Assembly: GCF_007995245.1 (NCBI RefSeq)
Contig: NZ_VCBA01000003.1
Coordinates: 1-64,000, forward strand
Direction: 5' to 3'
Origin: Tateyamaria sp. syn59
Lineage (GTDB): Bacteria; Pseudomonadota; Alphaproteobacteria; Rhodobacterales; Rhodobacteraceae
DNA: 64,000 nt
Part shown: in pieces, positions 1 to 64,000 of the stretch
How positions within the stretch are numbered: the first letter of the stretch is position 1
How the letters are laid out: every line of letters begins with the position of its first letter
Position numbers and translations under genes: made by a program
The notes under the pieces: model-generated
The model's database searches: none
Seen by the model: only the letters and a program-made list of their open reading frames with translations
Told to the model about the DNA's origin: nothing

Positions 1-59
1 TGGGTCCTGACCCTAGTGCGCAGACAAGCAACTTTGGTTCGCAGATCGTGACGCGCTGA
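1..59 (+). CDS. possible 3' end of a gene entering from the left
   Basis: Frame 3 is open from the window edge and reads GPDPSAQTSNFGSQIVTR before a TGA at 57-59. It ends two bases before the convergent gene that starts its stop codon at 61. The fragment is far too short to assign a family. It is listed because the composition looks protein-like and the tail-to-tail spacing is natural; it could equally be chance. Confidence 0.25.
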   Translation, partial: GPDPSAQTSNFGSQIVTR

Positions 60-60
60 G

Positions 61-792
61 TTAAACTGCAATCTCTTCAAAATTGATTTCAAGAAACAGA
101 AACGGCATGTTGGCTGAACTGTAGTTGTACTTTGCATCACCCTTTGACAACGAGATTCCTCTGGAGGCAGTTGTTAAGCGATCACGCCCCCCAACCACAC
201 TATGTTTAGCAAAAGCGAAGGTCCCTCCAAAAATGCCGCCTCGAGCAACATAGGCTTCGATTGGCCCCATGTGCATGTGCTCCCTGGTGCTGTGCTTGGC
301 TGCATCTAGAGCAGCCAAATACTCGTTCCGGCTGTTCTGCTCCGCCTTATCATCTACTGGCTCGAAGTTGATTAGCACCATCGCCGCGTCGCCGTACGGA
401 CGTGCAAAGGAGAAGGGCATTGTGATTGCTAGTGTGTCCTCAAATGGATGGCTCCAAAATCGGCAGTTTTGGTTCTTTTCCCACATACTCAGTCTTCGAA
501 GATCCTGGTCGATCTTTTTGGTGTTTTTCGAACCAATTAACGGATTCAAGTCGGGGCCGACATCCGACGCGACGCTGAAAGCATCGCGTATTCTAGTCAG
601 GTTTTCGGAGGATTTATCAAGTAGAAAACCAAAGCTTGTTAGGTCGCCTGCAAAACCGCGGGTTGTGACGGCGCTTTCAAGTGCCGTTGCCACGGACCAA
701 AAGGCCGCAGCACCATCAGCTCGGGTAGGCTTTCGACGGTTATCCACTTTTGGAACACTCAATTTCGCACCTATCCACTGTAGCAAGGGCAA
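61..792 (-). CDS. hypothetical protein, orphan
   Basis: This is a 243-residue open frame with no motif I recognise. The first start in frame is a TTG at 790-792; no ATG or GTG lies near the N terminus, so the true start is uncertain. The protein looks soluble: there is no signal peptide or membrane segment, and it has a mixed charged and aromatic make-up with a stretch around residues 120-145 (SFARPYGDAAMVLINFEPVDD) that could be a beta-rich core. Third-position bases are much less GC-biased than in every gene to the right, which suggests acquired DNA. It may be a toxin-antitoxin or phage-related accessory protein, but nothing in the sequence shows that. Confidence 0.5.
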   Translation of the reverse strand: MPLLQWIGAKLSVPKVDNRRKPTRADGAAAFWSVATALESAVTTRGFAGDLTSFGFLLDKSSENLTRIRDAFSVASDVGPDLNPLIGSKNTKKIDQDLRRLSMWEKNQNCRFWSHPFEDTLAITMPFSFARPYGDAAMVLINFEPVDDKAEQNSRNEYLAALDAAKHSTREHMHMGPIEAYVARGGIFGGTFAFAKHSVVGGRDRLTTASRGISLSKGDAKYNYSSANMPFLFLEINFEEIAV

Positions 793-1120
793 GTTCGCGT
801 GACTTGTTAGAATTAGTCGACCACTTTGATGCCGGAAGCATCATGCAAAAATCACGCGTACTGTCAAAGAAGCCGAAACCTGACGTTCATCTATTTGTGC
901 CACAAGTCAGCTTTTCATGTCCGCAAAGCGGCCATTCGATCGGTCCCGCCGCCTTGTTCGTATGCGCTTTGAACATTGCCGGCGCGCGCACCCGACATCA
1001 TGGCAATACTCTGTGACAAAACGCGCATGTGCACCCTGTCGCACCCCCGCTGACCCAGGCCATGCGCCATCTATATCTGCATCAAGACATCAGTTGTAAC
1101 CGTTTTGGGCGGAGGTCTTC
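793..1120. other. intergenic region upstream of cydA
   Basis: About 330 bases separate the orphan gene from cydA. Short frames on the plus strand here have no ribosome-binding site or protein-like composition. I looked for an FNR box (TTGAT-N4-ATCAA) and did not find one. A GGAGGT ribosome-binding site lies at 1111-1116, four bases before the cydA ATG. The promoter of the oxidase operon should be here, but I cannot place it. Confidence 0.4.
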
Positions 1121-2509
1121 ATGGACACCCTCATGCTGTCCCGCATTCAATTTGGGGCGAATATTTCGTTTCACATCCTGTTCCCGACGATCACGATCGC
1201 CTTGGGCTGGGTGCTTTTGTTTTTCAAGCTGCGCTACAACGCGACGGGCAATGTGCGCTGGATGGAAGCCTATCGCTTTTGGGTGAAGGTCTTTGCGCTG
1301 TCCTTTGCGATGGGTGTCGTGTCCGGCATCACCATGTCGTTCCAGTTCGGGACGAACTGGCCCGGATTTATGGAAACGGTGGGCAATATCGCCGGGCCGC
1401 TTTTGGCCTATGAGGTGATGACCGCGTTCTTCCTCGAGGCGGTGTTCCTCGGCATCATGCTGTTTGGATTTTCGCGGGTGCCGGGGTGGTTGCATACCCT
1501 GGCAACGTTCCTCGTGGCCTTCGGCACCACGATGTCTGCGTTCTGGATCATCGTGTTGAACAGCTGGATGCATACGCCGCAGGGGTTTGAGATGCGTGAG
1601 GGCGTCGCCTTTGCTACCAACTGGTTCGAGATCATCTTTAACCCGTCGATGCCCTATCGATTTACGCACATGATGCTTGCCTCGGGTCTGACCGTGGCCT
1701 TCCTTCTGGCCGGTCTGAGCGCGTTCCGCTGGTTGCTGGGTGACCGGAGCAACGGTGTCCGCGCAACCTTGAAAACTGGAGTGTTCATGGGTGCGCTGCT
1801 GATCCCGGTCCAGATCTTTATGGGTGACCTACATGGTCTGAACACGCTGGAGTATCAGCCTCAGAAGGTTGCCGCGATGGAGGGCAATTGGGAAACCCAA
1901 TCGAACGTGCCGCTGTTGCTGTTCGCGATCCCAGATGAAGAGGCGCGCGAAAACCGGATGGAGGTGGGCATTCCCAACATGGCGTCCATCATCCTCAAGC
2001 ACAAAGCGGATGGCGTCGTGCCGGGTCTGAACGATTTTGTCGCCGAGGATGGCACCGTGATGCACCCGCCCGTGGCGCCTGTGTTCTGGTCCTTCCGGAT
2101 CATGGTGGGCACCGGCTTTGCCATGTTGCTCCTGAGCTGGGCGGCGGCGTTCCTGATGCTGCGCAAAAGGCGCGGGCCAGAGGGCATTCCGACCTTTATG
2201 TATGTCGCGATGGTGCCGATGGCATTCTCTGGCTGGGTTGCGACCCTCGCCGGGTGGTACACGACCGAGATCGGGCGTCAGCCGTGGCTGGTGCAGGGCG
2301 TGCTGACCACCGAGATGGCCGTGGCCGATGTGCCTGCGCCGTTCGTGGGGACCACGTTGGCGGCATATCTGGCGATCTATGCCTTGCTGCTTGCGGCCTA
2401 TGTGGGAGTTCTGTTCTTCCTCGCCCGCAAGGGTGTGGATGGCGATGTGCCGCGCCCGCGCACACCGCTGTCGGGCCAAGCCATCGCCCGCGAAATCCCT
2501 GCGGAGTGA
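1121..2509 (+). CDS. cydA: cytochrome bd-type ubiquinol oxidase subunit I (cyanide-insensitive type)
   Basis: Subunit I of the membrane quinol oxidase that reduces O2 to water without pumping protons. The 462-residue protein has the family's hydrophobic helices. The expected haem ligands are visible: His18 in SFHILFP, a His near residue 183 in YRFTHMM, and a Met near 330 in FWSFRIMVG. The signature GRQPW lies near residue 385. The Q-loop region between about 235 and 310 is short, the feature that separates CioA-type oxidases from the long-loop E. coli CydA. The ATG follows GGAGGT. It is the first gene of a two-gene operon with cydB, six bases apart. No small cydX gene follows cydB, in line with the Cio type. 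Confidence 0.95.
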   Translation: MDTLMLSRIQFGANISFHILFPTITIALGWVLLFFKLRYNATGNVRWMEAYRFWVKVFALSFAMGVVSGITMSFQFGTNWPGFMETVGNIAGPLLAYEVMTAFFLEAVFLGIMLFGFSRVPGWLHTLATFLVAFGTTMSAFWIIVLNSWMHTPQGFEMREGVAFATNWFEIIFNPSMPYRFTHMMLASGLTVAFLLAGLSAFRWLLGDRSNGVRATLKTGVFMGALLIPVQIFMGDLHGLNTLEYQPQKVAAMEGNWETQSNVPLLLFAIPDEEARENRMEVGIPNMASIILKHKADGVVPGLNDFVAEDGTVMHPPVAPVFWSFRIMVGTGFAMLLLSWAAAFLMLRKRRGPEGIPTFMYVAMVPMAFSGWVATLAGWYTTEIGRQPWLVQGVLTTEMAVADVPAPFVGTTLAAYLAIYALLLAAYVGVLFFLARKGVDGDVPRPRTPLSGQAIAREIPAE

Positions 2510-2514
2510 CGTGA

Positions 2515-3525
2515 ATGGACCTGTTTGGAGATCCGGCTGTTTGGCTGCCCTTAACCTTCGCTGCGCTGATGGGCGTGTCGATCCTAGTCTATGTTGTCCT
2601 TGACGGCTTTGATCTGGGCGTAGGGGTTCTGTTCCCGTTCGCCACGGATGAGGAAAAGGACATGATGGTTGCGTCCATCGGCCCGTTCTGGGACGCGAAT
2701 GAGACGTGGCTGGTGCTGGCCATCGGGCTGTTGCTGGTGGCGTTCCCTTCGGCACATGGCACGATCCTGACGGCGCTGTATCTGCCCGTCGCGATCATGT
2801 TGATCGGTCTTATTCTGCGCGGTGTCGCGTTCGAATTTCGGGTCAAGGCTCCGACGCCGCACAAGGCAACATGGAACTGGCTCTTCTTTGCAGGCTCGCT
2901 CATGACGTCGCTGGCGCAGGGCTTCATGCTGGGCAAATATGTGATGGGCCTGGAAAGTACGTGGGGCACCTGGACCTTTGCTGCGATCACGGCTGTCTTT
3001 CTGACGGTTGCCTATTCCATGATCGGGGCCTGCTGGCTGATCCTGAAGACAGAGGAACATCTGCAGGCCAAGGCGGTGACGTGGGCCAAGGGCGGCATCT
3101 GGGGCCTGGTTCTGGGCTTGGGGGCGGTATCGCTTGCTACGCCGCTGGTCAGCCCGCGCATCTTCGACAAGTGGTTCTCGGTGCCGGAGATTCTCTACCT
3201 CGCTCCTCTGCCCATTCTGTCCGCGGTCATGGTTGCGCTGTTGTGGCGATCCTTACAGCACCTGCCAAACCCGACCGACACAGGTGCACGGGCGCCATTT
3301 TCCTACGCCATCGCGCTTTATGTGCTGGCCTTTGGCGGTTTGGCGTACTCGTTCTACCCATTTGTGGTGCCGGAACAGCTGACGATCTACGAAGCGGCCA
3401 GCGCACCCGAAAGCCTGATGATCATCCTTGTCGGTGCGATTTTTGTGATCCCGATGATCGGCGGATATACGGCGCTTGCCTATTGGGTGTTCAAGGGCAA
3501 GGCGGCAGAGTTGCGCTACGACTGA
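2515..3525 (+). CDS. cydB: cytochrome bd-type ubiquinol oxidase subunit II
   Basis: Subunit II, which forms the heterodimer with CydA in the inner membrane. At 336 residues it has the normal length for the CioB/CydB family. The N-terminal stretch with VYVVLDGFDLGVGVLFPF (residues about 22-40) is the classic CydB signature, followed by GPFWDANETWLV near residues 57-68. About eight to nine hydrophobic helices follow. It starts five bases after the cydA stop, so the two are co-transcribed. A G/C hairpin at 3571-3588 follows and may end the transcript. Confidence 0.95.
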   Translation: MDLFGDPAVWLPLTFAALMGVSILVYVVLDGFDLGVGVLFPFATDEEKDMMVASIGPFWDANETWLVLAIGLLLVAFPSAHGTILTALYLPVAIMLIGLILRGVAFEFRVKAPTPHKATWNWLFFAGSLMTSLAQGFMLGKYVMGLESTWGTWTFAAITAVFLTVAYSMIGACWLILKTEEHLQAKAVTWAKGGIWGLVLGLGAVSLATPLVSPRIFDKWFSVPEILYLAPLPILSAVMVALLWRSLQHLPNPTDTGARAPFSYAIALYVLAFGGLAYSFYPFVVPEQLTIYEAASAPESLMIILVGAIFVIPMIGGYTALAYWVFKGKAAELRYD

Positions 3526-3528
3526 CTC

Positions 3529-3596
3529 TTCTTCTAGCGGTAAATACTTCGGGGGTGAGCGCGCCAGCGCGAGGGGGCTGGCCCCCTCTATCCCCG
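3529..3596. repeat. dispersed intergenic repeat with hairpin, copy 1 (minus orientation)
   Basis: A seven-pair stem GAGGGGG/CCCCCTC with a CTGG loop lies at 3571-3588. Beside it, read on the minus strand, is CCCCCGAAGTATTTACCGCT followed by AGAAGAAGAG. The same module in plus orientation occurs at 22286-22340 (CCCCGTCGTATTTACAGTCA then GAAGAAGGGG), and looser copies lie at 35258-35316 and 38040-38100. The hairpin may act as a terminator for cydAB. Confidence 0.6.
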
Positions 3597-3654
3597 CTTC
3601 CCCTTGGCGCGCAGGCTGCTATTCTGCACCGCAGAACGCAAGGGATCCGACATT

Positions 3655-4863
3655 ATGTATGACTTTGCCGCCATGGGCGCGTGGTTGGAATTTGCGGTGC
3701 GCTGGCTGCATGTGATCACCGCCATCGCCTGGATCGGGTCGTCGTTTTACTTCATCGCACTGGATCTGGGTCTGCACCGCGACCGCAACCTGAAAAGCGG
3801 CGCGGATGGGGAGGAGTGGCAGGTCCATGGCGGTGGCTTTTACCACATACAGAAATACCTCGTGGCCCCGGCGGGAATGCCGGACGGGCTAATCTGGCAC
3901 AAGTGGCAGAGCTACTGGACGTGGATCAGCGGGTTTATCCTTCTGGTGCTGGTCTACTACCTGGGGGCCGAGTTCTACCTGATTGATCCCAATGTCATGG
4001 ATCTAGCCACCTGGCAGGCGGTGGGGATTTCGCTGGTGTCCCTGGCGCTGGGTTGGGTGATCTACAACACGCTCTGCAAAATCTTTGTGAACGCGGATCA
4101 GACGGTTTTGATGGTGGCGCTCTTCGCGGTGCTCATCGCGATGTCGTGGTTTTATGCGCAGGTGTTCACGGGTCGAGCGGCGCTGCTGCATCTGGGCGCG
4201 TTCACGGCGACCATCATGTCCGGAAACGTGTTCTTTATCATAATCCCGAACCAGAAGATTGTGGTCGCCGATCTGATGGCCGGCCGCACGCCAGATGCGA
4301 TTTATGGCAAGATCGCCAAGCAGCGGTCGACCCACAACAACTACCTGACCTTGCCCGTCATCTTCCTGATGCTCAGCAACCATTACCCGCTGGCATTTGC
4401 GAGCGAATGGAACTGGGTGATCGCGAGCCTTGTCTTCCTGATGGGTGTTACCATTCGCCACTGGTTCAACACGCATCACGCACGCAAGGGCAACCCGCAT
4501 TGGACATGGGGTGTGACCGTGATCCTGTTCATCTTGATTGCCTGGCTGTCTGTCGCGCCTGGGGGGCAGCGTGAAGCGGCTGTGGTTACGCGCTTTGCCG
4601 AGGCCGAAGGGTTCACCAACGTGCATGACATTGTTCTCGGGCGGTGTTCGATGTGTCATGCCGCCGAGCCGGTCTGGCCTGGCCTGCACTGGGCGCCCAA
4701 GGGTGTTGCGCTGGAGACAGAGGCCGATCTGACCCGCCATGCCCGCGCCGTCTATCTGCAATCGGGCGTGTCCCATGCCATGCCGCCGGCCAATCTCAGC
4801 TATATGGAAGACGACGAACGCGCCGCCATTGTTGCATGGTATCGCAACGCCATCGGCGGCTGA
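3655..4863 (+). CDS. puuD: membrane-bound urate hydroxylase (urate oxidase) with C-terminal cytochrome c domain
   Basis: PuuD-type enzymes oxidise urate to 5-hydroxyisourate and pass electrons to the respiratory chain. This 402-residue protein has about eight hydrophobic helices in residues 1-305, including the typical start AWLEFAVRWLHVITAIAWIG and the motif STHNNYLTLPVIFLMLSNHY near residue 223. It then has a periplasmic haem c domain with CSMCH near residues 331-335. I chose the ATG at 3655 rather than an upstream one at 3604, because the family starts with a short leader before the first helix. No other purine-degradation gene is adjacent, though an M20 amidohydrolase lies at 22347 and urea/amide genes start at 57267. 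Confidence 0.9.
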   Translation: MYDFAAMGAWLEFAVRWLHVITAIAWIGSSFYFIALDLGLHRDRNLKSGADGEEWQVHGGGFYHIQKYLVAPAGMPDGLIWHKWQSYWTWISGFILLVLVYYLGAEFYLIDPNVMDLATWQAVGISLVSLALGWVIYNTLCKIFVNADQTVLMVALFAVLIAMSWFYAQVFTGRAALLHLGAFTATIMSGNVFFIIIPNQKIVVADLMAGRTPDAIYGKIAKQRSTHNNYLTLPVIFLMLSNHYPLAFASEWNWVIASLVFLMGVTIRHWFNTHHARKGNPHWTWGVTVILFILIAWLSVAPGGQREAAVVTRFAEAEGFTNVHDIVLGRCSMCHAAEPVWPGLHWAPKGVALETEADLTRHARAVYLQSGVSHAMPPANLSYMEDDERAAIVAWYRNAIGG

Positions 4864-4905
4864 ACCGCTGGTCGAATCGGCGCGTCGCATGCTAAGTCTT
4901 GTGGC

Positions 4906-6723
4906 ATGAACTCTCACGCCCCCAATATACGTCCTGTTATCCGGCAGTTGGACGATGCTGCGATCAATCGCATCGCGGCGGGCGAGGTGGTGGAGCGCCC
5001 GGCTTCGGCCGTGAAAGAACTGGTTGAAAATGCCATTGACGCAGGCGCCAACCGCATTTCCGTTGACGTCGCGGATGGGGGCAAGACGCTTATCCGCGTC
5101 ACGGATGACGGCTGTGGGATCGCGTCAGATGACCTGCCGCTGGCGATGTCACGGCACGCGACGTCCAAGATTGATGGCAGTGATCTCTTGAACATCCACA
5201 CCTTCGGCTTCCGGGGGGAGGCCCTGCCCAGCCTCGGCGCAGTGGGCCGGTTGACCATCAAAAGCCGGGTGCCCGGTGAGGCTGCCGCGGAGATCAGCGT
5301 GGCCGGGGGCAAGATCGGGGCGATGAAACCCGCCGCCTTGAACGGCGGCACCGTTATCACCCTGCGCGATCTGTTCTATGCCACGCCTGCGCGCCTGAAA
5401 TTCCTGCGCACCGACCGGGCCGAGGCGCAGGCGATCACGGATGTGGTCAAACGCCTTGCGATGGCTGAACCCTTCATTCGTTTCGAGCTGCGCGATGTGT
5501 CGAACGACCCGCGTACGATATTCAAGGCCGAGGCGCAGTCGGGCGATGTGGTCACAGCCCTGAAGGCCCGCTTGCGCGATGTGCTGGGGGCGGACTTCAT
5601 CGACAATGCGATTGCCATTGATGCCGAACGGGAGGGGCTGCACCTGACCGGGTTTGCGGCGTTGCCCACCTATTCGCGCGGCGCAGCGGTGGCACAATTT
5701 TTGTACGTGAACGGCCGTCCGGTGAAGGACAAGCTACTGACCGGCGCCTTGCGCGCCGCTTACTTCGATTTTCTCAGTCGCGACCGCCACCCGGCGGCGG
5801 CGCTGTTTGTCGATTGCGATCCACAGCTTGTCGATGTGAACGTGCACCCCGCCAAATCGGAAGTGCGTTTCCGCGATCCCGGTGTGGCGCGCGGGCTGAT
5901 CGTGTCGGGCCTGCGCCATGCTTTAGCAGAGGCCGGGCACCGCGCATCGACCACCGTGGCAAGTGCGACCTTGGGCGCAATGCAGCCCGAACCGACCGCG
6001 CCGCGCGTGTATCAGATGGACCGGCCCAGCCTTGGGCCGCGCGCAGCTGTCAGCACCGGCTTTGCCGAGATGGCACAGGAGTTCAGCGCACAGGTGGTTG
6101 AGACACCCGCGCCGGTGAGCGATTGCGAAGAGGCCCCCGATGATCTACCGCTTGGTGTCGCACGCGGGCAGGTGCACGAGAATTACATCGTGGCACAGAC
6201 GGATACGGGCATGGTCATCGTTGATCAGCACGCCGCCCATGAGCGTCTGGTCTATGAAAAGCTGAAGCGTCAGATGGCCGAGACTGGTGTGGCGGCGCAG
6301 GCATTGCTGATCCCGGAGATCGTCAGCCTGTCATCGGGTGACTGCGCGCGGCTTTTGGAAATTGCGGATGATCTTGCTCGCTTTGGTCTTGGCATCGAAG
6401 CCTTTGGCGGAGATGCAATCGCTGTGCGCGAGACCCCTGCAATTCTGGGCGAGGTCGATGCCAAGGCGATGATCCATGACATCCTTGATGAATTGGCCGA
6501 TCTGGGCGCGTCTCAATCAGTGCAGGCGCGGGTCGAGGCGATCCTGTCGCGTGTGGCCTGCCATGGGTCCATCCGCTCGGGCCGCCGCATGCACGCCGAA
6601 GAGATGAACGCTCTTCTGCGCGAGATGGAGGCGACGCCCCATTCCGGGCAGTGCAATCACGGCCGTCCTACCTATGTTGAATTGAAGCTGGCGGACATTG
6701 AACGCCTTTTCGGACGCACATGA
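4906..6723 (+). CDS. mutL: DNA mismatch repair protein MutL, endonuclease type
   Basis: MutL couples mismatch recognition by MutS to strand removal. The 605-residue protein has the N-terminal GHKL ATPase with [16 protein letters not shown] and FRGEALPS in residues 35-105. The C-terminal dimerisation domain is near 420-600. That domain carries [12 protein letters not shown], which fits the metal-binding endonuclease motif DQHA-X2-E-X4-E, plus ACHGSI and QCNHGRP near the end. E. coli MutL lacks these; their presence fits alphaproteobacteria that have no MutH or Dam system. The gene ends in an ATGA overlap with rmuC. Confidence 0.97.
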
Positions 6724-7958
6724 TCCAGATCGGAAATACGACAGTCGACACCAGTGATCCGCTGGTGATGGCGGCCCTGATCGGGGGCGGGATCCTGTGT
6801 TTGATCCTGATCCTGCTGATCCTAGCCTTGCGTGCGGCGGGGAGGTCGGCGCGGGCGGCTGAACCGCTGGCGCAGCAACTGGGGTATCTCGGCCAACACG
6901 TGCAAGGGCTGGCACAGGGGCAGGAAGGGTTGCGCGCCTCGATCCAGACCGTGTCGGATACCGCCACGAATGGGCAGGCGCAATTGGCGCAGACGGTCGA
7001 GATGCGCCTGTCTGCGGTCCAGCAGCAGATGCAGGATCGGCTGGCTGACAATGCCATGCGCCAGAACCGCGCCCTGACCGAGATGCAGGAGCGGATGAAA
7101 GAGACGCTTCACGGCTCCTCCAAGCAGACGACGACCAGTCTGACGCAGCTTCAGGAACGGCTCGCTGCCATCGACAAGGCGCAGGACAATATCACCAACC
7201 TGTCGGGCGATGTACTGAAGTTGCAGGACATCCTGTCGAACAAGCAGACGCGCGGGGCCTTTGGCGAGATCCAGCTGCGCGACATCGTGAGCAAGGCGTT
7301 GCCAAGTGACAGCTACGCCTGGCAACCGACGCTATCCAACGGCAAGCGGGCCGATTGCATGGTGCATCTGCCGAACCCGCCGGGACCGATTGTGATCGAC
7401 TCCAAGTTTCCGTTGGAAGCCTATGAAGCCCTGCGCCGGGCCGAAACGGATCACGAGTTGAAACAGGCTGTGGCAATGATGAAGACGGCGGTGAAAAAGC
7501 ACATCGCCGATATCTCTGACAAGTATATCATCGAGGGTGAGACAGCCGACGGTGCCTTGATGTTCCTGCCGTCTGAAGCTGTCTATGCCGAGTTGCACGC
7601 CAACTTCCCCGACCTCGTGCGCGAGGGGTTCGACAGACGGGTGTGGATTGTATCGCCCACCACCTGCATGGCCACGCTGAATACAATGCGCGCGATCCTG
7701 AAGGATGCACGGATGCGCGAACAAGCGGGTGAGATCCGCAAGATGCTGCGCAACCTGCACCGCGATGTCGAACTGGTCGTGGAGCGGGCGGGCAAGCTGG
7801 AAACCCATTTCGATCAGGCCCGCCGGGATGTCGAAGGGATCACGACCGCCGCAGAACGGGCTGGCAAGAGGGCGGGCAAGCTCGACAATTTCGATTTCGA
7901 AGAGTTGCAGGAGCAGGGCGCCTTGCCGCTGAACGGTCGGCCCACGGCGGCGGAATGA
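6720..7958 (+). CDS. rmuC: DNA recombination protein RmuC homologue
   Basis: RmuC proteins are membrane-anchored, predicted nuclease-like proteins that limit inversions at short repeats. This one has 412 residues. A hydrophobic helix at about 14-40 ([20 protein letters not shown]) is followed by a coiled-coil rich region to about 160. The conserved RmuC core comes next, with [27 protein letters not shown] and [12 protein letters not shown]. It overlaps mutL by ATGA at the start and the cyclase by ATGA at the end, so all three are probably translated as a coupled unit. Confidence 0.93.
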
Positions 7959-9217
7959 CCCCGCAGGCACAGCGTATCTTTTTTGAAGCCGAAGCGCAGG
8001 CTGAGTGGTTCATTGCCATTTTACGCCTGATCATTTCGTCCACCCTGGCGCTGGTCTTGTTCACCACCATCTGGTTCATGGGCCTGCCGGATTCCGAGGT
8101 GCTCGCGGCGCAGCTGATCTATGCCGCGATGACGATGATCAGTTATTTCGCGCTTGGCATCACCATTCTGCTGGTCATCCGCGCGGGTAGGTTTCGGGCT
8201 TGGATGGCGTGGCCGTCTGCGCTGATCGACTGTGTGTTCGTCTTGCTTGGATCGTGGCTGAGCCTGTCGAACATGGGTCTGTCCGGCGAATTTATTGCAG
8301 CCTTTCCGACGATCTGGCTGATCCCCGTTGTCCTGGCGTGCGGCGCGTTGCGGTTCAATCCGGCGCTTCTGGCGTCGATGGCGGTTGTGCTGATTGCGGG
8401 CTTTGCCGCAATCCTGACCATCCCTTTTCTCGCGTCCGAGGCTGAGGCGCGGGCAGGGCTGATATTCTTGTTTGGTATGCCGCCCAACATCGTTCGGTTG
8501 GTGATGATCGCGCTGGCTGCGATGGTGTTGGTCGCTGCCTCCATGCGTATTCGTGCGCTCTTGCGCCGATCCATTGATGAGGCAGAGGCGCGCGGGCAGC
8601 TGACGCGGTTTCTGCCGGCGGAACTGGATGATCAGTTGGCGGCGCGGGGACTGGATGCGATGCGTGCGGGCCAACAGCAGCGTATGGCGATCGTGTTCAT
8701 TGATATCCGGGGCTTCACAGCGCTGGCCGAGACGCTGTCGCCTGCCGACCTGTCTGCTTTCCTTGAACGGTACCGCGCCAGCATCTCTGGTGCGGCGGAT
8801 GAAACGGGTGGGATTGTCGACAAATTCGTTGGTGATGGTGCAATGGTTGTCTTTGACGACCGGCAGGGGGACGCGGCCACATGTGCTGTCGCGTTTGCAC
8901 GTGCAGCGCTCGACCGGATATCCGACGTGCGCCTGGGCGTCGGTGTCCATATCGGAGATGTGTTTGCCGGGGTGGTCGGTGGCGATGGCCGGCTGGAGTA
9001 CACGGTCTTGGGCGACACGGTGAATGTGGCCGCTCGGTTGGAAGCGGCGACCAAGGTTGAGGGCGTATCCCTGCTCGTGTCCGAAGATGTGATGCAGGGC
9101 TTGGATGTGCGCCAGACCGACTGGCAGCATTTTCCGTCGCTTGCGCTACCGGGCCGACAGCAACCGATATCTGCATGGGGTTTGATGCGCGGCTATTCGT
9201 CAGACGGTGCCGACTAG
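7955..9217 (+). CDS. membrane class III adenylate/guanylate cyclase
   Basis: The 420-residue protein has six hydrophobic helices in residues 20-205 and then a class III cyclase catalytic domain (about 240-390). The two metal-binding aspartates are in FIDIRGFT (near 248) and GDGAMVVF (near 293). The lysine in VDKFVGDG and the LEYTVLGDTVNVAARLE segment point to ATP rather than GTP as substrate, making cAMP the likely product. The start overlaps rmuC by ATGA. The signal sensed by the membrane part cannot be read from the sequence. Confidence 0.9.
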   Translation: MTPQAQRIFFEAEAQAEWFIAILRLIISSTLALVLFTTIWFMGLPDSEVLAAQLIYAAMTMISYFALGITILLVIRAGRFRAWMAWPSALIDCVFVLLGSWLSLSNMGLSGEFIAAFPTIWLIPVVLACGALRFNPALLASMAVVLIAGFAAILTIPFLASEAEARAGLIFLFGMPPNIVRLVMIALAAMVLVAASMRIRALLRRSIDEAEARGQLTRFLPAELDDQLAARGLDAMRAGQQQRMAIVFIDIRGFTALAETLSPADLSAFLERYRASISGAADETGGIVDKFVGDGAMVVFDDRQGDAATCAVAFARAALDRISDVRLGVGVHIGDVFAGVVGGDGRLEYTVLGDTVNVAARLEAATKVEGVSLLVSEDVMQGLDVRQTDWQHFPSLALPGRQQPISAWGLMRGYSSDGAD

Positions 9218-9240
9218 ACCTGCAACAAGAAGGGCAATGA

Positions 9241-9260
9241 AGGCGGGGGTAGCCCCGCCT
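9241..9260. terminator. bidirectional terminator hairpin between convergent genes
   Basis: An eight-pair perfect stem AGGCGGGG/CCCCGCCT with the loop GTAG sits between the stop codons of the cyclase (plus) and chrR (minus). It has no U-run, but its position suits termination from either side. Confidence 0.6.
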
Positions 9261-9267
9261 CACGTTA

Positions 9268-9924
9268 TCAGATGCGCGCGAAACGTTGCGCGATTTTCGG
9301 CAACAGACCTTCGAACCGAAGAGGTGCGTCGGTGACGGCCAGGCAGATGCAGTCTTCGTGAATGTCAGCTACGGGTGTGTGGTGCAGGTCACTGTCGGCC
9401 ACCTCGACATCACCGCGAGCGAAATAATCGTCCTCGTCCTGGAACGCGCCCTGCAGCACCATGGTCATCTCGGTGCCGTTATGTCCATGGTCCGGCATGG
9501 CCGTGCCCGCAGGAATATACAGCAACCGCGCCGAAGCATCGCTGGAGGTCGGCAGGATGGCCTGTTTGACGCCCATGCCAACAGACCGCCATTTCACAGT
9601 GTCTAGGCCGCCGCCGACATAGTCCAGCAAGGGTTGCGGCAGCACTGCGTCCTTCGGCCGTTGCGCGCGGATTTCATCGGGCGCGCCCCCGGCGATCAAA
9701 GCCATCGTCGCTGCAAAGCTGCCCGGCGTAAGCGCAACGTCGTTCCCGGGCGTTTGGTCCAAAACCTCGCCCCCCAGAGCGTCATAGCTTTCAACGACCG
9801 CGCGACACTCGTCGCACAGTGACACGTGGGTTGCCACCATAAGGTTGAACGCTTCAGGCAGCGTCCCGGCTGCGTAAGCCATCAGGATTTCGTCCGTCAG
9901 GTGATGTGTGATCTTCTGTTCCAT
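9268..9924 (-). CDS. chrR: anti-sigma factor ChrR (cupin, zinc-binding)
   Basis: ChrR binds and silences the sigma factor RpoE until singlet oxygen releases it. The N-terminal anti-sigma domain has HH at the start and HVSLCDEC, giving the zinc-binding His-X3-Cys-X2-Cys of the ZAS family. The C-terminal half is a cupin with HGHNGTE and a later HHTP. From the ATG at 9924 the protein has 218 residues and aligns in register with the start of the R. sphaeroides protein as I remember it. A GTG at 9933 would instead give a GTGA overlap with rpoE. It lies directly downstream of rpoE in one operon. Confidence 0.92.
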   Translation of the reverse strand: MEQKITHHLTDEILMAYAAGTLPEAFNLMVATHVSLCDECRAVVESYDALGGEVLDQTPGNDVALTPGSFAATMALIAGGAPDEIRAQRPKDAVLPQPLLDYVGGGLDTVKWRSVGMGVKQAILPTSSDASARLLYIPAGTAMPDHGHNGTEMTMVLQGAFQDEDDYFARGDVEVADSDLHHTPVADIHEDCICLAVTDAPLRFEGLLPKIAQRFARI

Positions 9925-9929
9925 ATCCG

Positions 9930-10478
9930 TCACTTCATCGCATGGCGCAGTCGCTCCAGCGCCAATCTTATCCTTGATTTGATCGTGCCCAGGGGCAGAC
10001 CGGTTTGGTCGGCGATTTCACTGTGGGACAGGTCCCCAAAATACGCCTTTTGTATCAGTTCTCTTTGGGCTGGGGGCAATTCAGCGATGGCCCGTCCCAA
10101 TTGTTCGCTTTCCTGTTGCAGGGCCATCACGTCGGCCTGATCAGGTTCGTCTTCAGGGCCCCATCCCAAATCTTCGGGTTCGGGGCGGCGCTGCTTGCGC
10201 AGCACGTCAATCTTTCGGTTCCGCGCGATGGTGAAGATCCAGGTCGCCACCGAGGCCCGCGCGGGGTCAAACATATGCGCCTTGTGCCAACAGGTCGCCA
10301 TGACCTCTTGTGCGCATTCTTCTGCCAGCGACGCATCCGCACCAGACTTCATCAAGAACCCTTTGACCCGTGGGGCAAAGTGGTCGAACAGCTCGGCAAA
10401 AGCTGTCTGATCTTGATCGTCACGGATCCGGAGCATGTGGTCCACCCACAACATCCGCTTGCCGTCGCTGTCTTGCAT
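9930..10478 (-). CDS. rpoE: ECF RNA polymerase sigma factor RpoE (singlet-oxygen stress)
   Basis: This is an ECF sigma factor of the ChrR-linked group. Region 2 contains FDPARASVATWIFTIARNRK and region 4 ends with LPLGTIKSRIRLALERLRH. The open frame extends to 10763, but I place the start at the ATG at 10478 (182 residues). An AGGA lies 8 bases before it, the R. sphaeroides protein starts near here, and a sigma-E-like promoter at 10568-10596 would begin transcription near 10560, which excludes the longer forms. It is co-transcribed with chrR and probably activates itself and the divergent five-gene run. Confidence 0.92.
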   Translation of the reverse strand: MQDSDGKRMLWVDHMLRIRDDQDQTAFAELFDHFAPRVKGFLMKSGADASLAEECAQEVMATCWHKAHMFDPARASVATWIFTIARNRKIDVLRKQRRPEPEDLGWGPEDEPDQADVMALQQESEQLGRAIAELPPAQRELIQKAYFGDLSHSEIADQTGLPLGTIKSRIRLALERLRHAMK

Positions 10479-10567
10479 GAGTGCCGGTCCTGTCGCCGCC
10501 GCCGAGATCGCCCCGACAACGCGCTGCGTGTTTGTTTCAGACGTGTCTAGACCCGCAAACATACCCC

Positions 10568-10596
10568 GTCTACGCGACACAACGTGTTTTGGATCA
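10568..10596 (-). promoter_or_regulatory. predicted sigma-E promoter of rpoE-chrR
   Basis: Read on the minus strand: TGATCC (10596-10591), 18 bases, TAGAC (10572-10568). TGATCC with a TA-rich -10 is the element known for RpoE of R. sphaeroides. The start of transcription would fall near 10560, about 80 bases before the chosen rpoE ATG. Confidence 0.7.
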
Positions 10597-10618
10597 AAAA
10601 TAAATGTCTGGTTTTTGT

Positions 10619-10647
10619 GCATCCGGTTGCGCCATCCCTTCGTAGAA
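10619..10647 (+). promoter_or_regulatory. predicted sigma-E promoter of the divergent operon
   Basis: GCATCC (10619-10624), 18 bases, TAGAA (10643-10647). The spacing is identical to the promoter facing the other way, and the -10 differs by one base. Transcription would start near 10655, about 28 bases before the ATG at 10683. The -35 matches TGATCC in four of six positions, so it should be weaker. Confidence 0.55.
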
Positions 10648-10682
10648 ATCAATAACCTAGACCGTACGGGACGCCGCAGACC

Positions 10683-11984
10683 ATGCCATTTGAGACCGCA
10701 ACATCCGCACCGAAACGCATCGCCGTTATCGGAGGCGGGATATCCGGAATGGGGGCTGCGCATACGCTCGCGCCCGATAACAGTGTCACACTGTTCGAGG
10801 CCGAACCGCGCCTAGGCGGCCATGCGCGCACAATCATGGCAGGCAAGCGTGGTGATCAGCCGGTGGACACCGGATTTCTGGTGTTCAACTACGCAAACTA
10901 TCCCAACATGGCCAAGCTGTTCGCCGAGCTGGACGTGCCGGTCGTCAAGTCGAACATGAGTTTTGGCGCGTCCATTGACGGAGGGCGGTTGGAGTACGGG
11001 CTCGCCAGTCTGGACGCATTGTTTGCCCAGCGGCGCAACGCATTGAACCCGAAGTTCCTCGGCATGGTCCGAGATATCGTCCGCTTCAACAAACACGCGC
11101 TGCGCGTCGCCAACGAGGATCGCAGCCGCACCATCGCGCAGTTCCTTGATGTGATGGGAACCGGCGATTGGTTCCGAGACTTCTATTTGCTGCCGCTGAG
11201 CGGTGCGATCTGGTCCACCCCGACAGAGAAGATCATGGATTTCCCAGCCCACGCCATGATCCAGTTTTTTGAAAATCACGCGCTGCTCAACCACACCGGT
11301 CAGCATCAGTGGTACACGGTCAACGGCGGGTCGGTTGAGTATGTCCGCCGGATCGAGGCGGCGATGCTGGGCAATGGCGTCGACATCCGTCTCGGTGCGC
11401 CCGTTCAGTCCGTGCGCCGCACGGCAGGTGGTGCACAGGTCAAAGCGTGGGGTGGCGCGTGGGAGATGTTCGACGAGGTCATCTTTGCCACCCATTCCGA
11501 TGATAGCCTGAAGTTGCTGGCCGATCCGACAGAGGGTGAGAAGGCAGCGCTTGGTGCTGTGAAGTACCAGCCCAACGATATCATCCTGCATCGCGACGCG
11601 GCCATCATGCCCGAACATCGGCAGGTCTGGTCCAGCTGGGTCTATACCGAGGACAAGAATGCGCAGTCTGACCGCATTGACCTGACATACTGGATCAACT
11701 CGCTGCAGCCCATTCCGATGGACGACATGCATTTTGTGACGCTGAACACCAAGCGGACGATCCGCGAAGAGATGATTTACGACCAGACGGTGCTGCGTCA
11801 TCCGGTCTACGATCTGGCGGCGCTTGCGGCGCAGGATCAGGTGCGTGCGATGAACGGATCGAACAACACGTGGTATTGCGGGGCGTGGATGCGCCACGGG
11901 TTCCACGAGGATGGGTTGTCCTCTGGCCTTGACGTTGCCCGTGCGTTGCTTCGTGCGCCCCAGATGCAGGTGGCAGCGGAATGA
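10683..11984 (+). CDS. FAD-dependent amine oxidase-like protein of the RpoE/ChrR cluster
   Basis: This 433-residue flavoprotein opens with the dinucleotide-binding motif RIAVIGGGISGMGAAHTL (residues about 12-29), then GGHARTI and VDTGFLVFNYANYPNM, as in NAD(P)-binding amine-oxidase-like proteins. In R. sphaeroides the equivalent gene (RSP_1091, from memory) is RpoE-dependent and linked to membrane fatty-acid modification under singlet oxygen. It heads a run of five genes with 4-base overlaps or near-contact, so they are one operon. The exact reaction cannot be deduced here. Confidence 0.85.
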   Translation: MPFETATSAPKRIAVIGGGISGMGAAHTLAPDNSVTLFEAEPRLGGHARTIMAGKRGDQPVDTGFLVFNYANYPNMAKLFAELDVPVVKSNMSFGASIDGGRLEYGLASLDALFAQRRNALNPKFLGMVRDIVRFNKHALRVANEDRSRTIAQFLDVMGTGDWFRDFYLLPLSGAIWSTPTEKIMDFPAHAMIQFFENHALLNHTGQHQWYTVNGGSVEYVRRIEAAMLGNGVDIRLGAPVQSVRRTAGGAQVKAWGGAWEMFDEVIFATHSDDSLKLLADPTEGEKAALGAVKYQPNDIILHRDAAIMPEHRQVWSSWVYTEDKNAQSDRIDLTYWINSLQPIPMDDMHFVTLNTKRTIREEMIYDQTVLRHPVYDLAALAAQDQVRAMNGSNNTWYCGAWMRHGFHEDGLSSGLDVARALLRAPQMQVAAE

Positions 11985-12742
11985 CAGCGACCGTCGATCA
12001 TATTGCAGGCGTGACCTTTCATGGACGCAAGGGCGCCATCGACAACGCCTTTCGCTATACCGTGGACTACATGTTGTTGGACGCCGAGGCGCCGTTGCGC
12101 GTTCCACGCCTTTTTGGTCGCAACAAGCGGGCGCTGATGGCTTTGGATGATGCCGACCATGGGGGTGCCCCACAGGCCGGGCGAGGTGCCGCCTGGGTAC
12201 GCGAGGTTCTGCAGGCGCACCAGATCACCGATGTTGCACGGATCGAACTGTTGGCCCAACCCAAGGTGCTGGGCCACGTGTTCAATCCGGTCAGTTTCTG
12301 GTTGTGCCGCCGCGCGGACGACCAGATGATTGCCGTGATCGCCGAGGTGACAAACACCTTTGGTGACCGCCATAGCTATCTGGTGCACCACCCCGATCTG
12401 CGTCCCATCGCGCCCGAGCACAGGCTGCGTGCAACCAAGATTTTCCACGTCTCGCCTTTCCAGCCCATCGAAGGCGGGTACGAATTTCGGTTCGACATCC
12501 GGGATGACCGGATCGGGGTCTGGATTGACTATTCGCGAGGTGGTGAGGGCGGGCTGATTGCCACGCTCACGGGACGTCGTTGTGCCCTCACCAATGGCGC
12601 GATTTTGCGTGCGGCCCTGCGCCGGCCCTTCGGATCGCGCCGGGTTCTGGCGCTGATCCACTGGCAGGCGCTGAAGCTGTGGTGGAAACGCGCGACCTAC
12701 CGCGCACGCCCCTTGCCCCCGTCCGAAGAGGTCTCGCGGTGA
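11981..12742 (+). CDS. DUF1365 family protein
   Basis: This 253-residue protein belongs to DUF1365. It shows the family's opening HGRKGAIDNAFRYTVDYMLLD, the conserved GHVFNPVSFWLC (near residues 95-106) and EVTNTFGDRHSYL (about 122-134). DUF1365 genes travel with FAD amine oxidases and cyclopropane-synthase-like methylases, which suggests a role in lipid modification; the activity is unknown. It overlaps the upstream gene by ATGA and the downstream MFS gene by GTGA. Confidence 0.88.
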   Translation: MTATVDHIAGVTFHGRKGAIDNAFRYTVDYMLLDAEAPLRVPRLFGRNKRALMALDDADHGGAPQAGRGAAWVREVLQAHQITDVARIELLAQPKVLGHVFNPVSFWLCRRADDQMIAVIAEVTNTFGDRHSYLVHHPDLRPIAPEHRLRATKIFHVSPFQPIEGGYEFRFDIRDDRIGVWIDYSRGGEGGLIATLTGRRCALTNGAILRAALRRPFGSRRVLALIHWQALKLWWKRATYRARPLPPSEEVSR

Positions 12743-13974
12743 GCAACACGGCACCCCAACGTCTGCCAGCCTACGCGGTCTTTGCCGCCTTGCTGAGTGC
12801 GGCCGGGTTGCCGATCTATATTCATGCGCCGAAATTCTATGTTGACGAATACGGCGTTTCGCTCGCCGCACTGGGCGCGGTACTGTTTGGTTTGCGCTTG
12901 CTGGACGTGGTGCAGGATCCGCTGTTCGGCCGCCTTTCCGAAGCGTTGCGGTCCCGGCGCGGTTTGGCGGTTCTGATCGGCTGTACGGTGATGGCTGTGT
13001 CGATGCTGGGCCTGTTTGCCGTGCCGCCGCTTTTGCCGCCGCTCATCTGGTTTGCCCTGATGCTGACGGGCGTATTCTCGGCCTTCAGCTTTCTGACCAT
13101 CAACTTCTATGCCCAAGGCGTGGTTAAGGCAGACCGCCTGCCGGGACAGGGGCACCTGATGCTGGCGCGGTGGCGCGAAACGGGTGCGCTACTGGGCGTT
13201 TGCGTGGCGGCCATTGCGCCGGTGATGCTAGGCGGCTTCACGGGTGCGCCCTTTGCCGGGTTTGCGGTTGGCTTTCTTGTTCTGGCGCTCGCCGCCGTGG
13301 TGATGATGCGGGGCGAGTGGGTCAGCGATGGGCTGCCGCCTTCAGTCGGCTTTAAGGCTGTGCTGGGCGATGCACTCGCACGCAAGCTCCTGCTGATCGC
13401 GCTGGTCAATGCCGCGCCTGTCGCCGTTAGCTCAACGCTGTTTCTGTTCTTTGTCGAAAGCCGATTGGAAGCGCCCGGCTTCGAAGGGCCGCTGCTGTTG
13501 CTGTTCTTTCTGTGCGCTGCCATGGCTGCGCCCGTCTGGGGCCGGTTGGCCGAACGGTATGGCCCAAAGCCGGTGTTGTTGAGCGCCATGGTCCTTGCCA
13601 TTTGCGCCTTCGGCTGGGCCATCACTCTTGGTCCGGGCGATTGGGTCGCTTTTGCGATCATTTGTGCGCTGTCCGGCGCCACGCTGGGCGCTGACCTGAC
13701 AGTGCTGCCGGCCGTGTTTGCGACCCGCATGGCCCGCATTAGCCCCTCGGCGGCCGAAGGGTTTGGCCTGTGGGCTTTTGTTTCGAAATTCACCCTGGCC
13801 TTTGCTGCCGTCACCCTGTTGCCCGCGCTTGAGCGGGCTGGGTTCGACAGCGGTGCGGCCACCCATCCGCCCGAAGCGCTGACGCTTCTCACGCTGCTCT
13901 ATGCAGCCGTGCCTTGTGGCCTCAAGGTCGTGGCCATTGCGCTGCTTGCTACGACAGATTTGAAGGAGACGTGA
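12739..13974 (+). CDS. MFS transporter, GPH (sugar/cation symporter)-like
   Basis: The 411-residue protein has about 12 hydrophobic helices and the MFS_2 type start (LPAYAVFAALLSAAGLPIYI, then LFGLRLLDVVQDPLFGRLSE). The frame is open back to 12580, but I choose the GTG at 12739, which overlaps the DUF1365 stop as GTGA. The extra 53 residues upstream are the out-of-frame shadow of that gene. Its place in the RpoE cluster matches the symporter RSP_1089 of R. sphaeroides (from memory). Substrate unknown; a lipid-related cargo would fit its neighbours. Confidence 0.85.
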   Translation: MSNTAPQRLPAYAVFAALLSAAGLPIYIHAPKFYVDEYGVSLAALGAVLFGLRLLDVVQDPLFGRLSEALRSRRGLAVLIGCTVMAVSMLGLFAVPPLLPPLIWFALMLTGVFSAFSFLTINFYAQGVVKADRLPGQGHLMLARWRETGALLGVCVAAIAPVMLGGFTGAPFAGFAVGFLVLALAAVVMMRGEWVSDGLPPSVGFKAVLGDALARKLLLIALVNAAPVAVSSTLFLFFVESRLEAPGFEGPLLLLFFLCAAMAAPVWGRLAERYGPKPVLLSAMVLAICAFGWAITLGPGDWVAFAIICALSGATLGADLTVLPAVFATRMARISPSAAEGFGLWAFVSKFTLAFAAVTLLPALERAGFDSGAATHPPEALTLLTLLYAAVPCGLKVVAIALLATTDLKET

Positions 13975-13975
13975 T

Positions 13976-14557
13976 ATGGACGGTTTGATCTTTACCCTAT
14001 TGGGAGCCGCTTTTGTTTTGTTCATTGGCTGGAGCCGGTCCCGCTATGCCGACTTTTTGGCACAGAGTCCGGAGGACTATGCCCAAGGAAACGGTCCGCA
14101 ATTTGATGTGCGTACGCACCTGAATGGGTCCATCATTTGCGAAGGCGTCATCTTTGGCCCAACAGGGCGCGTGTCGTCGCGTTTCGTGGGCGAGTTCGAC
14201 TGCAAGTGGGAAGGCAACACCGGCGTCATGGATGAGGTGTTCACTTATGACGATGGATCAAAGCAAACGCGCGCCTGGCGGCTGACCATCGGGAATGACG
14301 GTAAAATCCTCGCTCGTGCCGACGACGTGGTGGGGGACGGGTCAGGGCAGCAATCCGGCAATTCGGTGCAACTGAAATACAAGTTCCGCTTGCCCGAAGC
14401 GTCGGGTGGGCATGTGCTGGACACGGTCGATTGGATGTATCTGGCGCCAAACGGAACCATCGTGAACCGGTCGCAGTTCCGCAAATACGGGATCAAGGTG
14501 GCTGAATTGGTCGCCACAATGCGCCCGGCAAATGAAGAGTTGAAAGCAGCAGCATGA
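13976..14557 (+). CDS. DUF3833 family protein
   Basis: This 193-residue protein has one N-terminal hydrophobic helix (LIFTLLGAAFVLFIGW) and then a soluble beta-rich domain. The features LNGSIICEGVIFGPTGRVSS, GVMDEVFTYDDG and a late LDTVDWMYLAPNGTIVNRS are typical of DUF3833. An AAGGAG lies just before the ATG, and the gene touches the MFS gene upstream and overlaps the SDR gene by ATGA. The function is unknown; family and position match the RpoE cluster. Confidence 0.85.
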   Translation: MDGLIFTLLGAAFVLFIGWSRSRYADFLAQSPEDYAQGNGPQFDVRTHLNGSIICEGVIFGPTGRVSSRFVGEFDCKWEGNTGVMDEVFTYDDGSKQTRAWRLTIGNDGKILARADDVVGDGSGQQSGNSVQLKYKFRLPEASGGHVLDTVDWMYLAPNGTIVNRSQFRKYGIKVAELVATMRPANEELKAAA

Positions 14558-15291
14558 CGGACATTTCCCTGAGCGGTAAACGATATTGGCTGGTGGGCGC
14601 GGGCGACGGTTTGGGCCGCGCCCTTGCGCATTGCATGAGCCGCGCAGGGATCGAGGTGATCGTGTCATCGCGCAGTGAAGACAAGCTGAAAGAACTGGTC
14701 GAAGAGCTGCCGGGCAAGGCGTCTTACCAGACGATCGACATCGCGGATGACGACAGCGTCAAGGCGGCGGCAGAAGCCGTAGGTGAGATCGACGGACTGG
14801 TGCTGTTGGCCGGGGTCTACTGGCCCTTTTCAGCCAAGGAGTGGCATGCCGAGCAGGCGACGGCCATGGCCGACATCAACTTCACCGGCTTCATGCGCGT
14901 GCTGGGGCAGGTCGTGCCGCAGTTTGTCGAGAAGGATGCGGGGCACATTGTTCTGACGTCTTCGCTCACCGGGTTTCGCGGGCTGCCAGGGTCTATTGGG
15001 TACACCGCCTCGAAGGCGGCGACCATGTCGCTTGCTGAGTGCATGTTTGCCGACCTGCGCGATACGGGCGTGCGCGTTCAGGTGGCCAATCCAGGATTTA
15101 TCAAGACGCAGCTGACCGACAAGAATGACTTTAATATGCCCTTCATTATGGAGCCGGATCAGGCCGCGCGGGTGATGTTCGAATTCATGCTGACCGATAA
15201 TTTCAAAAAGAGCTTTCCGACCTTTTTTTCGCTTTTGTTCCGCGGGTCGCAATTCCTGCCCGACTGGCTGTATTACCGCATTTTCGCCTAA
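14554..15291 (+). CDS. short-chain dehydrogenase/reductase (SDR)
   Basis: A classical SDR of 245 residues. The NAD(P)-binding glycines are in WLVGAGDGLGRAL (residues about 11-23), the serine of the catalytic set in VLTSSLTG (near 134), and Tyr150/Lys154 in GYTASKAA. Last gene of the RpoE-type operon, with an ATGA overlap upstream. The C terminus has hydrophobic and aromatic residues (LLFRGSQFLPDWLYYRIF) that could touch the membrane. The substrate is probably a lipid-derived carbonyl or alcohol, by context only. Confidence 0.87.
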   Translation: MTDISLSGKRYWLVGAGDGLGRALAHCMSRAGIEVIVSSRSEDKLKELVEELPGKASYQTIDIADDDSVKAAAEAVGEIDGLVLLAGVYWPFSAKEWHAEQATAMADINFTGFMRVLGQVVPQFVEKDAGHIVLTSSLTGFRGLPGSIGYTASKAATMSLAECMFADLRDTGVRVQVANPGFIKTQLTDKNDFNMPFIMEPDQAARVMFEFMLTDNFKKSFPTFFSLLFRGSQFLPDWLYYRIFA

Positions 15292-15482
15292 ACGCCGCGC
15301 ACGTGTGATCGCGGCGAACGTTAGTAACGTCAGTTGCACTAACCTGAGCCTCAGCAACTTTGTTGGACCCGGAGACAGCGCATTTTCTATGTTGAAGATG
15401 CGCATACCCGCTGTTTCGATTTGATCCCGATCAAAGCCGTGGCACGCGGAGTGTTTCAAGGTCGGGTCAGGAGGGTTGATCC

Positions 15483-15806
15483 ATGGACCTTGAAATTGAG
15501 CGCGCCGTTGTGGCGCAAGTGGTTTTGATGGGCCACGAGTTGGAGCGGGCCGAGGCCGAGTTGCGCGGTCTGATTGACCGCTTGGACACCGACGAGCAGG
15601 CCGAGCTGATCGCGATCATGTGGATCGGGCGCGGAGCGTTTGAACCGGATGATTGGGACGAAGCGCTGCTTACCGCGGAGGCGGAGGCCACGACCCCATG
15701 CGCCGATTACCTGCTGGGCACACCGCATTTTCCAGACCATCTGGAGGCGGGGATGGAAGCGCTGGGCCTGCCGCTGGGCGACGATGAGGATGCGCTATTG
15801 CGGTAA
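15483..15806 (+). CDS. DUF3775-like small protein
   Basis: The 107-residue acidic, helical protein has a C-terminal pattern YLLGTPHFPDHLEAGMEAL that I associate with DUF3775. An AGGAGGG lies seven bases before the ATG, which makes the start firm. It stands alone between the RpoE-type operon and the convergent minus-strand genes. No catalytic motif is visible and the function is unknown. Confidence 0.75.
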   Translation: MDLEIERAVVAQVVLMGHELERAEAELRGLIDRLDTDEQAELIAIMWIGRGAFEPDDWDEALLTAEAEATTPCADYLLGTPHFPDHLEAGMEALGLPLGDDEDALLR

Positions 15807-15849
15807 GCATCCTGCGGTGCCGCGGGCGCGCAGTCAGGCTTGGGCGTTC

Positions 15850-16914
15850 TCAGTTAGACGGCAGTGCCTCTACCGCGCTGTCGAATGTCCGTTCGGCTCG
15901 GCCCCAAACGCCCGACGTCACATCGGGAAGCGTGAGCAGGCTGGGCAGGAGTTGGTCTGCGTAGTCTTCGCTCGACTCAACCGGGAGCATGGACGGCAGG
16001 TTGTCGATGGCGGTGACGTCAAGCAGCGGGCTGTCGTGGACCCGGAGGGCGGGGGCGTCCCACGTGGTGGTGCGGTCGTAGACTTTGATGGGGGAGAAGT
16101 CGCTGTCGGGGTCGCAGGCGATGTCGCCGATGACGGTGAGTTTGCGTGGCTTGTGGGGTGTGTCGGCGGGGACAAAGACCGGTGTGCCGGGCCGTGCCAG
16201 GATGCAGTTGAAGAAGAGGTCGTGCTGCGCGATTTCGGGGAAGGGGCCGCCGTGTTTGGTTTCTTCCATGTCCCAGCGGGTGGTGGGGACGCCCATGACG
16301 GTGCAGAGGTCTGCCGCCCCCGTGCCGACGCGGCCGAGTGCGCCGATGATGAGAGCGGTGGGGCGCTGTGTGCCCGTGGCGACGAGGTCGGATTGGAGTT
16401 CTGCCAGCAGGTGGTTGGAACTGGGGTAGGCGTGGACCGGGCCAGCGATTTGGCCGTGTTGTTGAGCGATCCAGCATTTGAGCGCAACCGCGGCGCCCGC
16501 GTAGCCAGCCCAGTAGCCGAAGGCGGCGACCCGCTTGCCCGCCTCGTCCACGAGGTATTCGAGGTCGTAGAGGGTGCCGCCGCCTGCCTTGAACCGTTGC
16601 AGGAGGATTTGACCCGCGGGCTGCCCCTTGTAAGCGTGGCCGAACATGATGTGTTTGTGCGGCAGCGGCGTGCCGTCTTCGGGCAGTTCCTTGAGGCCGA
16701 AGATGATGGCGTCCTGCGGGGCGTTGGGCCATGTGTTTTCGGGGGAGATTGTGGCCCCTGCCTGGGTATAGCGGTCGGTGGGGATGCAGCGGGTTTTGCT
16801 TTCTTCAATTGTAACCTTGATCCCGGCGGCGATCAGCTTGGCCGCGCCTTCGGGGGTGAGGCCCACGCGGTCTTCGTTTGCGCGTTGTTCGGCGCGGACC
16901 CAGAGATGTGTCAT
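15850..16914 (-). CDS. saccharopine dehydrogenase (NAD+, L-lysine-forming)-like
   Basis: This enzyme class interconverts saccharopine with lysine and 2-oxoglutarate. The frame runs back to 17028, but the ATG at 16914 fits the family start (THLWVRAEQRANEDRVGLTP) and overlaps the GST stop as ATGA, giving 354 residues. An N-terminal alanine-dehydrogenase-like domain carries FGHAYKGQPAG and GYWAGYAGAA. The nucleotide-binding segment is ALIIGALGRVGTGAADL near 204-220. The partner glutamate-forming enzyme is not in the window, so the metabolic direction is open. Confidence 0.85.
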   Translation of the reverse strand: MTHLWVRAEQRANEDRVGLTPEGAAKLIAAGIKVTIEESKTRCIPTDRYTQAGATISPENTWPNAPQDAIIFGLKELPEDGTPLPHKHIMFGHAYKGQPAGQILLQRFKAGGGTLYDLEYLVDEAGKRVAAFGYWAGYAGAAVALKCWIAQQHGQIAGPVHAYPSSNHLLAELQSDLVATGTQRPTALIIGALGRVGTGAADLCTVMGVPTTRWDMEETKHGGPFPEIAQHDLFFNCILARPGTPVFVPADTPHKPRKLTVIGDIACDPDSDFSPIKVYDRTTTWDAPALRVHDSPLLDVTAIDNLPSMLPVESSEDYADQLLPSLLTLPDVTSGVWGRAERTFDSAVEALPSN

Positions 16915-17522
16915 CCGAGCATTCCTTTGGCGCGGATGGTTTTGACGCTGTCGCGCGCTTCCATCGCGTCCATGAAGGTGCGGAGTTTGGGGAAGGGGGT
17001 TAGATCGACGCCATCGCCCGGCAGCCATGTGCAGACCATGAAGAGGTAGGCGTCGGCCAGTGTGAACGTGTCGCCGAGGATGTAGGGGCCTGTGAGGCAG
17101 TCGGTTTCGACGAATTGGGCGGAGGCGGTCATGGTTTCGGTCACTTTGGCCGTCATGTCCTGCCAGCTGCTTTCCTGATCTGCCCAGCGGTGGCCGCGCA
17201 TCTTGTGGGCGTGGTTCACGTGCATGGTGGAGGCGAGGTAGTACATGACGCTGCGCGCTTTGGCGGCCTGGATCGGGTCGGTGGGCATAAGGTGGGGCGC
17301 TTGCGTGGCGATGTAGTCGAGGAGCGCGCCGGTTTCGGTGAGAATGGTGCCGTCGACTTCGAGGGCGGGGACGCGGCCTTTGGGGTTCACCTTGGCGTAG
17401 TCGGGGGATTGCTGGTCACCCGCAGCGAAGTTGAGTTGGTGGGTGTCGTAGTCGAGCTCCGCCTCTTCCAGTGCGATTGCGACGGCGATCGAGATGGTGC
17501 CGGTGGCGTAGTAGAGTTTCAT
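16911..17522 (-). CDS. glutathione S-transferase family protein
   Basis: This 203-residue protein has an N-terminal thioredoxin-like GST domain (KLYYATGTISIAVAIALEEA; VNPKGRVPALEVDG; LTETGALLDYI) and a helical C-terminal domain with GPYILGDTFTLADAYLF near 147-163. The VPAL cis-proline and the ETGALLDYI glutathione-binding segment are intact. It lies nine bases after the phosphatase stop and overlaps saccharopine dehydrogenase by ATGA. The substrate is unknown. Confidence 0.9.
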   Translation of the reverse strand: MKLYYATGTISIAVAIALEEAELDYDTHQLNFAAGDQQSPDYAKVNPKGRVPALEVDGTILTETGALLDYIATQAPHLMPTDPIQAAKARSVMYYLASTMHVNHAHKMRGHRWADQESSWQDMTAKVTETMTASAQFVETDCLTGPYILGDTFTLADAYLFMVCTWLPGDGVDLTPFPKLRTFMDAMEARDSVKTIRAKGMLG

Positions 17523-17530
17523 TTGGGCCT

Positions 17531-18184
17531 CTAGACGTGCGTTTGAGCGTGGTGGCGGTCGGGGTGTTCAAGGTGGGGGACTGCGTTGAACATCACGGGC
17601 GACCAGGTGCCGCCGATCGGGTGCAGGCGGTGCATAGAGGTGTTCATGATTGCGAGCGCGACGTTGGCCATTGCGCTGACTTCGAGCCCGAGATGGAGCC
17701 GCATGGTCATGGCGATGAGGCCGCCCGAGGTGACGACCAGGGCGGGGCCGTCGCCCTCGCCGATTTCGGTCAGCGCGTCCTTGATCCGTTTTTCAAAGTC
17801 AGAGAACCGTTCGGGGACGTTGTCGAGTTTGTCGTCCTGCCAGTGGGCCAGCACCTTGGGGAAGTGGTGGACGAATTCTGAGGGGGCCGTAGGGACGGGG
17901 ATGCCGTGTTCGGCCTCCAGCGCTTGCGCCATGGTGAAGTATTCAAGCTCGTTCAGGCGCGGGTCTTCGGTGGCCCTCATCCCCGTGTCCATGCCGTTTG
18001 CCGTTTCGCGGTGGCGGCGGAGGGTGCCAGTGTAGAGCCGCGTGTGGTGCTGGTGCGTAGCCCGCATGTGGTCGCCGAGCCAGGCCGATTGCTGGTGCCC
18101 GAGGCCCGAGAGCTGGTCGTAGCTGGCTTCGTCCTTGGCATGCGTGTTGGCCTGGCCGTGGCGGATAAGTGTGATGTGGGACAT
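17531..18184 (-). CDS. histidine phosphatase family protein
   Basis: A branch-1 histidine phosphatase (phosphoglycerate-mutase-like fold) of 217 residues. The catalytic RHG is in LIRHGQANTHAKD at the N terminus, and the second-half signature appears as ALVVTSGGLIAMTMRL. The usual second catalytic His (in SHGG) is replaced by Ser-Gly in TSGG, as in several members of this family. The open frame reaches 18778 but is low-complexity Arg/Pro-rich before the ATG at 18184, clearly a shadow of the permease gene. It probably starts the operon with the GST and saccharopine dehydrogenase. Confidence 0.85.
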   Translation of the reverse strand: MSHITLIRHGQANTHAKDEASYDQLSGLGHQQSAWLGDHMRATHQHHTRLYTGTLRRHRETANGMDTGMRATEDPRLNELEYFTMAQALEAEHGIPVPTAPSEFVHHFPKVLAHWQDDKLDNVPERFSDFEKRIKDALTEIGEGDGPALVVTSGGLIAMTMRLHLGLEVSAMANVALAIMNTSMHRLHPIGGTWSPVMFNAVPHLEHPDRHHAQTHV

Positions 18185-18285
18185 GGGTGCCTGTTGTTCT
18201 GTTGTCCCTGTTCTAGGCCGGTGCTGTTCCTGTGGAAAGTGCGGGAGCCTCCGGCGGTGGTTTATTTTGCGAAATGAAGAATGGA

Positions 18286-19329
18286 TCAGGCGCGTTGGAG
18301 GCGGCCGACGAAGGCGGGGAGGAGGACGGTGAGGAAGAGGAGGCGGGCGACGTGGGCAGCGGCGACGAAGCCGGGGTTTGCGCCGAGGACGACGCCCATG
18401 GCGATCATCGTCTCCAAGCCTCCGGGGGCGAAGGCGATCAGGACGTGGGTGGGCTCGAAGCCGAGCGTGTAGGCGACGGGGATCGCGGCGGCGAGCGCCA
18501 TGAGGACGGTGAGTGTGGTGACGGTGAGCCCTGCGAACAGGGATTGGGCGAGGGCGCGGCGGGTGATGCCGTTGAACCGTGCGCCGATCAGTGTGCCGAC
18601 GGTCATCAGCCCGGCGTAGCTGAGCCAGGGGTGCATAACGCCCGGTGTGACTTCGGTCGCGTGGCCGAGGGCGGAGGCGACCATGCCGCCGATCAGGAGC
18701 GGGGCGGGCAGGCCGATCTTGTCGAGTGCGTAGCCGAGTGTGAGCCCTGCGACGAGGAGGAGGCCGAGGTGGCTCCACACCATGGGAGGGCCTGGGGGTA
18801 GGACCTGTCCGGTGAGTTCGAAGCCGAAGGCCAGGGCGATGGCCGGGACCGTGAGGGTGAGGGCGAGGAGGCGGACGGACTGGATGACGACGATGCGCGT
18901 GGTGTCGAGGTTGAGGCCGGTTGAGAGGCCCACCACGAAGCTGAGATGGCCGGGGGCGGCGGCGAGGTAGGCGCTGCGTTTGTCGAGGCCGAAGCCGTGG
19001 TGCAGGAGCCTGCCGCAGAGCCAGAGTGTGGCCCAGAGCATCAGCCCGAGGGCTGCAAAGGCGAGCGGCCAGCGCAGCATGGCCGCCGTTGCGTTGCTGT
19101 CCACGCCGCTGCCGATGGAAACGCCCACCAGCAGGAAGACGAGGTTCCGCACCGTGTCGTCGATGCCTGTGCGCAGCCCTGCGAGGGCGGCGAGGCTGAC
19201 CAGCAATGCGGGGCCTGTGAGCACCGCGATGGGGGCGCCGATGGCTTCGGCGATTCCTGCGCCGATGGCGCCGACGATCAGGGTTTGTGCGGTGATACGG
19301 AGGCTGTCGGGGGAAGGACGTGCGAGCAT
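18286..19329 (-). CDS. AbrB family transporter-like membrane protein
   Basis: The 347-residue protein has about ten hydrophobic helices arranged as two repeats, typical of the AbrB (ammonia monooxygenase-like) membrane family. The repeats contain AAPGHLSFVVGLSTG (near 133) and FAPGGLETMIAMG (near 305). It is not the AbrB DNA-binding protein. Transport function is predicted, and the substrate is unknown. It is divergent from the formate dehydrogenase gene, with about 150 bases between them that must hold both promoters; I could not place either. Confidence 0.85.
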   Translation of the reverse strand: MLARPSPDSLRITAQTLIVGAIGAGIAEAIGAPIAVLTGPALLVSLAALAGLRTGIDDTVRNLVFLLVGVSIGSGVDSNATAAMLRWPLAFAALGLMLWATLWLCGRLLHHGFGLDKRSAYLAAAPGHLSFVVGLSTGLNLDTTRIVVIQSVRLLALTLTVPAIALAFGFELTGQVLPPGPPMVWSHLGLLLVAGLTLGYALDKIGLPAPLLIGGMVASALGHATEVTPGVMHPWLSYAGLMTVGTLIGARFNGITRRALAQSLFAGLTVTTLTVLMALAAAIPVAYTLGFEPTHVLIAFAPGGLETMIAMGVVLGANPGFVAAAHVARLLFLTVLLPAFVGRLQRA

Positions 19330-19478
19330 GCTCTTTGGCTACCTCTGTTGCCGGGGGTGAGCAATGGTTGCGGATCGGAAACCTTGATGGCGCAAAACCG
19401 GGGTGCGGTGTCGGGATTGGGAGTCACGGGATTGCGCGCACTCTCCTATATCTAAGGCAGAACAGGGAGATGCGGCAG

Positions 19479-22244
19479 ATGTCGGATATGGTGACGTTCA
19501 CGCTGGATGGACAGGAAGTGCAAGCCGAGGCTGGCATGACCATTTGGGAAGTGGCCCATGGTCGCGGTCTGGTGATCCCGCATCTGTGTCACAAGCCTGC
19601 GCCGGGGTATCGCCCGGATGGGAACTGTCGCGCCTGCATGGTTGAGATTGAAGGCGAGCGGGTTTTGGCCGCCTCGTGCATTCGCGAGCCGTCCGAGGGG
19701 ATGGTTGTGACGACCAATTCGGCGCGGGCCGAGAATGCGCGCAAGATGGTGGTCGAGATGCTGGTGGCCGATCAGCCCGAGCGGGATGTCGCCCATGACA
19801 AGTCCGCCCATCTTTGGGACATGGCGGAGATGAACGGTGTGTCCGAGAGCCGGTTTCCTAAGCTGGAAGAAGGGCGGATTCCGCTGCTGGACGATTCCCA
19901 TGTGGCGATGTCTGTGAACCTCGATGCCTGTATTCAGTGTGGGCTGTGCGTGCGGGCTTGTCGTGAGGTGCAGGTCAACGATGTGATCGGCATGGCGGGG
20001 CGGGGGCATGATGCCTATCCGACCTTTGATTTTGCTGACCCGATGGGTGAGAGCACCTGTGTCGCCTGCGGCGAATGTGTGCAGGCCTGTCCGACGGGTG
20101 CTTTGATGCCGTCCACGGTTGTGGATGATGCGCAAGTTGGGGACAGCAAGGACTACGACAGCGAGGTTGAGAGCATTTGCCCGTTCTGCGGTGTGGGCTG
20201 TCAGGTGTCGTTGAAGGTGAAGGACGGCAAGGTCAAGTATGTCGAGGGCATCAATGGCCCTGCGAATGAGGGGCGCCTTTGTGTGAAGGGGCGCTTTGGC
20301 TTTGACTATATTCATCACGATCACCGTCTGACCAAGCCGCTGATCCGGCGCGAGGATGCGCCTGCTAAGGGGCTGAATGTGGACCCCGGCGATTGGTCGA
20401 CGCATTTCCGCGAAGCTTCCTGGGACGAGGCGCTGGATTTTGCGGCGAACGGGTTGAAGGGCCGGGGGCGCGAGGTGGCTGGCTTTGGGTCGGCCAAGTG
20501 TACCAACGAGGAAGCCTACCTGTTTCAGAAGATGATCCGGCAGGGCTTTGGCCACAACAACGTCGATCACTGTACCCGGCTGTGTCACGCGAGTTCTGTT
20601 GCCGCGCTGATGGAGAATGTGGGGTCGGGGGCTGTCACCGCGACCTTTAACGAGATCGAGAATGCGGATGTGGCGATTGCGATTGGGTGTAACCCGATCG
20701 AGAACCACCCGGTGGCCGCCACCTATTTCAAGCAGTTCACCAAGCGTGGTGGGAAGCTGATCGTGATGGACCCGCGGGGGCAGGCTCTGAAGCGCTTTGC
20801 CAGCCATATGCTGCAATTCCGGCCCGGAGCGGATGTGTCGATGTTGAACGCGATCATGCATGTGATCGTGGAAGAGGGGCTGTACGACCAGCAGTATATC
20901 GACGCCTACACCGAGAATTGGGAGGCGGAGAAGGCGCATCTGGAGGGCTTTGCGCCGGAGAAGATGGCGGAGATTTGCGGGATTGAGGCGGATGTGCTGC
21001 GCGATGTGGCGCGGACCTTTGCTGGCGCCAAGTCGGCGATGATCTTCTGGGGCATGGGTGTGTCGCAGCACATTCATGGGACCGATAACTCGCGCTGTCT
21101 GATTTCGCTGGCGCTGATGACGGGGCAGGTTGGGCGCCCGGGTGCTGGGCTGCATCCGCTGCGGGGGCAGAACAATGTGCAGGGGGCGAGTGATGCTGGC
21201 CTGATCCCGATGTTCTTGCCGGACTATCAGACGGTGACAGATGATGGCGTGCGGTCGGCGTTCACGGACGTTTGGGGGTCTGGTGACTTCTCCAATGAGA
21301 AGGGGCTGACCGTGACCGAAATTATGGATGCTGTTCACGCGGATCAGATCAAGGCGATGTATATTCTGGGGGAAAACCCGGCCATGTCGGACCCGGATGT
21401 GGAGCATGCGCGGGATGCGCTGGCGAAGCTGGATCATCTGGTGGTGCAGGACATTTTCATCACCGAAACGGCGAACTATGCCGATGTGATCCTGCCGGCG
21501 AGTGCCTTTGCCGAGAAGACGGGGACGGTGACCAATACGAACCGTCAGGTGCAGATGGGTCGGCCTGCGGTCCCACCGCCCGGCGAGGCCAAGGAAGACT
21601 GGTGGATTGAGGTCGAACTGGCGAAGCGGCTAGGTCTGGGTTGGACCTATCAGAGCCCGGCGGATGTGTTTGCCGAGATGAAGCTGAACATGAAGTCGCT
21701 GGATAACATCACCTGGGATCGGCTTGAGGGGCAGAATGCGGTGACCTATCCATCGCTCAGCCCGGAAGATCCGGGGCAGGCGATTGTGTTTGGTGACGGG
21801 TTCCCAAGGCCTGAGGGGCGGGCGCGCTTTACCCCTGCGGCTGTGATTGCGCCGGATGATGTGCCGGATGCGGAGTATCCGATGATCCTGACAACGGGTC
21901 GGCAGTTGGAGCATTGGCATACCGGGTCGATGACCCGCCGTGCGACCGTGCTGGATGCGGTGGAGCCGGAGGCGAATTGTTCGTTGCACCCGTCGACGTT
22001 GCGGAAGCTGGGGGCTGTGCCGGGGGATATGGTGCGTTTGACGACCAAGCGTGGCTCTATCGAGATCATGGCCCGTGAGGATCGGGCTGTGTCGCCGGAT
22101 ATGGTGTTCTTGCCCTTTGCTTATGTGGAGGCGGCGGCGAACATTCTGACGAACCCGGCGGTGGATCCTTATGGGAAGATCCCGGAGTTCAAGTTTTCGG
22201 CTGTGCACGTTGAAGCTGTCGCCGGGGCTGTGGCGGCGGAGTGA
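19479..22244 (+). CDS. formate dehydrogenase alpha subunit, molybdenum type
   Basis: Oxidises formate to CO2. The 921-residue protein has an N-terminal [2Fe-2S] domain (HLCHKPAPGYRPDGNCRACM, residues about 35-55) and two ferredoxin-type clusters (CIQCGLCVRAC, CVACGECVQAC). Next come the [4Fe-4S] site CPFCGVGC, the bis-MGD catalytic domain with HCTRLCHASS near 364-373 (Cys, not Sec), and a C-terminal molydopterin-binding domain (TGRQLEHWHTGSMTRR). I chose ATG 19479, nine bases after AGGGAG; other in-frame ATGs are at 19470 and 19488. No beta, gamma or FdhD gene is adjacent, so its electron acceptor is unknown. Confidence 0.93.
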   Translation: MSDMVTFTLDGQEVQAEAGMTIWEVAHGRGLVIPHLCHKPAPGYRPDGNCRACMVEIEGERVLAASCIREPSEGMVVTTNSARAENARKMVVEMLVADQPERDVAHDKSAHLWDMAEMNGVSESRFPKLEEGRIPLLDDSHVAMSVNLDACIQCGLCVRACREVQVNDVIGMAGRGHDAYPTFDFADPMGESTCVACGECVQACPTGALMPSTVVDDAQVGDSKDYDSEVESICPFCGVGCQVSLKVKDGKVKYVEGINGPANEGRLCVKGRFGFDYIHHDHRLTKPLIRREDAPAKGLNVDPGDWSTHFREASWDEALDFAANGLKGRGREVAGFGSAKCTNEEAYLFQKMIRQGFGHNNVDHCTRLCHASSVAALMENVGSGAVTATFNEIENADVAIAIGCNPIENHPVAATYFKQFTKRGGKLIVMDPRGQALKRFASHMLQFRPGADVSMLNAIMHVIVEEGLYDQQYIDAYTENWEAEKAHLEGFAPEKMAEICGIEADVLRDVARTFAGAKSAMIFWGMGVSQHIHGTDNSRCLISLALMTGQVGRPGAGLHPLRGQNNVQGASDAGLIPMFLPDYQTVTDDGVRSAFTDVWGSGDFSNEKGLTVTEIMDAVHADQIKAMYILGENPAMSDPDVEHARDALAKLDHLVVQDIFITETANYADVILPASAFAEKTGTVTNTNRQVQMGRPAVPPPGEAKEDWWIEVELAKRLGLGWTYQSPADVFAEMKLNMKSLDNITWDRLEGQNAVTYPSLSPEDPGQAIVFGDGFPRPEGRARFTPAAVIAPDDVPDAEYPMILTTGRQLEHWHTGSMTRRATVLDAVEPEANCSLHPSTLRKLGAVPGDMVRLTTKRGSIEIMAREDRAVSPDMVFLPFAYVEAAANILTNPAVDPYGKIPEFKFSAVHVEAVAGAVAAE

Positions 22245-22285
22245 GCCACATGTGCGCCTGACGGCGCGCGCGATTTATTTTTGCT

Positions 22286-22340
22286 GACGAGGGGCTCTGC
22301 CCCTCGAGCTCCCCGTCGTATTTACAGTCAGAAGAAGGGG
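22286..22340. repeat. dispersed intergenic repeat with hairpin, copy 2
   Basis: A perfect eight-pair stem CGAGGGGC/GCCCCTCG with loop TCT lies at 22288-22306, followed by CCCCGTCGTATTTACAGTCA and GAAGAAGGGG. It is the plus-orientation partner of the element at 3529-3596. The last purine-rich bases also serve as the ribosome-binding site of the next gene. The hairpin may terminate the formate dehydrogenase transcript. Confidence 0.65.
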
Positions 22341-22346
22341 ATTGCG

Positions 22347-23549
22347 TTGGCGTTGAATTCTGAGCGGTTTTTGGCGGATTTGCATATGCTGCGGTCCTTT
22401 GGGGCGTCGGGTGTGGGCAAGGGTGTGGTGCGGCCTGCATACTCCGAGGCTGACATGGCGGCGCGGGATTGGTTAGCCTCGCGGATGGCTGAGGCCGGGC
22501 TTGAGCCGCGCTTTGATGCGATGGTAAACTTGTTTGGGTTGGCGGAGGGGACTTCGCTACTGCTTGGGTCGCATTCGGACAGTCAGCCGCAGGGTGGTTG
22601 GTTGGATGGGGCGCTGGGCGTTGTCGCCGCTTTGGAGGTTGCGCGGGCCAGTATTGAGGCTGGTGGGCCTGCGATTTCGGTTGTGTCGTTTCAGGATGAA
22701 GAGGGGCGCTATGGGGTGACCACCGGATCGAATGTGTGGTCCGGTGGGTTGTCTTTGGCTGAGGCGGATGCGCTGGTGGATCATGAAGGCGTGACGCTGG
22801 GTGATGCGCGCCGGGTTGTCGGGGAGCGGATTGGGGCGCCGGTTGATCCGGGGCGGTTCACCGGATTCATCGAGTTGCATATCGAGCAGGGGGCGACGTT
22901 GGATGCTGCTGGGGAGCGGATTGGGGTTGTGACCGACATCGTTGGTATTCGGGATCGGGTCATCACGCTGACCGGGCAGCAGAACCATGCGGGGACCACC
23001 GCGATGTCGCTGCGTCGGGATGCGTTTCAGGGGCTTGTCGCCTTTTCCAGCCGGTTGAATGAGCGGTTGCGCAACGTGGTGACGCCGTCGTCCGTTTGGA
23101 CGATTGGGCATGTGGTTGTGGCGCCCAATGCGTCATCCATCGTGCCGGGGCAGGTGCGGTTTTCGATGCAGTGGCGGGATGGCGATGCGGACCGGTTGGC
23201 GCGGATGGAGGCGGTGATCGAGGAGACCTTGGCCGAGGTGGCGGGTGAGATGGGTCTTGGTGTCGAGATGGGGCCGTTGTTGGGGTTGGAGCCTGTGGCG
23301 ATGGATGTCGATCTGCGCGCGCGGTTGGAGGCTGGGGCGGAGGCAGTCGCACCGGGGAAGTGGCGGTGCATGCCCTCGGGAGCGCTGCACGATGCGACCA
23401 ATGTGGCGCGGGTGCTGCCGGTCGCGATGCTGTTTGTGCCGTCCATTGGCGGGATCAGCCATGCGTTCGAGGAAGATACGGATGAGGCCGATCTGGTGGC
23501 GGGCCTGCGGGTGCTGGCCCATGCGGCAGGGCTTCAGGCTTTGGCGTAG
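22347..23549 (+). CDS. M20 family Zn-dependent amidohydrolase (allantoate/N-carbamoyl-amino-acid hydrolase type)
   Basis: This family removes carbamoyl or ureido groups from N-carbamoyl amino acids, allantoate or ureidoglycine. Metal ligands are recognisable in [11 protein letters not shown] and GWLDGALGV (near 75-90), [10 protein letters not shown] (near 113), ELHIEQG (near 175) and GISHAFEE (near 370). The dimer-domain motif [17 protein letters not shown] is near 210. No ATG or GTG fits; I take the TTG at 22347 after the GAAGAAGGGG purine run (400 residues), with TTG 22353 as an alternative. Urate oxidation and urea/amide genes elsewhere in the window make a purine-ureide role plausible but not shown. 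Confidence 0.88.
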
Positions 23550-23752
23550 CCCCGTCTGAGCGCGCGTTTGCGGTAGCGGTCGGCGGCGGTGGAGGCCGCG
23601 CGCAGGTCGCTGTGGCAGGTGATGCGGCGGCAGGGTTTGCCACCTTTGACGCCCCATTCGATCACCACGGAGGCTTCCGCGAAGAGGTTGAACGTGATTT
23701 CGACCCGGTAGAACCGGGCGTCGTCAGAACGGTAGAGGAGCGCTTCGACCAT
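23534..23752 (-). CDS. WGR domain protein
   Basis: This 72-residue protein consists almost only of a WGR domain, with [26 protein letters not shown]; here the WGR tripeptide reads WGV. WGR domains bind nucleic acid ends in PARPs and are common as small stand-alone proteins in alphaproteobacteria. It converges on the amidohydrolase gene with a 16-base overlap of the 3' ends and lies just upstream of the response regulator gene on the same strand. Function unknown. Confidence 0.8.
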
Positions 23753-23779
23753 GAGGTGATTCTGGCATGAGTTGAATCC

Positions 23780-24481
23780 TCATGTCCACTGCACATCGCC
23801 CAGAAAGATGTAACCGGCGCCATAGATCGTTTTGATCAGGCGGGGGTTTTTCGGGTCTTCGCGCAGTTTTGTGCGCAGGCGGCTGATGCGGACGTCCATG
23901 GCGCGGTCAAAGCTGTCGCCTGCGCCGCCGCCGAGCATTTCCTGCATTTGGGCGCGGCTGATCAGCCGTTTGGGGGCGTCGAGGAAGAGGCGGAGCACTT
24001 CGCCTTCTGCGTGGGAGAAGGGGGTTTCGCTGCCCTTGTCATCGGTCAGCGTGTAGCTGTCGAAGGAGGCGGTCCAGCCGTTGAAATTGGCGATCTGGCC
24101 GGTTTGTGTGGTGGCTTTGGGGGTGCGCAGGCGGACGCGGATGCGGGCGACGACCTCGGCCGGGTCGAACGGCTTGATGATGTAGTCGTCGGCGCCGAGT
24201 TCGAGGCCCGTTACCCGGTCTTGTACCTGTGCGCGGCCTGAGATGATGATGACTGCAGCGCCTTGTTCGAGGGCGAGTTTGTGGACAAGTGTCAGGCCGT
24301 CGGTGTCGGGCAGGCCGAGGTCGACGAGGCACACGTCGGGTTTGTGGGTTTTGAGGGCGGCTTCGAAGGACGAGGCGCGGGAGAAGGAGAGGGTGCGGAA
24401 CCCGGCCTCTTCCAGCGCGTCGGCGAGGATCGTGCGGATCGCAGGTTCGTCGTCGAGGATGGTGACAAGGGGCTGGGTCAT
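23780..24481 (-). CDS. OmpR-type response regulator
   Basis: The 233-residue protein has a receiver domain in 1-120, with the acidic pair in ILDDEP, the phospho-acceptor Asp near 52 in VCLVDLGLPDTDG and the lysine in DYIIKPF. A winged-helix DNA-binding domain follows (SHAEGEVLRLFLDAPKRLISR to KTIYGAGYIF). Its ATG overlaps the stop of the upstream histidine kinase gene as ATGA, so the two form a pair. Targets unknown. Confidence 0.93.
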   Translation of the reverse strand: MTQPLVTILDDEPAIRTILADALEEAGFRTLSFSRASSFEAALKTHKPDVCLVDLGLPDTDGLTLVHKLALEQGAAVIIISGRAQVQDRVTGLELGADDYIIKPFDPAEVVARIRVRLRTPKATTQTGQIANFNGWTASFDSYTLTDDKGSETPFSHAEGEVLRLFLDAPKRLISRAQMQEMLGGGAGDSFDRAMDVRISRLRTKLREDPKNPRLIKTIYGAGYIFLGDVQWT

Positions 24482-26370
24482 GCGGCGTCTGCTTGCAGAA
24501 GGGCGGCGAGGTCTGAGGCTTCGAACGGTTTGCGCAGGACGGGGGCGGTGCGCGTGGCCGTTTGGAACGTGGGATCGCTTGGCAGGAGGGATGTCATCAG
24601 GATGACTGGCAGGCTGCCGTTCAGTTGGGTGGCAAGGTCGATCCCTGTGCGGGTGCCGGAGCCGAGGTTGATGTCGGACAGCACGAGGCCGATGTCGGGC
24701 AGGTCGGCGGTGAGGGCAATGGCCTCGTCCACGCCTGCGGCTTCGATGACCGCGTGGCCCATGCCCATCAGCAGATCGCGGTAGTGTTGGCGCAGGTCGG
24801 GGTCATCTTCGACCAGCAGCACGAGGGCCCCTGCCAGTTGCGGGGCGGGGCGTAGAGGCAGGCGCAGGCGGACTTGCGCGCCCACGTCGCCATTGCCGAG
24901 TTTCAGATCGCCGCCTGCGCGTTTGGTCATGTCGTAGACCATGGGCAGGCCCATGCCTGACCCTTCGGACCCCTTGGTCGTGAAGAAGGGGTCGAAGCCG
25001 TGTTCGAGCGCGTCGTTGGAGAAGCCGGGGCCGGTGTCGGTGACGATGAATTCGAGCCATGTGTCGTGGACGGGGCGGGCGGTGAGCGTGATTTCCCCGC
25101 CCGTGCCGCAGGCGTCGCGGGCGTTGAGGATGAGGTTCAGGAGGCTGTCCTTGACCAGTCCGGGGTCGAGCATGTGGGGGCCGGTGACGGTGGTGAAGGT
25201 GCTGAGCGTAAGACCCGGTGGCAGGGTCGATTGCGCCATGGTGGTGACGTCGGCCAGCAGCGTTTCGATGTCCGTGGCGGCGGGGCGCATGGCGCGGCCT
25301 GCGGTCATGTCGGCGATGGCATTGAGGAGTTCGCCGCCGCGTCTTGTGGCCGAAAGCGTGCCTTCGATCAGGTCGCTGGCACCTTGGGGGAGGTTATCCA
25401 TACGCGACAGTTTGGATTGCAGGCCGAGGATGATGGTCAGCAGGTTTGAGAAGTCGTGCGCCATGCCCGATGTCATTTGTGCGGCGAGCGTGCGGCGGCG
25501 GTTTTGTTGTAGGGCGACGCGGGCTTGCGTTTCCTCGGTAATGTCCATCGACAGGATGTAGACGCCGCCCGAGGCTTCGGGGGTGAAGGCCACACGGATG
25601 CGTCTGGCGCTGGCTTCATCGGTGAATTCGAAGACCGAAGCTTCGCCCTGATAGGCGCGGGCGAGGTTGGAGGTGATGCGACCGTAGGCAAAGGCGCCGA
25701 GCGCGTCGGAGATATGTTCGCCTACGATTTCCGAGGGGCGGCTGGGGATGACCGTACTGAGCCGTCTGTTGGAGTAGGTGTAGTGCCCTGTTGCGTCTAC
25801 GTGGGCGATGTGGGCGGGCATCATCTCTGTCGTGAGACGGGTGCGCGCCTCGGTTTCCGTCAGTTGGCGCTTGGCTTCTTCCAGCGCTGAGACGGTGGCG
25901 GCGAGCTGGCGGTTGGTCGAGCTGAGCGCTTCGGTGTGTTGCAGGACCTGATCGCTGAGTTCGGTGGCGCGGGCGCGCAGGAGCGCCTCTTGCGACTTGG
26001 TGTGGGAGATGTCGGTATAGACGGTGACCCATCCGCCTTGGGGGAGTGGCGAGCCTTCGACGGAGATTGTTCGGCCATTGGCGCGGGTGCGTTCCATGTA
26101 ATGCGGCTCGAACGCGAGGGCCTGGTCGACCCGTTCCTGCACGAAGGTGTCGAGGTCGTCGATGGGGCCGTATTCGCCGCGCTTGGCGAGGTGGGTTATC
26201 GTTTCGCGAAAGGTGGAGCCGGGTGTGACCAGCGCGTCGGGCAGGTCGAACATCTGCTGGAAGGGGGCATTGCACACGGCAAGGCGCAGGTCGCGGTCGT
26301 AGATCGTGAGCGCCTGCGCGATCAGGTTGAGGCCAGAGGCCGTCAGGGAGGCTGTGTGATCCTGTGCCAT
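24478..26370 (-). CDS. hybrid PAS sensor histidine kinase with receiver domain
   Basis: The 630-residue, apparently cytoplasmic kinase has a PAS domain at about 10-125 and a coiled coil to 170. A second PAS domain (about 175-285) contains the phrase HIAHVDATGHYTYSN. The phospho-acceptor His near residue 303 is in SGMAHDFSNLLTIILGL. The HATPase domain has NLILNARDACG, DTGPGF and GSGMGLPMVYDM. A C-terminal receiver (518-628) contains LVLSDINLGSG. It has no membrane segment, so an internal signal (redox, small molecule) is likely. It pairs with the OmpR-type regulator by ATGA overlap. Confidence 0.92.
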   Translation of the reverse strand: MAQDHTASLTASGLNLIAQALTIYDRDLRLAVCNAPFQQMFDLPDALVTPGSTFRETITHLAKRGEYGPIDDLDTFVQERVDQALAFEPHYMERTRANGRTISVEGSPLPQGGWVTVYTDISHTKSQEALLRARATELSDQVLQHTEALSSTNRQLAATVSALEEAKRQLTETEARTRLTTEMMPAHIAHVDATGHYTYSNRRLSTVIPSRPSEIVGEHISDALGAFAYGRITSNLARAYQGEASVFEFTDEASARRIRVAFTPEASGGVYILSMDITEETQARVALQQNRRRTLAAQMTSGMAHDFSNLLTIILGLQSKLSRMDNLPQGASDLIEGTLSATRRGGELLNAIADMTAGRAMRPAATDIETLLADVTTMAQSTLPPGLTLSTFTTVTGPHMLDPGLVKDSLLNLILNARDACGTGGEITLTARPVHDTWLEFIVTDTGPGFSNDALEHGFDPFFTTKGSEGSGMGLPMVYDMTKRAGGDLKLGNGDVGAQVRLRLPLRPAPQLAGALVLLVEDDPDLRQHYRDLLMGMGHAVIEAAGVDEAIALTADLPDIGLVLSDINLGSGTRTGIDLATQLNGSLPVILMTSLLPSDPTFQTATRTAPVLRKPFEASDLAALLQADAA

Positions 26371-26556
26371 GATCTATGGCTAGCACTGGATTTGCGCTGC
26401 GCACAACGGCTGCTGGTGGGCTGTTACAATTCGTAAGGATTGGGAAAACATCAGGAAAAAGTTGACGCGCAGCGTGAACCGGACATCCTTAGACGTGTAA
26501 GAATCGTCAAAGCGATCATGTGCGCCCCGGGGAGGGGGTGCTCGGGAGGAACATTC

Positions 26557-28527
26557 GTGGTTAAGTCGCCTGAAGGCGCGAACGGGCTGGTGTCCGTTCC
26601 TGCGCTGTTACATCGAAATGCCAAGGAATTTGGATCGGCCCCGGCCTATCGCGAGAAAGAATTCGGGATCTGGCAAAGCTGGACCTGGGCCGAAACGCTG
26701 GAAGAGGTCGAAGCGCTGGCATTGGGTCTGATCGACCTTGGGGTGCAGCCCGGCGACCATATTGCCGTGATTGGACGGAACCGGCCTTACCTTTACTGGT
26801 CGATGATGGCGGCGCAGATGGCGGGCGCGATCCCCGTGCCGCTCTATCAGGACGCGGCGGCGGAGGAGATGGCCTATACCCTCGACCATTCGGGCGCGCG
26901 TTTTGTGATCGCGGGTGATCAGGAGCAGGTGGACAAGGTCATCGAAGTGCAGGCGCAGTTGCCCGGCTTTGAGCAGATGATCTACCTCGATCCGCGCGGT
27001 TTGCGGAAATACGATCATTCGAAGCTGCATCAGTATTCCCATGTGCAGGATGCCGGGCGGGCCAAGCGGGATGAGTTGGCGCCAGAGATGGCGAAGCGGA
27101 TTGCGGCGCTGGATTACGACAGCACGTGTGTGATGCTCTATACCTCGGGCACCACGGGCAAGCCGAAGGGTGTGGTGCTGTCCAATCGCAACGTGATCGA
27201 GACGTCGAAGTCTTCGTCCGAGTTTGACGGGCTGCGGCAGAGCGACGACATTCTGGCTTATCTGCCGATGGCCTGGGTGGGTGATTTCATTTTCTCCGTG
27301 GGTCAGGCGCTTTGGACCGGGTTCTGCACCAACTGCCCGGAAAGCGCTGACACGATGCACGTGGACCTGCGTGAGATCGGGCCGACCTATTACTTCGCCC
27401 CGCCGCGCGTGTTCGAAGGTCAGCTGACGAACGTGATGATCCGGATGGAAGATGCGGGCGCGTTCAAGCAAAAGATGTTCCATTACTTCATGGCGCACGC
27501 GCGCAAGGTGGGCCCGGCCATTCTGGACGGAAAACCTGTCGGGTTCATGGATCGGCTGAAATACAGCCTTGGCGAGTTGATGGTCTATGGCCCGCTGAAG
27601 AACACGCTTGGGTTTTCTCGTGTGCGCGTTGGATATACCGCCGGTGAAGCAATCGGGCCTGAAATCTTTGATTTCTATCGCTCTTTGGGCATCAACCTGA
27701 AGCAGCTTTATGGCCAGACCGAAGCGACCGTGTTCATCACCGCCCAGCCCGATGGTGAGGTGCGCAGCGATACCGTTGGGGTGAAATGCCCCGGTGTTGA
27801 GTTGAAGATCGAGCCGAATGGCGAGGTGTTCTATCGCTCGCCCGGTGTGTTCGTGGAGTATTACAAGAACGCGGAAAGCACTGCCGACACCAAGGATGCT
27901 GAGGGGTGGGTCGCGACGGGTGATGCCGGGTTCATCGAAGAAGACACGGGCCATCTGCGCATCATCGACCGGGCCAAGGATGTGGGGCAGATGGCGTCGG
28001 GTGCGCTCTTTGCCCCCAAATACGTCGAGAACAAGCTGAAATTTTTCCCGAACATTCTGGAGGCCGTGGTCTTTGGCAACGGTCGCGACGAATGTACGGC
28101 TTTCATCAACATCGACCTGACAGCTGTAGGCAATTGGGCCGAGCGAAACAACATTGCCTATGCGTCATATCAAGAGCTGGCGGGGCATCCGCAGGTTTTG
28201 GCGACCATCACGGACCACGTGGAAGAGGTGAACCGGTCGGTGGCCGAGGACGAGATGTTGTCGGGCTGTCAGGTGCATCGCTTTGTCGTGCTGCACAAGG
28301 AACTGGATGCGGACGATGGCGAGTTGACCCGTACCCGCAAGGTGCGCCGCCGGATCATTGAAGAGAAGTACGCAGACATCATCACGGCGCTCTATGATGG
28401 ATCGTCGGAGGTGTCGACGGTGACCGAGGTGACCTATGAAGATGGGCGCAAGGGGTCGATTTCGGCGACGTTGGAGATCCGGTCGGCTGTGACGTCGGCT
28501 GTGGCGCAGAAGATGGCGGCGGAATGA
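26557..28527 (+). CDS. AMP-dependent acyl-CoA synthetase/ligase
   Basis: This 656-residue enzyme is expected to activate a carboxylic acid to its CoA thioester. The P-loop is canonical (MLYTSGTTGKPKGVVLSNRN, near 194), followed by YGQTEAT and the hinge region DTGHLRIIDRAKDV. A lysine-containing C terminus reads GELTRTRKVRRR. The frame opens at 26440, but GGGAGGA six bases before the GTG at 26557 decides the start. It heads the Liv-type ABC transporter cluster, which suggests that it activates the transported acid. Long-chain synthetase similarity does not settle the chain length. Confidence 0.9.
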   Translation: MVKSPEGANGLVSVPALLHRNAKEFGSAPAYREKEFGIWQSWTWAETLEEVEALALGLIDLGVQPGDHIAVIGRNRPYLYWSMMAAQMAGAIPVPLYQDAAAEEMAYTLDHSGARFVIAGDQEQVDKVIEVQAQLPGFEQMIYLDPRGLRKYDHSKLHQYSHVQDAGRAKRDELAPEMAKRIAALDYDSTCVMLYTSGTTGKPKGVVLSNRNVIETSKSSSEFDGLRQSDDILAYLPMAWVGDFIFSVGQALWTGFCTNCPESADTMHVDLREIGPTYYFAPPRVFEGQLTNVMIRMEDAGAFKQKMFHYFMAHARKVGPAILDGKPVGFMDRLKYSLGELMVYGPLKNTLGFSRVRVGYTAGEAIGPEIFDFYRSLGINLKQLYGQTEATVFITAQPDGEVRSDTVGVKCPGVELKIEPNGEVFYRSPGVFVEYYKNAESTADTKDAEGWVATGDAGFIEEDTGHLRIIDRAKDVGQMASGALFAPKYVENKLKFFPNILEAVVFGNGRDECTAFINIDLTAVGNWAERNNIAYASYQELAGHPQVLATITDHVEEVNRSVAEDEMLSGCQVHRFVVLHKELDADDGELTRTRKVRRRIIEEKYADIITALYDGSSEVSTVTEVTYEDGRKGSISATLEIRSAVTSAVAQKMAAE

Positions 28528-28715
28528 GGATGTCGGTGCGACGCTCGGCTGCGCCATCGCCCCGCCCGCCATCCCGTATGGCGCGTCATGTTTGGCGAGG
28601 GGGACTTATAGCGGACCGGCCCTCCGGGGGGGATTTTTTTGAAACAGGGAATGAGGGCCGTTGTGGAAAGCCTCCTGTGGAGGGTTTCAGGTCCGAATGG
28701 GCGGAGCCCGTGACC

Positions 28716-28880
28716 CTAGTCCTTGAACACGTGCCGGACCGCGCAGCTCAGGCGGTTGTCGCCGGTGAAATAGCCGATGTTGCGCCGCATGATCTTGCGG
28801 GTCTCCGCAGCGTTCAGCCCCTTTCGGCGGCAGTCAAATGCGAGTTTCAGCAGGTAGCGGCGTTCAAGTGCGTCAAACAT
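28716..28880 (-). CDS. small conserved-looking basic protein, 54 residues
   Basis: This small gene lies antisense to the ABC operon, between the ligase and the first ATPase gene. It has a GGAGGG six bases before its ATG and encodes a basic, helical protein starting MFDALERRYLLKLAFDCRRK with IMRRNIGYFTGDNRLSCAVRH later. The composition is clearly protein-like, unlike the opposite strand. I do not recognise a domain. The longer frame up to 28964 lacks such a ribosome-binding site. Confidence 0.6.
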   Translation of the reverse strand: MFDALERRYLLKLAFDCRRKGLNAAETRKIMRRNIGYFTGDNRLSCAVRHVFKD

Positions 28881-28962
28881 GGGAAGCCCTCCGAGGCGAT
28901 GTCTGAGCTTGCGCATAAAATGGTTAACATCCCGCTGACCGCGCGGGCGATGGAGGCAGTTC

Positions 28963-29781
28963 ATGCTTGATCAGGCCGAAGGATACGTCACCGCCGATGG
29001 CCGCAAGATCGGTGGCGTGGTGATGGAGATGAAGAACATTACCCTGCGCTTTGGCGGGGTCGAGGCGATCAAGGACATTTCGTTCGACATTCGAGAGGGG
29101 GAGATTCGGGCGATCATCGGGCCGAACGGCGCTGGCAAGTCATCCATGCTGAATGTCATTTCGGGCTTCTACATCCCGCAGGAGGGGCAGGTGTACTACA
29201 AAGGTGCGCCGCGCCCGCCGATGAAACCCTTTGAGGTGGCGCGGCAGGGGATTGCGCGGACGTTCCAGAATATTGCGCTGTTCGAGGGGATGACTGTTCT
29301 GGACAACGTCATGACGGGCCGGTTGACCCATATGAAGACCGGTCTGTGGGGGCAAGCGATCTGGAAAGGAAAGGCCGAGGCTGAAGAGACTGCGAACCGT
29401 GAAGTGGCTGAGAAGATTATAGATTTCTTAGAGATTCAGGCCATTCGCAAGACGCCTGTTGCGCGGCTGCCTTACGGGCTGAAAAAGCGGGTGGAGCTGG
29501 CGCGGGCGTTGGCGGCTGAGCCTTCGTTGTTGCTGCTGGACGAGCCGATGGCGGGGATGAATGTCGAGGAGAAGGAGGACATGAGCCGCTTTATCCTCGA
29601 CGTGAATGACGAGTTTGGAACCACGATTGCGCTGATTGAACACGATATGGGCGTGGTCATGGACCTGTCCGACCGCGTGGTCGTGATGGATTATGGCAAG
29701 AAGATCGGGGATGGATCGCCTGATGAGGTGCGCAACAATCAGGATGTAATCGACGCCTATCTCGGGGTGTCGCATGATTAA
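28963..29781 (+). CDS. Liv-type ABC transporter ATP-binding protein (LivG-like)
   Basis: The 272-residue ATPase drives a branched-chain-amino-acid-type (HAAT) importer. Walker A is GPNGAGKSS (near 53), the signature region is LPYGLKKRVELARAL (near 168), and Walker B is LLLLDEPMAGMN (near 190). The C-terminal LivG extension is VMDYGKKIGDGSPDEVRNN. GGAGG six bases before the ATG supports the start. It is the first of the transporter genes after the ligase; the complete set also includes the genes at 30892, 32804, 33973 and 35321. Confidence 0.93.
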   Translation: MLDQAEGYVTADGRKIGGVVMEMKNITLRFGGVEAIKDISFDIREGEIRAIIGPNGAGKSSMLNVISGFYIPQEGQVYYKGAPRPPMKPFEVARQGIARTFQNIALFEGMTVLDNVMTGRLTHMKTGLWGQAIWKGKAEAEETANREVAEKIIDFLEIQAIRKTPVARLPYGLKKRVELARALAAEPSLLLLDEPMAGMNVEEKEDMSRFILDVNDEFGTTIALIEHDMGVVMDLSDRVVVMDYGKKIGDGSPDEVRNNQDVIDAYLGVSHD

Positions 29782-30322
29782 GCACTTGGTGTCATTGGCG
29801 CTTGTTGCGATGTCCTGGGCGGGGCTGGCGCAGGCGCAGGATCAGGCGCTGTTTGAGGCGGGGCTTGGCGAATGCGCGCGGTACATCGCGACGCAGCCGA
29901 CCACTGTCTGGACCTCGCAGGTGGTGCCGCTTGACGTCGATGAGGATGAGGGCGGGATCAAGATGACCGTCGTTTATCCGCAGGGCTCGGGCGGCGGGTT
30001 CGACTTTGCTGTCAGCTTTGATCATTCGCGCGGCAACTCGACCACGCCGGGCACATGGGCGTGCAGTGGGTCTGGGCCGAAGTCTCCGCAATGGCCGCAA
30101 TTCAACACGACCGGTTGGATTGGGGCGGATGCACGCTTGCGTTTTAACGGCCTGGTCGAGTTGAAGTTTCCGCCGCCGCAGCGGGCCTATGCCAATTGCA
30201 CCGCGGATGCGCCCGACATTTACCTGCTGTTCAATGCAGGTGATGGGGATCGCGTCGTGTTTGCGGCTACGACGGGGCCAGCCGCTGCTGCGTTCTGCAG
30301 CTCCTTGGGATGGAAGGGGTAA
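29774..30322 (+). CDS. secreted protein of unknown function within the ABC operon
   Basis: The 182-residue protein starts inside the end of the livG-like gene (8-base overlap), so it is translated as part of the operon. A signal peptide (MIKHLVSLALVAMSWAGLAQA) is cut before QDQALF. The mature protein has four cysteines, which could form two periplasmic disulfides, and a Gly/Ser-rich beta-type middle (YPQGSGGGFDFAVSF). I recognise no family. It may assist substrate capture, but only its position suggests that. Confidence 0.75.
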   Translation: MIKHLVSLALVAMSWAGLAQAQDQALFEAGLGECARYIATQPTTVWTSQVVPLDVDEDEGGIKMTVVYPQGSGGGFDFAVSFDHSRGNSTTPGTWACSGSGPKSPQWPQFNTTGWIGADARLRFNGLVELKFPPPQRAYANCTADAPDIYLLFNAGDGDRVVFAATTGPAAAAFCSSLGWKG

Positions 30323-30326
30323 CGAT

Positions 30327-30890
30327 ATGTTTCGCCACATGCCCCTTGGTGCCGCGATTGTTCTGGCGATGTCACCAGCATCGGCAGAACGAAGTGTGGA
30401 GCAACGCCTTATAGAAGACTTTGCAGATATGTGCATTGCACAGGTCACGAGCGGTAACGTTGTTTCGAGTCTGAGCTACCAAGAAATGACAGAACCACAA
30501 ATACGCGCGCTGGCGACTTCGTTCAGCTTCGGTGCCGTTCCCGAAGCGGTATGGTTTGAGCCGTCCGGGAAATGGTTCCGCGTTCAGCAAGACGTGAATG
30601 TTCCCGAGCTGTGCGAATTCTTCGCCGTGGGGGCAAATCCGAAGGCCATCGTGTCGGCATGGAACGCGGAATTCGGCGAAGCATACCGAAGCCGATCTGC
30701 CGCCAGAACTCGGACGACTGCGAGCGGAATTCGTGCGGGTGGGTTTAATAGCAAGCCCCATGAAGACGGTTTTGTGCAGGTTAGCTTTAATACGTTTCGT
30801 TTCGAAGAAACGGATTTTTTAATCCTGGTCGCACTTAAGATCGGGAAGACGCCCGCATCGTGCGATTTGTGGCCGGAGGAGTGTGACTAG
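30327..30890 (+). CDS. secreted protein of unknown function within the ABC operon
   Basis: The frame opens at 30189, but the ATG at 30327, shortly after a GGAAGGGG, starts a good signal peptide (MFRHMPLGAAIVLAMSPASA before ERSVEQ), giving 187 residues. Three to four cysteines remain in the mature part. Codon use is noticeably less GC-rich than in the flanking transporter genes. It lies four bases after the previous secreted protein and before the permease gene. No family recognised. Confidence 0.7.
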   Translation: MFRHMPLGAAIVLAMSPASAERSVEQRLIEDFADMCIAQVTSGNVVSSLSYQEMTEPQIRALATSFSFGAVPEAVWFEPSGKWFRVQQDVNVPELCEFFAVGANPKAIVSAWNAEFGEAYRSRSAARTRTTASGIRAGGFNSKPHEDGFVQVSFNTFRFEETDFLILVALKIGKTPASCDLWPEECD

Positions 30891-30891
30891 A

Positions 30892-31923
30892 ATGTCGGAT
30901 CAACTGATCTATGCCAGTGAGGTGTTCCTGAACGGTCTGATGGCCGGGGTGCTCTATGCCCTTGTGGCGCTGGGTTTTGTCCTGATCTTCAAGGCCTCGG
31001 GCATCTTCAACTTCGCCCAAGGTGTGATGGCGCTTTTTGCCGCCATGACCCTGGTGGGCATCCAGAACGGGCAGGTGCCCTTTGCCCATCTGATCAACGC
31101 AGTCTTTGGCACAGACATCCACTATTTCGGATGGGAGGTGCATTCGATCCTCGCCATCTTGCTGACCGTTGCAGTGATGATCCTGCTCGCCTGGATGGTG
31201 CAGCGCTTCATCTTCAAGCATCTCGTGGGGCAGGAACCGATCATCCTGTTCATGGCGACCATTGGTCTGGCCTATCTGCTGGAGGGGGTGGCGGACCTGA
31301 TGTGGGGCTCCGAGATCAAGAAGCTGGATGTGTGTCTGGCCGAGGGGACCTGCCTGCCGCAAGGCATCAACCTTGCCATTGACGAGGCGACGTTCAACCT
31401 GTTCGGCTACGGGTTCTTTATCGACAATCTGGATATCACGGCGACGATCATCGCGATCCTGCTGGTGACGGCGCTGGTGATCTTTTCGCAATACACCAAG
31501 CAAGGGCGCGCCATGCGGGCCGTGGCGGATGACCACCAGGCGGCTTTGAGCGTCGGGGTTTCGCTGAACTACATCTGGATTCTGGTGTGGTCGGTCGCGG
31601 GTTTCGTGGCCCTTGTCGCGGGTATCATGTGGGGGGCGAAGTCGGGCGTGCAGTTTTCGCTGTCGCTGATCGCGCTCAAGGCGCTACCAGTGCTCATGCT
31701 GGGTGGGTTTACCTCCATCCCCGGTGCTATCGTGGGTGGCCTGATCATTGGTGTGGGCGAGAAGCTGTTTGAGTTCTTCATGTCCTCCAGTGATCTCGCG
31801 GGCGCGCTCTTTGGCTTTACGATGAACGCGACCGAGAACTGGTTTGCCTATGTGCTGGCGCTGATCTTCCTTGTCTTCCGTCCGCAGGGCCTGTTCGGGG
31901 AGAAGATCATTGAACGGGTCTAA
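30892..31923 (+). CDS. Liv-type ABC transporter permease (LivH-like)
   Basis: A 343-residue inner-membrane permease with about eight hydrophobic helices. Hallmarks are GLMAGVLYALVALGFVLIFKASGIFNFAQG at the N terminus and a C-terminal KALPVLMLGGFTSIPGAIVGGLIIG. The insertion around 150-175 (VCLAEGTCLPQG) lies on the periplasmic side and is larger than in simple LivH proteins. I prefer ATG 30892, 11 bases after GGAGGA; GTG 30883 would be too close to it. It pairs with the permease at 32804. Confidence 0.9.
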   Translation: MSDQLIYASEVFLNGLMAGVLYALVALGFVLIFKASGIFNFAQGVMALFAAMTLVGIQNGQVPFAHLINAVFGTDIHYFGWEVHSILAILLTVAVMILLAWMVQRFIFKHLVGQEPIILFMATIGLAYLLEGVADLMWGSEIKKLDVCLAEGTCLPQGINLAIDEATFNLFGYGFFIDNLDITATIIAILLVTALVIFSQYTKQGRAMRAVADDHQAALSVGVSLNYIWILVWSVAGFVALVAGIMWGAKSGVQFSLSLIALKALPVLMLGGFTSIPGAIVGGLIIGVGEKLFEFFMSSSDLAGALFGFTMNATENWFAYVLALIFLVFRPQGLFGEKIIERV

Positions 31924-32335
31924 GGCCAATCAATTGCCCCCTGCCGCTCTTGCGGCAGTGGTCGCGTCGGGCGCGGCGTGGGCGGAATGTACGCCGATCG
32001 AAGATCCGGAGCCGCACATGGATCTTGAGCGGTTCAAGACACTTGTGAGTGAAGGTGAATTCGGTACGGCGTTGCTGCCTTTCGAAATCCCGCAATCTGC
32101 CAAGACGCAGCTTGCGGGAAGCCTTGAAGCCGTCGCACCAGATGGGTTCGAAGACTGCACGACAATCAAACGCGTCCGCCAAAGCGACCACTTCATTTCC
32201 GAACTCTTCATGACCGAAGTCGACGGGGCCGTGCTGTATTGGGCCATTTCCGGCCAAATCCGTGGCGACCGCTTTCGGATGATCAACTTCAACTATTCCG
32301 ACAAGTTCGACGAGTTCAGGGAGTTGATCTATTGA
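31910..32335 (+). CDS. secreted protein of unknown function, TTG start
   Basis: The reading frame overlaps the end of the permease gene. A TTG at 31910, eight bases after GGGAG, starts a plausible signal peptide (NGSKANQLPPAALAAVVASG, then AAWA before ECTP), giving 141 residues. The mature domain is acidic with two cysteines and a C-terminal beta-type pattern (AVLYWAISGQIRGDRFRMIN). It is the third secreted orphan in this transporter operon and shows no clear similarity to the other two. Confidence 0.6.
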   Translation: MNGSKANQLPPAALAAVVASGAAWAECTPIEDPEPHMDLERFKTLVSEGEFGTALLPFEIPQSAKTQLAGSLEAVAPDGFEDCTTIKRVRQSDHFISELFMTEVDGAVLYWAISGQIRGDRFRMINFNYSDKFDEFRELIY

Positions 32336-32348
32336 TGCCCGTTGATCA

Positions 32349-32678
32349 TCACCCTTCGTCCAATTGTCGGAACAGCGCAACCGTCAGTGCGGCCAGCACA
32401 GTAATTGACAGCGTCATGGCCAGCATGATGTCGCCTGTCAGCACAAGCGTCGTACCGGCGCAAAGTGTCAGTACGAAGATGCACAATAGCAGCGTCTGGC
32501 CGAGCCGCGATTGTACGCGCCCCGGCGGTTGGCGCGCCGGTGTTTGTTCCAGCACATCGTCTGCGTCCGGTATCGCCTCGAACAGCTTTGCCTTCTCGGC
32601 AGCCAGATCGACGGCACTTAACTCACCCCGCGCATGCGCGGCATCGAGACGACGGATGTCGTCTAGAATCACGGTCAT
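32349..32678 (-). CDS. small membrane protein with N-terminal SHOCT-like segment
   Basis: This 109-residue protein lies antisense inside the ABC operon. An N-terminal helical segment (LDDIRRLDAAHARGELSAVD) resembles short oligomerisation motifs. Two hydrophobic helices follow (LGQTLLLCIFVLTLCAGTTL and IMLAMTLSITVLAALTVALF). GGAG eight bases before the ATG at 32678 decides the start; a GTG at 32687 lacks a site. It splits the operon, so the second permease at 32804 probably has its own promoter or is reached by read-through. Confidence 0.6.
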   Translation of the reverse strand: MTVILDDIRRLDAAHARGELSAVDLAAEKAKLFEAIPDADDVLEQTPARQPPGRVQSRLGQTLLLCIFVLTLCAGTTLVLTGDIMLAMTLSITVLAALTVALFRQLDEG

Positions 32679-32803
32679 AGATCCCACTCCATTTACCCAC
32701 GATCAGTGTGCACACGGGATTGGGGCGAAATGTGGCAAAACAGGAAAACCACGCATGGTGGTTAAGCGCCCGTTCACCAAAATACGGCAGGAGGAGCAAG
32801 CTG

Positions 32804-33880
32804 ATGTTCTATCGTGAGGCGGGCGATTTTTCGACCACATATCCGCAGGATAGCCAGACTTTCCCGATCAAGTTCGACCGGTATCGCTACTATGTCGTGC
32901 TGGCCGTGGCCGTGTTGGTCATGCCGTTTGTGATGACGGATTATCTGGTCAATTCGATCTTTCTGCCGTTTTTGATCTACGCCATCGCGGCGATCGGGTT
33001 GAACATCCTGACCGGCTATTGCGGGCAGGTGAGCCTTGGCACCGGCGGGTTCATGGCTGTAGGGGCCTATGCCTGTTACAAGCTGATGACGGCCTTTCCC
33101 GATGTGAACATCTTTTTCCATGTGATCCTTGCCGGAGGGATCACGGCGATGGTCGGCACGCTGTTTGGCCTTCCGTCCCTGCGGATCAAGGGGTTCTATC
33201 TGGCCGTGGCGACGCTGGCGGCGCAGTTCTTTCTTGTTTGGCTCTTCAACAAGGTGTCGTGGTTCTACAACTACTCCGCCTCGGGCCAGATCAATGCGCC
33301 TGAACGCACCGTGTTCGGCATTGAGGTGACGGGCCCGAATACCGAGGCATGGGCGACATATCTGTTCTGTTTGGTCTTTACCGTGGGTGCTGCGATCCTG
33401 GCCCGCAACCTGACCCGTGGGTCCGTGGGCCGCGAGTGGATGGCGATCCGCGACATGGATATCGCGGCTGAGATCATTGGGGTGAACCCGCTGCGCGCCA
33501 AACTGACCGCTTTTGCCGTATCGTCCTTCTTTGTCGGCGTGTCGGGGGCGCTGTTCTTTGCGGTCTACCTGGGCGCGGTCGAGGTGGGTGAGGTGTTTGG
33601 CATCACCAAGTCATTTCTTGTCCTGTTCATGATCATTATCGGGGGGCTGGGGTCGATCTTCGGCTCCTTCGCCGGGGCCGCGTTCCTTGTCGTTCTGCCT
33701 GTGGTGCTGAAGATCGTTGGCGTGGACCTGTTGGGTTGGCCCACCGACATCGTGGCGCATTTCCAGCTTGTGATCGTGGGCGGGCTGATCATCATGTTCC
33801 TGATCCTTGAACCGCACGGACTGGCGCAGCTGTGGCGCGTGGCCAAGGAGAAACTGAGATTGTGGCCGTTCCCGCATTGA
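32804..33880 (+). CDS. Liv-type ABC transporter permease (LivM-like)
   Basis: The 358-residue permease has about nine to ten hydrophobic helices with the LivM hallmarks IGLNILTGYCGQVSLGTGGF (near 66-85), LPSLRIKGFYLAVATLAAQF and a late FGITKSFLVLFMIIIGGLGSIFGSF. The upstream open frame to 32708 is noncoding. GGAGGAGC before ATG 32804 gives the start. It forms the channel together with the permease at 30892. A hairpin repeat at 33895-33925 separates it from the binding-protein gene. Confidence 0.92.
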   Translation: MFYREAGDFSTTYPQDSQTFPIKFDRYRYYVVLAVAVLVMPFVMTDYLVNSIFLPFLIYAIAAIGLNILTGYCGQVSLGTGGFMAVGAYACYKLMTAFPDVNIFFHVILAGGITAMVGTLFGLPSLRIKGFYLAVATLAAQFFLVWLFNKVSWFYNYSASGQINAPERTVFGIEVTGPNTEAWATYLFCLVFTVGAAILARNLTRGSVGREWMAIRDMDIAAEIIGVNPLRAKLTAFAVSSFFVGVSGALFFAVYLGAVEVGEVFGITKSFLVLFMIIIGGLGSIFGSFAGAAFLVVLPVVLKIVGVDLLGWPTDIVAHFQLVIVGGLIIMFLILEPHGLAQLWRVAKEKLRLWPFPH

Positions 33881-33894
33881 CGGGGGCGGTTGCC

Positions 33895-33925
33895 AAGAAT
33901 GGTGGGGTGAAACCCCACCCTACGG
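33895..33925. repeat. GGTGGGGT hairpin, Rhodobacteraceae-type intergenic repeat
   Basis: A perfect eight-pair stem GGTGGGGT/ACCCCACC with a three-base loop lies at 33901-33919, followed by CTACGG. On the other strand it reads GTAGGGTGGGGTTTCACCCC. I recall this pattern from many Rhodobacteraceae intergenic regions. It differs from the CCCCG-GTATTT repeat seen elsewhere here. Confidence 0.55.
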
Positions 33926-33972
33926 ATGGGCCGGATGGCTCGCATCGGATAACCATTAGGGAGGAATTACCG

Positions 33973-35247
33973 ATGAAATACAAACTAGGCACCTATGCCG
34001 TCGCAGCCATGATGGCGGCCAGCCCAGTGATGGCGGACCTCGTGTTCCCAAGCTTGAGCTACCGGACCGGGCCATATGCGGCGGGGGGCATCCCCTTTGC
34101 TGACGGTTATGCAGACTACTTCACCCTGCTGAACGAGCGCGACGGCGGCATCGGTGGCGTGGAAACCCGCGTGCTGGAATGCGAGACCGGCTACAACACC
34201 GAGAAGGGTGTGGAATGCTACGAGGCGACCAAGGGCGAAGGGTCGCTGGTCTATCAACCGCTGTCGACCGGCATCACCTACCAACTGATCCCCAAGACAA
34301 CCGCGGACGGCATCCCGATGCACACCATGGGCTATGGCCGGACCTCTGCTGCGAACGGCCAAGTGTTCAGCCACACGTTCAACTACCCTGCAAACTACTG
34401 GAACGGGGCGTCGGGCGCTATCAACTACCTGATGAGCCAGGGCGACATCGCGGGCAAGAAGATCGCGCTTGTCTACCACAACTCCGCCTATGGCAAGGAG
34501 CCGATCCGCACGCTCGAAGAGCTTTCGGAAAAGCACGGCTTTGAGCTGATGCTCGTGGCCGTGGATCACCCCGGTCAGGAGCAGAAGTCGCAGTGGCTGC
34601 AAATCCGCCGTGAGCGTCCCGACAATGTCATCATGTATGGCTGGGGTGTGATGAACCAGGTGGCGATCCAGGAAGCGGCCAACATCCGCTACCCGATGGA
34701 AAACTTCATCGGCATCTGGTGGTCCGGGTCTGAGAATGACGTGCTGCCTGCGGGTGACGCGGCCAACGGATACAAGGCGCTGACCTTCCACGGCGTGGGC
34801 AGTGACTTCCCAATCTTCGACGACATCCAAAAATATGTTGTCGATGCGGGCAAGGCTGCGGGTGCTGGCGACCAGATCGGCACGGTGCTCTATAACCGTG
34901 GTCTCTATGCCGCGATGCTGGCGGCCGAAGCGGCCAAGACCGCGCAAGAGATCCATGGCACGGCCGAGATCACGCCAGCCATGATGCGTGACGGCATGGA
35001 AGCGCTGGAGATCACCGAGGCCAAGATGACTGAACTCGGTCTGCCGGGCTTTGGTCCGTCGTTCAACGTGTCTTGCGAAAACCACGGTGGTCCCGGCCTG
35101 ATTGGCATGACCCAGTGGGATGCATCGGCGGGCACATGGTCGCTGATTTCTGACTTCTCGGAGACGGACATGGAGGTCATCCAGCCGCTGATCGACGAGG
35201 ACAGCGCGTCCTACGCCAGCGAGAACAACATCGAAGCGGGCTGTTAA
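33973..35247 (+). CDS. Liv-type ABC transporter substrate-binding protein
   Basis: A periplasmic type I binding protein of the Peripla_BP_6 family, 424 residues. The signal peptide MKYKLGTYAVAAMMAASPVMA is cut before DLVFPSL. The fold elements SYRTGPYAAGGIPFADGYADYF, GYGRTSAANGQVFSH and IALVYHNSAYGKEPIRTLEE match aliphatic/aromatic-acid binding members better than leucine-binding ones, judged by eye. GGGAGGAA before ATG 33973 fixes the start. It is followed by a strong stem-loop at 35258-35285 and by the second ATPase gene. Confidence 0.92.
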   Translation: MKYKLGTYAVAAMMAASPVMADLVFPSLSYRTGPYAAGGIPFADGYADYFTLLNERDGGIGGVETRVLECETGYNTEKGVECYEATKGEGSLVYQPLSTGITYQLIPKTTADGIPMHTMGYGRTSAANGQVFSHTFNYPANYWNGASGAINYLMSQGDIAGKKIALVYHNSAYGKEPIRTLEELSEKHGFELMLVAVDHPGQEQKSQWLQIRRERPDNVIMYGWGVMNQVAIQEAANIRYPMENFIGIWWSGSENDVLPAGDAANGYKALTFHGVGSDFPIFDDIQKYVVDAGKAAGAGDQIGTVLYNRGLYAAMLAAEAAKTAQEIHGTAEITPAMMRDGMEALEITEAKMTELGLPGFGPSFNVSCENHGGPGLIGMTQWDASAGTWSLISDFSETDMEVIQPLIDEDSASYASENNIEAGC

Positions 35248-35257
35248 GCCCTCACAT

Positions 35258-35316
35258 CCCGGCGGCAGCACCCGTTGCCGCCGGGGCATTTGCATATTTT
35301 TGGAACAATGAAGGTG
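35258..35316 (+). terminator. stem-loop after the binding-protein gene, with repeat tail
   Basis: A perfect ten-pair stem CCCGGCGGCA/TGCCGCCGGG (35258-35267 and 35276-35285) with an eight-base loop is followed by GCATTTGCATATTTTTGG and an AATGAAGG. The tail resembles the GTATTT-AGAAGAAG part of the dispersed repeat. There is no long U-run right after the stem, so partial termination or 3'-end protection of the abundant binding-protein mRNA is likely rather than a full stop. Confidence 0.6.
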
Positions 35317-35320
35317 GCCC

Positions 35321-36145
35321 ATGCTGGATGCCGAGGTTCAGACCGAGACCGTTCTTGAGGTCAACAATATCGAAGTGATCTACAACCACGTGATCCTCGT
35401 GTTGAAGGGCGTGAGCCTGAAGGTGCCCAAGCGTGGTATCACGGCGCTGCTGGGTGGCAATGGCGCGGGTAAGACCACGACGCTCAAGGCGATTTCGGGG
35501 TTGTTGGCGAGCGAACGCGGTGAAGTGACCAAGGGGTCGATCACCTATCACGGGACCAATACGGCTGAGATGGATCCGGCTGACCTGGTGAAACGCGGCG
35601 TTGTGCAGGTGATGGAGGGGCGGCACTGCTTTGAGCACCTGACCGTCGAGGAAAACCTGATGACCGGGGCCTATACGCGCAGCGACGGTAAGGGTGCGAT
35701 CGCCGCCGATCTTGAGATGGTCTATGACTACTTCCCCCGGTTGAAAGAACGGCGGAAGTCTCAGGCGGGCTACACGTCAGGCGGCGAACAGCAGATGACC
35801 GCCATTGGCCGGGCGTTGATGTCAAAGCCCGAGACCATCCTGCTGGACGAGCCGTCGATGGGGCTCGCGCCGCAGCTTGTGGAACAGATATTTGGTATCG
35901 TGAAGTCGGTGAACGAGAACGAGGGCGTGACCTTTTTGCTGGCCGAGCAGAACACGAACGTCGCCCTGCGCTTTGCCCACTATGGCTACATTCTTGAAAG
36001 CGGGCGCGTCGTGATGGACGGCCCGGCCGCAGAGTTGCGCGAGAACCCGGATGTGAAGGAATTCTACCTCGGCATGTCAGACGAGGGGCGCAAGTCCTTC
36101 CGCGATGTGCGGTCCTATCGCCGCCGCAAGCGGTGGCTGAGCTAA
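35321..36145 (+). CDS. Liv-type ABC transporter ATP-binding protein (LivF-like)
   Basis: The 274-residue ATPase is the second nucleotide-binding subunit of the importer. Walker A is GGNGAGKTT (near 46), the signature is YTSGGEQQMTAIGRAL (near 150), and Walker B is TILLDEPSMGLAPQL. A C-terminal extension of about 25 residues (SDEGRKSFRDVRSYRRRKRW) is longer than in amino-acid LivF proteins. It follows the binding-protein gene after the stem-loop and precedes a cupin gene by 11 bases. Confidence 0.92.
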   Translation: MLDAEVQTETVLEVNNIEVIYNHVILVLKGVSLKVPKRGITALLGGNGAGKTTTLKAISGLLASERGEVTKGSITYHGTNTAEMDPADLVKRGVVQVMEGRHCFEHLTVEENLMTGAYTRSDGKGAIAADLEMVYDYFPRLKERRKSQAGYTSGGEQQMTAIGRALMSKPETILLDEPSMGLAPQLVEQIFGIVKSVNENEGVTFLLAEQNTNVALRFAHYGYILESGRVVMDGPAAELRENPDVKEFYLGMSDEGRKSFRDVRSYRRRKRWLS

Positions 36146-36156
36146 GGGAGTTTGGC

Positions 36157-36537
36157 ATGAAGCGATTTGTTCTGACCGCAGCCGCCCTGTTGATGGCGGG
36201 TACCGCCTGGGCGCAGGAGATCGCGCGTGAAGAAATCCGGCGCGCCGCCGTGCCGGGATCGGATACGATGGAGGTGGTTGTGTACCGTTTGACAGTGCCG
36301 GTCGGGGCGACAATTCCGCTGCACACGCATCCGGGTGACGAACACACAGTGGTTGTGACGGACGCGAAGGCCGAGGCGCCAAACGGCAATATCGTCGAGT
36401 TCGCTGTGGGCACGCCGCTCTACTTCCCCGAGGGGCAGGTGCATGGCGGTCTGACCAATGTGGGTGACGCGCCGATGGTGGCGATCACCACCTTTGTCGT
36501 GCGCAAGGGCGAACCGCTCACTGTTCTGGCCAACTGA
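36157..36537 (+). CDS. secreted cupin-domain protein
   Basis: The frame opens at 36133, but AAGGGAG before ATG 36157 and a clean signal peptide (MKRFVLTAAALLMAGTAWA before QEIAR) fix the start, giving 126 residues. The cupin motif PLHTHPGDEHTVVV provides three histidines and a glutamate for a metal, and a further His is in PEGQVHGGL. It is periplasmic. It lies between the transporter ATPase and the PaaK-like ligase, so it may handle the same compound; the reaction is unknown. Confidence 0.8.
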   Translation: MKRFVLTAAALLMAGTAWAQEIAREEIRRAAVPGSDTMEVVVYRLTVPVGATIPLHTHPGDEHTVVVTDAKAEAPNGNIVEFAVGTPLYFPEGQVHGGLTNVGDAPMVAITTFVVRKGEPLTVLAN

Positions 36538-36538
36538 C

Positions 36539-36826
36539 ATGGACAAGGTCGCCTGCCGCACTCCCGCCGAAGGGCGCGATGGGGTCACGAACATCCCGGC
36601 GTGGAAGTTCGATACGGTGCGCGGTGCGATCCTTGATACGCTGGCGGACGGGCCGATCAAGGCGATGACGCTGAAGGATGCGGTAGGCGAACGGCTTGAC
36701 CCGGAGACGTTGGAAAAGCTGGGCAAGCTCGGCTGGCACGTGGTGACGGTGAAACTGGAATTGGAAGTGCGGGGCGAGATCGAGCGCCTCGATGTCAAAG
36801 GTCCGCAGCAGATCAGGGCGGTATGA
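36539..36826 (+). CDS. small conserved protein, DUF6958-like
   Basis: The 95-residue cytoplasmic protein starts at ATG 36539, one base after the cupin stop codon. It contains NIPAWKFDTVRGAILDTLAD and LGWHVVTVKLELEVRGEIER, a pattern I associate with the DUF6958 group of small winged-helix-like proteins. It overlaps the next gene by ATGA, so its synthesis is coupled to the ligase. No ligand-binding motif is evident. Confidence 0.65.
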   Translation: MDKVACRTPAEGRDGVTNIPAWKFDTVRGAILDTLADGPIKAMTLKDAVGERLDPETLEKLGKLGWHVVTVKLELEVRGEIERLDVKGPQQIRAV

Positions 36827-38037
36827 AAAAGATGTTGGACAAAGTGTATTACGACGATCTGGAAACCCGCTCGTCCGACGCGCGCCATGCGGCGCAGCTT
36901 GAGGCGGTGAATGCCAATCTCGCGCGCACAGCCGCTGCCGAAGGCAGCTGCCTGCCCGAGATCGGCAAGCTGAAATACCTCGATGACCTGGCCCATCTGC
37001 CGGTTCTGCGCAAATCGGAACTGGCGAAGTGGCAGGCCGACAAGCCGCCTTTCGGTGGCATTCCGGTGTCAAACATCGCTCATGTCTTCCAGTCCCCCGG
37101 GCCGATCTATGAGCCAGGTGGGGTTGGCCACGATTGGTGGCGCATGGGCCGTTTCCTGCATGCAGCAGGTTTCGGGCCCGGCGACATTGTTCAGAATTGC
37201 TTTGGCTACCACCTAACGCCTGCGGGCATGATTTTTGAAAATGGCGCGCGGGCGGTTGGCGCGACTGTCTTGCCCGCAGGAACCGGCCAAACCGAATTGC
37301 AGGTGCAGGCCGCGCGCGATGTCGGCACGACGGCCTATGCAGGCACGCCCGACTATCTGAAAATCATCCTCGACAAAGCCGAGGAGATGGGCGTGTCCCT
37401 CAAGATCACCAAAGCGGCGGTCGGGGGCGGTGCCCTCTTCCCCTCGCTCCGACAGGAGTACAAGGACCGCGGCATAACCTGCATGCAGTCCTATGCCACG
37501 GCGGACCTTGGCAATATCGCCTACGAATCCGCAGCACTTGAAGGGATGATCGTGGACGAGGGCGTGATTGTAGAAATCGTCACCCCCGGCACCGGCGATC
37601 CGGTCGCGCCGGGCGAAGTTGGCGAGGTTGTTGTCACATCTCTCAACCCCGACTACCCCCTGATCCGTTTTGCTACGGGCGACATGAGTGCTGTCCTGCC
37701 GGGCCACAGCCCCTGCGGGCGCACCAACATGCGGATCAAGGGCTGGATGGGCCGCGCCGACCAGACGACCAAGATCAAGGGCATGTTCGTACGCCCTGAA
37801 CAGGTCGCGGCCCTTGTCGCGAAGCATGATGAGATCACCCGCGCGCGCGTCATCGCCACCCGAGAAGGCGAACAGGACGCCATGACCGTCCAGATCGAAA
37901 GCCCCAACGACACGCCCGACAACTACGCCCAGTCGATCACAGACACGCTCAAGCTCAAAGGCACGATCGAGATCCACACACCCGGCTCCCTGCCCAAAGA
38001 CGGGCTCGTAATCGAAGACCAGCGCAGCTACGACTGA
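36823..38037 (+). CDS. PaaK-like AMP-binding ligase family protein
   Basis: The 404-residue protein aligns by eye with phenylacetate-CoA ligase (residues KYLDDLAHLPVLRKSEL; ARAVGATVLPAGTGQTELQ; AYAGTPDYLKIIL; PDYPLIRFATGDMSAVLPG; KIKGMFVRPEQV). The usual SSGTTGKP loop is replaced by SPGPIYEPGG near 87-96. The C-terminal lysine normally needed for adenylation is not obvious in SLPKDGLVIEDQRSYD. It may therefore not make a CoA thioester by the standard route. It ends the transporter cluster and overlaps the previous gene by ATGA. Confidence 0.82.
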   Translation: MKKMLDKVYYDDLETRSSDARHAAQLEAVNANLARTAAAEGSCLPEIGKLKYLDDLAHLPVLRKSELAKWQADKPPFGGIPVSNIAHVFQSPGPIYEPGGVGHDWWRMGRFLHAAGFGPGDIVQNCFGYHLTPAGMIFENGARAVGATVLPAGTGQTELQVQAARDVGTTAYAGTPDYLKIILDKAEEMGVSLKITKAAVGGGALFPSLRQEYKDRGITCMQSYATADLGNIAYESAALEGMIVDEGVIVEIVTPGTGDPVAPGEVGEVVVTSLNPDYPLIRFATGDMSAVLPGHSPCGRTNMRIKGWMGRADQTTKIKGMFVRPEQVAALVAKHDEITRARVIATREGEQDAMTVQIESPNDTPDNYAQSITDTLKLKGTIEIHTPGSLPKDGLVIEDQRSYD

Positions 38038-38039
38038 TC

Positions 38040-38100
38040 CTTCATTTCGCCGTATAAACCGCGGGGGGAGGCGCAGCCGGGGGGCTGGCCCCCCTTCATC
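38040..38100. repeat. dispersed intergenic repeat with hairpin, copy 3 (minus orientation)
   Basis: GGGGGG/CCCCCC around CTGG at 38079-38094 forms the hairpin. Read on the minus strand, the flank CCCCGCGGTTTATACGGCGA then AATGAAGGAT is a diverged form of the GTATTT-AGAAGAAG flank of copies 1 and 2. It lies directly after the ligase stop and may end the transporter transcript. Confidence 0.5.
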
Positions 38101-38213
38101 GCCAGCCATCCTACGCAAACGTCATAAGGCGCAGGTGTCCTCCGCCCACGCAAACACTGGAAACCCGAGCGAAAACATAAGATAACGCCCAAGGTCCAGA
38201 AACAGGAACACAC

Positions 38214-39872
38214 GTGGCGCTTACTTCCTTCTTCCAGCCCGACGCTCCGCGCAGCGCTGTGCCGCGCATGCTGCCGATCCTCGGCTGGACGGTAGCGCTC
38301 ATTTGCCTTCTGCCGATGGTGGCGGTCGGCATTGCTGCGCTGACAGGTGGGACGGACACGGTCCAGCACCTGATCAGCACCGTGCTGGGGCGCTACACCG
38401 GCAACACGCTCCTGCTGGTGGCGCTCGTGTCCATCGGCACCTTCGCCATCGGTACCGGTGCCGCCTGGCTGGTCACCATGACACGCTTTCCTGGCGTGCG
38501 CCTGTTCGAGATCGCGCTGGTTCTGCCGCTCGCTTTCCCGGCTTACGTGCTGGCCTATGCCTACACCCACATCCTTGACCATCCCGGCATCGTACAAACG
38601 ACCTTGCGCGGCGTTATGGGCTGGGGACCACGCGACTACTGGTTCCCGGAAATCCGCTCGCTCGGCGGCGCCGCAGCCATGCTGGTGCTCGTGCTCTATC
38701 CTTACGTCTACCTGCTCAGCCGGGCCGCGTTCATCCAGCAAAGCGGCTCGACCTTCATGGCAGCGCGGGCGCTGGGGTCGCGCCCGCTCTCTGCCTTCTT
38801 CCGGGTCAGCCTGCCGCTGGCACGTCCCGCCATCGCCGCAGGCGTGCTGCTCGCGGTGATGGAGACAATCGCCGATTTCGGCACCGTTGCTTACTTCGGG
38901 GTGCAGACCTTTGCGACCGGTATCTACACCAGCTGGTTCTCCATGGGCGACCGGGCCGGGGCCGCGCAACTGGCGCTCTGCCTGCTCAGCTTCGCGCTTC
39001 TGCTCGCCGTGCTGGAGCGAACACAAAGGGGCCAGGCCAGATACCACGACCCCAGCCGCGGCCAACGCCATCACCCGCCGCTGATGCTGACTGGCTGGTC
39101 CGCCGCTGGCGCAGTCACACTTTGCAGCGTGCCGGTGTTCTTTGGCGCGTTTTTCCCGATCATTGCGCTGTTCAATATGGGCATCGGGTCGGAACAGGAC
39201 CTGCTCAGCAGCCGCTACCTCGGCTTTATCCGCAACTCTCTTGTGCTGGCGACGACCGCGGCCGGGCTGACGCTGGCGGCGGCCATCACCGTGGGGTACT
39301 ACCTGCGCAGCCGCCCCGGACGGTCCTCGACCATCGCGGCCTATATCGCGCGGCTGGGCTACGCCGTGCCGGGGGGTGTGATCGCCGTGGGTCTGCTCGT
39401 GCCTTTCGCTGCCTTCGACAACGCGCTTGATGCGTGGATGCGCGCCACCTTCGATATCTCGACCGGGCTGCTGATCACCGGGTCTATCTGGCTGCTGGTC
39501 TTCGCCTACATGGTCCGCTTCCTCGCTGCGGCTTTGGGTGCCTACGAGGGTGGTCAAGCACTGGTGCACGCCAATATGGACGCCGCCAGCCGGTCGCTGG
39601 GCAAAGGGCCCTTTGCCACCCTGCGCCGGGTCCACTTGCCGATCTTGACGCCCAGCTTGCTGACGGCCCTGCTGATCGTCTTTGTGGATGTGATGAAAGA
39701 GCTGCCTGCAACGCTGATCATGCGTCCCTTCAACTACGACACGCTCGCGGTACAAGCCTATCGCCTTGCCTCGGATGAACGGCTGAACGGGGCTGCGGTC
39801 CCAAGCCTTGTGATCGTCGCCGTTGGCCTCTTGCCCGTCATCCTGATCTGCCGGCAGGTGGGGCGCCGCTAG
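38214..39872 (+). CDS. ABC transporter permease, iron(III)/thiamine type
   Basis: A fused double permease of 552 residues with two binding-protein-dependent transport domains, each with the EAA-type loop (ARALGSRPLSAFFRVSLPLARPA near 183; SRSLGKGPFATLRRVHLPIL near 460). This FbpB/SfuB-like arrangement serves ferric iron or similar importers. The start is a GTG at 38214, after CAGGAA. Its binding protein and ATPase are not next to it, so the partner genes lie elsewhere and the substrate is inferred from family only. Confidence 0.9.
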   Translation: MALTSFFQPDAPRSAVPRMLPILGWTVALICLLPMVAVGIAALTGGTDTVQHLISTVLGRYTGNTLLLVALVSIGTFAIGTGAAWLVTMTRFPGVRLFEIALVLPLAFPAYVLAYAYTHILDHPGIVQTTLRGVMGWGPRDYWFPEIRSLGGAAAMLVLVLYPYVYLLSRAAFIQQSGSTFMAARALGSRPLSAFFRVSLPLARPAIAAGVLLAVMETIADFGTVAYFGVQTFATGIYTSWFSMGDRAGAAQLALCLLSFALLLAVLERTQRGQARYHDPSRGQRHHPPLMLTGWSAAGAVTLCSVPVFFGAFFPIIALFNMGIGSEQDLLSSRYLGFIRNSLVLATTAAGLTLAAAITVGYYLRSRPGRSSTIAAYIARLGYAVPGGVIAVGLLVPFAAFDNALDAWMRATFDISTGLLITGSIWLLVFAYMVRFLAAALGAYEGGQALVHANMDAASRSLGKGPFATLRRVHLPILTPSLLTALLIVFVDVMKELPATLIMRPFNYDTLAVQAYRLASDERLNGAAVPSLVIVAVGLLPVILICRQVGRR

Positions 39873-39917
39873 GAACACAGGCTGCCATCAACCCATGCCA
39901 AGGCAAGCGCGCGCCGC

Positions 39918-40691
39918 TCAATCACTGGGCCGCGCGCCGTCGTCCCGGGGCGGCCGACCGCCCCGCCCACCGACAAAGCTGTCCGACACCGCGCCTTTGA
40001 AGCAGCGCGGGAAGAACGGATAGGTATCGGTTGCGAAATACACATACTGGCCGTCAACCATCGTCCCGTTGCATTCATCCAGGTCGCCTGAACCCGCAAC
40101 ATACTCGTAATCCTGAACATAGGTGCCGTCATGTGCGCCCCCCGGACCCGAGGGACGGTCTCCGCTTTTCAACTGCCAGGACGATTGCATGTTAGTGCCC
40201 ATGTAGTGAATTTCGAACCCGTCTGCGGCATAGCCAAAGAGCGTGCCATCAAGCGCGCCCGTCACGGCAGAGGGGATGCCGTGATAGTGGTACATCCCGG
40301 ATGCATCCACGTGGGCGTTCTGGGCGTCCATGATCAACCCGCCAATGCCTTCGACATTCCAGCCAGAGGACGGATCGCGTGAATAGCTGCGCTCGGACGA
40401 CGGGTCGTAGTATTCCGCTGTGCCCGGGCGCAAGGGAATCCCGGTCAGCGTGATACCCGAGATTTGCACCCGGTAGGCGATGGTACCAGTTAGCTCCGGC
40501 GTCGCATCCATGCAAAAGTTGTGGTCCTGCGGCTCTACCGTGGCGCCGGGCCGCCATGTGCCGGTCTCATGGTCCGGAACGCCGTCGGATTTGATACAGC
40601 GCCGATCGCCTTCTACCGTGATGGTGACATGTGCGTGAACTGCACCGCCGGTCAAAGCCGTAAGAACGAGCGTGATGCCGAGTGTCTTCAT
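39918..40691 (-). CDS. secreted YHYH domain protein
   Basis: The 257-residue protein starts at ATG 40691, after GGAGG, with a signal peptide MKTLGITLVLTALTGGAVHA. The family signature YHYHGIPS, preceded by AQNAHVDASG, is near 150-165. Further aromatic and glycine-rich segments include LFGYAADGFEIHYM and YDYEYVAGSGDLDECNG. YHYH proteins are found in marine bacteria, and their function is not established. The C terminus is Gly/Arg/Asp-rich. It stands alone. Confidence 0.85.
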   Translation of the reverse strand: MKTLGITLVLTALTGGAVHAHVTITVEGDRRCIKSDGVPDHETGTWRPGATVEPQDHNFCMDATPELTGTIAYRVQISGITLTGIPLRPGTAEYYDPSSERSYSRDPSSGWNVEGIGGLIMDAQNAHVDASGMYHYHGIPSAVTGALDGTLFGYAADGFEIHYMGTNMQSSWQLKSGDRPSGPGGAHDGTYVQDYEYVAGSGDLDECNGTMVDGQYVYFATDTYPFFPRCFKGAVSDSFVGGRGGRPPRDDGARPSD

Positions 40692-41035
40692 GGTTGCCTC
40701 CGTGTGTGTTGATAGTTGTTCAACGGGGGCACGCGGTCTTTCTGTCGCGTCGTATCTTGGGAAAGGGGAATGGGCCGCCGCGGTGAGCGGCCGTTTGCCA
40801 ACATGGGTAGGATAACCGTTCTGCATCCGGATGAATGATTATGGTCAAGCTTTCACATCATCCGTAGCGGCGCGCCATTCCTTGGACGCGTGCCTGTGTG
40901 TCCACGGCATTGGCATGGGCAGTGTCCATTTCAAACAGTGTCAGCACAGCCGAGCCTAGTAACATCGGGCACCGGCTTTCGATAAGGCCGCGCGGTTTCG
41001 TCCGTTCCATCGTCGGTCCTGGCGGGAACGTCTGG
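40692..41035. other. intergenic region between two secreted-protein genes
   Basis: About 340 bases. The first 15 bases contain the ribosome-binding site of the YHYH gene on the minus strand. A short imperfect inverted repeat GTTGATAGTTGTTCAAC is at about 40706-40722 and could be an operator. Otherwise I see only a doubtful small frame on the minus strand (40858-41010). Confidence 0.4.
40858..41010 (-). CDS. doubtful small ORF, 50 residues
   Basis: An ATG at 41010 with AGGA six bases before it opens a 50-residue frame 25 bases downstream of the secreted-protein gene on the same strand. The sequence (MERTKPRGLIESRC, later LLGSAVLTLFEMD) shows no domain and its composition is ambiguous. It may be noise. 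Confidence 0.2.
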   Translation of the reverse strand: MERTKPRGLIESRCPMLLGSAVLTLFEMDTAHANAVDTQARVQGMARRYG

Positions 41036-41515
41036 CTATGACACGCAGTTTGCCAGTCGGACCTTCGCAACCCCTGACGTATCAAAGGCAGCAGATTGGT
41101 CATCTGCCCACAGCATCGCACCAGCCATCTCCGATCCGTCCACCGTGATCTGACGGGTGCTCGTCGTATCATCAATGTCGACAGTAAAGGCCCAGCTTGC
41201 CCCCGGTCTCACATCGTCCAGCGACAGGGATAACAGCGTGTCGCCATCCGTGACGTCAGACGTGCTGGCCGTCCCCGACACCCATTCAAGCGGCTGAAAC
41301 ACCTGGACCCCAGCCCCCGCAGGCGTGGTGTCAAAGATCAGCCCTGCGGGTGCCGCACCCAGGTCGATCTGCACGTCGAGCCGGTCCAGCGCACAGGCGC
41401 CATCGTAGTTCAGCGTAAAGCGGTCCTTGGGCGCGCCGTCGCGGAAACTGACTGTCAGATCGGCTAGGGCGAAAGACGGTGTAAGGACTGCAAGGGCAAG
41501 AATGATGGGGCGCAT
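41036..41515 (-). CDS. small secreted protein, aggregation-factor-core-like
   Basis: The 159-residue protein has a signal peptide (MRPIILALAVLTPSFALA) cut before DLTVSFRDGAPKDRF. The mature part is acidic, Thr/Ser/Asp-rich and beta-type, with AGLIFDTTPAGAGVQVFQPLEWV, and has two cysteines (ACALD and the C-terminal NCVS) that may pair. I recall similar Rhodobacteraceae proteins annotated as aggregation factor core; that label is weak. Function unknown. Confidence 0.7.
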   Translation of the reverse strand: MRPIILALAVLTPSFALADLTVSFRDGAPKDRFTLNYDGACALDRLDVQIDLGAAPAGLIFDTTPAGAGVQVFQPLEWVSGTASTSDVTDGDTLLSLSLDDVRPGASWAFTVDIDDTTSTRQITVDGSEMAGAMLWADDQSAAFDTSGVAKVRLANCVS

Positions 41516-41711
41516 GGGGTAGGTCTCCGATCAGGTCCGTATGCGGAGACGTAGCCTGCCAAACGCCCCAGACAACCGACCGCGCCCCGTCGGGCACGAG
41601 GGTGCGCCGGAACCGGTTAACACGCTCTACCGCACCGTGCGATGCGATAGCGCATTGATTTCGGGCCTGTTTCAGACGCTGATGAAGATCACGTTTAGCG
41701 TCCGAACCCCT

Positions 41712-41727
41712 TGTCCCCGCGGGGACA
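41712..41727. terminator. perfect palindrome near the end of the yghU-like gene
   Basis: TGTCCCCGCGGGGACA is an eight-pair perfect inverted repeat without a loop, nine bases past the stop of the minus-strand GST gene. It has no U-run. It may act as a terminator or as a protein-binding site. Confidence 0.4.
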
Positions 41728-41735
41728 CATCGCCA

Positions 41736-42611
41736 TCAGGCGTCTTTGGGCGCAATCTTGTCCTGGGTCTGTGTGTCGAAATCCGACGCATCATGGCGGT
41801 TGTGCAGCTGCAACTCCGGCTCGCCAAATGCCCGGTTCACCATCCGTCCCCGCAGCGTCGCAGGCCGTTCGTCGATCTTCTTGGCCCAGGCCATGACATT
41901 GGTGTAGCTCTCCACATCCAGGAACTCCGCCGCGCTGTAGAGACGGCCCAGGCAAAGCTGCCCATACCACGGCCAGATCGCCATGTCCGCGATGGAATAG
42001 TCGTCACCCGCGATGAACGGCTTCTCCGCCAGTTCGCGGTCCAGCACGTCAAGCTGCCGCTTGCTCTCCATCGCATAGCGGTTGATCGGGTACTCGAATT
42101 TTTCGGGCGCATAGGCATAGAAGTGGCCGAACCCGCCGCCCAGAAACGGCGCCGATCCCATTTGCCACATTAGCCAGTTGAGCGTTTCCGTTCGCGTGGG
42201 GCCGGAGGCTGGGAGAAACTTGCTGAATTTCTCTGCCAGGTGGATCAGGATCGAACCGCTTTCGAAAACGCGCAGCTCTTCCTCACCCGACCGGTCGATG
42301 AGCGCCGGGATCTTTGAATTTGGGTTTGCCCCTACAAAGCCCGAGCCGAACTGGTCGCCTTCCCCGATGTCGATCAGCCAGGCATCGTATTCCGCGTCGG
42401 AGATACCCGCCTCCAACAGTTCTTCGAACAGCATCGTCACTTTCACACCGTTGGGCGTGGCCAGCGAGTAAAGCTGGAACGGATGCTTCCCAACGGGCAG
42501 GTCCTTATCGTGAGTGGGCCCCGCGATGGGGCGGTTGATCGAGGCGAACTTGCCCCCGGACTCTGCATCCCAGGTCCATTTTGCGGGGGGCGTGTAGGTG
42601 GGATCGCTCAT
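41736..42611 (-). CDS. yghU: glutathione S-transferase, YghU type (disulfide-bond oxidoreductase)
   Basis: The 291-residue protein matches the Nu-class GST YghU, which has glutathione-dependent disulfide reductase activity. Recognisable parts are HPFQLYSLATPNGVKVTMLFEELLE (thioredoxin-like domain, with TPNG as the active loop), NPNSKIPALIDRSG, and the helical domain with MGSAPFLGGGFGHFY and DDYSIADMAIWPWYG. The start is ATG 42611; the longer frame to 42695 overlaps the noncoding gap. It lies 89 bases downstream of the LysR gene on the same strand. Confidence 0.92.
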   Translation of the reverse strand: MSDPTYTPPAKWTWDAESGGKFASINRPIAGPTHDKDLPVGKHPFQLYSLATPNGVKVTMLFEELLEAGISDAEYDAWLIDIGEGDQFGSGFVGANPNSKIPALIDRSGEEELRVFESGSILIHLAEKFSKFLPASGPTRTETLNWLMWQMGSAPFLGGGFGHFYAYAPEKFEYPINRYAMESKRQLDVLDRELAEKPFIAGDDYSIADMAIWPWYGQLCLGRLYSAAEFLDVESYTNVMAWAKKIDERPATLRGRMVNRAFGEPELQLHNRHDASDFDTQTQDKIAPKDA

Positions 42612-42700
42612 GTCGGTGGCCTTTCGGTTCAAGTGTGACGGCAAGGTATTCCCCGCAGGGACACACGCAAGGGGGCGGGCTGTGCCGTGGCGCACAGGCC

Positions 42701-43564
42701 TCAGTCAGGCAGCAGCGTCCCAAGCATCGGATGCGGAAAGCTGCGCTGCGTCGTGACAGCGTAAAACGTGTCGGCGATGCCTGTGTCGAACGGGGCCGTG
42801 ACCAGCTGACCCGAGGCAATCTCGTCGGCCAGAACGATGTCGGGCGCGAGCGCAAGGCCGATGCCTTCGCGCGCGAGCAGGCGCACCATGGCCATGTCGT
42901 CCACGTCCGCGACAATGCGGGGCTGCAGGCCCAGACGGGCGGTTAGACGGTTGAACCCGGTGCGGATCGCACTTTCGGTGGGGACAATGACGGGCTCTGA
43001 ATTAAGTAATGATATCAGTGATTTGTGCTGCATTCGATGCGGAGCGCCGTGCAAGCTGACGGCGTGACCAGCCAGGCGATGGGCGATGAAATCGGAGCCC
43101 GCGGCACTGGTCGGGGCATCGGTGGTCAGCACAACGTCAAGCGCCAGTTCTGACAGCGACCGGAGCAGTGGTGTATTTTGCCCCGATTTCAATACGATAT
43201 CGACCTCCGGGTGATCGAGGATAGGGCGCAAGAACTGCATCTGGAAGTTCCGCGACAGGGTGGACAGCGCGCCCACGCGCAATGGCGGCGCGTGGGCCGC
43301 GCTGCGGTTCAGCGTCTCCATCAATTCTTGCCCGGTGCCAAAGATGCGGTCGGCGTGGTCGAGAGCGATGCGCCCGACTTCCGTCAGCTTTAGCTGGCGC
43401 CCCACGCGGTCAAAGAGTGCATGGCCTAGCCGCGCCTCTAGCGCTTTGATTTGTGTGGATAAAGCGGACTGAGACAGGTTCAGCTTTTCGGCGGCACGGG
43501 TCAGGTTGCCCTCATGCGCGACGGCCCGGAAATAGCGGAGGTGATGATAGTTCAGTGTGTCCAT
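42701..43564 (-). CDS. LysR family transcriptional regulator
   Basis: The 287-residue LysR protein has the N-terminal winged helix (LNYHHLRYFRAVAHEGNLTRAAEKLNLSQSALSTQIKALE). The co-inducer domain starts PPLRVGALSTLSRNF. The N terminus NYHHLRYF resembles the NhaR-like branch. Its ATG faces the sbtA-like gene across 96 bases, the usual arrangement for a LysR protein that controls its neighbour and itself. The likely signal is bicarbonate or ion status, by context only. Confidence 0.9.
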   Translation of the reverse strand: MDTLNYHHLRYFRAVAHEGNLTRAAEKLNLSQSALSTQIKALEARLGHALFDRVGRQLKLTEVGRIALDHADRIFGTGQELMETLNRSAAHAPPLRVGALSTLSRNFQMQFLRPILDHPEVDIVLKSGQNTPLLRSLSELALDVVLTTDAPTSAAGSDFIAHRLAGHAVSLHGAPHRMQHKSLISLLNSEPVIVPTESAIRTGFNRLTARLGLQPRIVADVDDMAMVRLLAREGIGLALAPDIVLADEIASGQLVTAPFDTGIADTFYAVTTQRSFPHPMLGTLLPD

Positions 43565-43572
43565 ACATTGAG

Positions 43573-43604
43573 AATATAGAACGATAAGGCGCAATAGTTA
43601 TATT
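43573..43604. promoter_or_regulatory. inverted repeat in the lysR-sbtA divergent region
   Basis: AATATA (43573-43578) and TATATT (43599-43604) form a 6-bp inverted repeat 20 bases apart in an A/T-rich stretch, inside the 96-base gap. LysR proteins often bind T-rich inverted repeats here. It is only a candidate, since A/T-rich sequence makes such matches common. Confidence 0.35.
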
Positions 43605-43660
43605 TTTTATCCGACACGTGCCCCGCTACTTCGTCCTCCAGACCCAAGGAGAGGCGAGTC

Positions 43661-44725
43661 ATGGATATCATTACCGAGATCGTTACGACCATTCTGGCGC
43701 AACTGCAGAAACCGACGCTTGCCTTTCTGATTGGCGGCATGGTGCTGGCAGCACTTGGCAGCAAATTCGAGATCCCCGACGCGATCTACAAGTTCATCGT
43801 TGCGCTGTTGTTGCTCAAGGTCGGCATCGGCGCCGGGATTTCGGTGCGCGAAGCGAACTTTGTGGAATTGGCCGTGCCAGCCCTGCTGGCGGCAGCGCTG
43901 GGCATCGCCATCGTCGTGCTGGGCCGCTTAACGCTGTCCAAGTGGCGGGGTGTGTCGCAGCTGGATGCCACGGCCACGGTCGGCTTGTTTGGCGCGGTGT
44001 CTGCCTCCACCCTCGCGGCGGGCATGGCGGTTCTGGACGATGAAGGTATCGCTTATGAAGGGTTCATCGGCGCGCTCTATCCGTTCATGGACGTGGCGGC
44101 ATTGGTCACGGCCATTGTGCTGGCGCGGCTGGCGGCTGCGCGGAAGGCGGCGACAGCCAATGTGCAGGGCGGGACTATCACCATGGGTGGCGGCGGCGGC
44201 GGCGCTGGCGGTTCGGCGGTTGAGAAGGGTCTGATCAAGGGCATTCTTGTCGATACCGCACGCTCGCCTGCCATCTCGGCGCTGCTGTTGGGTATCGCGC
44301 TTGGACTCTTTGCACGGCCTGAATCGGTCTATGAGAGCTTTTACGAGCCGCTGTTCCGGGGGCTGCTGTCCGTGCTGATGTTGATCATGGGCATCGAGGC
44401 CTGGTCGCGGTTGTCCGAGCTGAAGGGTGTGGCGCATGCCTACCTCTTCTACGGTCTGACAGCGCCGCTGGTGCATGGCGCGCTGGGCTTTGGTGCCGGT
44501 CTGATCGCGCACCATCTGACGGGGTTCTCGGCGGGCGGCGTGGTGCTGTTGTCGATCATGGCGGCGTCGAGTTCCGACATCTCGGGCCCGCCCACCATGC
44601 GCGCTGCACTGCCCGAGGCGAACCCGTCGGCCTATGTGGGGACGTCTACAGGGCTGGGCACGCCGGTTGCCATCCTGAGCATCCCGCTGTTCATGGCGTT
44701 GGCGGATTACTTCATCGGGTTTTGA
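43661..44725 (+). CDS. sodium-dependent bicarbonate transporter family permease (SbtA-like)
   Basis: The 354-residue membrane protein has about ten hydrophobic helices in two halves. It shows the SbtA/DUF897 features LAFLIGGMVLAALGSKFEIPD, LLLLKVGIGAG, GLFGAVSASTLAAGMAVLDD and a late SSDISGPPTMRAALPEANPS. The middle loop is Gly-rich (TMGGGGGGAGGSAVEKG, near 172). In cyanobacteria SbtA imports HCO3- with Na+; in heterotrophs the role is less clear, perhaps for carboxylases. AAGGAGAG precedes the ATG. It ends at a strong terminator. Confidence 0.88.
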   Translation: MDIITEIVTTILAQLQKPTLAFLIGGMVLAALGSKFEIPDAIYKFIVALLLLKVGIGAGISVREANFVELAVPALLAAALGIAIVVLGRLTLSKWRGVSQLDATATVGLFGAVSASTLAAGMAVLDDEGIAYEGFIGALYPFMDVAALVTAIVLARLAAARKAATANVQGGTITMGGGGGGAGGSAVEKGLIKGILVDTARSPAISALLLGIALGLFARPESVYESFYEPLFRGLLSVLMLIMGIEAWSRLSELKGVAHAYLFYGLTAPLVHGALGFGAGLIAHHLTGFSAGGVVLLSIMAASSSDISGPPTMRAALPEANPSAYVGTSTGLGTPVAILSIPLFMALADYFIGF

Positions 44726-44757
44726 TTGGGCCATAGCTCTGTAAAGTGCACGGTTAT

Positions 44758-44781
44758 GGGCGGGCTTCGGCCCGCCCTTTT
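44758..44781 (+). terminator. intrinsic terminator of the sbtA-like gene
   Basis: A perfect stem GGGCGGGC/GCCCGCCC with a stable TTCG loop, followed directly by TTTT, lies 32 bases after the stop codon. Confidence 0.9.
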
Positions 44782-45020
44782 ACGTGATCCTGTGGTGTGC
44801 TGAAGCCCTTGCGAATTAAGAGGCTCATGAGGCTTTGCTCACTTGCACGGAATCAAGCCGAAGGCGCCGTGCATCGTCAGACCGCCCCTCGGGCTGGCGA
44901 TTTGGTTGGTCTGGGCGCGTCGCTCGGATCGAAGATGTACTTGGCTGCCATAAAGCGAGTCGAATGGATGTTGGGTCGCCATCCCGCGGTCTGGCGCAGC
45001 ACGGCTATTGCCACAAACAA
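44782..45020. other. gap between the sbtA terminator and the rpmJ terminator
   Basis: I see no gene with a ribosome-binding site in this stretch. Short frames on both strands have unprotein-like composition. No promoter, RNA or repeat is recognisable. Confidence 0.4.
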
Positions 45021-45048
45021 AAAAGCCGCCCCGGATGGAGCGGCTTTT
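45021..45048 (-). terminator. intrinsic terminator of rpmJ
   Basis: AAAAGCCGC/GCGGCTTTT forms a nine-pair stem with a ten-base loop. On the minus strand it ends in a run of U, 21 bases after the rpmJ stop. The A/U-symmetric arms could also stop plus-strand transcripts. Confidence 0.85.
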
Positions 45049-45069
45049 CTAAAATGTATCGCTGTGGCC

Positions 45070-45195
45070 TTAGCCCTGGCGGGCTTTGAACCGGCGCTGT
45101 GTCTTGTTGATGACGTACACACGGCCCTTGCGGCGCACGACGCGGCAATCACGGTGCCGATTCTTGAGCGAACGGAGCGAGTTGCGAACCTTCAT
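45070..45195 (-). CDS. rpmJ: 50S ribosomal protein L36, zinc-free (YkgO) type
   Basis: A 41-residue highly basic protein, [20 protein letters not shown] followed by [21 protein letters not shown]. It has only one cysteine, so it lacks the zinc ribbon of the standard L36 and belongs to the C-minus form. In alphaproteobacteria this form is often the only L36. Single gene with its own terminator downstream; the tRNA-Val gene lies about 110 bases upstream on the same strand. Confidence 0.95.
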
Positions 45196-45301
45196 GGCGC
45201 TTCTTCCTCATGTTTCATGGCGCGAAGCAGCGCCGGGTTGCAGTTTAGCGCATCTGCGCTGGTGTTTGGCCCATGCGGGTTGCCCCGGATGGTGGAATGA
45301 G

Positions 45302-45376
45302 TGGTGGGCGATACAAGGATCGAACTTGTGACCCCTTCGATGTCAACGAAGTGCTCTACCGCTGAGCTAATCGCCC
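45302..45376 (-). tRNA. tRNA-Val (anticodon GAC)
   Basis: A full cloverleaf can be drawn on the minus strand: acceptor GGGCGAT/ATCGCCC, D arm with AGCTCAGCGGTAGAGC, anticodon stem CTTCG/CGAAG around the loop TTGACAT (anticodon GAC), and T arm ACAAG-TTCGATC-CTTGT. The CCA end is encoded at 45302-45304. Confidence 0.97.
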
Positions 45377-45525
45377 ACTCTGACCGCCTCGAATGCCTTG
45401 TCCACAGGTCCGTGGACGCGGGAATCCACGCCGGGTGAGGGGGCGTATAAAAGGAGTCGAACAGAGGATCAAGGGCTTTTGGCTTTCCCTTTTCTCGGGC
45501 TATGTTGGACGCCAGAGGAGGGGCC

Positions 45526-46386
45526 ATGCCCAAGGTCGCATACGAAGTTTTGCATCCCGAGCGCCGCACGTCGTGCGTCGTGTTTGCGTCGCCCCATTCG
45601 GGTCGCGATTACCCGTGGAGTTTTCTGCGGCGGACCGTGCTGGATGAGCAGACGGTCCGGTCGTCCGAGGATGCCTTTGTCGACAAGCTGTTCAATATGG
45701 CGCCGCAATACGGCGCCCCCCTGCTGACAGCCGGTGCGCCGCGCGCTTTTGTTGATCTGAACCGCAGCGCGGACGAGCTGGACCCGGCGTTGATCGAAGG
45801 CGTCCGGCGTCAGGGGCACAATCCGCGCATCGCAAGTGGGTTGGGTGTGATCCCGCGCGTGGTGGCAAATGGCCGGGTGATCTACCGCGGCAAGCTGCCC
45901 ATGCGCGAGGCGGAGCGGCGTATTGATCTGTACTGGAGGCCCTACCACGCTGTCCTGCAAAAGCTGCTGGACGGGGCGCACCAGCACCATGGGCTCACCG
46001 TTCTGATCGACTGCCATTCGATGCCGCATGAGGCCATGGACGGGATCGCGCAAGGCGCGCGCAAGCGCCCCGACGTGGTGCTGGGCGACCGCTTTGGTGC
46101 GGCAGCCGGGGGCGAGATCGTAGATATGGTTGAGGCGGCTTTTGCCGCGGCGGGCTTTACCGTGGCGCGCAATGCGCCCTTTGCCGGGGCCTACGTGACG
46201 CAGGCCTATGGCCGTCCGTCGCGCAACCAGCATGCTGTGCAGGTCGAGATTGACCGCTCCCTTTATATGAATGAGCGCACGATTACGCCGCACTCCGATT
46301 TCGATTCCGTGCGGGACCGGTTGCGTGGAGTTGTCGCCGAGCTGTCGACTATTGGCCAGAGCCGGATGCCGCTGGCGGCTGAGTGA
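45526..46386 (+). CDS. N-formylglutamate amidohydrolase
   Basis: This family hydrolyses N-formyl-L-glutamate, the last step of one histidine-degradation route, or related N-acyl amino acids. The 286-residue protein has FASPHSGRDYP (near 24), FVDLNRSADELDP, IDCHSMPHEA (near 163) and FAGAYVTQAYGRPSRNQHAVQVEIDRSLYM (about 220-250), all typical. AGAGGAGGGG before ATG 45526 fixes the start over an upstream ATG at 45502. It converges with dinB, three bases apart. No hut genes are nearby. Confidence 0.9.
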   Translation: MPKVAYEVLHPERRTSCVVFASPHSGRDYPWSFLRRTVLDEQTVRSSEDAFVDKLFNMAPQYGAPLLTAGAPRAFVDLNRSADELDPALIEGVRRQGHNPRIASGLGVIPRVVANGRVIYRGKLPMREAERRIDLYWRPYHAVLQKLLDGAHQHHGLTVLIDCHSMPHEAMDGIAQGARKRPDVVLGDRFGAAAGGEIVDMVEAAFAAAGFTVARNAPFAGAYVTQAYGRPSRNQHAVQVEIDRSLYMNERTITPHSDFDSVRDRLRGVVAELSTIGQSRMPLAAE

Positions 46387-46389
46387 TCC

Positions 46390-47643
46390 TCAGCGCAGCG
46401 CGCGCCCTTTGACAATCGCATCGTGGCCGAAGCGGTCGCGGATTGCGTCGGCGGCGCGCTCCGCTTCACCGCGTTTGCGCGCGCCTGGATCGAGCAGGTC
46501 GCCCGAGGCCTGCACACTGTCTGCATCTACGAGGTCTGAGATACCGCAGCCGAGGAGGCGGTAGGGGCCTTCATCCCCAACCTGATCGAACAGCCCGCGC
46601 GCGGTGCGGTAGATCGTGTCGGCCAGTTGCGCGGGGTCGCGCAGGGAGACGCGGCGGGTGAGCGATGAGTGGTCGTGGCGTTTGAGTTTCAGCGTCACAA
46701 CGCGCCCTGCGATGCCCCTGGCCTTGGCCCGGCTCGCCACCTTGTCCGCCATCCGCCAGAGATGGCCGTCGAGGATATCGGGGTCGTTCGTGTCCTCGCC
46801 AAAGGTAGTTTCGTTGCTGATGGATTTCATCGGCGCGTTGCGGGTCACGCGCCGGGCGTCCTGCCCGCGCGCGAGGTTCCAGAGCCGGTCGCCCATGGAG
46901 CCGAAGCGTGCGACGAGGTCGGTTTGGTCCCACCGCAGGAGGTCGGCGAAGGTGCGGATGCCGGCCTTGTCCAGTGATTGTTGAGCGGCAGGGCCAATGC
47001 CCCAGATCAGGCGTACTGGCTTGTCGCGCAGGAAGTCGGTGGTTTCTGCGGCACCAATGATCGAGAAGCCGTGGGGTTTTTCGAGGTCTGAGGCGACCTT
47101 GGCCAGAAATTTGTTGTGTGAGAGGCCAATGGAACCGGTCAGGCCCAATTCGTCCCGCATCCGCTTGACGAGGCGCGCGAGCATCACGGCTGGAGGTGCG
47201 CCATGCAGGCGGGTGGTGCCGGTGAGGTCCAGGAACGCTTCGTCCAGCGACAGGGGTTCGATGGCGGGGGTCAACTCTTCCATCATGGCGCGGATCGCGC
47301 GGGAGGCTTCGACATAGGCGTCCATGCGCGGTTTAATGACGACAGCGTCGGGGCAAAGCTTGAGCGCCTGGAACATAGGCATGGCAGAGCGCACGCCGCG
47401 GATGCGTGCCACGTAGCAGGCGGTGGATACCACGCCGCGCCGCCCGCCGCCGATAATGACGGGTTTGCCTTCGAGGCCGGGATCATCGCGTTTCTCGACC
47501 GAGGCATAAAACGCATCGCAGTCCATATGCGCGATGGACAGATCGAAGAGTTCTGGGTGACTGACGATGCGCGGTGCACCACAGGACGGGCAGCGGGAAC
47601 CCGCTTCGAAAGTGGTCAGGCAATCACGGCATAGGCTGGGCAT
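46390..47643 (-). CDS. dinB: DNA polymerase IV with N-terminal zinc-ribbon-like extension
   Basis: Error-prone Y-family polymerase of 417 residues. Catalytic acidic residues are in HMDCDAFYASVEKRD (near 40-54) and SLDEAFLDL (near 133-141). The helix-hairpin-helix region has RLIWGIGPAAQQSL, and the little-finger domain has MKSISNETTFGED. The N terminus adds about 35 residues with Cys5-X2-Cys8 and Cys18-X2-Cys21, which looks like a small zinc ribbon before the polymerase fold. I saw no GTTC-N7-GTTC SOS box upstream, but the gap to the divergent NUDIX gene is only 54 bases. Confidence 0.93.
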   Translation of the reverse strand: MPSLCRDCLTTFEAGSRCPSCGAPRIVSHPELFDLSIAHMDCDAFYASVEKRDDPGLEGKPVIIGGGRRGVVSTACYVARIRGVRSAMPMFQALKLCPDAVVIKPRMDAYVEASRAIRAMMEELTPAIEPLSLDEAFLDLTGTTRLHGAPPAVMLARLVKRMRDELGLTGSIGLSHNKFLAKVASDLEKPHGFSIIGAAETTDFLRDKPVRLIWGIGPAAQQSLDKAGIRTFADLLRWDQTDLVARFGSMGDRLWNLARGQDARRVTRNAPMKSISNETTFGEDTNDPDILDGHLWRMADKVASRAKARGIAGRVVTLKLKRHDHSSLTRRVSLRDPAQLADTIYRTARGLFDQVGDEGPYRLLGCGISDLVDADSVQASGDLLDPGARKRGEAERAADAIRDRFGHDAIVKGRALR

Positions 47644-47697
47644 GGGGCGGCTTTGTAGCTAGTGGTTTTCGTGTATCAAATCAGCGAGGGATTGAAC

Positions 47698-48132
47698 ATG
47701 GCCAGACGGATCACCGGAGCAAAACTGGCCCTGTTTGTTGGCGATCGACTGGCCACAATGCTGCGGGACGACGATCCGAATATCAAATGGCCAAACTACT
47801 GGGACCTACCCGGTGGTGGCTGGGAAGAAGGGGAAACTCCGTTGCAGTGTGCGCTGCGCGAAACGCGTGAAGAGCTGAACCTTTCGGTTGCCCCGGAGTT
47901 GGTGCGCTGGGGCCGGGATTATGGCGCGACCAGCGGCAACATCACGTGGTTTTTCGCTGCGCACATGCCGGAAGAGACGGCACGCGACATTACCCTTGGG
48001 GATGAGGGACAGGCATGGGATCTGATGGATGTGCAGACCTTTCTGGACCATGACATGGTCGTACCGCTGTTCAAGCCGCGCCTGCGCGATTACCTCGCCG
48101 GGGTCATGTCTGCGAATTTTGAAAGGCCCTGA
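47698..48132 (+). CDS. NUDIX hydrolase
   Basis: The 144-residue protein carries the NUDIX box as GGGWEEGETPLQCALRETRE then ELNLSV, near residues 39-65, with the REXXEE core intact (RETREEL). It should cleave a nucleoside diphosphate linked to another group; the substrate is unknown. The start ATG 47698 follows GAGGG. Its promoter must lie in the short gap shared with dinB, which suggests a link to DNA-damage or nucleotide-pool cleansing. Confidence 0.9.
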   Translation: MARRITGAKLALFVGDRLATMLRDDDPNIKWPNYWDLPGGGWEEGETPLQCALRETREELNLSVAPELVRWGRDYGATSGNITWFFAAHMPEETARDITLGDEGQAWDLMDVQTFLDHDMVVPLFKPRLRDYLAGVMSANFERP

Positions 48133-48139
48133 CATAAAG

Positions 48140-48160
48140 CCCCCCGCGCGAAGCGGGGGG
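48140..48160 (+). terminator. hairpin after the NUDIX gene
   Basis: CCCCCCGC/GCGGGGGG with a five-base loop starts seven bases after the NUDIX stop codon. No U-run follows. Confidence 0.6.
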
Positions 48161-48351
48161 AGGTGACGAACCACAGGAAGAGCCGGTCCGTCGGGGAGTA
48201 TCACCTAACGTAAAGTACCACCTTTAAGGGAATTTACCGAGTATGGATTTCCTGACCATCCAATATACGGTGGTCCGTTGCCGAAATGGCACAAACTATT
48301 GATCCGGAACAGCGTCAATTGCTGTGGATAGGTCGGAAAAGCCCGGCGTTG

Positions 48352-49068
48352 TCAGTGGTTTGGAGACTGTGCCTGCGGACTAAGCATTTCTGCCAAAATC
48401 GCCTCTGCAGCGGCTTTCGGGCTGGGCGATGTCCATATGGGGCGCCCGACAACGATGTGATCCACACCGTTTGCCACGGCGTTTGCGGGCGTTGCGACTC
48501 GCTTTTGGTCGCCCAGATCGGCGCCCGCAGGCCGCACGCCGGGCGTTACAATCAGCCGGTTCTGCGCTTCGGGCAGCGCGCGGATCGCGGCCGCCTCGTG
48601 CGGAGAGGCGATGACACCGTCCGCACCCGCGTCGAAGGCGCGCGCGGCCCGTTCGCTGACCAGATCGCCGACGTCGCCGGGCTTGATCAGGCTGTTGTCC
48701 AGGTCTTGTCGGTCAAGTGAGGTCAGGATCGTGACGGCAAGAATTTTCAGATCGCTGCCCGCAGCCCCTTCCTTGGCGGCGCGGACGACGTGCGGATCGC
48801 CATGGACGGTCAGAAAGTCGAGGTCGAATTGCGCAAGGCCGCGCACCGCCGCCTCGACCGTGGCGCCGATGTCAAAGAGTTTCATATCGAGGAAGATGCG
48901 TTTGCCGCGGTCCTGTTTTAACTCATTGGCGAGGGCCAGGCCGCCACCGGTCAGCATGCCAAGCCCGATCTTGTAGAAGCTGACGCTGTCGCCCAACCGG
49001 TCGGCAAGGTTCAGACCTGCCACCGCATTTGGCACGTCCAGTGCCACGATCAACCGATCATCTGTCAT
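48352..49068 (-). CDS. pyrF: orotidine 5'-phosphate decarboxylase
   Basis: Catalyses OMP to UMP, the last step of de novo pyrimidine synthesis. The 238-residue protein has the N-terminal LIVALDVPNA, the catalytic FLDMKLFDIGATV (near 60; the usual DIPNT reads DIGAT), and the phosphate-binding LIVTPGVRPAGADLGDQKRV and DHIVVGRPI near the C terminus. GGGGGAA before ATG 49068 decides the start; a GTG at 49083 is less likely. A terminator separates it from the upstream small gene, so it has its own promoter. Confidence 0.95.
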   Translation of the reverse strand: MTDDRLIVALDVPNAVAGLNLADRLGDSVSFYKIGLGMLTGGGLALANELKQDRGKRIFLDMKLFDIGATVEAAVRGLAQFDLDFLTVHGDPHVVRAAKEGAAGSDLKILAVTILTSLDRQDLDNSLIKPGDVGDLVSERAARAFDAGADGVIASPHEAAAIRALPEAQNRLIVTPGVRPAGADLGDQKRVATPANAVANGVDHIVVGRPIWTSPSPKAAAEAILAEMLSPQAQSPNH

Positions 49069-49121
49069 ATGTCGTTCCCCCACGCTTGGCCGTGGCGCCG
49101 GTTTAGGGCACGCACGCTATG

Positions 49122-49153
49122 AAAAAAAGCCCGGATGCGATGTGCATCCGGGC
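49122..49153 (-). terminator. intrinsic terminator upstream of pyrF
   Basis: A perfect ten-pair stem GCCCGGATGC/GCATCCGGGC with loop GATGT is followed on the minus strand by seven U. It ends the transcript of the 103-residue gene at 49265-49576. Confidence 0.92.
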
Positions 49154-49264
49154 AAGTGTCAGAGACGTAGCAGGCAGGCACCTGTCTCTGGATTGGTTCG
49201 TTGCGCTGCATGGCGCGGGGGACAGAAAATGCGCAATGCAGACCGCGCAACGAACCGAGGGAAC

Positions 49265-49576
49265 TCAGGCTGCGCGCGGGCGCAGCGTTGCGAATTTGTC
49301 GATGGTCATACGCCGCAATCCCGCCAGCCGATTGGGGCGGCGTGGTGTCTTGGCGGCGGGCAAGTGCATGTTGCGGGACCGGCCAAAGGTGTGGCGTCGC
49401 ATCGCTTGCGTTGCGAGCCCTTCGGCGGCGTCCTCGAACGCCATGGTGATGGGTGCATTGATGGCACATGCGTAACTGCGCGCACCGCGATCGTCGTGAA
49501 CGGTCACGAGGGCTTCGAAAGACTGCGTGGCGGCGTTGTAGATCACATCGCTCAGTTGCAACGGAACAGTCTGCAT
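49265..49576 (-). CDS. conserved hypothetical protein of Rhodobacterales type
   Basis: The 103-residue protein begins MQTVPLQLSDVIYNAATQSF and has a beta-type first half (EALVTVHDDRGARSYACAIN) and a basic C-terminal tail (HLPAAKTPRRPNRLAGLRRM). AGGTGA lies before ATG 49576; a GTG at 49585 is less well placed. It has its own strong terminator, so it is a separate expressed gene. I have no functional assignment, though I recall similar proteins in related bacteria. Confidence 0.7.
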   Translation of the reverse strand: MQTVPLQLSDVIYNAATQSFEALVTVHDDRGARSYACAINAPITMAFEDAAEGLATQAMRRHTFGRSRNMHLPAAKTPRRPNRLAGLRRMTIDKFATLRPRAA

Positions 49577-50019
49577 TTTGGTCACCTACATGTTGTGGTT
49601 CTGCTCGTATAACTTGCAAGATGGGTGACTGGTTCCTGAATTTTAGGGGGAACATCTGTCACGCGGACTCACGGTCGCGTGCGTGGGGCGTTGCGGTTTG
49701 CCACCGAATTTTTGGCAAGATTCTGAAATCGTTAACTTTTTGGCAACGGTCGCGTATGGAGAATGCCCTTGGGCGTAAGCCGTTGAATCAGCGACATTTT
49801 GCTGAAATTTGTGAGCGATCCGTATGGTTTTGAAGGAAAGCTGTGACTTTCGGGGCGTTTTGGGCGCTGGGACATGTGGTGCAAAATTTGGTGCAGAAAT
49901 CGACCTGTGACACTTGTGCAACGCATGCGCCTTCCCCATTTCTGGTTGGTAGGCCCGATGGCCCGTGTGCCTCTGGGAGGGCGCGGGCAAAACTGGGCGC
50001 TGAAAAGGAGAAATGACCC
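49577..50019. other. long divergent region upstream of clpB
   Basis: About 440 bases separate the small minus-strand gene from clpB. The right part holds the sigma-32-like promoter at 49913-49941. The region from 49600 to 49900 contains A/T-richer stretches (TTTTTGGCAAG, TTAACTTTTTGGCAA) but no gene I can support on either strand; frames there are shadows or lack ribosome-binding sites. Confidence 0.5.
49913..49941 (+). promoter_or_regulatory. predicted sigma-32 heat-shock promoter of clpB
   Basis: CTTGTG (49913-49918), 15 bases, CCCCATTT (49934-49941). The -10 matches the RpoH consensus CCCCATNT completely and the -35 keeps the essential CTTG. Transcription would start near 49948, about 70 bases before the clpB ATG. 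Confidence 0.75.
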
Positions 50020-52635
<2,616 letters not shown>

Positions 52636-52665
52636 ATGTGACGGGTCCCTGACGGGGCCTGTTGC

Positions 52666-52694
52666 CGGGGATGTTCGGCGAACGGACATCCCCG
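52666..52694 (+). terminator. hairpin downstream of clpB
   Basis: CGGGGATGT/ACATCCCCG, a nine-pair perfect stem with an 11-base loop, starts 30 bases after the clpB stop. There is no U-run, so its strength is uncertain. Confidence 0.6.
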
Positions 52695-52820
52695 TGCCCA
52701 GCAGCCGAAACGCGTGCAAACCAGTGTTCCGTTTTTCGGTTTGTTTTGGCGATGTCTTGATGACGTGGCGCATGGCTGATCACGCAGACATCGGGGCACC
52801 TGCTGTTTGACGGCGCCGCG

Positions 52821-53717
52821 TCACAGCGCGTTCAAAACCCTGTCGGCCATCACAGCGGCGGACGTTCGGTTGTCGATACCCATCTTCTGAAAAATCTGCT
52901 CGAGATGTTTGTTCACTGTCCGCGCGCTCAGACCAAGGATGGCGCTGATGTCGCGGTTGGTTTTTCCCAGGGTCAGCCAATACAGCACTTCGGCTTCGCG
53001 CGGGGTCAGCGTGAAGGCTTCGGCGAGCACGTGTTCTTTGCTGTGTGACACGCGGCGCATCGGTTTGATCAGGATCTCGGGTGACGCTGTCATGCCGATG
53101 TACTGAAAGGTCAGTTCGCTTGTCTCGTAGGGTTGAACGGACGACACCGGCCTATTAGCGCACTCCGCCACCCACATCTTCCAATCAGGGCCCAGGGCCG
53201 TTGCATCGGTGGTGTTCAGGAAGTCGATCGCCTTTTGCGATCCCCACAGAACAGTGCCCTTCAGGTCGCATGCCAGAACGGTCCGCCCGGATGTATCGAG
53301 TGCGTCGCGGGCGCTTTGCAGAAGTCTTGAGTTGATGATGTGCGTGCTGAGCCGCGCAATGAGTTCTTCGACGACGACTGGTTTGGTGATGTAATCGACC
53401 CCACCGGATGCAAGACCTTCGAGAAGGCGCTCCTTTTCGGTCAGCCCGGTCATGAAGATAATAGGTGTGGTCACGGGGTCGGACCCGAATTTGAGTTCGC
53501 GGCAGGTCTCGAACCCGTCCATGCCGGGCATGACGGCGTCCATCAGGATCACATCCGGTTCCACGCGGCGGGTCAGTTCAATCGCAGATTTCCCGTCGGT
53601 CGCCACAAGCACGGTGATCCCGCTGTCCTCAAGTGCGGCAGACACCATGCCCAGAGTATCGGGCGTGTCATCGACGACGAGCGCGATGCACTTTCGGCCA
53701 AAGTCAGTCAATACCAT
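52821..53717 (-). CDS. LuxR-type response regulator paired with the permease-kinase
   Basis: The 298-residue protein has an N-terminal receiver with VVDDTPD, the phospho-acceptor Asp near 58 in DVILMDAVMPGMDG and KP in DYITKPV. A middle segment (about 140-225) looks like a degenerate PAS domain (VLACDLKGTVLWGSQKAIDFLN). The LuxR helix-turn-helix is near 232-295 (LTPREAEVLYWLTLGKTNRDISAILGLSARTVNKHLEQIF). Its ATG lies within the last 14 bases of the kinase gene, so the pair is co-translated. The obvious candidate binding site is the palindrome at 57162-57183. Confidence 0.93.
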   Translation of the reverse strand: MVLTDFGRKCIALVVDDTPDTLGMVSAALEDSGITVLVATDGKSAIELTRRVEPDVILMDAVMPGMDGFETCRELKFGSDPVTTPIIFMTGLTEKERLLEGLASGGVDYITKPVVVEELIARLSTHIINSRLLQSARDALDTSGRTVLACDLKGTVLWGSQKAIDFLNTTDATALGPDWKMWVAECANRPVSSVQPYETSELTFQYIGMTASPEILIKPMRRVSHSKEHVLAEAFTLTPREAEVLYWLTLGKTNRDISAILGLSARTVNKHLEQIFQKMGIDNRTSAAVMADRVLNAL

Positions 53718-56700
53718 CTTGGGCGGCCTCCAAGATTTCGACGATCCCCGCTATGTCGAACCGATCCAGACGTTTTTCGAGCAGATCGAGCAGGCCTGTC
53801 TGGCCGCGGTTTTCGGCCCGCAGCTTGTCCAGATGCGCCCGTATGCCTGCCGGGTGGCCCAGCGTTGCGCTGTCCAGGAGAATTTGGCGGTCCTCCTCGG
53901 TCAGATCCTGTGACGCGGGTTTTTCCTCTTCATCTTCCGAGGCAAGCACGAGGGTGACCTTTAAAAGCTCGGCCACCTGCATCAGCAGGTCGTCCAGGTT
54001 GAAGGGTTTGGCGAGAAACGCGTCATGCAGCAGTGCCTTTTGCCCGGACATGTCCTCTTCGTCCGCGTGGCCAGAGATGACGACAATCGGAATGTTCGGC
54101 CAATCCCGCGCGCGTAGGTCATCGGCAAAGGACCAGCCATCGCGTTCGGGCATATCAATGTCCAATACGATAAGGTCCGGGGTGGCTTCCTGCAGCAACT
54201 GCTCGGCCAGATCCGCCGATGGTGCGAGCAGCACGACAAACCCGAGATTGGACAGGAACTGTTCGGTCAAGGTCAGGTGATTGACGTCGTCATCGACCAC
54301 AAGGATGGTCTTGCGCGGCCCGCTATAGCCGATCAGCGCAGGCTGTTGCACAGAGGTGTTCAGGTTTTCGGTGTCGAAGATGCTGGTCGAAATTGACGGG
54401 AGCATCATGCGTACCGAAAATGTGCTGCCTTGGCCCGGTGTGCTTTCCACCTCGATCCCGCCGCCCATGATCTCGACCAGAAGCTTGGTGATGGTCAGCC
54501 CCAGCCCGGAGCCTTGGCGGTCGGATCTGCCTGCGCGTTCAAACGGGCGCCAGATGCGGTCCAGGTTTTCTGGCGCGATGCCCATGCCGGTGTCTTTGAC
54601 GGTGATGACCGCGACCTCGTTCCGATAGGCCAGGTCCAGCGTGACATGGCCTTTGTCAGTGTATCTCAGGGCATTCGACAGCAGGTTTATGATGATCTGA
54701 CGCAAACGCTTTTCGTCGGTGCCGACGAGGGCCGGAAGCCTGCCGTGGGTGCTCCAGGTGAAGCATATGCCCTTTTCCTTGGCCTCCGCCTCAAAGATCG
54801 ACGCGGTTTGGCGCAAGAGCGCCCGGAGGTTGACCTTGTCACGCGCAATCTCAAGCCGGCCTGCCTCGATCCGTGAGATGTCGAGCAAGCCGTCGATCAG
54901 CCCGGCGAGGTGTTCCGAAGAGCGACGGATGCTACTGATCGAGACGCGCCAGGGTTCAAGATCGGGGTCTTTTTCAAGAAGCTGAGCAAAGCCGTAGATG
55001 GCGTTGAGAGGCGTGCGCAATTCGTGGCTGAGGCCAGACATGTAACGCGTTTTTGCGAGATTGGCGGCCTCGGCCTTTTCCTTGGCTGCCTGCAATGCAA
55101 GGTCGGTGCGTTCATGCGCGCGGATCTCCTTGAGCAGCAGTTTTGTCTGCCGCTCGGTCTCCTCCGTTGCGTTCCGCTGGCTTTCGCCGACAAGGACAAA
55201 CATCCACACCGCGACACCGATGACGATCAGCACGGTACAGAAGATGATGGTCAGAACGGCGTCGAGCGTGTCGTCATTGGCGAAGGCGCGGATCACCAAC
55301 AGCAACGCCCCAAAGCAAAGCGACAGAACGGTTGTGGTCAAAAGGTAGCGTGACAAGCGCGACATCATCGCTTTGGCCATGGGCGCGGGTAGGGTGGCGT
55401 GCAGCGCGTCGCTAACCGTTTCGTCAAGGCGGCCGTGCGGTTTGCACTGGTCGTGGCAGGCGGCATCAAGACTGCAGCAGAGCGAGCAAATGTTCCCGAC
55501 ATGGAACGGGCAAACGCTCGTGTCTTCGGCATCGAACCGGTATTCGCACACGGTGCAGGTTTGCAGCCCCTTTTGCACCGGTTCTGCAGTGTCGACCCGC
55601 GCGAGATAGTACCGCCCGCCCGTGGCCCAGGCGAGAATGGGTGCCAGAATGAAGGCGGTCAGCAAGGCGACGAATGACGAAAACGCCTGGACCAGCGGAC
55701 CGAAGACGCCCGCGTATGCGATCAGAGACACCACGCAGGCCACCACCATCGCGCCGATGCCGACCGGGTTCACATCGTAAAGGTGCGACCGCCGGAACTC
55801 GATGCCTTTGGGGCTGAGACCCAGCGGTTTGTTGATGACCAGATCAGCAACCAGCGCCCCGATCCAGGCCACGGCAACGTGGGAATAGAGGCCAAGGACA
55901 TGTTCCAGCCCGGTGAAAACGCCCAATTCCATCAGCATCACGGCGATTGCGACGTTGAACACCAGCCAGACCACCCGCCCCGGGTGGCTTTTGGTCAGCC
56001 GGGAAAAGAAATTGGACCATGCGATAGACCCTGCATAGGCGTTGGTGACATTGATCTTGAGCTGCGACAGGACGACGAAAACAGCCGTAAGCCCCAGCAC
56101 CAGAGCAGGGGAATTAAGGACCTGTTCGAACGCCGTGTAGTACATGCGGGTTGGGTCCGTCGCCTCTTCCATCGGTACGTTTTCACGGATGGCGAGCGTG
56201 ACGAGGTATGAGCCGGCCAGCATCTTGAGCATGCCGAGCACGGACCAACCGGGCCCCGCACAGACCAAGGCAATCCACCACTTGCGCTTGTCGCTTTTTG
56301 TCTGCGGCTCGGGCAAGAAGCGCAGGAAGTCGACTTGTTCCCCTATCTGCGCGACGAGTGAAAAGACGACCCCTGACGCCGCCCCCAGCATCAGCAATCG
56401 CGATGCGTCAGGCATTTCGGAACTGCCCATGAAACCGGTCCACATGTCGATGTCGTAGCCGACGAAGGCAAGCATGACGAAAGGAAGGATATGCAGCAGA
56501 ACCCAAAACGGCTGGGTCCATGCCTGGAACGCCGATATCTTGGAAAACCCGTGCAGCACCAGTGGGATCACCAGGACGGAGCTGGTGAGGTACCCAATAA
56601 ACAGCGGTATCCCCAACGTGAATTTGAGGGCGAGTGCCAGGATCGCCGCCTCGAGCGCGAAGAATATGAAGGTGAAGGACGCATAGATCAGCGACGTGAT

Positions 56701-57048
56701 CGTGGATCCGAGATACCCGAACCCGGCGCCGCGGGTCATGAGATCAATGTCGAGGCCGTACTTGGCTGCGTAATATGAAATCGGCAGTCCGGTCAGAAAC
56801 AGGATCGCGCCGACCAGCATGATTGCCACGATGGCGGTGTCGAACCCATACGTCAGCGTCAGGGTCGCGCCGATCGCTTCCAACGCGAGGAACGAGATCG
56901 ACCCGATGGCCGTGTTGGCCACGCGGCCATAGCTCCACCGCCGCGCGCGCCGCGCGGTGTAGCGCAGCGCAAAATCCTCCATCGTTTCGTTGGCCACCCA
57001 ACGATTGTAAGTCCGCTTTTCGCGGGTGGCGGTGAGATGTGCGAGCAT
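53704..57048 (-). CDS. NCS1 permease-histidine kinase-receiver fusion protein
   Basis: A 1114-residue fusion. Residues about 20-490 form an NCS1-type nucleobase/hydantoin permease with about 12 helices, opening MEDFALRYTARRARRWSYGR then VANTAIGSISFLALEAIGAT. Residues about 497-538 hold eight cysteines (C-X2-C-X11-C-X7-C-X2-CC-X5-C-X3-C), apt for zinc or an Fe-S cluster. Two more helices follow (about 565-625). The kinase part has SHELRTPLNAIYGFAQLL (phospho-His near 672), NLLSNALRYTDKG, DTGMGI and GSGLGLTI. A receiver (about 935-1050, Asp in LIVLDIDMPERDG) and a helical tail follow. It diverges from urtA and overlaps the LuxR-type regulator gene, which suggests that it senses a urea- or amide-related molecule. 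Confidence 0.92.
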   Translation of the reverse strand: MLAHLTATREKRTYNRWVANETMEDFALRYTARRARRWSYGRVANTAIGSISFLALEAIGATLTLTYGFDTAIVAIMLVGAILFLTGLPISYYAAKYGLDIDLMTRGAGFGYLGSTITSLIYASFTFIFFALEAAILALALKFTLGIPLFIGYLTSSVLVIPLVLHGFSKISAFQAWTQPFWVLLHILPFVMLAFVGYDIDMWTGFMGSSEMPDASRLLMLGAASGVVFSLVAQIGEQVDFLRFLPEPQTKSDKRKWWIALVCAGPGWSVLGMLKMLAGSYLVTLAIRENVPMEEATDPTRMYYTAFEQVLNSPALVLGLTAVFVVLSQLKINVTNAYAGSIAWSNFFSRLTKSHPGRVVWLVFNVAIAVMLMELGVFTGLEHVLGLYSHVAVAWIGALVADLVINKPLGLSPKGIEFRRSHLYDVNPVGIGAMVVACVVSLIAYAGVFGPLVQAFSSFVALLTAFILAPILAWATGGRYYLARVDTAEPVQKGLQTCTVCEYRFDAEDTSVCPFHVGNICSLCCSLDAACHDQCKPHGRLDETVSDALHATLPAPMAKAMMSRLSRYLLTTTVLSLCFGALLLVIRAFANDDTLDAVLTIIFCTVLIVIGVAVWMFVLVGESQRNATEETERQTKLLLKEIRAHERTDLALQAAKEKAEAANLAKTRYMSGLSHELRTPLNAIYGFAQLLEKDPDLEPWRVSISSIRRSSEHLAGLIDGLLDISRIEAGRLEIARDKVNLRALLRQTASIFEAEAKEKGICFTWSTHGRLPALVGTDEKRLRQIIINLLSNALRYTDKGHVTLDLAYRNEVAVITVKDTGMGIAPENLDRIWRPFERAGRSDRQGSGLGLTITKLLVEIMGGGIEVESTPGQGSTFSVRMMLPSISTSIFDTENLNTSVQQPALIGYSGPRKTILVVDDDVNHLTLTEQFLSNLGFVVLLAPSADLAEQLLQEATPDLIVLDIDMPERDGWSFADDLRARDWPNIPIVVISGHADEEDMSGQKALLHDAFLAKPFNLDDLLMQVAELLKVTLVLASEDEEEKPASQDLTEEDRQILLDSATLGHPAGIRAHLDKLRAENRGQTGLLDLLEKRLDRFDIAGIVEILEAAQDGID

Positions 57049-57161
57049 GCAAATTCCAAGTCGGCGGGGCAGCCAGGTCGGTTGGAAAACGACTCGTCCC
57101 GTGCCGGTCCCCCAAGATCACGTTTTCCCAATACCAGCCTAAGTGCACAAAACGCGCATCG

Positions 57162-57183
57162 GTATACGTCATTTAACGTATAC
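57162..57183. promoter_or_regulatory. perfect 8-6-8 palindrome, candidate operator of the LuxR-type regulator
   Basis: GTATACGT (57162-57169), six bases, ACGTATAC (57176-57183). It lies in the 218-base gap between the kinase gene and urtA, 84 bases before the urtA ATG and 114 bases before the kinase ATG. Length and symmetry suit a dimeric LuxR-family regulator, and the TACGT-N6-ACGTA core fits that class. Such a perfect repeat is unlikely by chance in so short a gap. Confidence 0.65.
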
Positions 57184-57266
57184 TGCGCCGCAGCATTACC
57201 CGCGATCCTTTCGTTAGCGGGTGGTTTGGAATCGCCCAATTGTTGAGCACTTCACTAGGAGGCGAT

Positions 57267-58538
57267 ATGTCCAACGAGAATTCTGACAACAAAGTCAATG
57301 GGGTAAGCCGCCGTGCGGTACTGGCTGGAGGCACGGCCCTCACGGCGTCCCTGTTCATGCCAAAGAACCTGCGCGCCCAGGACTTCGCGACGGCGGATAT
57401 CAACACCACCGGACTGGCGGTGACGGACGATACCGTCACAATCGGCATTCTGCATTCGGTCACCGGCACCATGGCGATCTCGGAAACGGGTTCGGTTCAG
57501 GCGGAAAAGCTGGCGATTGAACAGATCAACGCGCAGGGCGGCATTCTGGGTCGCAAGATCGAATACATCCAGGAAGACGGCGCGTCTGACTGGCCCACTT
57601 TCGCGGAAAAGGCCCGCAAGCTGCTGGTGAACGACAAGGTTGCGTCGGTCATGGGCTGCTGGACATCGGCCAGCCGCAAGGCTGTGCTGCCGGTGTTCGA
57701 ACAGCACAACGGCTTTTTGTACTACCCGACCTTCTATGAGGGTCTCGAGCAGAGCCCGAACGTCATCTACACCGGGCAGGAAGCCACGCAGCAGATCATT
57801 GCGGGCCTCGACTGGGTCAACCAGACGAAGGGTGCCAAATCCTTCTACCTGCTGGGGTCCGATTACATCTGGCCGCGCACATCGAACAAGATCGCGCGCA
57901 AGCACATTGAAAACTTCATGGAGGACTGCAAGGTCGTGGGCGAAGAGTACTACCCGCTCGGCCACACGCAGTTCAACTCGGTCATCAACAAGATCCGCCT
58001 GCGCAAGCCGGACGTGATCTATGCCATCGTTGTTGGTGGGTCGAACGTGGCATTCTACAAGCAGCTCAAGGCGGCAGGCATCGACCCGACCGAAGAGGGC
58101 CCGATTGTCTTGACCATTTCGGTGACCGAGGACGAAATTCGCGGCATCGGCGGCGAAAACATCGAAGGCTCCTACGCCTGCATGAAGTACTTCCAGTCGC
58201 TCGAGAACGAGAACAACATCGCGTTCGTCAAAGCGTTCAAAGAGATGTGGGGCGAGGACATCGTCATTGGCGACGTGACGCAAGCCGCCTATCTCGGTCC
58301 GTGGCTGTGGAAAGCGGCCGTCGAGAAAGCGGGCAGCTTTGACGTCGACAAGGTGCGCGAAGCAAGCCCCGGGATCGAGCTGACGACGGCGCCGGAGGGC
58401 TACGTGAAGGTACACGAGAACCATCACCTTTGGTCCAAGACACGCGTAGGCCGGGCACAGGCCGACGGGCAGTACGAGGTTGTGTTCGAGACGGCGGAAC
58501 TGGTCGAGCCTGACCCTTTCCCCGAGGGTTACCAGTAA
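57267..58538 (+). CDS. urtA: urea/short-chain amide ABC transporter substrate-binding protein
   Basis: The 423-residue binding protein has a Tat signal (SRRAVLAGGTALTASLF) and then the UrtA/FmdD-type sequence VTIGILHSVTGTMAISETG, IEYIQEDGASDWPTFAEKAR, GCWTSASRKAVLPVFE and LYYPTFYEGLEQSPNVIYTG. The last of these is typical of urea-binding UrtA. AGGAGGCGAT precedes ATG 57267. It heads an operon with urtBCDE and fmdAB. A stem-loop follows, as often seen after genes for abundant binding proteins. Urea is the default ligand; formamide or acetamide are also likely given fmdA. Confidence 0.92.
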   Translation: MSNENSDNKVNGVSRRAVLAGGTALTASLFMPKNLRAQDFATADINTTGLAVTDDTVTIGILHSVTGTMAISETGSVQAEKLAIEQINAQGGILGRKIEYIQEDGASDWPTFAEKARKLLVNDKVASVMGCWTSASRKAVLPVFEQHNGFLYYPTFYEGLEQSPNVIYTGQEATQQIIAGLDWVNQTKGAKSFYLLGSDYIWPRTSNKIARKHIENFMEDCKVVGEEYYPLGHTQFNSVINKIRLRKPDVIYAIVVGGSNVAFYKQLKAAGIDPTEEGPIVLTISVTEDEIRGIGGENIEGSYACMKYFQSLENENNIAFVKAFKEMWGEDIVIGDVTQAAYLGPWLWKAAVEKAGSFDVDKVREASPGIELTTAPEGYVKVHENHHLWSKTRVGRAQADGQYEVVFETAELVEPDPFPEGYQ

Positions 58539-58552
58539 GTCTCGAGACGCTG

Positions 58553-58582
58553 CGCGGCCCGGTTGAACGGCACCGGGTCGCG
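58553..58582 (+). terminator. attenuator-like stem-loop between urtA and urtB
   Basis: CGCGGCCCGGT pairs with ACCGGGTCGCG (one G-U pair) around an eight-base loop, followed by TCCTTTTCC. It would let urtA be made in excess over the membrane and ATPase subunits. Confidence 0.65.
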
Positions 58583-58614
58583 TCCTTTTCCCCAATCACA
58601 TCGTCGGAGGTGCC

Positions 58615-59541
58615 ATGTTCGCCGATTATTCCATGTCCGAGTTGGGCGCGATCTTTGCCATGCAGGGCTTTGCCGGACTGATCCTGTTCTCCGTCTTTGT
58701 GCTTATGGCGCTGGGGCTGGCGATCATTTTCGGCCAGATGGGCGTGATCAACATGGCCCATGGCGAATTTATGATCCTCGGCGCCTACGTGACGTATCTG
58801 ACGTCGAACGTGTTTGCCGACTATATGCCTGCCTTGTTCGGAACCTACTTTTTCGTCGCGATGTTGCTGGCCTTTCTGGCCTCCGGCGCGTTGGGGTTAT
58901 TGGTCGAATGGTCGCTGATCAGGCACCTCTACAAGCGTCCGCTTGATACGCTTTTGGCGACCTGGGGGCTGAGCCTGATCCTGCAACAGACCTATCGCAG
59001 CGTGTTCGGCGCGCGCGAGGTTGGTGTGTCTATTCCGGATTGGATGATGGGGTCACTGCCGCTGACCGATCTTATCGAAATCCCGATCAACGGAATCTTT
59101 GTCATGGTGCTGGCGGTCAGCATTTCTGCCGCCGTCTACGTGATGATGTTCCGATCCACCTGGGGCAAACAGGTGCGTGCGATCAACCAGAACCGCGTCA
59201 TGGCGGGTGCGGTCGGTATCAATACGGAATGGACCGACCGGTTGACCTTTGGCATCGGCTGCGGCGTTGCGGGTGTCGCGGGCTCTGCCTTTACGATGAT
59301 CGGGTCCACAGGTCCCACCGCGGGTCAGCTTTACATCGTCGACACGTTCTTGGTCGTGGTCTTTGGCGGCGCGGGCTCGCTCCTTGGCACCATCGCCTCT
59401 GCGTTCTCCATCAGCCAGGCCCAGTCGATCATGGAGTTCTTCCTCTCCGGGTCCATGGCCAAGGTTCTGACACTGCTGGTGGTGGTCGGGATCCTGATGA
59501 TCCGCCCGCAAGGTCTCTTCTCCTTGAAGCTGCGCAAGTAA
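58615..59541 (+). CDS. urtB: urea ABC transporter permease UrtB
   Basis: The 308-residue permease has about eight hydrophobic helices. UrtB features are LMALGLAIIFGQMGVINMAHGEFMILGAY (near 30-58), LATWGLSLILQQTYRSVFGAREV and TWGKQVRAINQNRVMAGAVGINTEW. GGAGGTGCC lies before the ATG. It pairs with UrtC to form the channel. The gap to urtA is 76 bases and contains the stem-loop. Here too the substrate may include short-chain amides. Confidence 0.93.
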   Translation: MFADYSMSELGAIFAMQGFAGLILFSVFVLMALGLAIIFGQMGVINMAHGEFMILGAYVTYLTSNVFADYMPALFGTYFFVAMLLAFLASGALGLLVEWSLIRHLYKRPLDTLLATWGLSLILQQTYRSVFGAREVGVSIPDWMMGSLPLTDLIEIPINGIFVMVLAVSISAAVYVMMFRSTWGKQVRAINQNRVMAGAVGINTEWTDRLTFGIGCGVAGVAGSAFTMIGSTGPTAGQLYIVDTFLVVVFGGAGSLLGTIASAFSISQAQSIMEFFLSGSMAKVLTLLVVVGILMIRPQGLFSLKLRK

Positions 59542-59553
59542 GGGGTGCGTCCG

Positions 59554-60678
59554 ATGCAATCATCTGCCTTCATGAGCCGTAAAGAGATCATAGGCTTCGC
59601 CATTCTTGCCGCCCTGATCTTCCTCGTTTTGCCCGCCGTCTTGGACAATTTCCGCCTCAACCTGTTTGGCAAGTACCTGACCTATGCGTTCGTTGCCGTC
59701 GGACTTGCCCTGTGCTGGGGGGCGGGGGGCATTCTGAGCCTCGGGCAGGGGGTGTTCTTTGGCCTCGGGGGGTATTGCATGGCGATGTTCCTCAAGCTTG
59801 AGGCATCGACGCCGGAAAATACTGCGATCCAGTCCACGCCCGGCATTCCCGATTTCATGGACTGGAACCAGCTTACTGAACTGCCTTGGTGGTGGGAGCC
59901 CTTCTACTCCTTGCCTCTTGCGCTTCTTGCAGTGGTTGCCGTGCCGGTCATGTTCGCCTTTGTGATCGGGGTGGCGATGTTCACCCGTCGCGTGGGGGGC
60001 GTGTACTTCGCCATCATTACGCAGGCCTTTGCAGCCATCATGACGATCCTGATCATCGGGCAACAGGGCTACACCGGTGGTGTGAATGGCATCACCGACC
60101 TGCGCACCCTGATGGGGTGGGACATCCGGACCGATGAAGCCAAGACCATCCTCTATTTCGTGAACGGCGCTCTGTTGTTCGCTGTTCTGCTGATCGCGCA
60201 ATACGTGCGCAAGTCCAAGCTGGGACGCCTTTTGATCGCGATGCGCGATCAGGAAGACCGCGTGCGCTTCTCCGGCTACAACGTCGCAAATTTCAAGATT
60301 TTCATCTTCTGCCTTGGCGCCGCGTTTGCCGGTATCGGTGGCGCAATGTTCACCCTGCAGGTGGGCTTTATGTCGCCCACGCTGGTCGGCATCGTGCCGT
60401 CAATCGAGATGGTGATCTTCTGCGCGGTCGGTGGACGGCTGTCTATCCTTGGCGCGGTGTACGGTGCGCTTCTGGTCAACTGGGCGAAGACCTCCCTGTC
60501 CGAAAGCTTCCCGGAACTCTGGCTGCTGGGCTTGGGCGGGCTATTTATCGCGGTTGTGATGTTTTTCCCGAATGGGCTGGCGGGCGTCTGGTCCGAAAAG
60601 ATCGAGCCTCGGCTGTTGGCTCTGTTCAGCAAAAAGAAACCCGACACATCCGCGCCCGACGGCGCCCCGGCGGAGTAA
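59554..60678 (+). CDS. urtC: urea ABC transporter permease UrtC
   Basis: The 374-residue permease has about nine to ten hydrophobic helices and the UrtC-specific segments YAFVAVGLALCWGAGGILSLGQGVFFGLGGYCMAMFLKLE and QGYTGGVNGITDLRTLMGWD. A charged C-terminal tail (SEKIEPRLLALFSKKKPD) lies in the cytoplasm. I prefer ATG 59554, with GGGG upstream, over a GTG at 59545. It starts 12 bases after urtB. Confidence 0.93.
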   Translation: MQSSAFMSRKEIIGFAILAALIFLVLPAVLDNFRLNLFGKYLTYAFVAVGLALCWGAGGILSLGQGVFFGLGGYCMAMFLKLEASTPENTAIQSTPGIPDFMDWNQLTELPWWWEPFYSLPLALLAVVAVPVMFAFVIGVAMFTRRVGGVYFAIITQAFAAIMTILIIGQQGYTGGVNGITDLRTLMGWDIRTDEAKTILYFVNGALLFAVLLIAQYVRKSKLGRLLIAMRDQEDRVRFSGYNVANFKIFIFCLGAAFAGIGGAMFTLQVGFMSPTLVGIVPSIEMVIFCAVGGRLSILGAVYGALLVNWAKTSLSESFPELWLLGLGGLFIAVVMFFPNGLAGVWSEKIEPRLLALFSKKKPDTSAPDGAPAE

Positions 60679-60683
60679 GCGGC

Positions 60684-61424
60684 ATGAACGAGCGTTTTAT
60701 CCTCAAGGTCGAAGATCTGACTGTGTCGTTCGATGGTTTCAAAGCCGTCGATCACCTGAGCTTTTATGTCGAGCCGAACGAATGCCGGGTGATCATTGGC
60801 CCCAATGGGGCGGGCAAGACCACCGTCCTTGATCTGATCTGCGGACGGACCAAGGCGACCGAAGGGTCTGTGGTTTTCAAGAACAAAGAGCTGCTGTCCA
60901 TGCGTGAGGACCAGATCGTGCATGCCGGGGTTGGTCGCAAGTTCCAGACGCCATCGGTCTACGAAGATCTGACGGTGTTTGAGAACCTCGAACTCAGCTA
61001 CCCCAAGGGACACGGCGTGTTTGGCGCGCTGGCCTTCAAGCGCGATGAAAAGGTGCGTGCGCGCATCAAGGACATCGCCGAGACGATCTTTCTTGCCGAT
61101 CAACTCGACGAAAAGGCGGCATTCCTCAGCCACGGTCAAAAGCAATGGCTGGAGATCGGTATGCTGCTGATTCAGGACCCCCAGCTTTTGATGTTGGACG
61201 AGCCGGTGGCTGGCATGTCGGTGGCCGAACGCAAGAAGACCGCCGAATTGCTCAACCGTATCATCCAGGACCGATCCGTGATCGTGATCGAGCATGACAT
61301 GGGTTTTGTCGCCGACATCGCGACCCGCGTGACGGTTCTGCACCAGGGCAAAACGCTGTCCGAAGGCACGATGGAGCGCGTCCAGAACGACCCGAAAGTG
61401 GTCGAAGTCTACCTCGGCCATTGA
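60684..61424 (+). CDS. urtD: urea ABC transporter ATP-binding protein UrtD
   Basis: The 246-residue ATPase has Walker A GPNGAGKTTVLDLICGRTK (near 40), the UrtD-type signature LSHGQKQWLEIGMLL (near 150) and Walker B LLMLDEPVAGMS. The phrase VGRKFQTPSVYEDLTVFENLE is characteristic of this subunit. GGAG lies ten bases before the ATG. It sits five bases after urtC and works with UrtE on the cytoplasmic face. Confidence 0.95.
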   Translation: MNERFILKVEDLTVSFDGFKAVDHLSFYVEPNECRVIIGPNGAGKTTVLDLICGRTKATEGSVVFKNKELLSMREDQIVHAGVGRKFQTPSVYEDLTVFENLELSYPKGHGVFGALAFKRDEKVRARIKDIAETIFLADQLDEKAAFLSHGQKQWLEIGMLLIQDPQLLMLDEPVAGMSVAERKKTAELLNRIIQDRSVIVIEHDMGFVADIATRVTVLHQGKTLSEGTMERVQNDPKVVEVYLGH

Positions 61425-61437
61425 AGGAGCACCCGGC

Positions 61438-62127
61438 ATGTTGACCGTCAAATCCCTGTCCGCGTCCTACGGCGAAAGCGAAGTCCTTCACGGTCTCGAC
61501 CTGACTGTGCAACCCGGCGAGATCGTCGCGATCATGGGGCGCAACGGTATGGGCAAGACCACGTTTATGAAAACGCTCATGGGCATCATGCCCGAAAAGA
61601 CCGGCGACGTGACAGTCGCGGAGACGCCGGTCACCGGAATGAAATCGCACCAGCGCGTGGCCAATGGCATCGCCTATGTGCCCCAAGGGCGCATGATCTT
61701 TTCCGCCATGACCGTACAGGAAAACGTGGAGACGGGCCTGACCGTCACCGGGCAATCAAAGGTACCCGATGACATCTACGAGCTGTTCCCGGTCTTGCTT
61801 GAGATGAAGGACCGGCGGGGCGGCAATCTGTCGGGCGGACAGCAACAGCAGCTGGCCATCGCGCGCGCGCTCGCGTCGAACCCGAAAGTGCTGCTTCTGG
61901 ATGAACCAACCGAGGGCATTCAGCCTTCGATTATCCGCGAAATGGCCCGCACGTTGCGCAAGATCCGCGATGAAAAGGGGCTGAGCATTGTCGTGTCCGA
62001 ACAGGTGCTTAGCTTCGCGCTCGACGTCGCCGACCGGGTGATGGTGATCGAAAACGGCACCTTTGTGCATGACAGCCCCCGTGCGGGCATCGACGAGGCC
62101 AAGGTCTCGAAATTCCTTTCCGTATGA
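61438..62127 (+). CDS. urtE: urea ABC transporter ATP-binding protein UrtE
   Basis: The 229-residue ATPase has Walker A GRNGMGKTTFMKTLMG (near 36-51), the signature LSGGQQQQLAIARAL (near 131) and Walker B LLLDEPTEGIQPSII. The PQGRMIFSAMTVQENVETGL segment is typical of UrtE. GAAGGAG precedes the ATG. The gene is 22 bases upstream of fmdA, so transport and hydrolysis share one transcript. Confidence 0.95.
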   Translation: MLTVKSLSASYGESEVLHGLDLTVQPGEIVAIMGRNGMGKTTFMKTLMGIMPEKTGDVTVAETPVTGMKSHQRVANGIAYVPQGRMIFSAMTVQENVETGLTVTGQSKVPDDIYELFPVLLEMKDRRGGNLSGGQQQQLAIARALASNPKVLLLDEPTEGIQPSIIREMARTLRKIRDEKGLSIVVSEQVLSFALDVADRVMVIENGTFVHDSPRAGIDEAKVSKFLSV

Positions 62128-62149
62128 CCAAAAAGACCAGGAGGATTTT

Positions 62150-63379
62150 ATGGCAGATACATTGATTTCGGTGGAACTGAGCGAGAGCCCGCACACCAAC
62201 GAAAACGTCCACAACCGCTGGCACCCGGACATTCCGATCAACGTCTGGGTCGAACCGGGGGATGACTTCAGGATTGAAACCTATGACTGGACAGGGGGTC
62301 AGATCAAAAACGACGACGACGCGTCCGATGTGCGCGATGTGGAGTTGGAACAGGTCCATTACCTGTCCGGACCCATCGGTGTGAAGGGTGCGGAACCGGG
62401 CGATCTGCTGGTGGTCGAGATCCTCGACATCGGGGCCAAGGAAGAGATGCTTTGGGGATTCAACGGCTTCTTTTCCAAGCAGAATGGCGGCGGTTTCCTG
62501 ACAGAGCATTTTCCCGAGGCGCAGAAGTCCATCTGGGATTTCGACGGGATGTTCACCAAATCGCGGCATGTGCCCGGCGTTAAATATGCTGGCTTGATCC
62601 ATCCCGGTCTGATCGGCTGTCTGCCGGATCGCAAGATGCTCGACATGTGGAATGCACGCGAAACGGCGTTGTTCAACACCGATCCGGAGCGTGTCCCGCC
62701 TCTGGCTGCGCTGCCCAACACGCAAAGCGCGCATATGGGGGCGATGAAAGGCGATGAACGCGATGCCGCCGCGGCCGAAGCTGCACGCACCGTTCCGCCC
62801 CGGGAACACGGTGGCAACTGCGATATCAAGGACCTGAGCCGTGGGGCGATCTGCTATTTCCCGGTCTATGTTGACGGTGCGGGGCTTTCGATGGGCGATC
62901 TGCACTTCAGCCAGGGTGATGGTGAAATCACGTTCTGTGGTGCCATCGAAATGGCCGGTTGGCTGCACCTCAAAGTGTCATTGGTGAAGGAAGGGATGAG
63001 CAAATACGGGATCAAGAACCCGATCTTCAAACCATCCCCGATCACGCCCAAATACGACGACTATCTGATCTTTGAAGGTATCTCGGTCGATGAGAGCGGT
63101 GAACAGCATTATCTTGATGTGCATATCGCCTATCGCCAGGCCTGCCTCAACGCGATCGAGTATTTGAAGAAGTTCGGCTATTCCGGCGCGCAGGCCTATG
63201 CGATCCTCGGCACCGCTCCGGTGCAGGGGCACATTTCGGGCGTGGTCGATATTCCAAACGCGTGTGCCACGCTTTGGCTGCCGAACGACATCTTTGAATG
63301 GGACATGATGCCCAATGCCGAAGGGCCGACCAAGCATTTGGACGGCAGTGTAGACATCCCCCTGGCTGCAGATTTGTAA
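62150..63379 (+). CDS. fmdA: formamidase
   Basis: Hydrolyses formamide (and to a lesser degree other short amides) to formate and ammonia. At 409 residues it has the FmdA/acetamidase-formamidase family length and segments: HNRWHPDIPINVWVEPGDDF at the N terminus, LSGPIGVKGAEPGDLLVVEI near 80, FPVYVDGAGLSMGDLHFSQGDGE near 240-265 and the C-terminal GHISGVVDIPNACATLWLP. AGGAGG precedes ATG 62150. No urease gene lies in the window, so formamide is the only amide whose hydrolysis is covered here; the formate could feed the dehydrogenase at 19479. Confidence 0.95.
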   Translation: MADTLISVELSESPHTNENVHNRWHPDIPINVWVEPGDDFRIETYDWTGGQIKNDDDASDVRDVELEQVHYLSGPIGVKGAEPGDLLVVEILDIGAKEEMLWGFNGFFSKQNGGGFLTEHFPEAQKSIWDFDGMFTKSRHVPGVKYAGLIHPGLIGCLPDRKMLDMWNARETALFNTDPERVPPLAALPNTQSAHMGAMKGDERDAAAAEAARTVPPREHGGNCDIKDLSRGAICYFPVYVDGAGLSMGDLHFSQGDGEITFCGAIEMAGWLHLKVSLVKEGMSKYGIKNPIFKPSPITPKYDDYLIFEGISVDESGEQHYLDVHIAYRQACLNAIEYLKKFGYSGAQAYAILGTAPVQGHISGVVDIPNACATLWLPNDIFEWDMMPNAEGPTKHLDGSVDIPLAADL

Positions 63380-63439
63380 CCCAAAATGATCGGCGAGGCT
63401 CGCGGGCTTTGCCGGTCGCCAACGTTTCCGGAGTTAAAC

Positions 63440-63769
63440 ATGCCCGTCTATGAATACCGATGCGATGATTGTGGGGTTTTCGAGGCCATGATGCCGATGC
63501 ATGCCTTCGCCAACCCATGCGATTGCCCGGATTGCGGCCAATCAGCGCCCCGTGTTTTGTTCAGCGTCCCGCACATCTCGGGGATGAGTTCCAGCACTCG
63601 ATACGCACACGAAACCAATGAACGCGCGGCCGACAGCCCGAAAAGAAGCAGTCACGGCCCGGGATGCAGTTGCTGTGGCGGTGGGGCGAAGAAGAAAAGC
63701 AAAACGCTGTATCGTCCGGATGGAACAAAGAGCTTTCCAACCAAGCGACCGTGGATGATTTCACACTGA
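63440..63769 (+). CDS. fmdB: FmdB family zinc-ribbon protein
   Basis: This 109-residue protein of the FmdB family has a zinc ribbon at the N terminus (MPVYEYRCDDCG, Cys8/Cys11, then Cys29/Cys32 in CPDCG) and a second Cys cluster near the C terminus (GCSCCGGG). In Methylophilus methylotrophus the fmdB gene lies with fmdA and was proposed to be regulatory. CCGGAG precedes ATG 63440. The 60-base gap after fmdA suggests it is still in the same operon. Confidence 0.88.
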   Translation: MPVYEYRCDDCGVFEAMMPMHAFANPCDCPDCGQSAPRVLFSVPHISGMSSSTRYAHETNERAADSPKRSSHGPGCSCCGGGAKKKSKTLYRPDGTKSFPTKRPWMISH

Positions 63770-63878
63770 GGTGGGCATGTCGTGACTTAAGTGTTTTGCA
63801 AATCTCGCGGTTCGCAATCGTAAGTATTCGTCCACCTTGATCGGACCCAACCCTGGGTATTTTCTGTCACGTCGTAAC

Positions 63879-64000
63879 TCAGCGTGAAGAGGTGACGTAG
63901 AAGCCTGCCCAATAGAACGGTTCCGCATACGGTGTTTCGTCCACCGGCAATGCGCGTAGGAAGGCGACGCGTTCCGCAATCTGCGGTAGCGACGCGCGGG
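63879..64000 (-). CDS. C-terminal fragment of a CHAT-domain-like protein (runs off the window)
   Basis: On the minus strand an open frame enters from the right edge and ends at TGA 63879-63881. Its last 39 residues include LPQIAERVAFLRALPVDE and PYAEPFYWAGFYVTSS. The PYAxPFYWAGF ending is the usual C terminus of CHAT domains, caspase-like cysteine protease folds often linked to repeat proteins. The catalytic residues lie outside the window. It converges with fmdB, 109 bases apart. Confidence 0.65.
   Translation of the reverse strand, partial: RASLPQIAERVAFLRALPVDETPYAEPFYWAGFYVTSSR

Follow-up and report, generated by a model that had tools for sequence, protein, structure and literature searches.

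A histidine kinase fused to an NCS1-type membrane domain as a candidate receptor for external formamide and related small amides

Our analysis supports a model, which we consider probable though well short of certain, whereby a hybrid sensor histidine kinase and a LuxR-type regulator form a two-component system whose dedicated signal is formamide or a similar small amide (urea in some relatives), with a former NCS1-type permease as the receptor. The genes lie in a window of 64,000 nucleotides from Tateyamaria sp. syn59 (contig NZ_VCBA01000003.1). In our model, an external small amide would bind a pocket between TM1/TM6 and TM3/TM8 of the kinase, and the rearrangement of this pocket would be relayed through a cysteine cluster and an extra helix pair to the HisKA domain with its phospho-acceptor H675. 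The phosphoryl group would then pass to the regulator, which would bind a palindrome at 57163-57182 and turn on the urtABCDE-fmdAB genes, so that the amide would be imported via the ABC transporter and hydrolysed to ammonia and formate. What the kinase reports is probably formamide or urea outside the cell.

Architecture of the kinase and its gene neighbourhood

The kinase gene (53704-57048, minus strand, as are all its parts) encodes 1114 residues, and the initial annotation had its reading frame, strand, coordinates and length right. Combining the Pfam matches with the AlphaFold model and with fold and profile comparisons, the domain order is a permease-like LeuT-fold domain (residues ~23-478; 55615-56982), a cluster of eight conserved cysteines (498-535; 55444-55557), a helix pair leading into the kinase (~564-620; 55189-55359), HisKA (666-730; 54859-55053), HATPase_c (777-882; 54403-54720) and a receiver (915-1024; 53977-54306), the last three of which had been proposed beforehand and all matched in the Pfam domain search. 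H675 is His in 81 of 81 aligned rows, and receiver D963 is Asp in 78 of 81 with a gap in the other three; the protein thus has the HisKA, HATPase_c and receiver domains and both phosphorylatable residues that define a hybrid histidine kinase. Six of the eight cysteines are present in 145/145 kinase rows and two in 144/145, four are kept in the standalone permeases of Acinetobacter and Moraxella, and the cluster is probably a zinc site. The helix pair region is modelled as helices 564-589 and 595-649, and residues 564-620 are predicted to lie in the membrane.

The partner gene (52821-53717, minus strand) overlaps the kinase reading frame by 14 bp and encodes a LuxR/NarL-type response regulator of 298 residues with a Pfam-matched receiver, including its Asp (D60), and a GerE helix-turn-helix. 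On the plus strand, the divergent genes encode a substrate-binding protein (urtA-like, 57267-58538), two permeases (urtB-like, 58615-59541, a short form of 308 residues; urtC-like, 59545-60678) and two ATPases (urtD-like, 60684-61424; urtE-like, 61438-62127), all five exceeding the NCBIfam cut-offs for UrtA to UrtE, followed by the formamidase gene fmdA (62150-63379; NF045496, 756.7 bits against a cut-off of 500) and fmdB (63440-63769), whose product was recognized by a domain match as a zinc-ribbon protein with an RPWMISH C-terminus. Three of these reading frames were listed with earlier starts: urtA from TTG 57240, the ATG at 57267 preceded by AGGAGG being likelier; fmdA from 62063, the ATG at 62150 being likelier; and fmdB from 63386, which presumably also starts later. 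Open reading frames, Pfam and NCBIfam together bear out the overlap with the regulator and the divergence from urtABCDE-fmdAB that the initial annotation described. Its description of a urea/amide operon holds for the urt and fmd identities and does not hold as an operon simply for urea: elsewhere the genome encodes a urease and another set of urtABCDE-like genes, suggesting that the operon in the window serves formamide-type amides. The UrtA proteins of the two clusters are 40% identical, and UrtB has 308 residues in the window versus 659 in the other cluster, so that despite the cut-off scores the transporter in the window may have a substrate other than urea.

The proposed co-occurrence of kinase and urt/fmd genes was borne out in a phylum-wide draw of 56 kinase relatives from 51 genomes, 54 of which have urt, fmd or ure genes nearby: 37 loci are of the formamidase type, 17 have canonical urt and/or urease genes with no fmd gene, and the remaining two both lie at contig ends, with 387 and 0 bases upstream. 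In a second set of 80 loci ranked by likeness to the window protein, 15 have no such neighbour; the sequence available upstream is ~10 kb or more in nine of them, 2.4-6.5 kb in four and <1 kb in two, and most are therefore real exceptions, for example the Thiobacillus-like, Zoogloea and Polyangiaceae loci. The linkage is far beyond chance, and fmdA is the steady partner of the kinase in the lineage of the window. Sequence retrieval left aside 17 matches that were either of low identity (24-29%) or confined to short stretches.

Relationship of the membrane domain to NCS1 carriers

The assignment of the membrane domain to NCS1 was expected to show in a PF02133 search. With a limit of E = 1, PF02133 did not match the window protein, nor did it match anything in the genome at E = 0.001, and NCBIfam gave no NCS1 match for the protein either, so that we dropped both libraries as proof of NCS1 identity. 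The standalone homologues from Acidiphilium, Moraxella, Acinetobacter and Methylovirgula are likewise unmatched by PF02133. PDB sequence searches returned nothing up to E = 10 for kinase residues 1-500 and nothing relevant for a remote homologue from Pantoea or for profile A3, an alignment of 11 rows in which standalone homologues are joined by three kinases and two remote homologues. The Pantoea protein itself passes PF02133 (39.2 bits, cut-off 23.5), and PF02133 matches two of the 11 A3 rows.

What does support an NCS1-type domain, and upholds this part of the initial proposal, is the predicted fold together with a profile comparison controlled against the SSS family. CodB and Mhp1 occupy Foldseek ranks 1-5 for the AlphaFold model of the kinase and VIA-align ranks 1-4 (Z 32.6 for CodB and 26-28 for Mhp1; next best 24.4). 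In hhalign against a reference profile built from five NCS1 proteins, A3 reached 96.3% (E 2e-9, 404 columns), and profile A2, which is A3 minus the remote homologues, 75.4% (E 2.4e-5, 166 columns). Against the control profile of four SSS proteins, both reached 0.9% (E 0.064 for A3, 0.06 for A2), and the NCS1 and SSS profiles matched each other at 0.2%.

The break in helix 1 and the pocket positions in TM3 and TM8 correspond between the window kinase and CodB/Mhp1, the closest known fold. Unlike these carriers, the window protein has a fused kinase, a predicted small acyclic ligand and other residues at the TM8 sodium-ligand positions: the hydroxyl ligands of the Na2 site are not kept, being replaced by K331 in 145/145 and I332 in 144/145 kinases, and by K/I in 6/6 close standalone permeases, a mapping that depends on the profile alignments used. 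The Mhp1 residues aligned to K331/I332 are S312/T313, which we take to be its TM8 sodium ligands. Those of CodB, aligned to the same pair, are T278/T279 as described for that protein (PMC9379551). Because H+-coupled NCS1 carriers have been described (PMC13390362), the absent sodium ligands do not exclude NCS1 membership.

In the SLC5-STAC histidine kinases, which include CrbS and RpuS besides CbrA, a LeuT-fold transporter domain is similarly joined to the kinase, and a response regulator serves as partner (PMC7096432, PMC13022988). In contrast to them, the window kinase has an NCS1-like rather than SSS permease, with no SSS profile match and no PF00474 (SSF/SLC5) among its Pfam matches up to E = 1, and its linker consists of the eight-cysteine cluster and the helix pair. 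Its Pfam matches include neither STAC nor PAS, in a library that may lack a STAC model. The expectation that an NCS1 version might be little described agrees with our literature search, whose scope lay largely outside subscription papers: among the matches listed there was no NCS1-type kinase, no urt-fmd sensor and no direct bacterial membrane receptor of this type for external formamide or urea.

Receptor or carrier, and the identity of the ligand

In Moraxella osloensis, Acidiphilium and Methylovirgula, standalone permease homologues share a cluster with fmdBA, and in three Acinetobacter plasmids they lead urease clusters (two of these proteins being one accession); these formamidase and urease neighbours suggest urea or formamide as the ligand. 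Comparing the kinases with six close standalone permeases from about three lineages (L172 was excluded because it shares its accession with L132), we found residues specific to the sensors in TM1 and TM8, near the presumed pocket. Residue 53 is Phe in 144/144 kinases and Tyr in 6/6 permeases; at residue 56, 144/144 kinases have Leu, Met or Cys and 6/6 permeases have Asp; residue 57 is Glu in 144/144 kinases and Gln or Phe in the six permeases, the truncated kinase row L231 having gaps at all three positions; and residue 339 is Ala in 145/145 kinases and Ser in 6/6 permeases. At residue 134 in TM3, 142 of 145 kinases differ from the six permeases. The presumed pocket residues common to sensors and permeases (E133, Q234, E237, Q238, D240, K331, N333, N336 and Y338) are intact in 145/145 kinases.

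The initial annotation saw in this protein a transceptor, and the NCS1-type fold, the kinase/regulator pair and the urt/fmd linkage on which that reading was built all stand. The transport that the word implies fits less well with the sensor-specific TM1 and TM8 residues, and judging from these a receptor without transport is at least as likely and is the reading that we prefer. A membrane domain that still carries the amide and senses during transport, as CbrA does with histidine, would agree with the intact pocket and with the report that the SLC5 domain of CbrA transports histidine with or without its kinase (PMC7096432); we think it rather unlikely, given that residues 53, 56, 57 and 339 separate sensors from permeases without exception and that in Acidiphilium and Methylovirgula the kinase is accompanied by a separate standalone permease, as if it did not itself transport. 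A precedent for the receptor-without-transport reading is the ammonium sensor kinase Ks-Amt5, in which a nutrient transporter has also been recruited as a receptor and which is described as binding its ligand without efficient translocation, with bulkier residues and also binding residues, Glu31 among them, in the first helix (PMC5764959). Ks-Amt5 differs in its unrelated transporter fold and in that the account cited describes no uptake/hydrolysis operon for it (PMC5764959), and the non-transport of the window kinase is only predicted.

As to the ligand, urea, or urea and formamide alike, would make the system a urea regulator, a possibility to which we give appreciable weight while leaning away from it. 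It would account for the 17 survey kinases, of 56, that have canonical urt and/or urease genes as neighbours, for the standalone homologues at the head of urease clusters, for the urease genes that the Acidiphilium locus has besides fmdBA, and for the induction of the Methylophilus fmdCABDEF genes by both formamide and urea that a review relates (PMC10781810); the constancy of fmdA in the lineage of the window and the second urt cluster and urease in its genome argue against it. Only positions 230 and 342, both with conservative differences, separated formamide-linked from urea-linked kinases at the thresholds used, so that specificity may be shared between the two contexts. That the membrane domain binds no ligand and instead monitors what state the ABC transporter, or the binding protein, is in, with the kinase reporting transporter activity, would fit the adjoining kinase and urt genes of most survey loci; the strict conservation of the presumed pocket makes this improbable, as do kinases that have fmdA or urease nearby but no urtA in the stretch retrieved (L181, L203, L185, L193, L201, L214, L215, L229, L230, L063 and L131), in whose genomes a urt operon may exist elsewhere. 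A nucleobase or ureide ligand (allantoin, hydantoin or cytosine), with the urt/fmd operon as a downstream target, is the reading to which we give least credence: CodB and Mhp1 are the best structural matches and some standalone homologues carry the annotation 'allantoin permease', yet the annotation of 11 stretches around kinases and close permeases lists no gene for the degradation of allantoin, hydantoin or pyrimidines, which leaves the earlier suggestion of a ureide without support among annotated neighbours, and the metformin carrier MetT has been described as an NCS1 member whose substrate is not a heterocycle (PMC13390362).

Beyond the preferred small-amide receptor of the window, we tentatively propose, at somewhat less than even confidence, a previously unrecognised NCS1-type subfamily for urea and formamide, with the cysteine cluster and the unvarying lysine of TM8 as its marks, that comprises standalone carriers supplying urease or formamidase and non-transporting kinase-fused receptors, told apart by Leu56/Glu57/Ala339 versus Asp56/Gln or Phe57/Ser339. 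A single clade of all kinase forms, imposed as a constraint, was not rejected (p-AU 0.146); in the unconstrained tree the standalone clade sits among kinase rows, and in a larger tree the standalone rows need one change (support 11), with urea- and formamide-linked kinases interleaved (12 urea rows, 10 changes). If the proposal is true, the subfamily would include a class of membrane receptors, widespread in Pseudomonadota and also present in some Myxococcota, that sense external urea and short-chain amides and have an operator of their own in the formamidase branch. Natural carrier/receptor pairs with nearly the same pocket, five positions apart, would make it possible to test directly how a receptor arises from a transporter.

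A putative operator and related loci

The palindrome TATACGT-N6-ACGTATA (57163-57182), a putative operator, occurs in one place in the 4.57-Mb genome, between the kinase gene and urtA. Of 120 loci, 84 have its core TACG-N8-CGTA 5' of the kinase, including 79 of 96 of the formamidase type, and the core is nearly absent from urea-type loci (3/21), among which no palindrome is common to more than 4/21. Shuffled versions of the 120 regions gave a mean of 0.35 with the core and a maximum of 3, and among other 4-base palindromes of equal spacing the most frequent is present in 7 of 120 regions. A second genomic copy of the 16-bp core (C9:74930) has other inner bases, and we attribute it to chance, the reversed-pattern control also giving one copy.

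In many cultured bacteria, the family provides defined candidates for a receptor together with its regulator, operator and target operon. In Sinorhizobium meliloti 2011, for instance, the kinase (L137) is encoded on pSymB and diverges from urt genes of the canonical type. The Methylophilus fmdCABDEF genes resemble the locus in the window in that a formamidase is combined with ABC genes for the uptake of amides and urea and with a putative regulator, and differ in that the review, in its treatment of them, mentions no such sensor kinase (PMC10781810). The family is also found on Klebsiella plasmids, where a similar cluster has already been discussed for growth in the urinary tract, and the permease domain of the kinase is matched by 342 Klebsiella plasmid records. 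One such locus, L136, has the same kinase, urtABCDE and a formamidase, and we infer from its gene content that it is the published 'UTS' urtABC-amiF cluster; by contrast with our reading, that paper treats the cluster as one for urea uptake, and its text contains neither the term 'histidine kinase' nor the term 'sensor' (PMC13060141). We rejected the idea that the 336-codon Klebsiella 'formamidase' is a shortened FmdA, because its match is to the amidase type (AmiE-like) and none is to the FmdA type; more probably it is a formamidase of the nitrilase type, with the length usual for such enzymes.

Gene linkage of the sensor kinase

Altogether, our results support a model in which the hybrid kinase and its regulator form a two-component system for formamide and other small amides. 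The coordinates of the initial annotation, 53704-57048, proved exact: the minus strand holds a single open frame of 1114 aa. Pfam finds HisKA, HATPase_c and receiver domains, and the frame shares 14 bp with the gene of a 298-aa regulator (receiver and GerE HTH by Pfam), while on the opposite strand five genes that pass the NCBIfam cut-offs for UrtA-E are followed by formamidase FmdA and then an FmdB protein; the domains, the overlap and the divergent urtABCDE-fmdAB genes are thus confirmed. H675 is present in 81/81 aligned rows and D963 in 78, with a gap in the remaining three. The C-terminal tail after the receiver (residues 1025-1114; window 53704-53976) is weakly conserved, with no Pfam match.

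In a sample of 398 genomes from the phylum, less dependent on the window (62 matched at E up to 0.001), 56 loci in 51 genomes reached E 1e-106 or better, the window itself left out. Of these, 54 carry urt, fmd or ure genes no more than ~8 kb upstream or 10 kb downstream; 37 are of the formamidase type and 17 of the urea type (canonical urt and/or urease). This bears out the conserved co-occurrence with urt/fmd genes that the initial annotation had proposed to survey. In the other two, the contig stops 387 and 0 bases upstream. Among the best 80 of 105 relatives ranked from the window in a search of genome contigs, 52 have formamidase-type genes nearby, 10 have canonical urt or urease and 3 have both; in 15, no urt/fmd/ure neighbour was detected. 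Because nine of these 15 have ~10 kb or more of upstream DNA and four have 2.4-6.5 kb (two have <1 kb), most are real exceptions, which slightly lowers our confidence in the two-component model, still a likely one. A regulator homologue occurs in 50/56 survey loci and in 72 of the best 80 of 105. The standalone permease query matched 27/385 genomes drawn from the class: 25 matches fall in kinase-length open frames (1124-1243 aa), the window's own among these, and the others are one fragment and one remote 24% match. Outside Pseudomonadota, the kinase form occurs in Polyangiaceae.

Several loci depart from this arrangement. Two from Thiobacillus/Hydrogenophilales hold kinase and regulator, with UPF0176 and methyltransferase genes (L068) or an MscS-type channel (L067) nearby and no urt, fmd or urease neighbours detected. 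In L181 and L203, the same membrane domain is joined to a kinase part only 29-30% similar (open frame 894-899 aa), with fmdA downstream and no recognised regulator in the locus, possibly reflecting another fusion event. Survey loci L202 and L209 combine short-type urt with an amidase-type gene, with no FmdA-type match within the stretch examined; here the hydrolase partner varies and the kinase stays. Kinase, urtABCDE and formamidase also occur together on a Klebsiella pneumoniae resistance plasmid (L136, NZ_CP069875.1), where the gene annotated as formamidase gave a match to the amidase (AmiE-like) type and none to FmdA, and the DNA encodes a regulator homologue absent from the gene table; the permease domain matched in 342 Klebsiella plasmid records.

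An NCS1-like membrane domain

The proposed NCS1 identity of the membrane domain held for fold and profile comparison and not for the Pfam family itself, PF02133 giving nothing against the window protein up to E = 1. Residues 1-650, modelled using 70 relatives (pLDDT 84.2, pTM 0.84), find CodB and Mhp1 at the top of both PDB structure comparisons: CodB scores Z 32.6 over 398 residues, Mhp1 26-28 and the next entry 24.4. A Pantoea 'cytosine permease' reaches PF02133 (39.2 bits, cut-off 23.5) and is 27.6% identical (E 8e-25) to the Acidiphilium standalone homologue, and thereby bridges the two in sequence. When six standalone homologues, two remote members and three kinase rows were combined in one profile, its match to five NCS1 proteins reached 96.3% (E 2e-9, 404 columns); without remote members (45 kinase and 6 standalone rows), the match was weaker (75.4%, E 2.4e-5, 166 columns). 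Against four SSS proteins both profiles gave 0.9% (E 0.064 and 0.06, respectively), and NCS1 against SSS gave 0.2%. The Pantoea gene precedes a nitrilase-type hydrolase gene, and in two remote NCS1 homologues (L138, L175) Arg replaces the invariant TM8 Lys.

Five sites split 145 kinase rows from six close carriers, a pattern rather than a statistic given that the rows are akin and the carriers represent about three lineages: residues 53 (Phe in 144/144 kinases, Tyr in carriers), 56 (Leu/Met/Cys in 144/144, Asp), 57 (Glu in 144/144, Gln/Phe), 134 (Ala in 142/145, Gly) and 339 (Ala in 145/145, Ser). The split looked the same in a different sample, of 140 rows. Residue 53 aligns with Mhp1 Q42 and CodB F33, reported as the TM1 position adjoining the substrate (PMC9379551), and E133 with Mhp1 Q121. 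In these alignments, sensors and carriers alike have K331 and I332 where Mhp1 and CodB have their two hydroxyl sodium ligands on TM8, which makes sodium coupling at this site unlikely in either. Of the eight cysteines of the cluster, six are found in 145/145 kinases and the remaining two in 144; four, as two CxxC pairs, are retained in the Acinetobacter and Moraxella carriers. The cluster belongs to the carrier module, not the kinase, and would fit a zinc site. Trees are compatible with one or more fusions in either direction.

Ligand and mode of sensing

Standalone permeases accompany the same hydrolases. In Acidiphilium (L063), fmdBA, kinase and regulator are followed by a permease of 556 aa that shares 51% identity with kinase residues 8-538 and has the cysteine cluster but lacks the kinase part; urease genes are also present, and urtA was not found in the locus. 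On Methylovirgula plasmid pHY1, fmdBA, kinase, regulator and permease stand in that order, with an aliphatic amidase further along. In Moraxella osloensis the permease faces fmdBA in a stretch with no annotated kinase, on three Acinetobacter plasmids (two sharing one protein accession) it heads a urease cluster, and a Streptomyces plasmid also carries one. Because carriers adjoin formamidase here and urease there, they would most simply transport formamide and urea, and the sensor, which has most of its pocket in common with these carriers, should bind the same compounds.

The window's genome has a second cluster in urtABCDE order on contig 7, assigned by ORF order and Pfam (UrtA 40% identical; UrtB 659 aa, 308 aa in the window), and a urease alpha subunit above cut-off on contig 4. 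Given this second cluster, and since the longer-UrtB type directly adjoins urease in Methylosinus trichosporium, the short-UrtB urt beside fmdA is a paralogue. For a urtABCDE adjoining formamidase in Pseudomonas veronii, formamide uptake has been suggested (PMC13209695). The contig 7 cluster (L096, G000:C7:36000-52000) is followed by a CHASE5 histidine kinase, encoded separately, and another ORF on the opposite strand; a frame of 934 aa at G000:C7:28995-29477, which has a weak, sub-cut-off SSF match and a kinase match nearby, is possibly a CbrA/CrbS-type kinase.

Among the papers that our literature searches listed, none describes an NCS1-type kinase. Precedents differ on whether a transporter-derived sensor also transports, as the initial transceptor reading implies. 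CbrA is reported to be a transporting sensor (PMC7096432), a mode we favour less here, since the transporter domain of Ks-Amt5 is described as binding ammonium without efficient translocation (PMC5764959). By this analogy, we prefer a membrane domain that would act as a receptor related to the carriers.

A putative operator

The region between kinase and urtA contains the palindrome TATACGT-N6-ACGTATA (57163-57182), 84 bp upstream of the likely urtA ATG (57267) and 114 bp upstream of the start of the kinase gene. The 4.57 Mb genome has no other copy of the full palindrome; its 16-bp core has a second copy, probably a chance match. The regulator would be the obvious candidate for binding this palindrome. 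Within 330 bp upstream of the kinase, TACG-N8-CGTA is present at 84/120 loci, many of them close relatives, compared with 0.35 on average in shuffled upstream regions and at most 1 of 120 loci for other spacings from 2 to 16. By context, it is found at 79/96 formamidase-type, 3/21 urea-type and 2/3 mixed loci and, for survey loci alone, at 27/37 formamidase-type and 1/10 urea-type loci.
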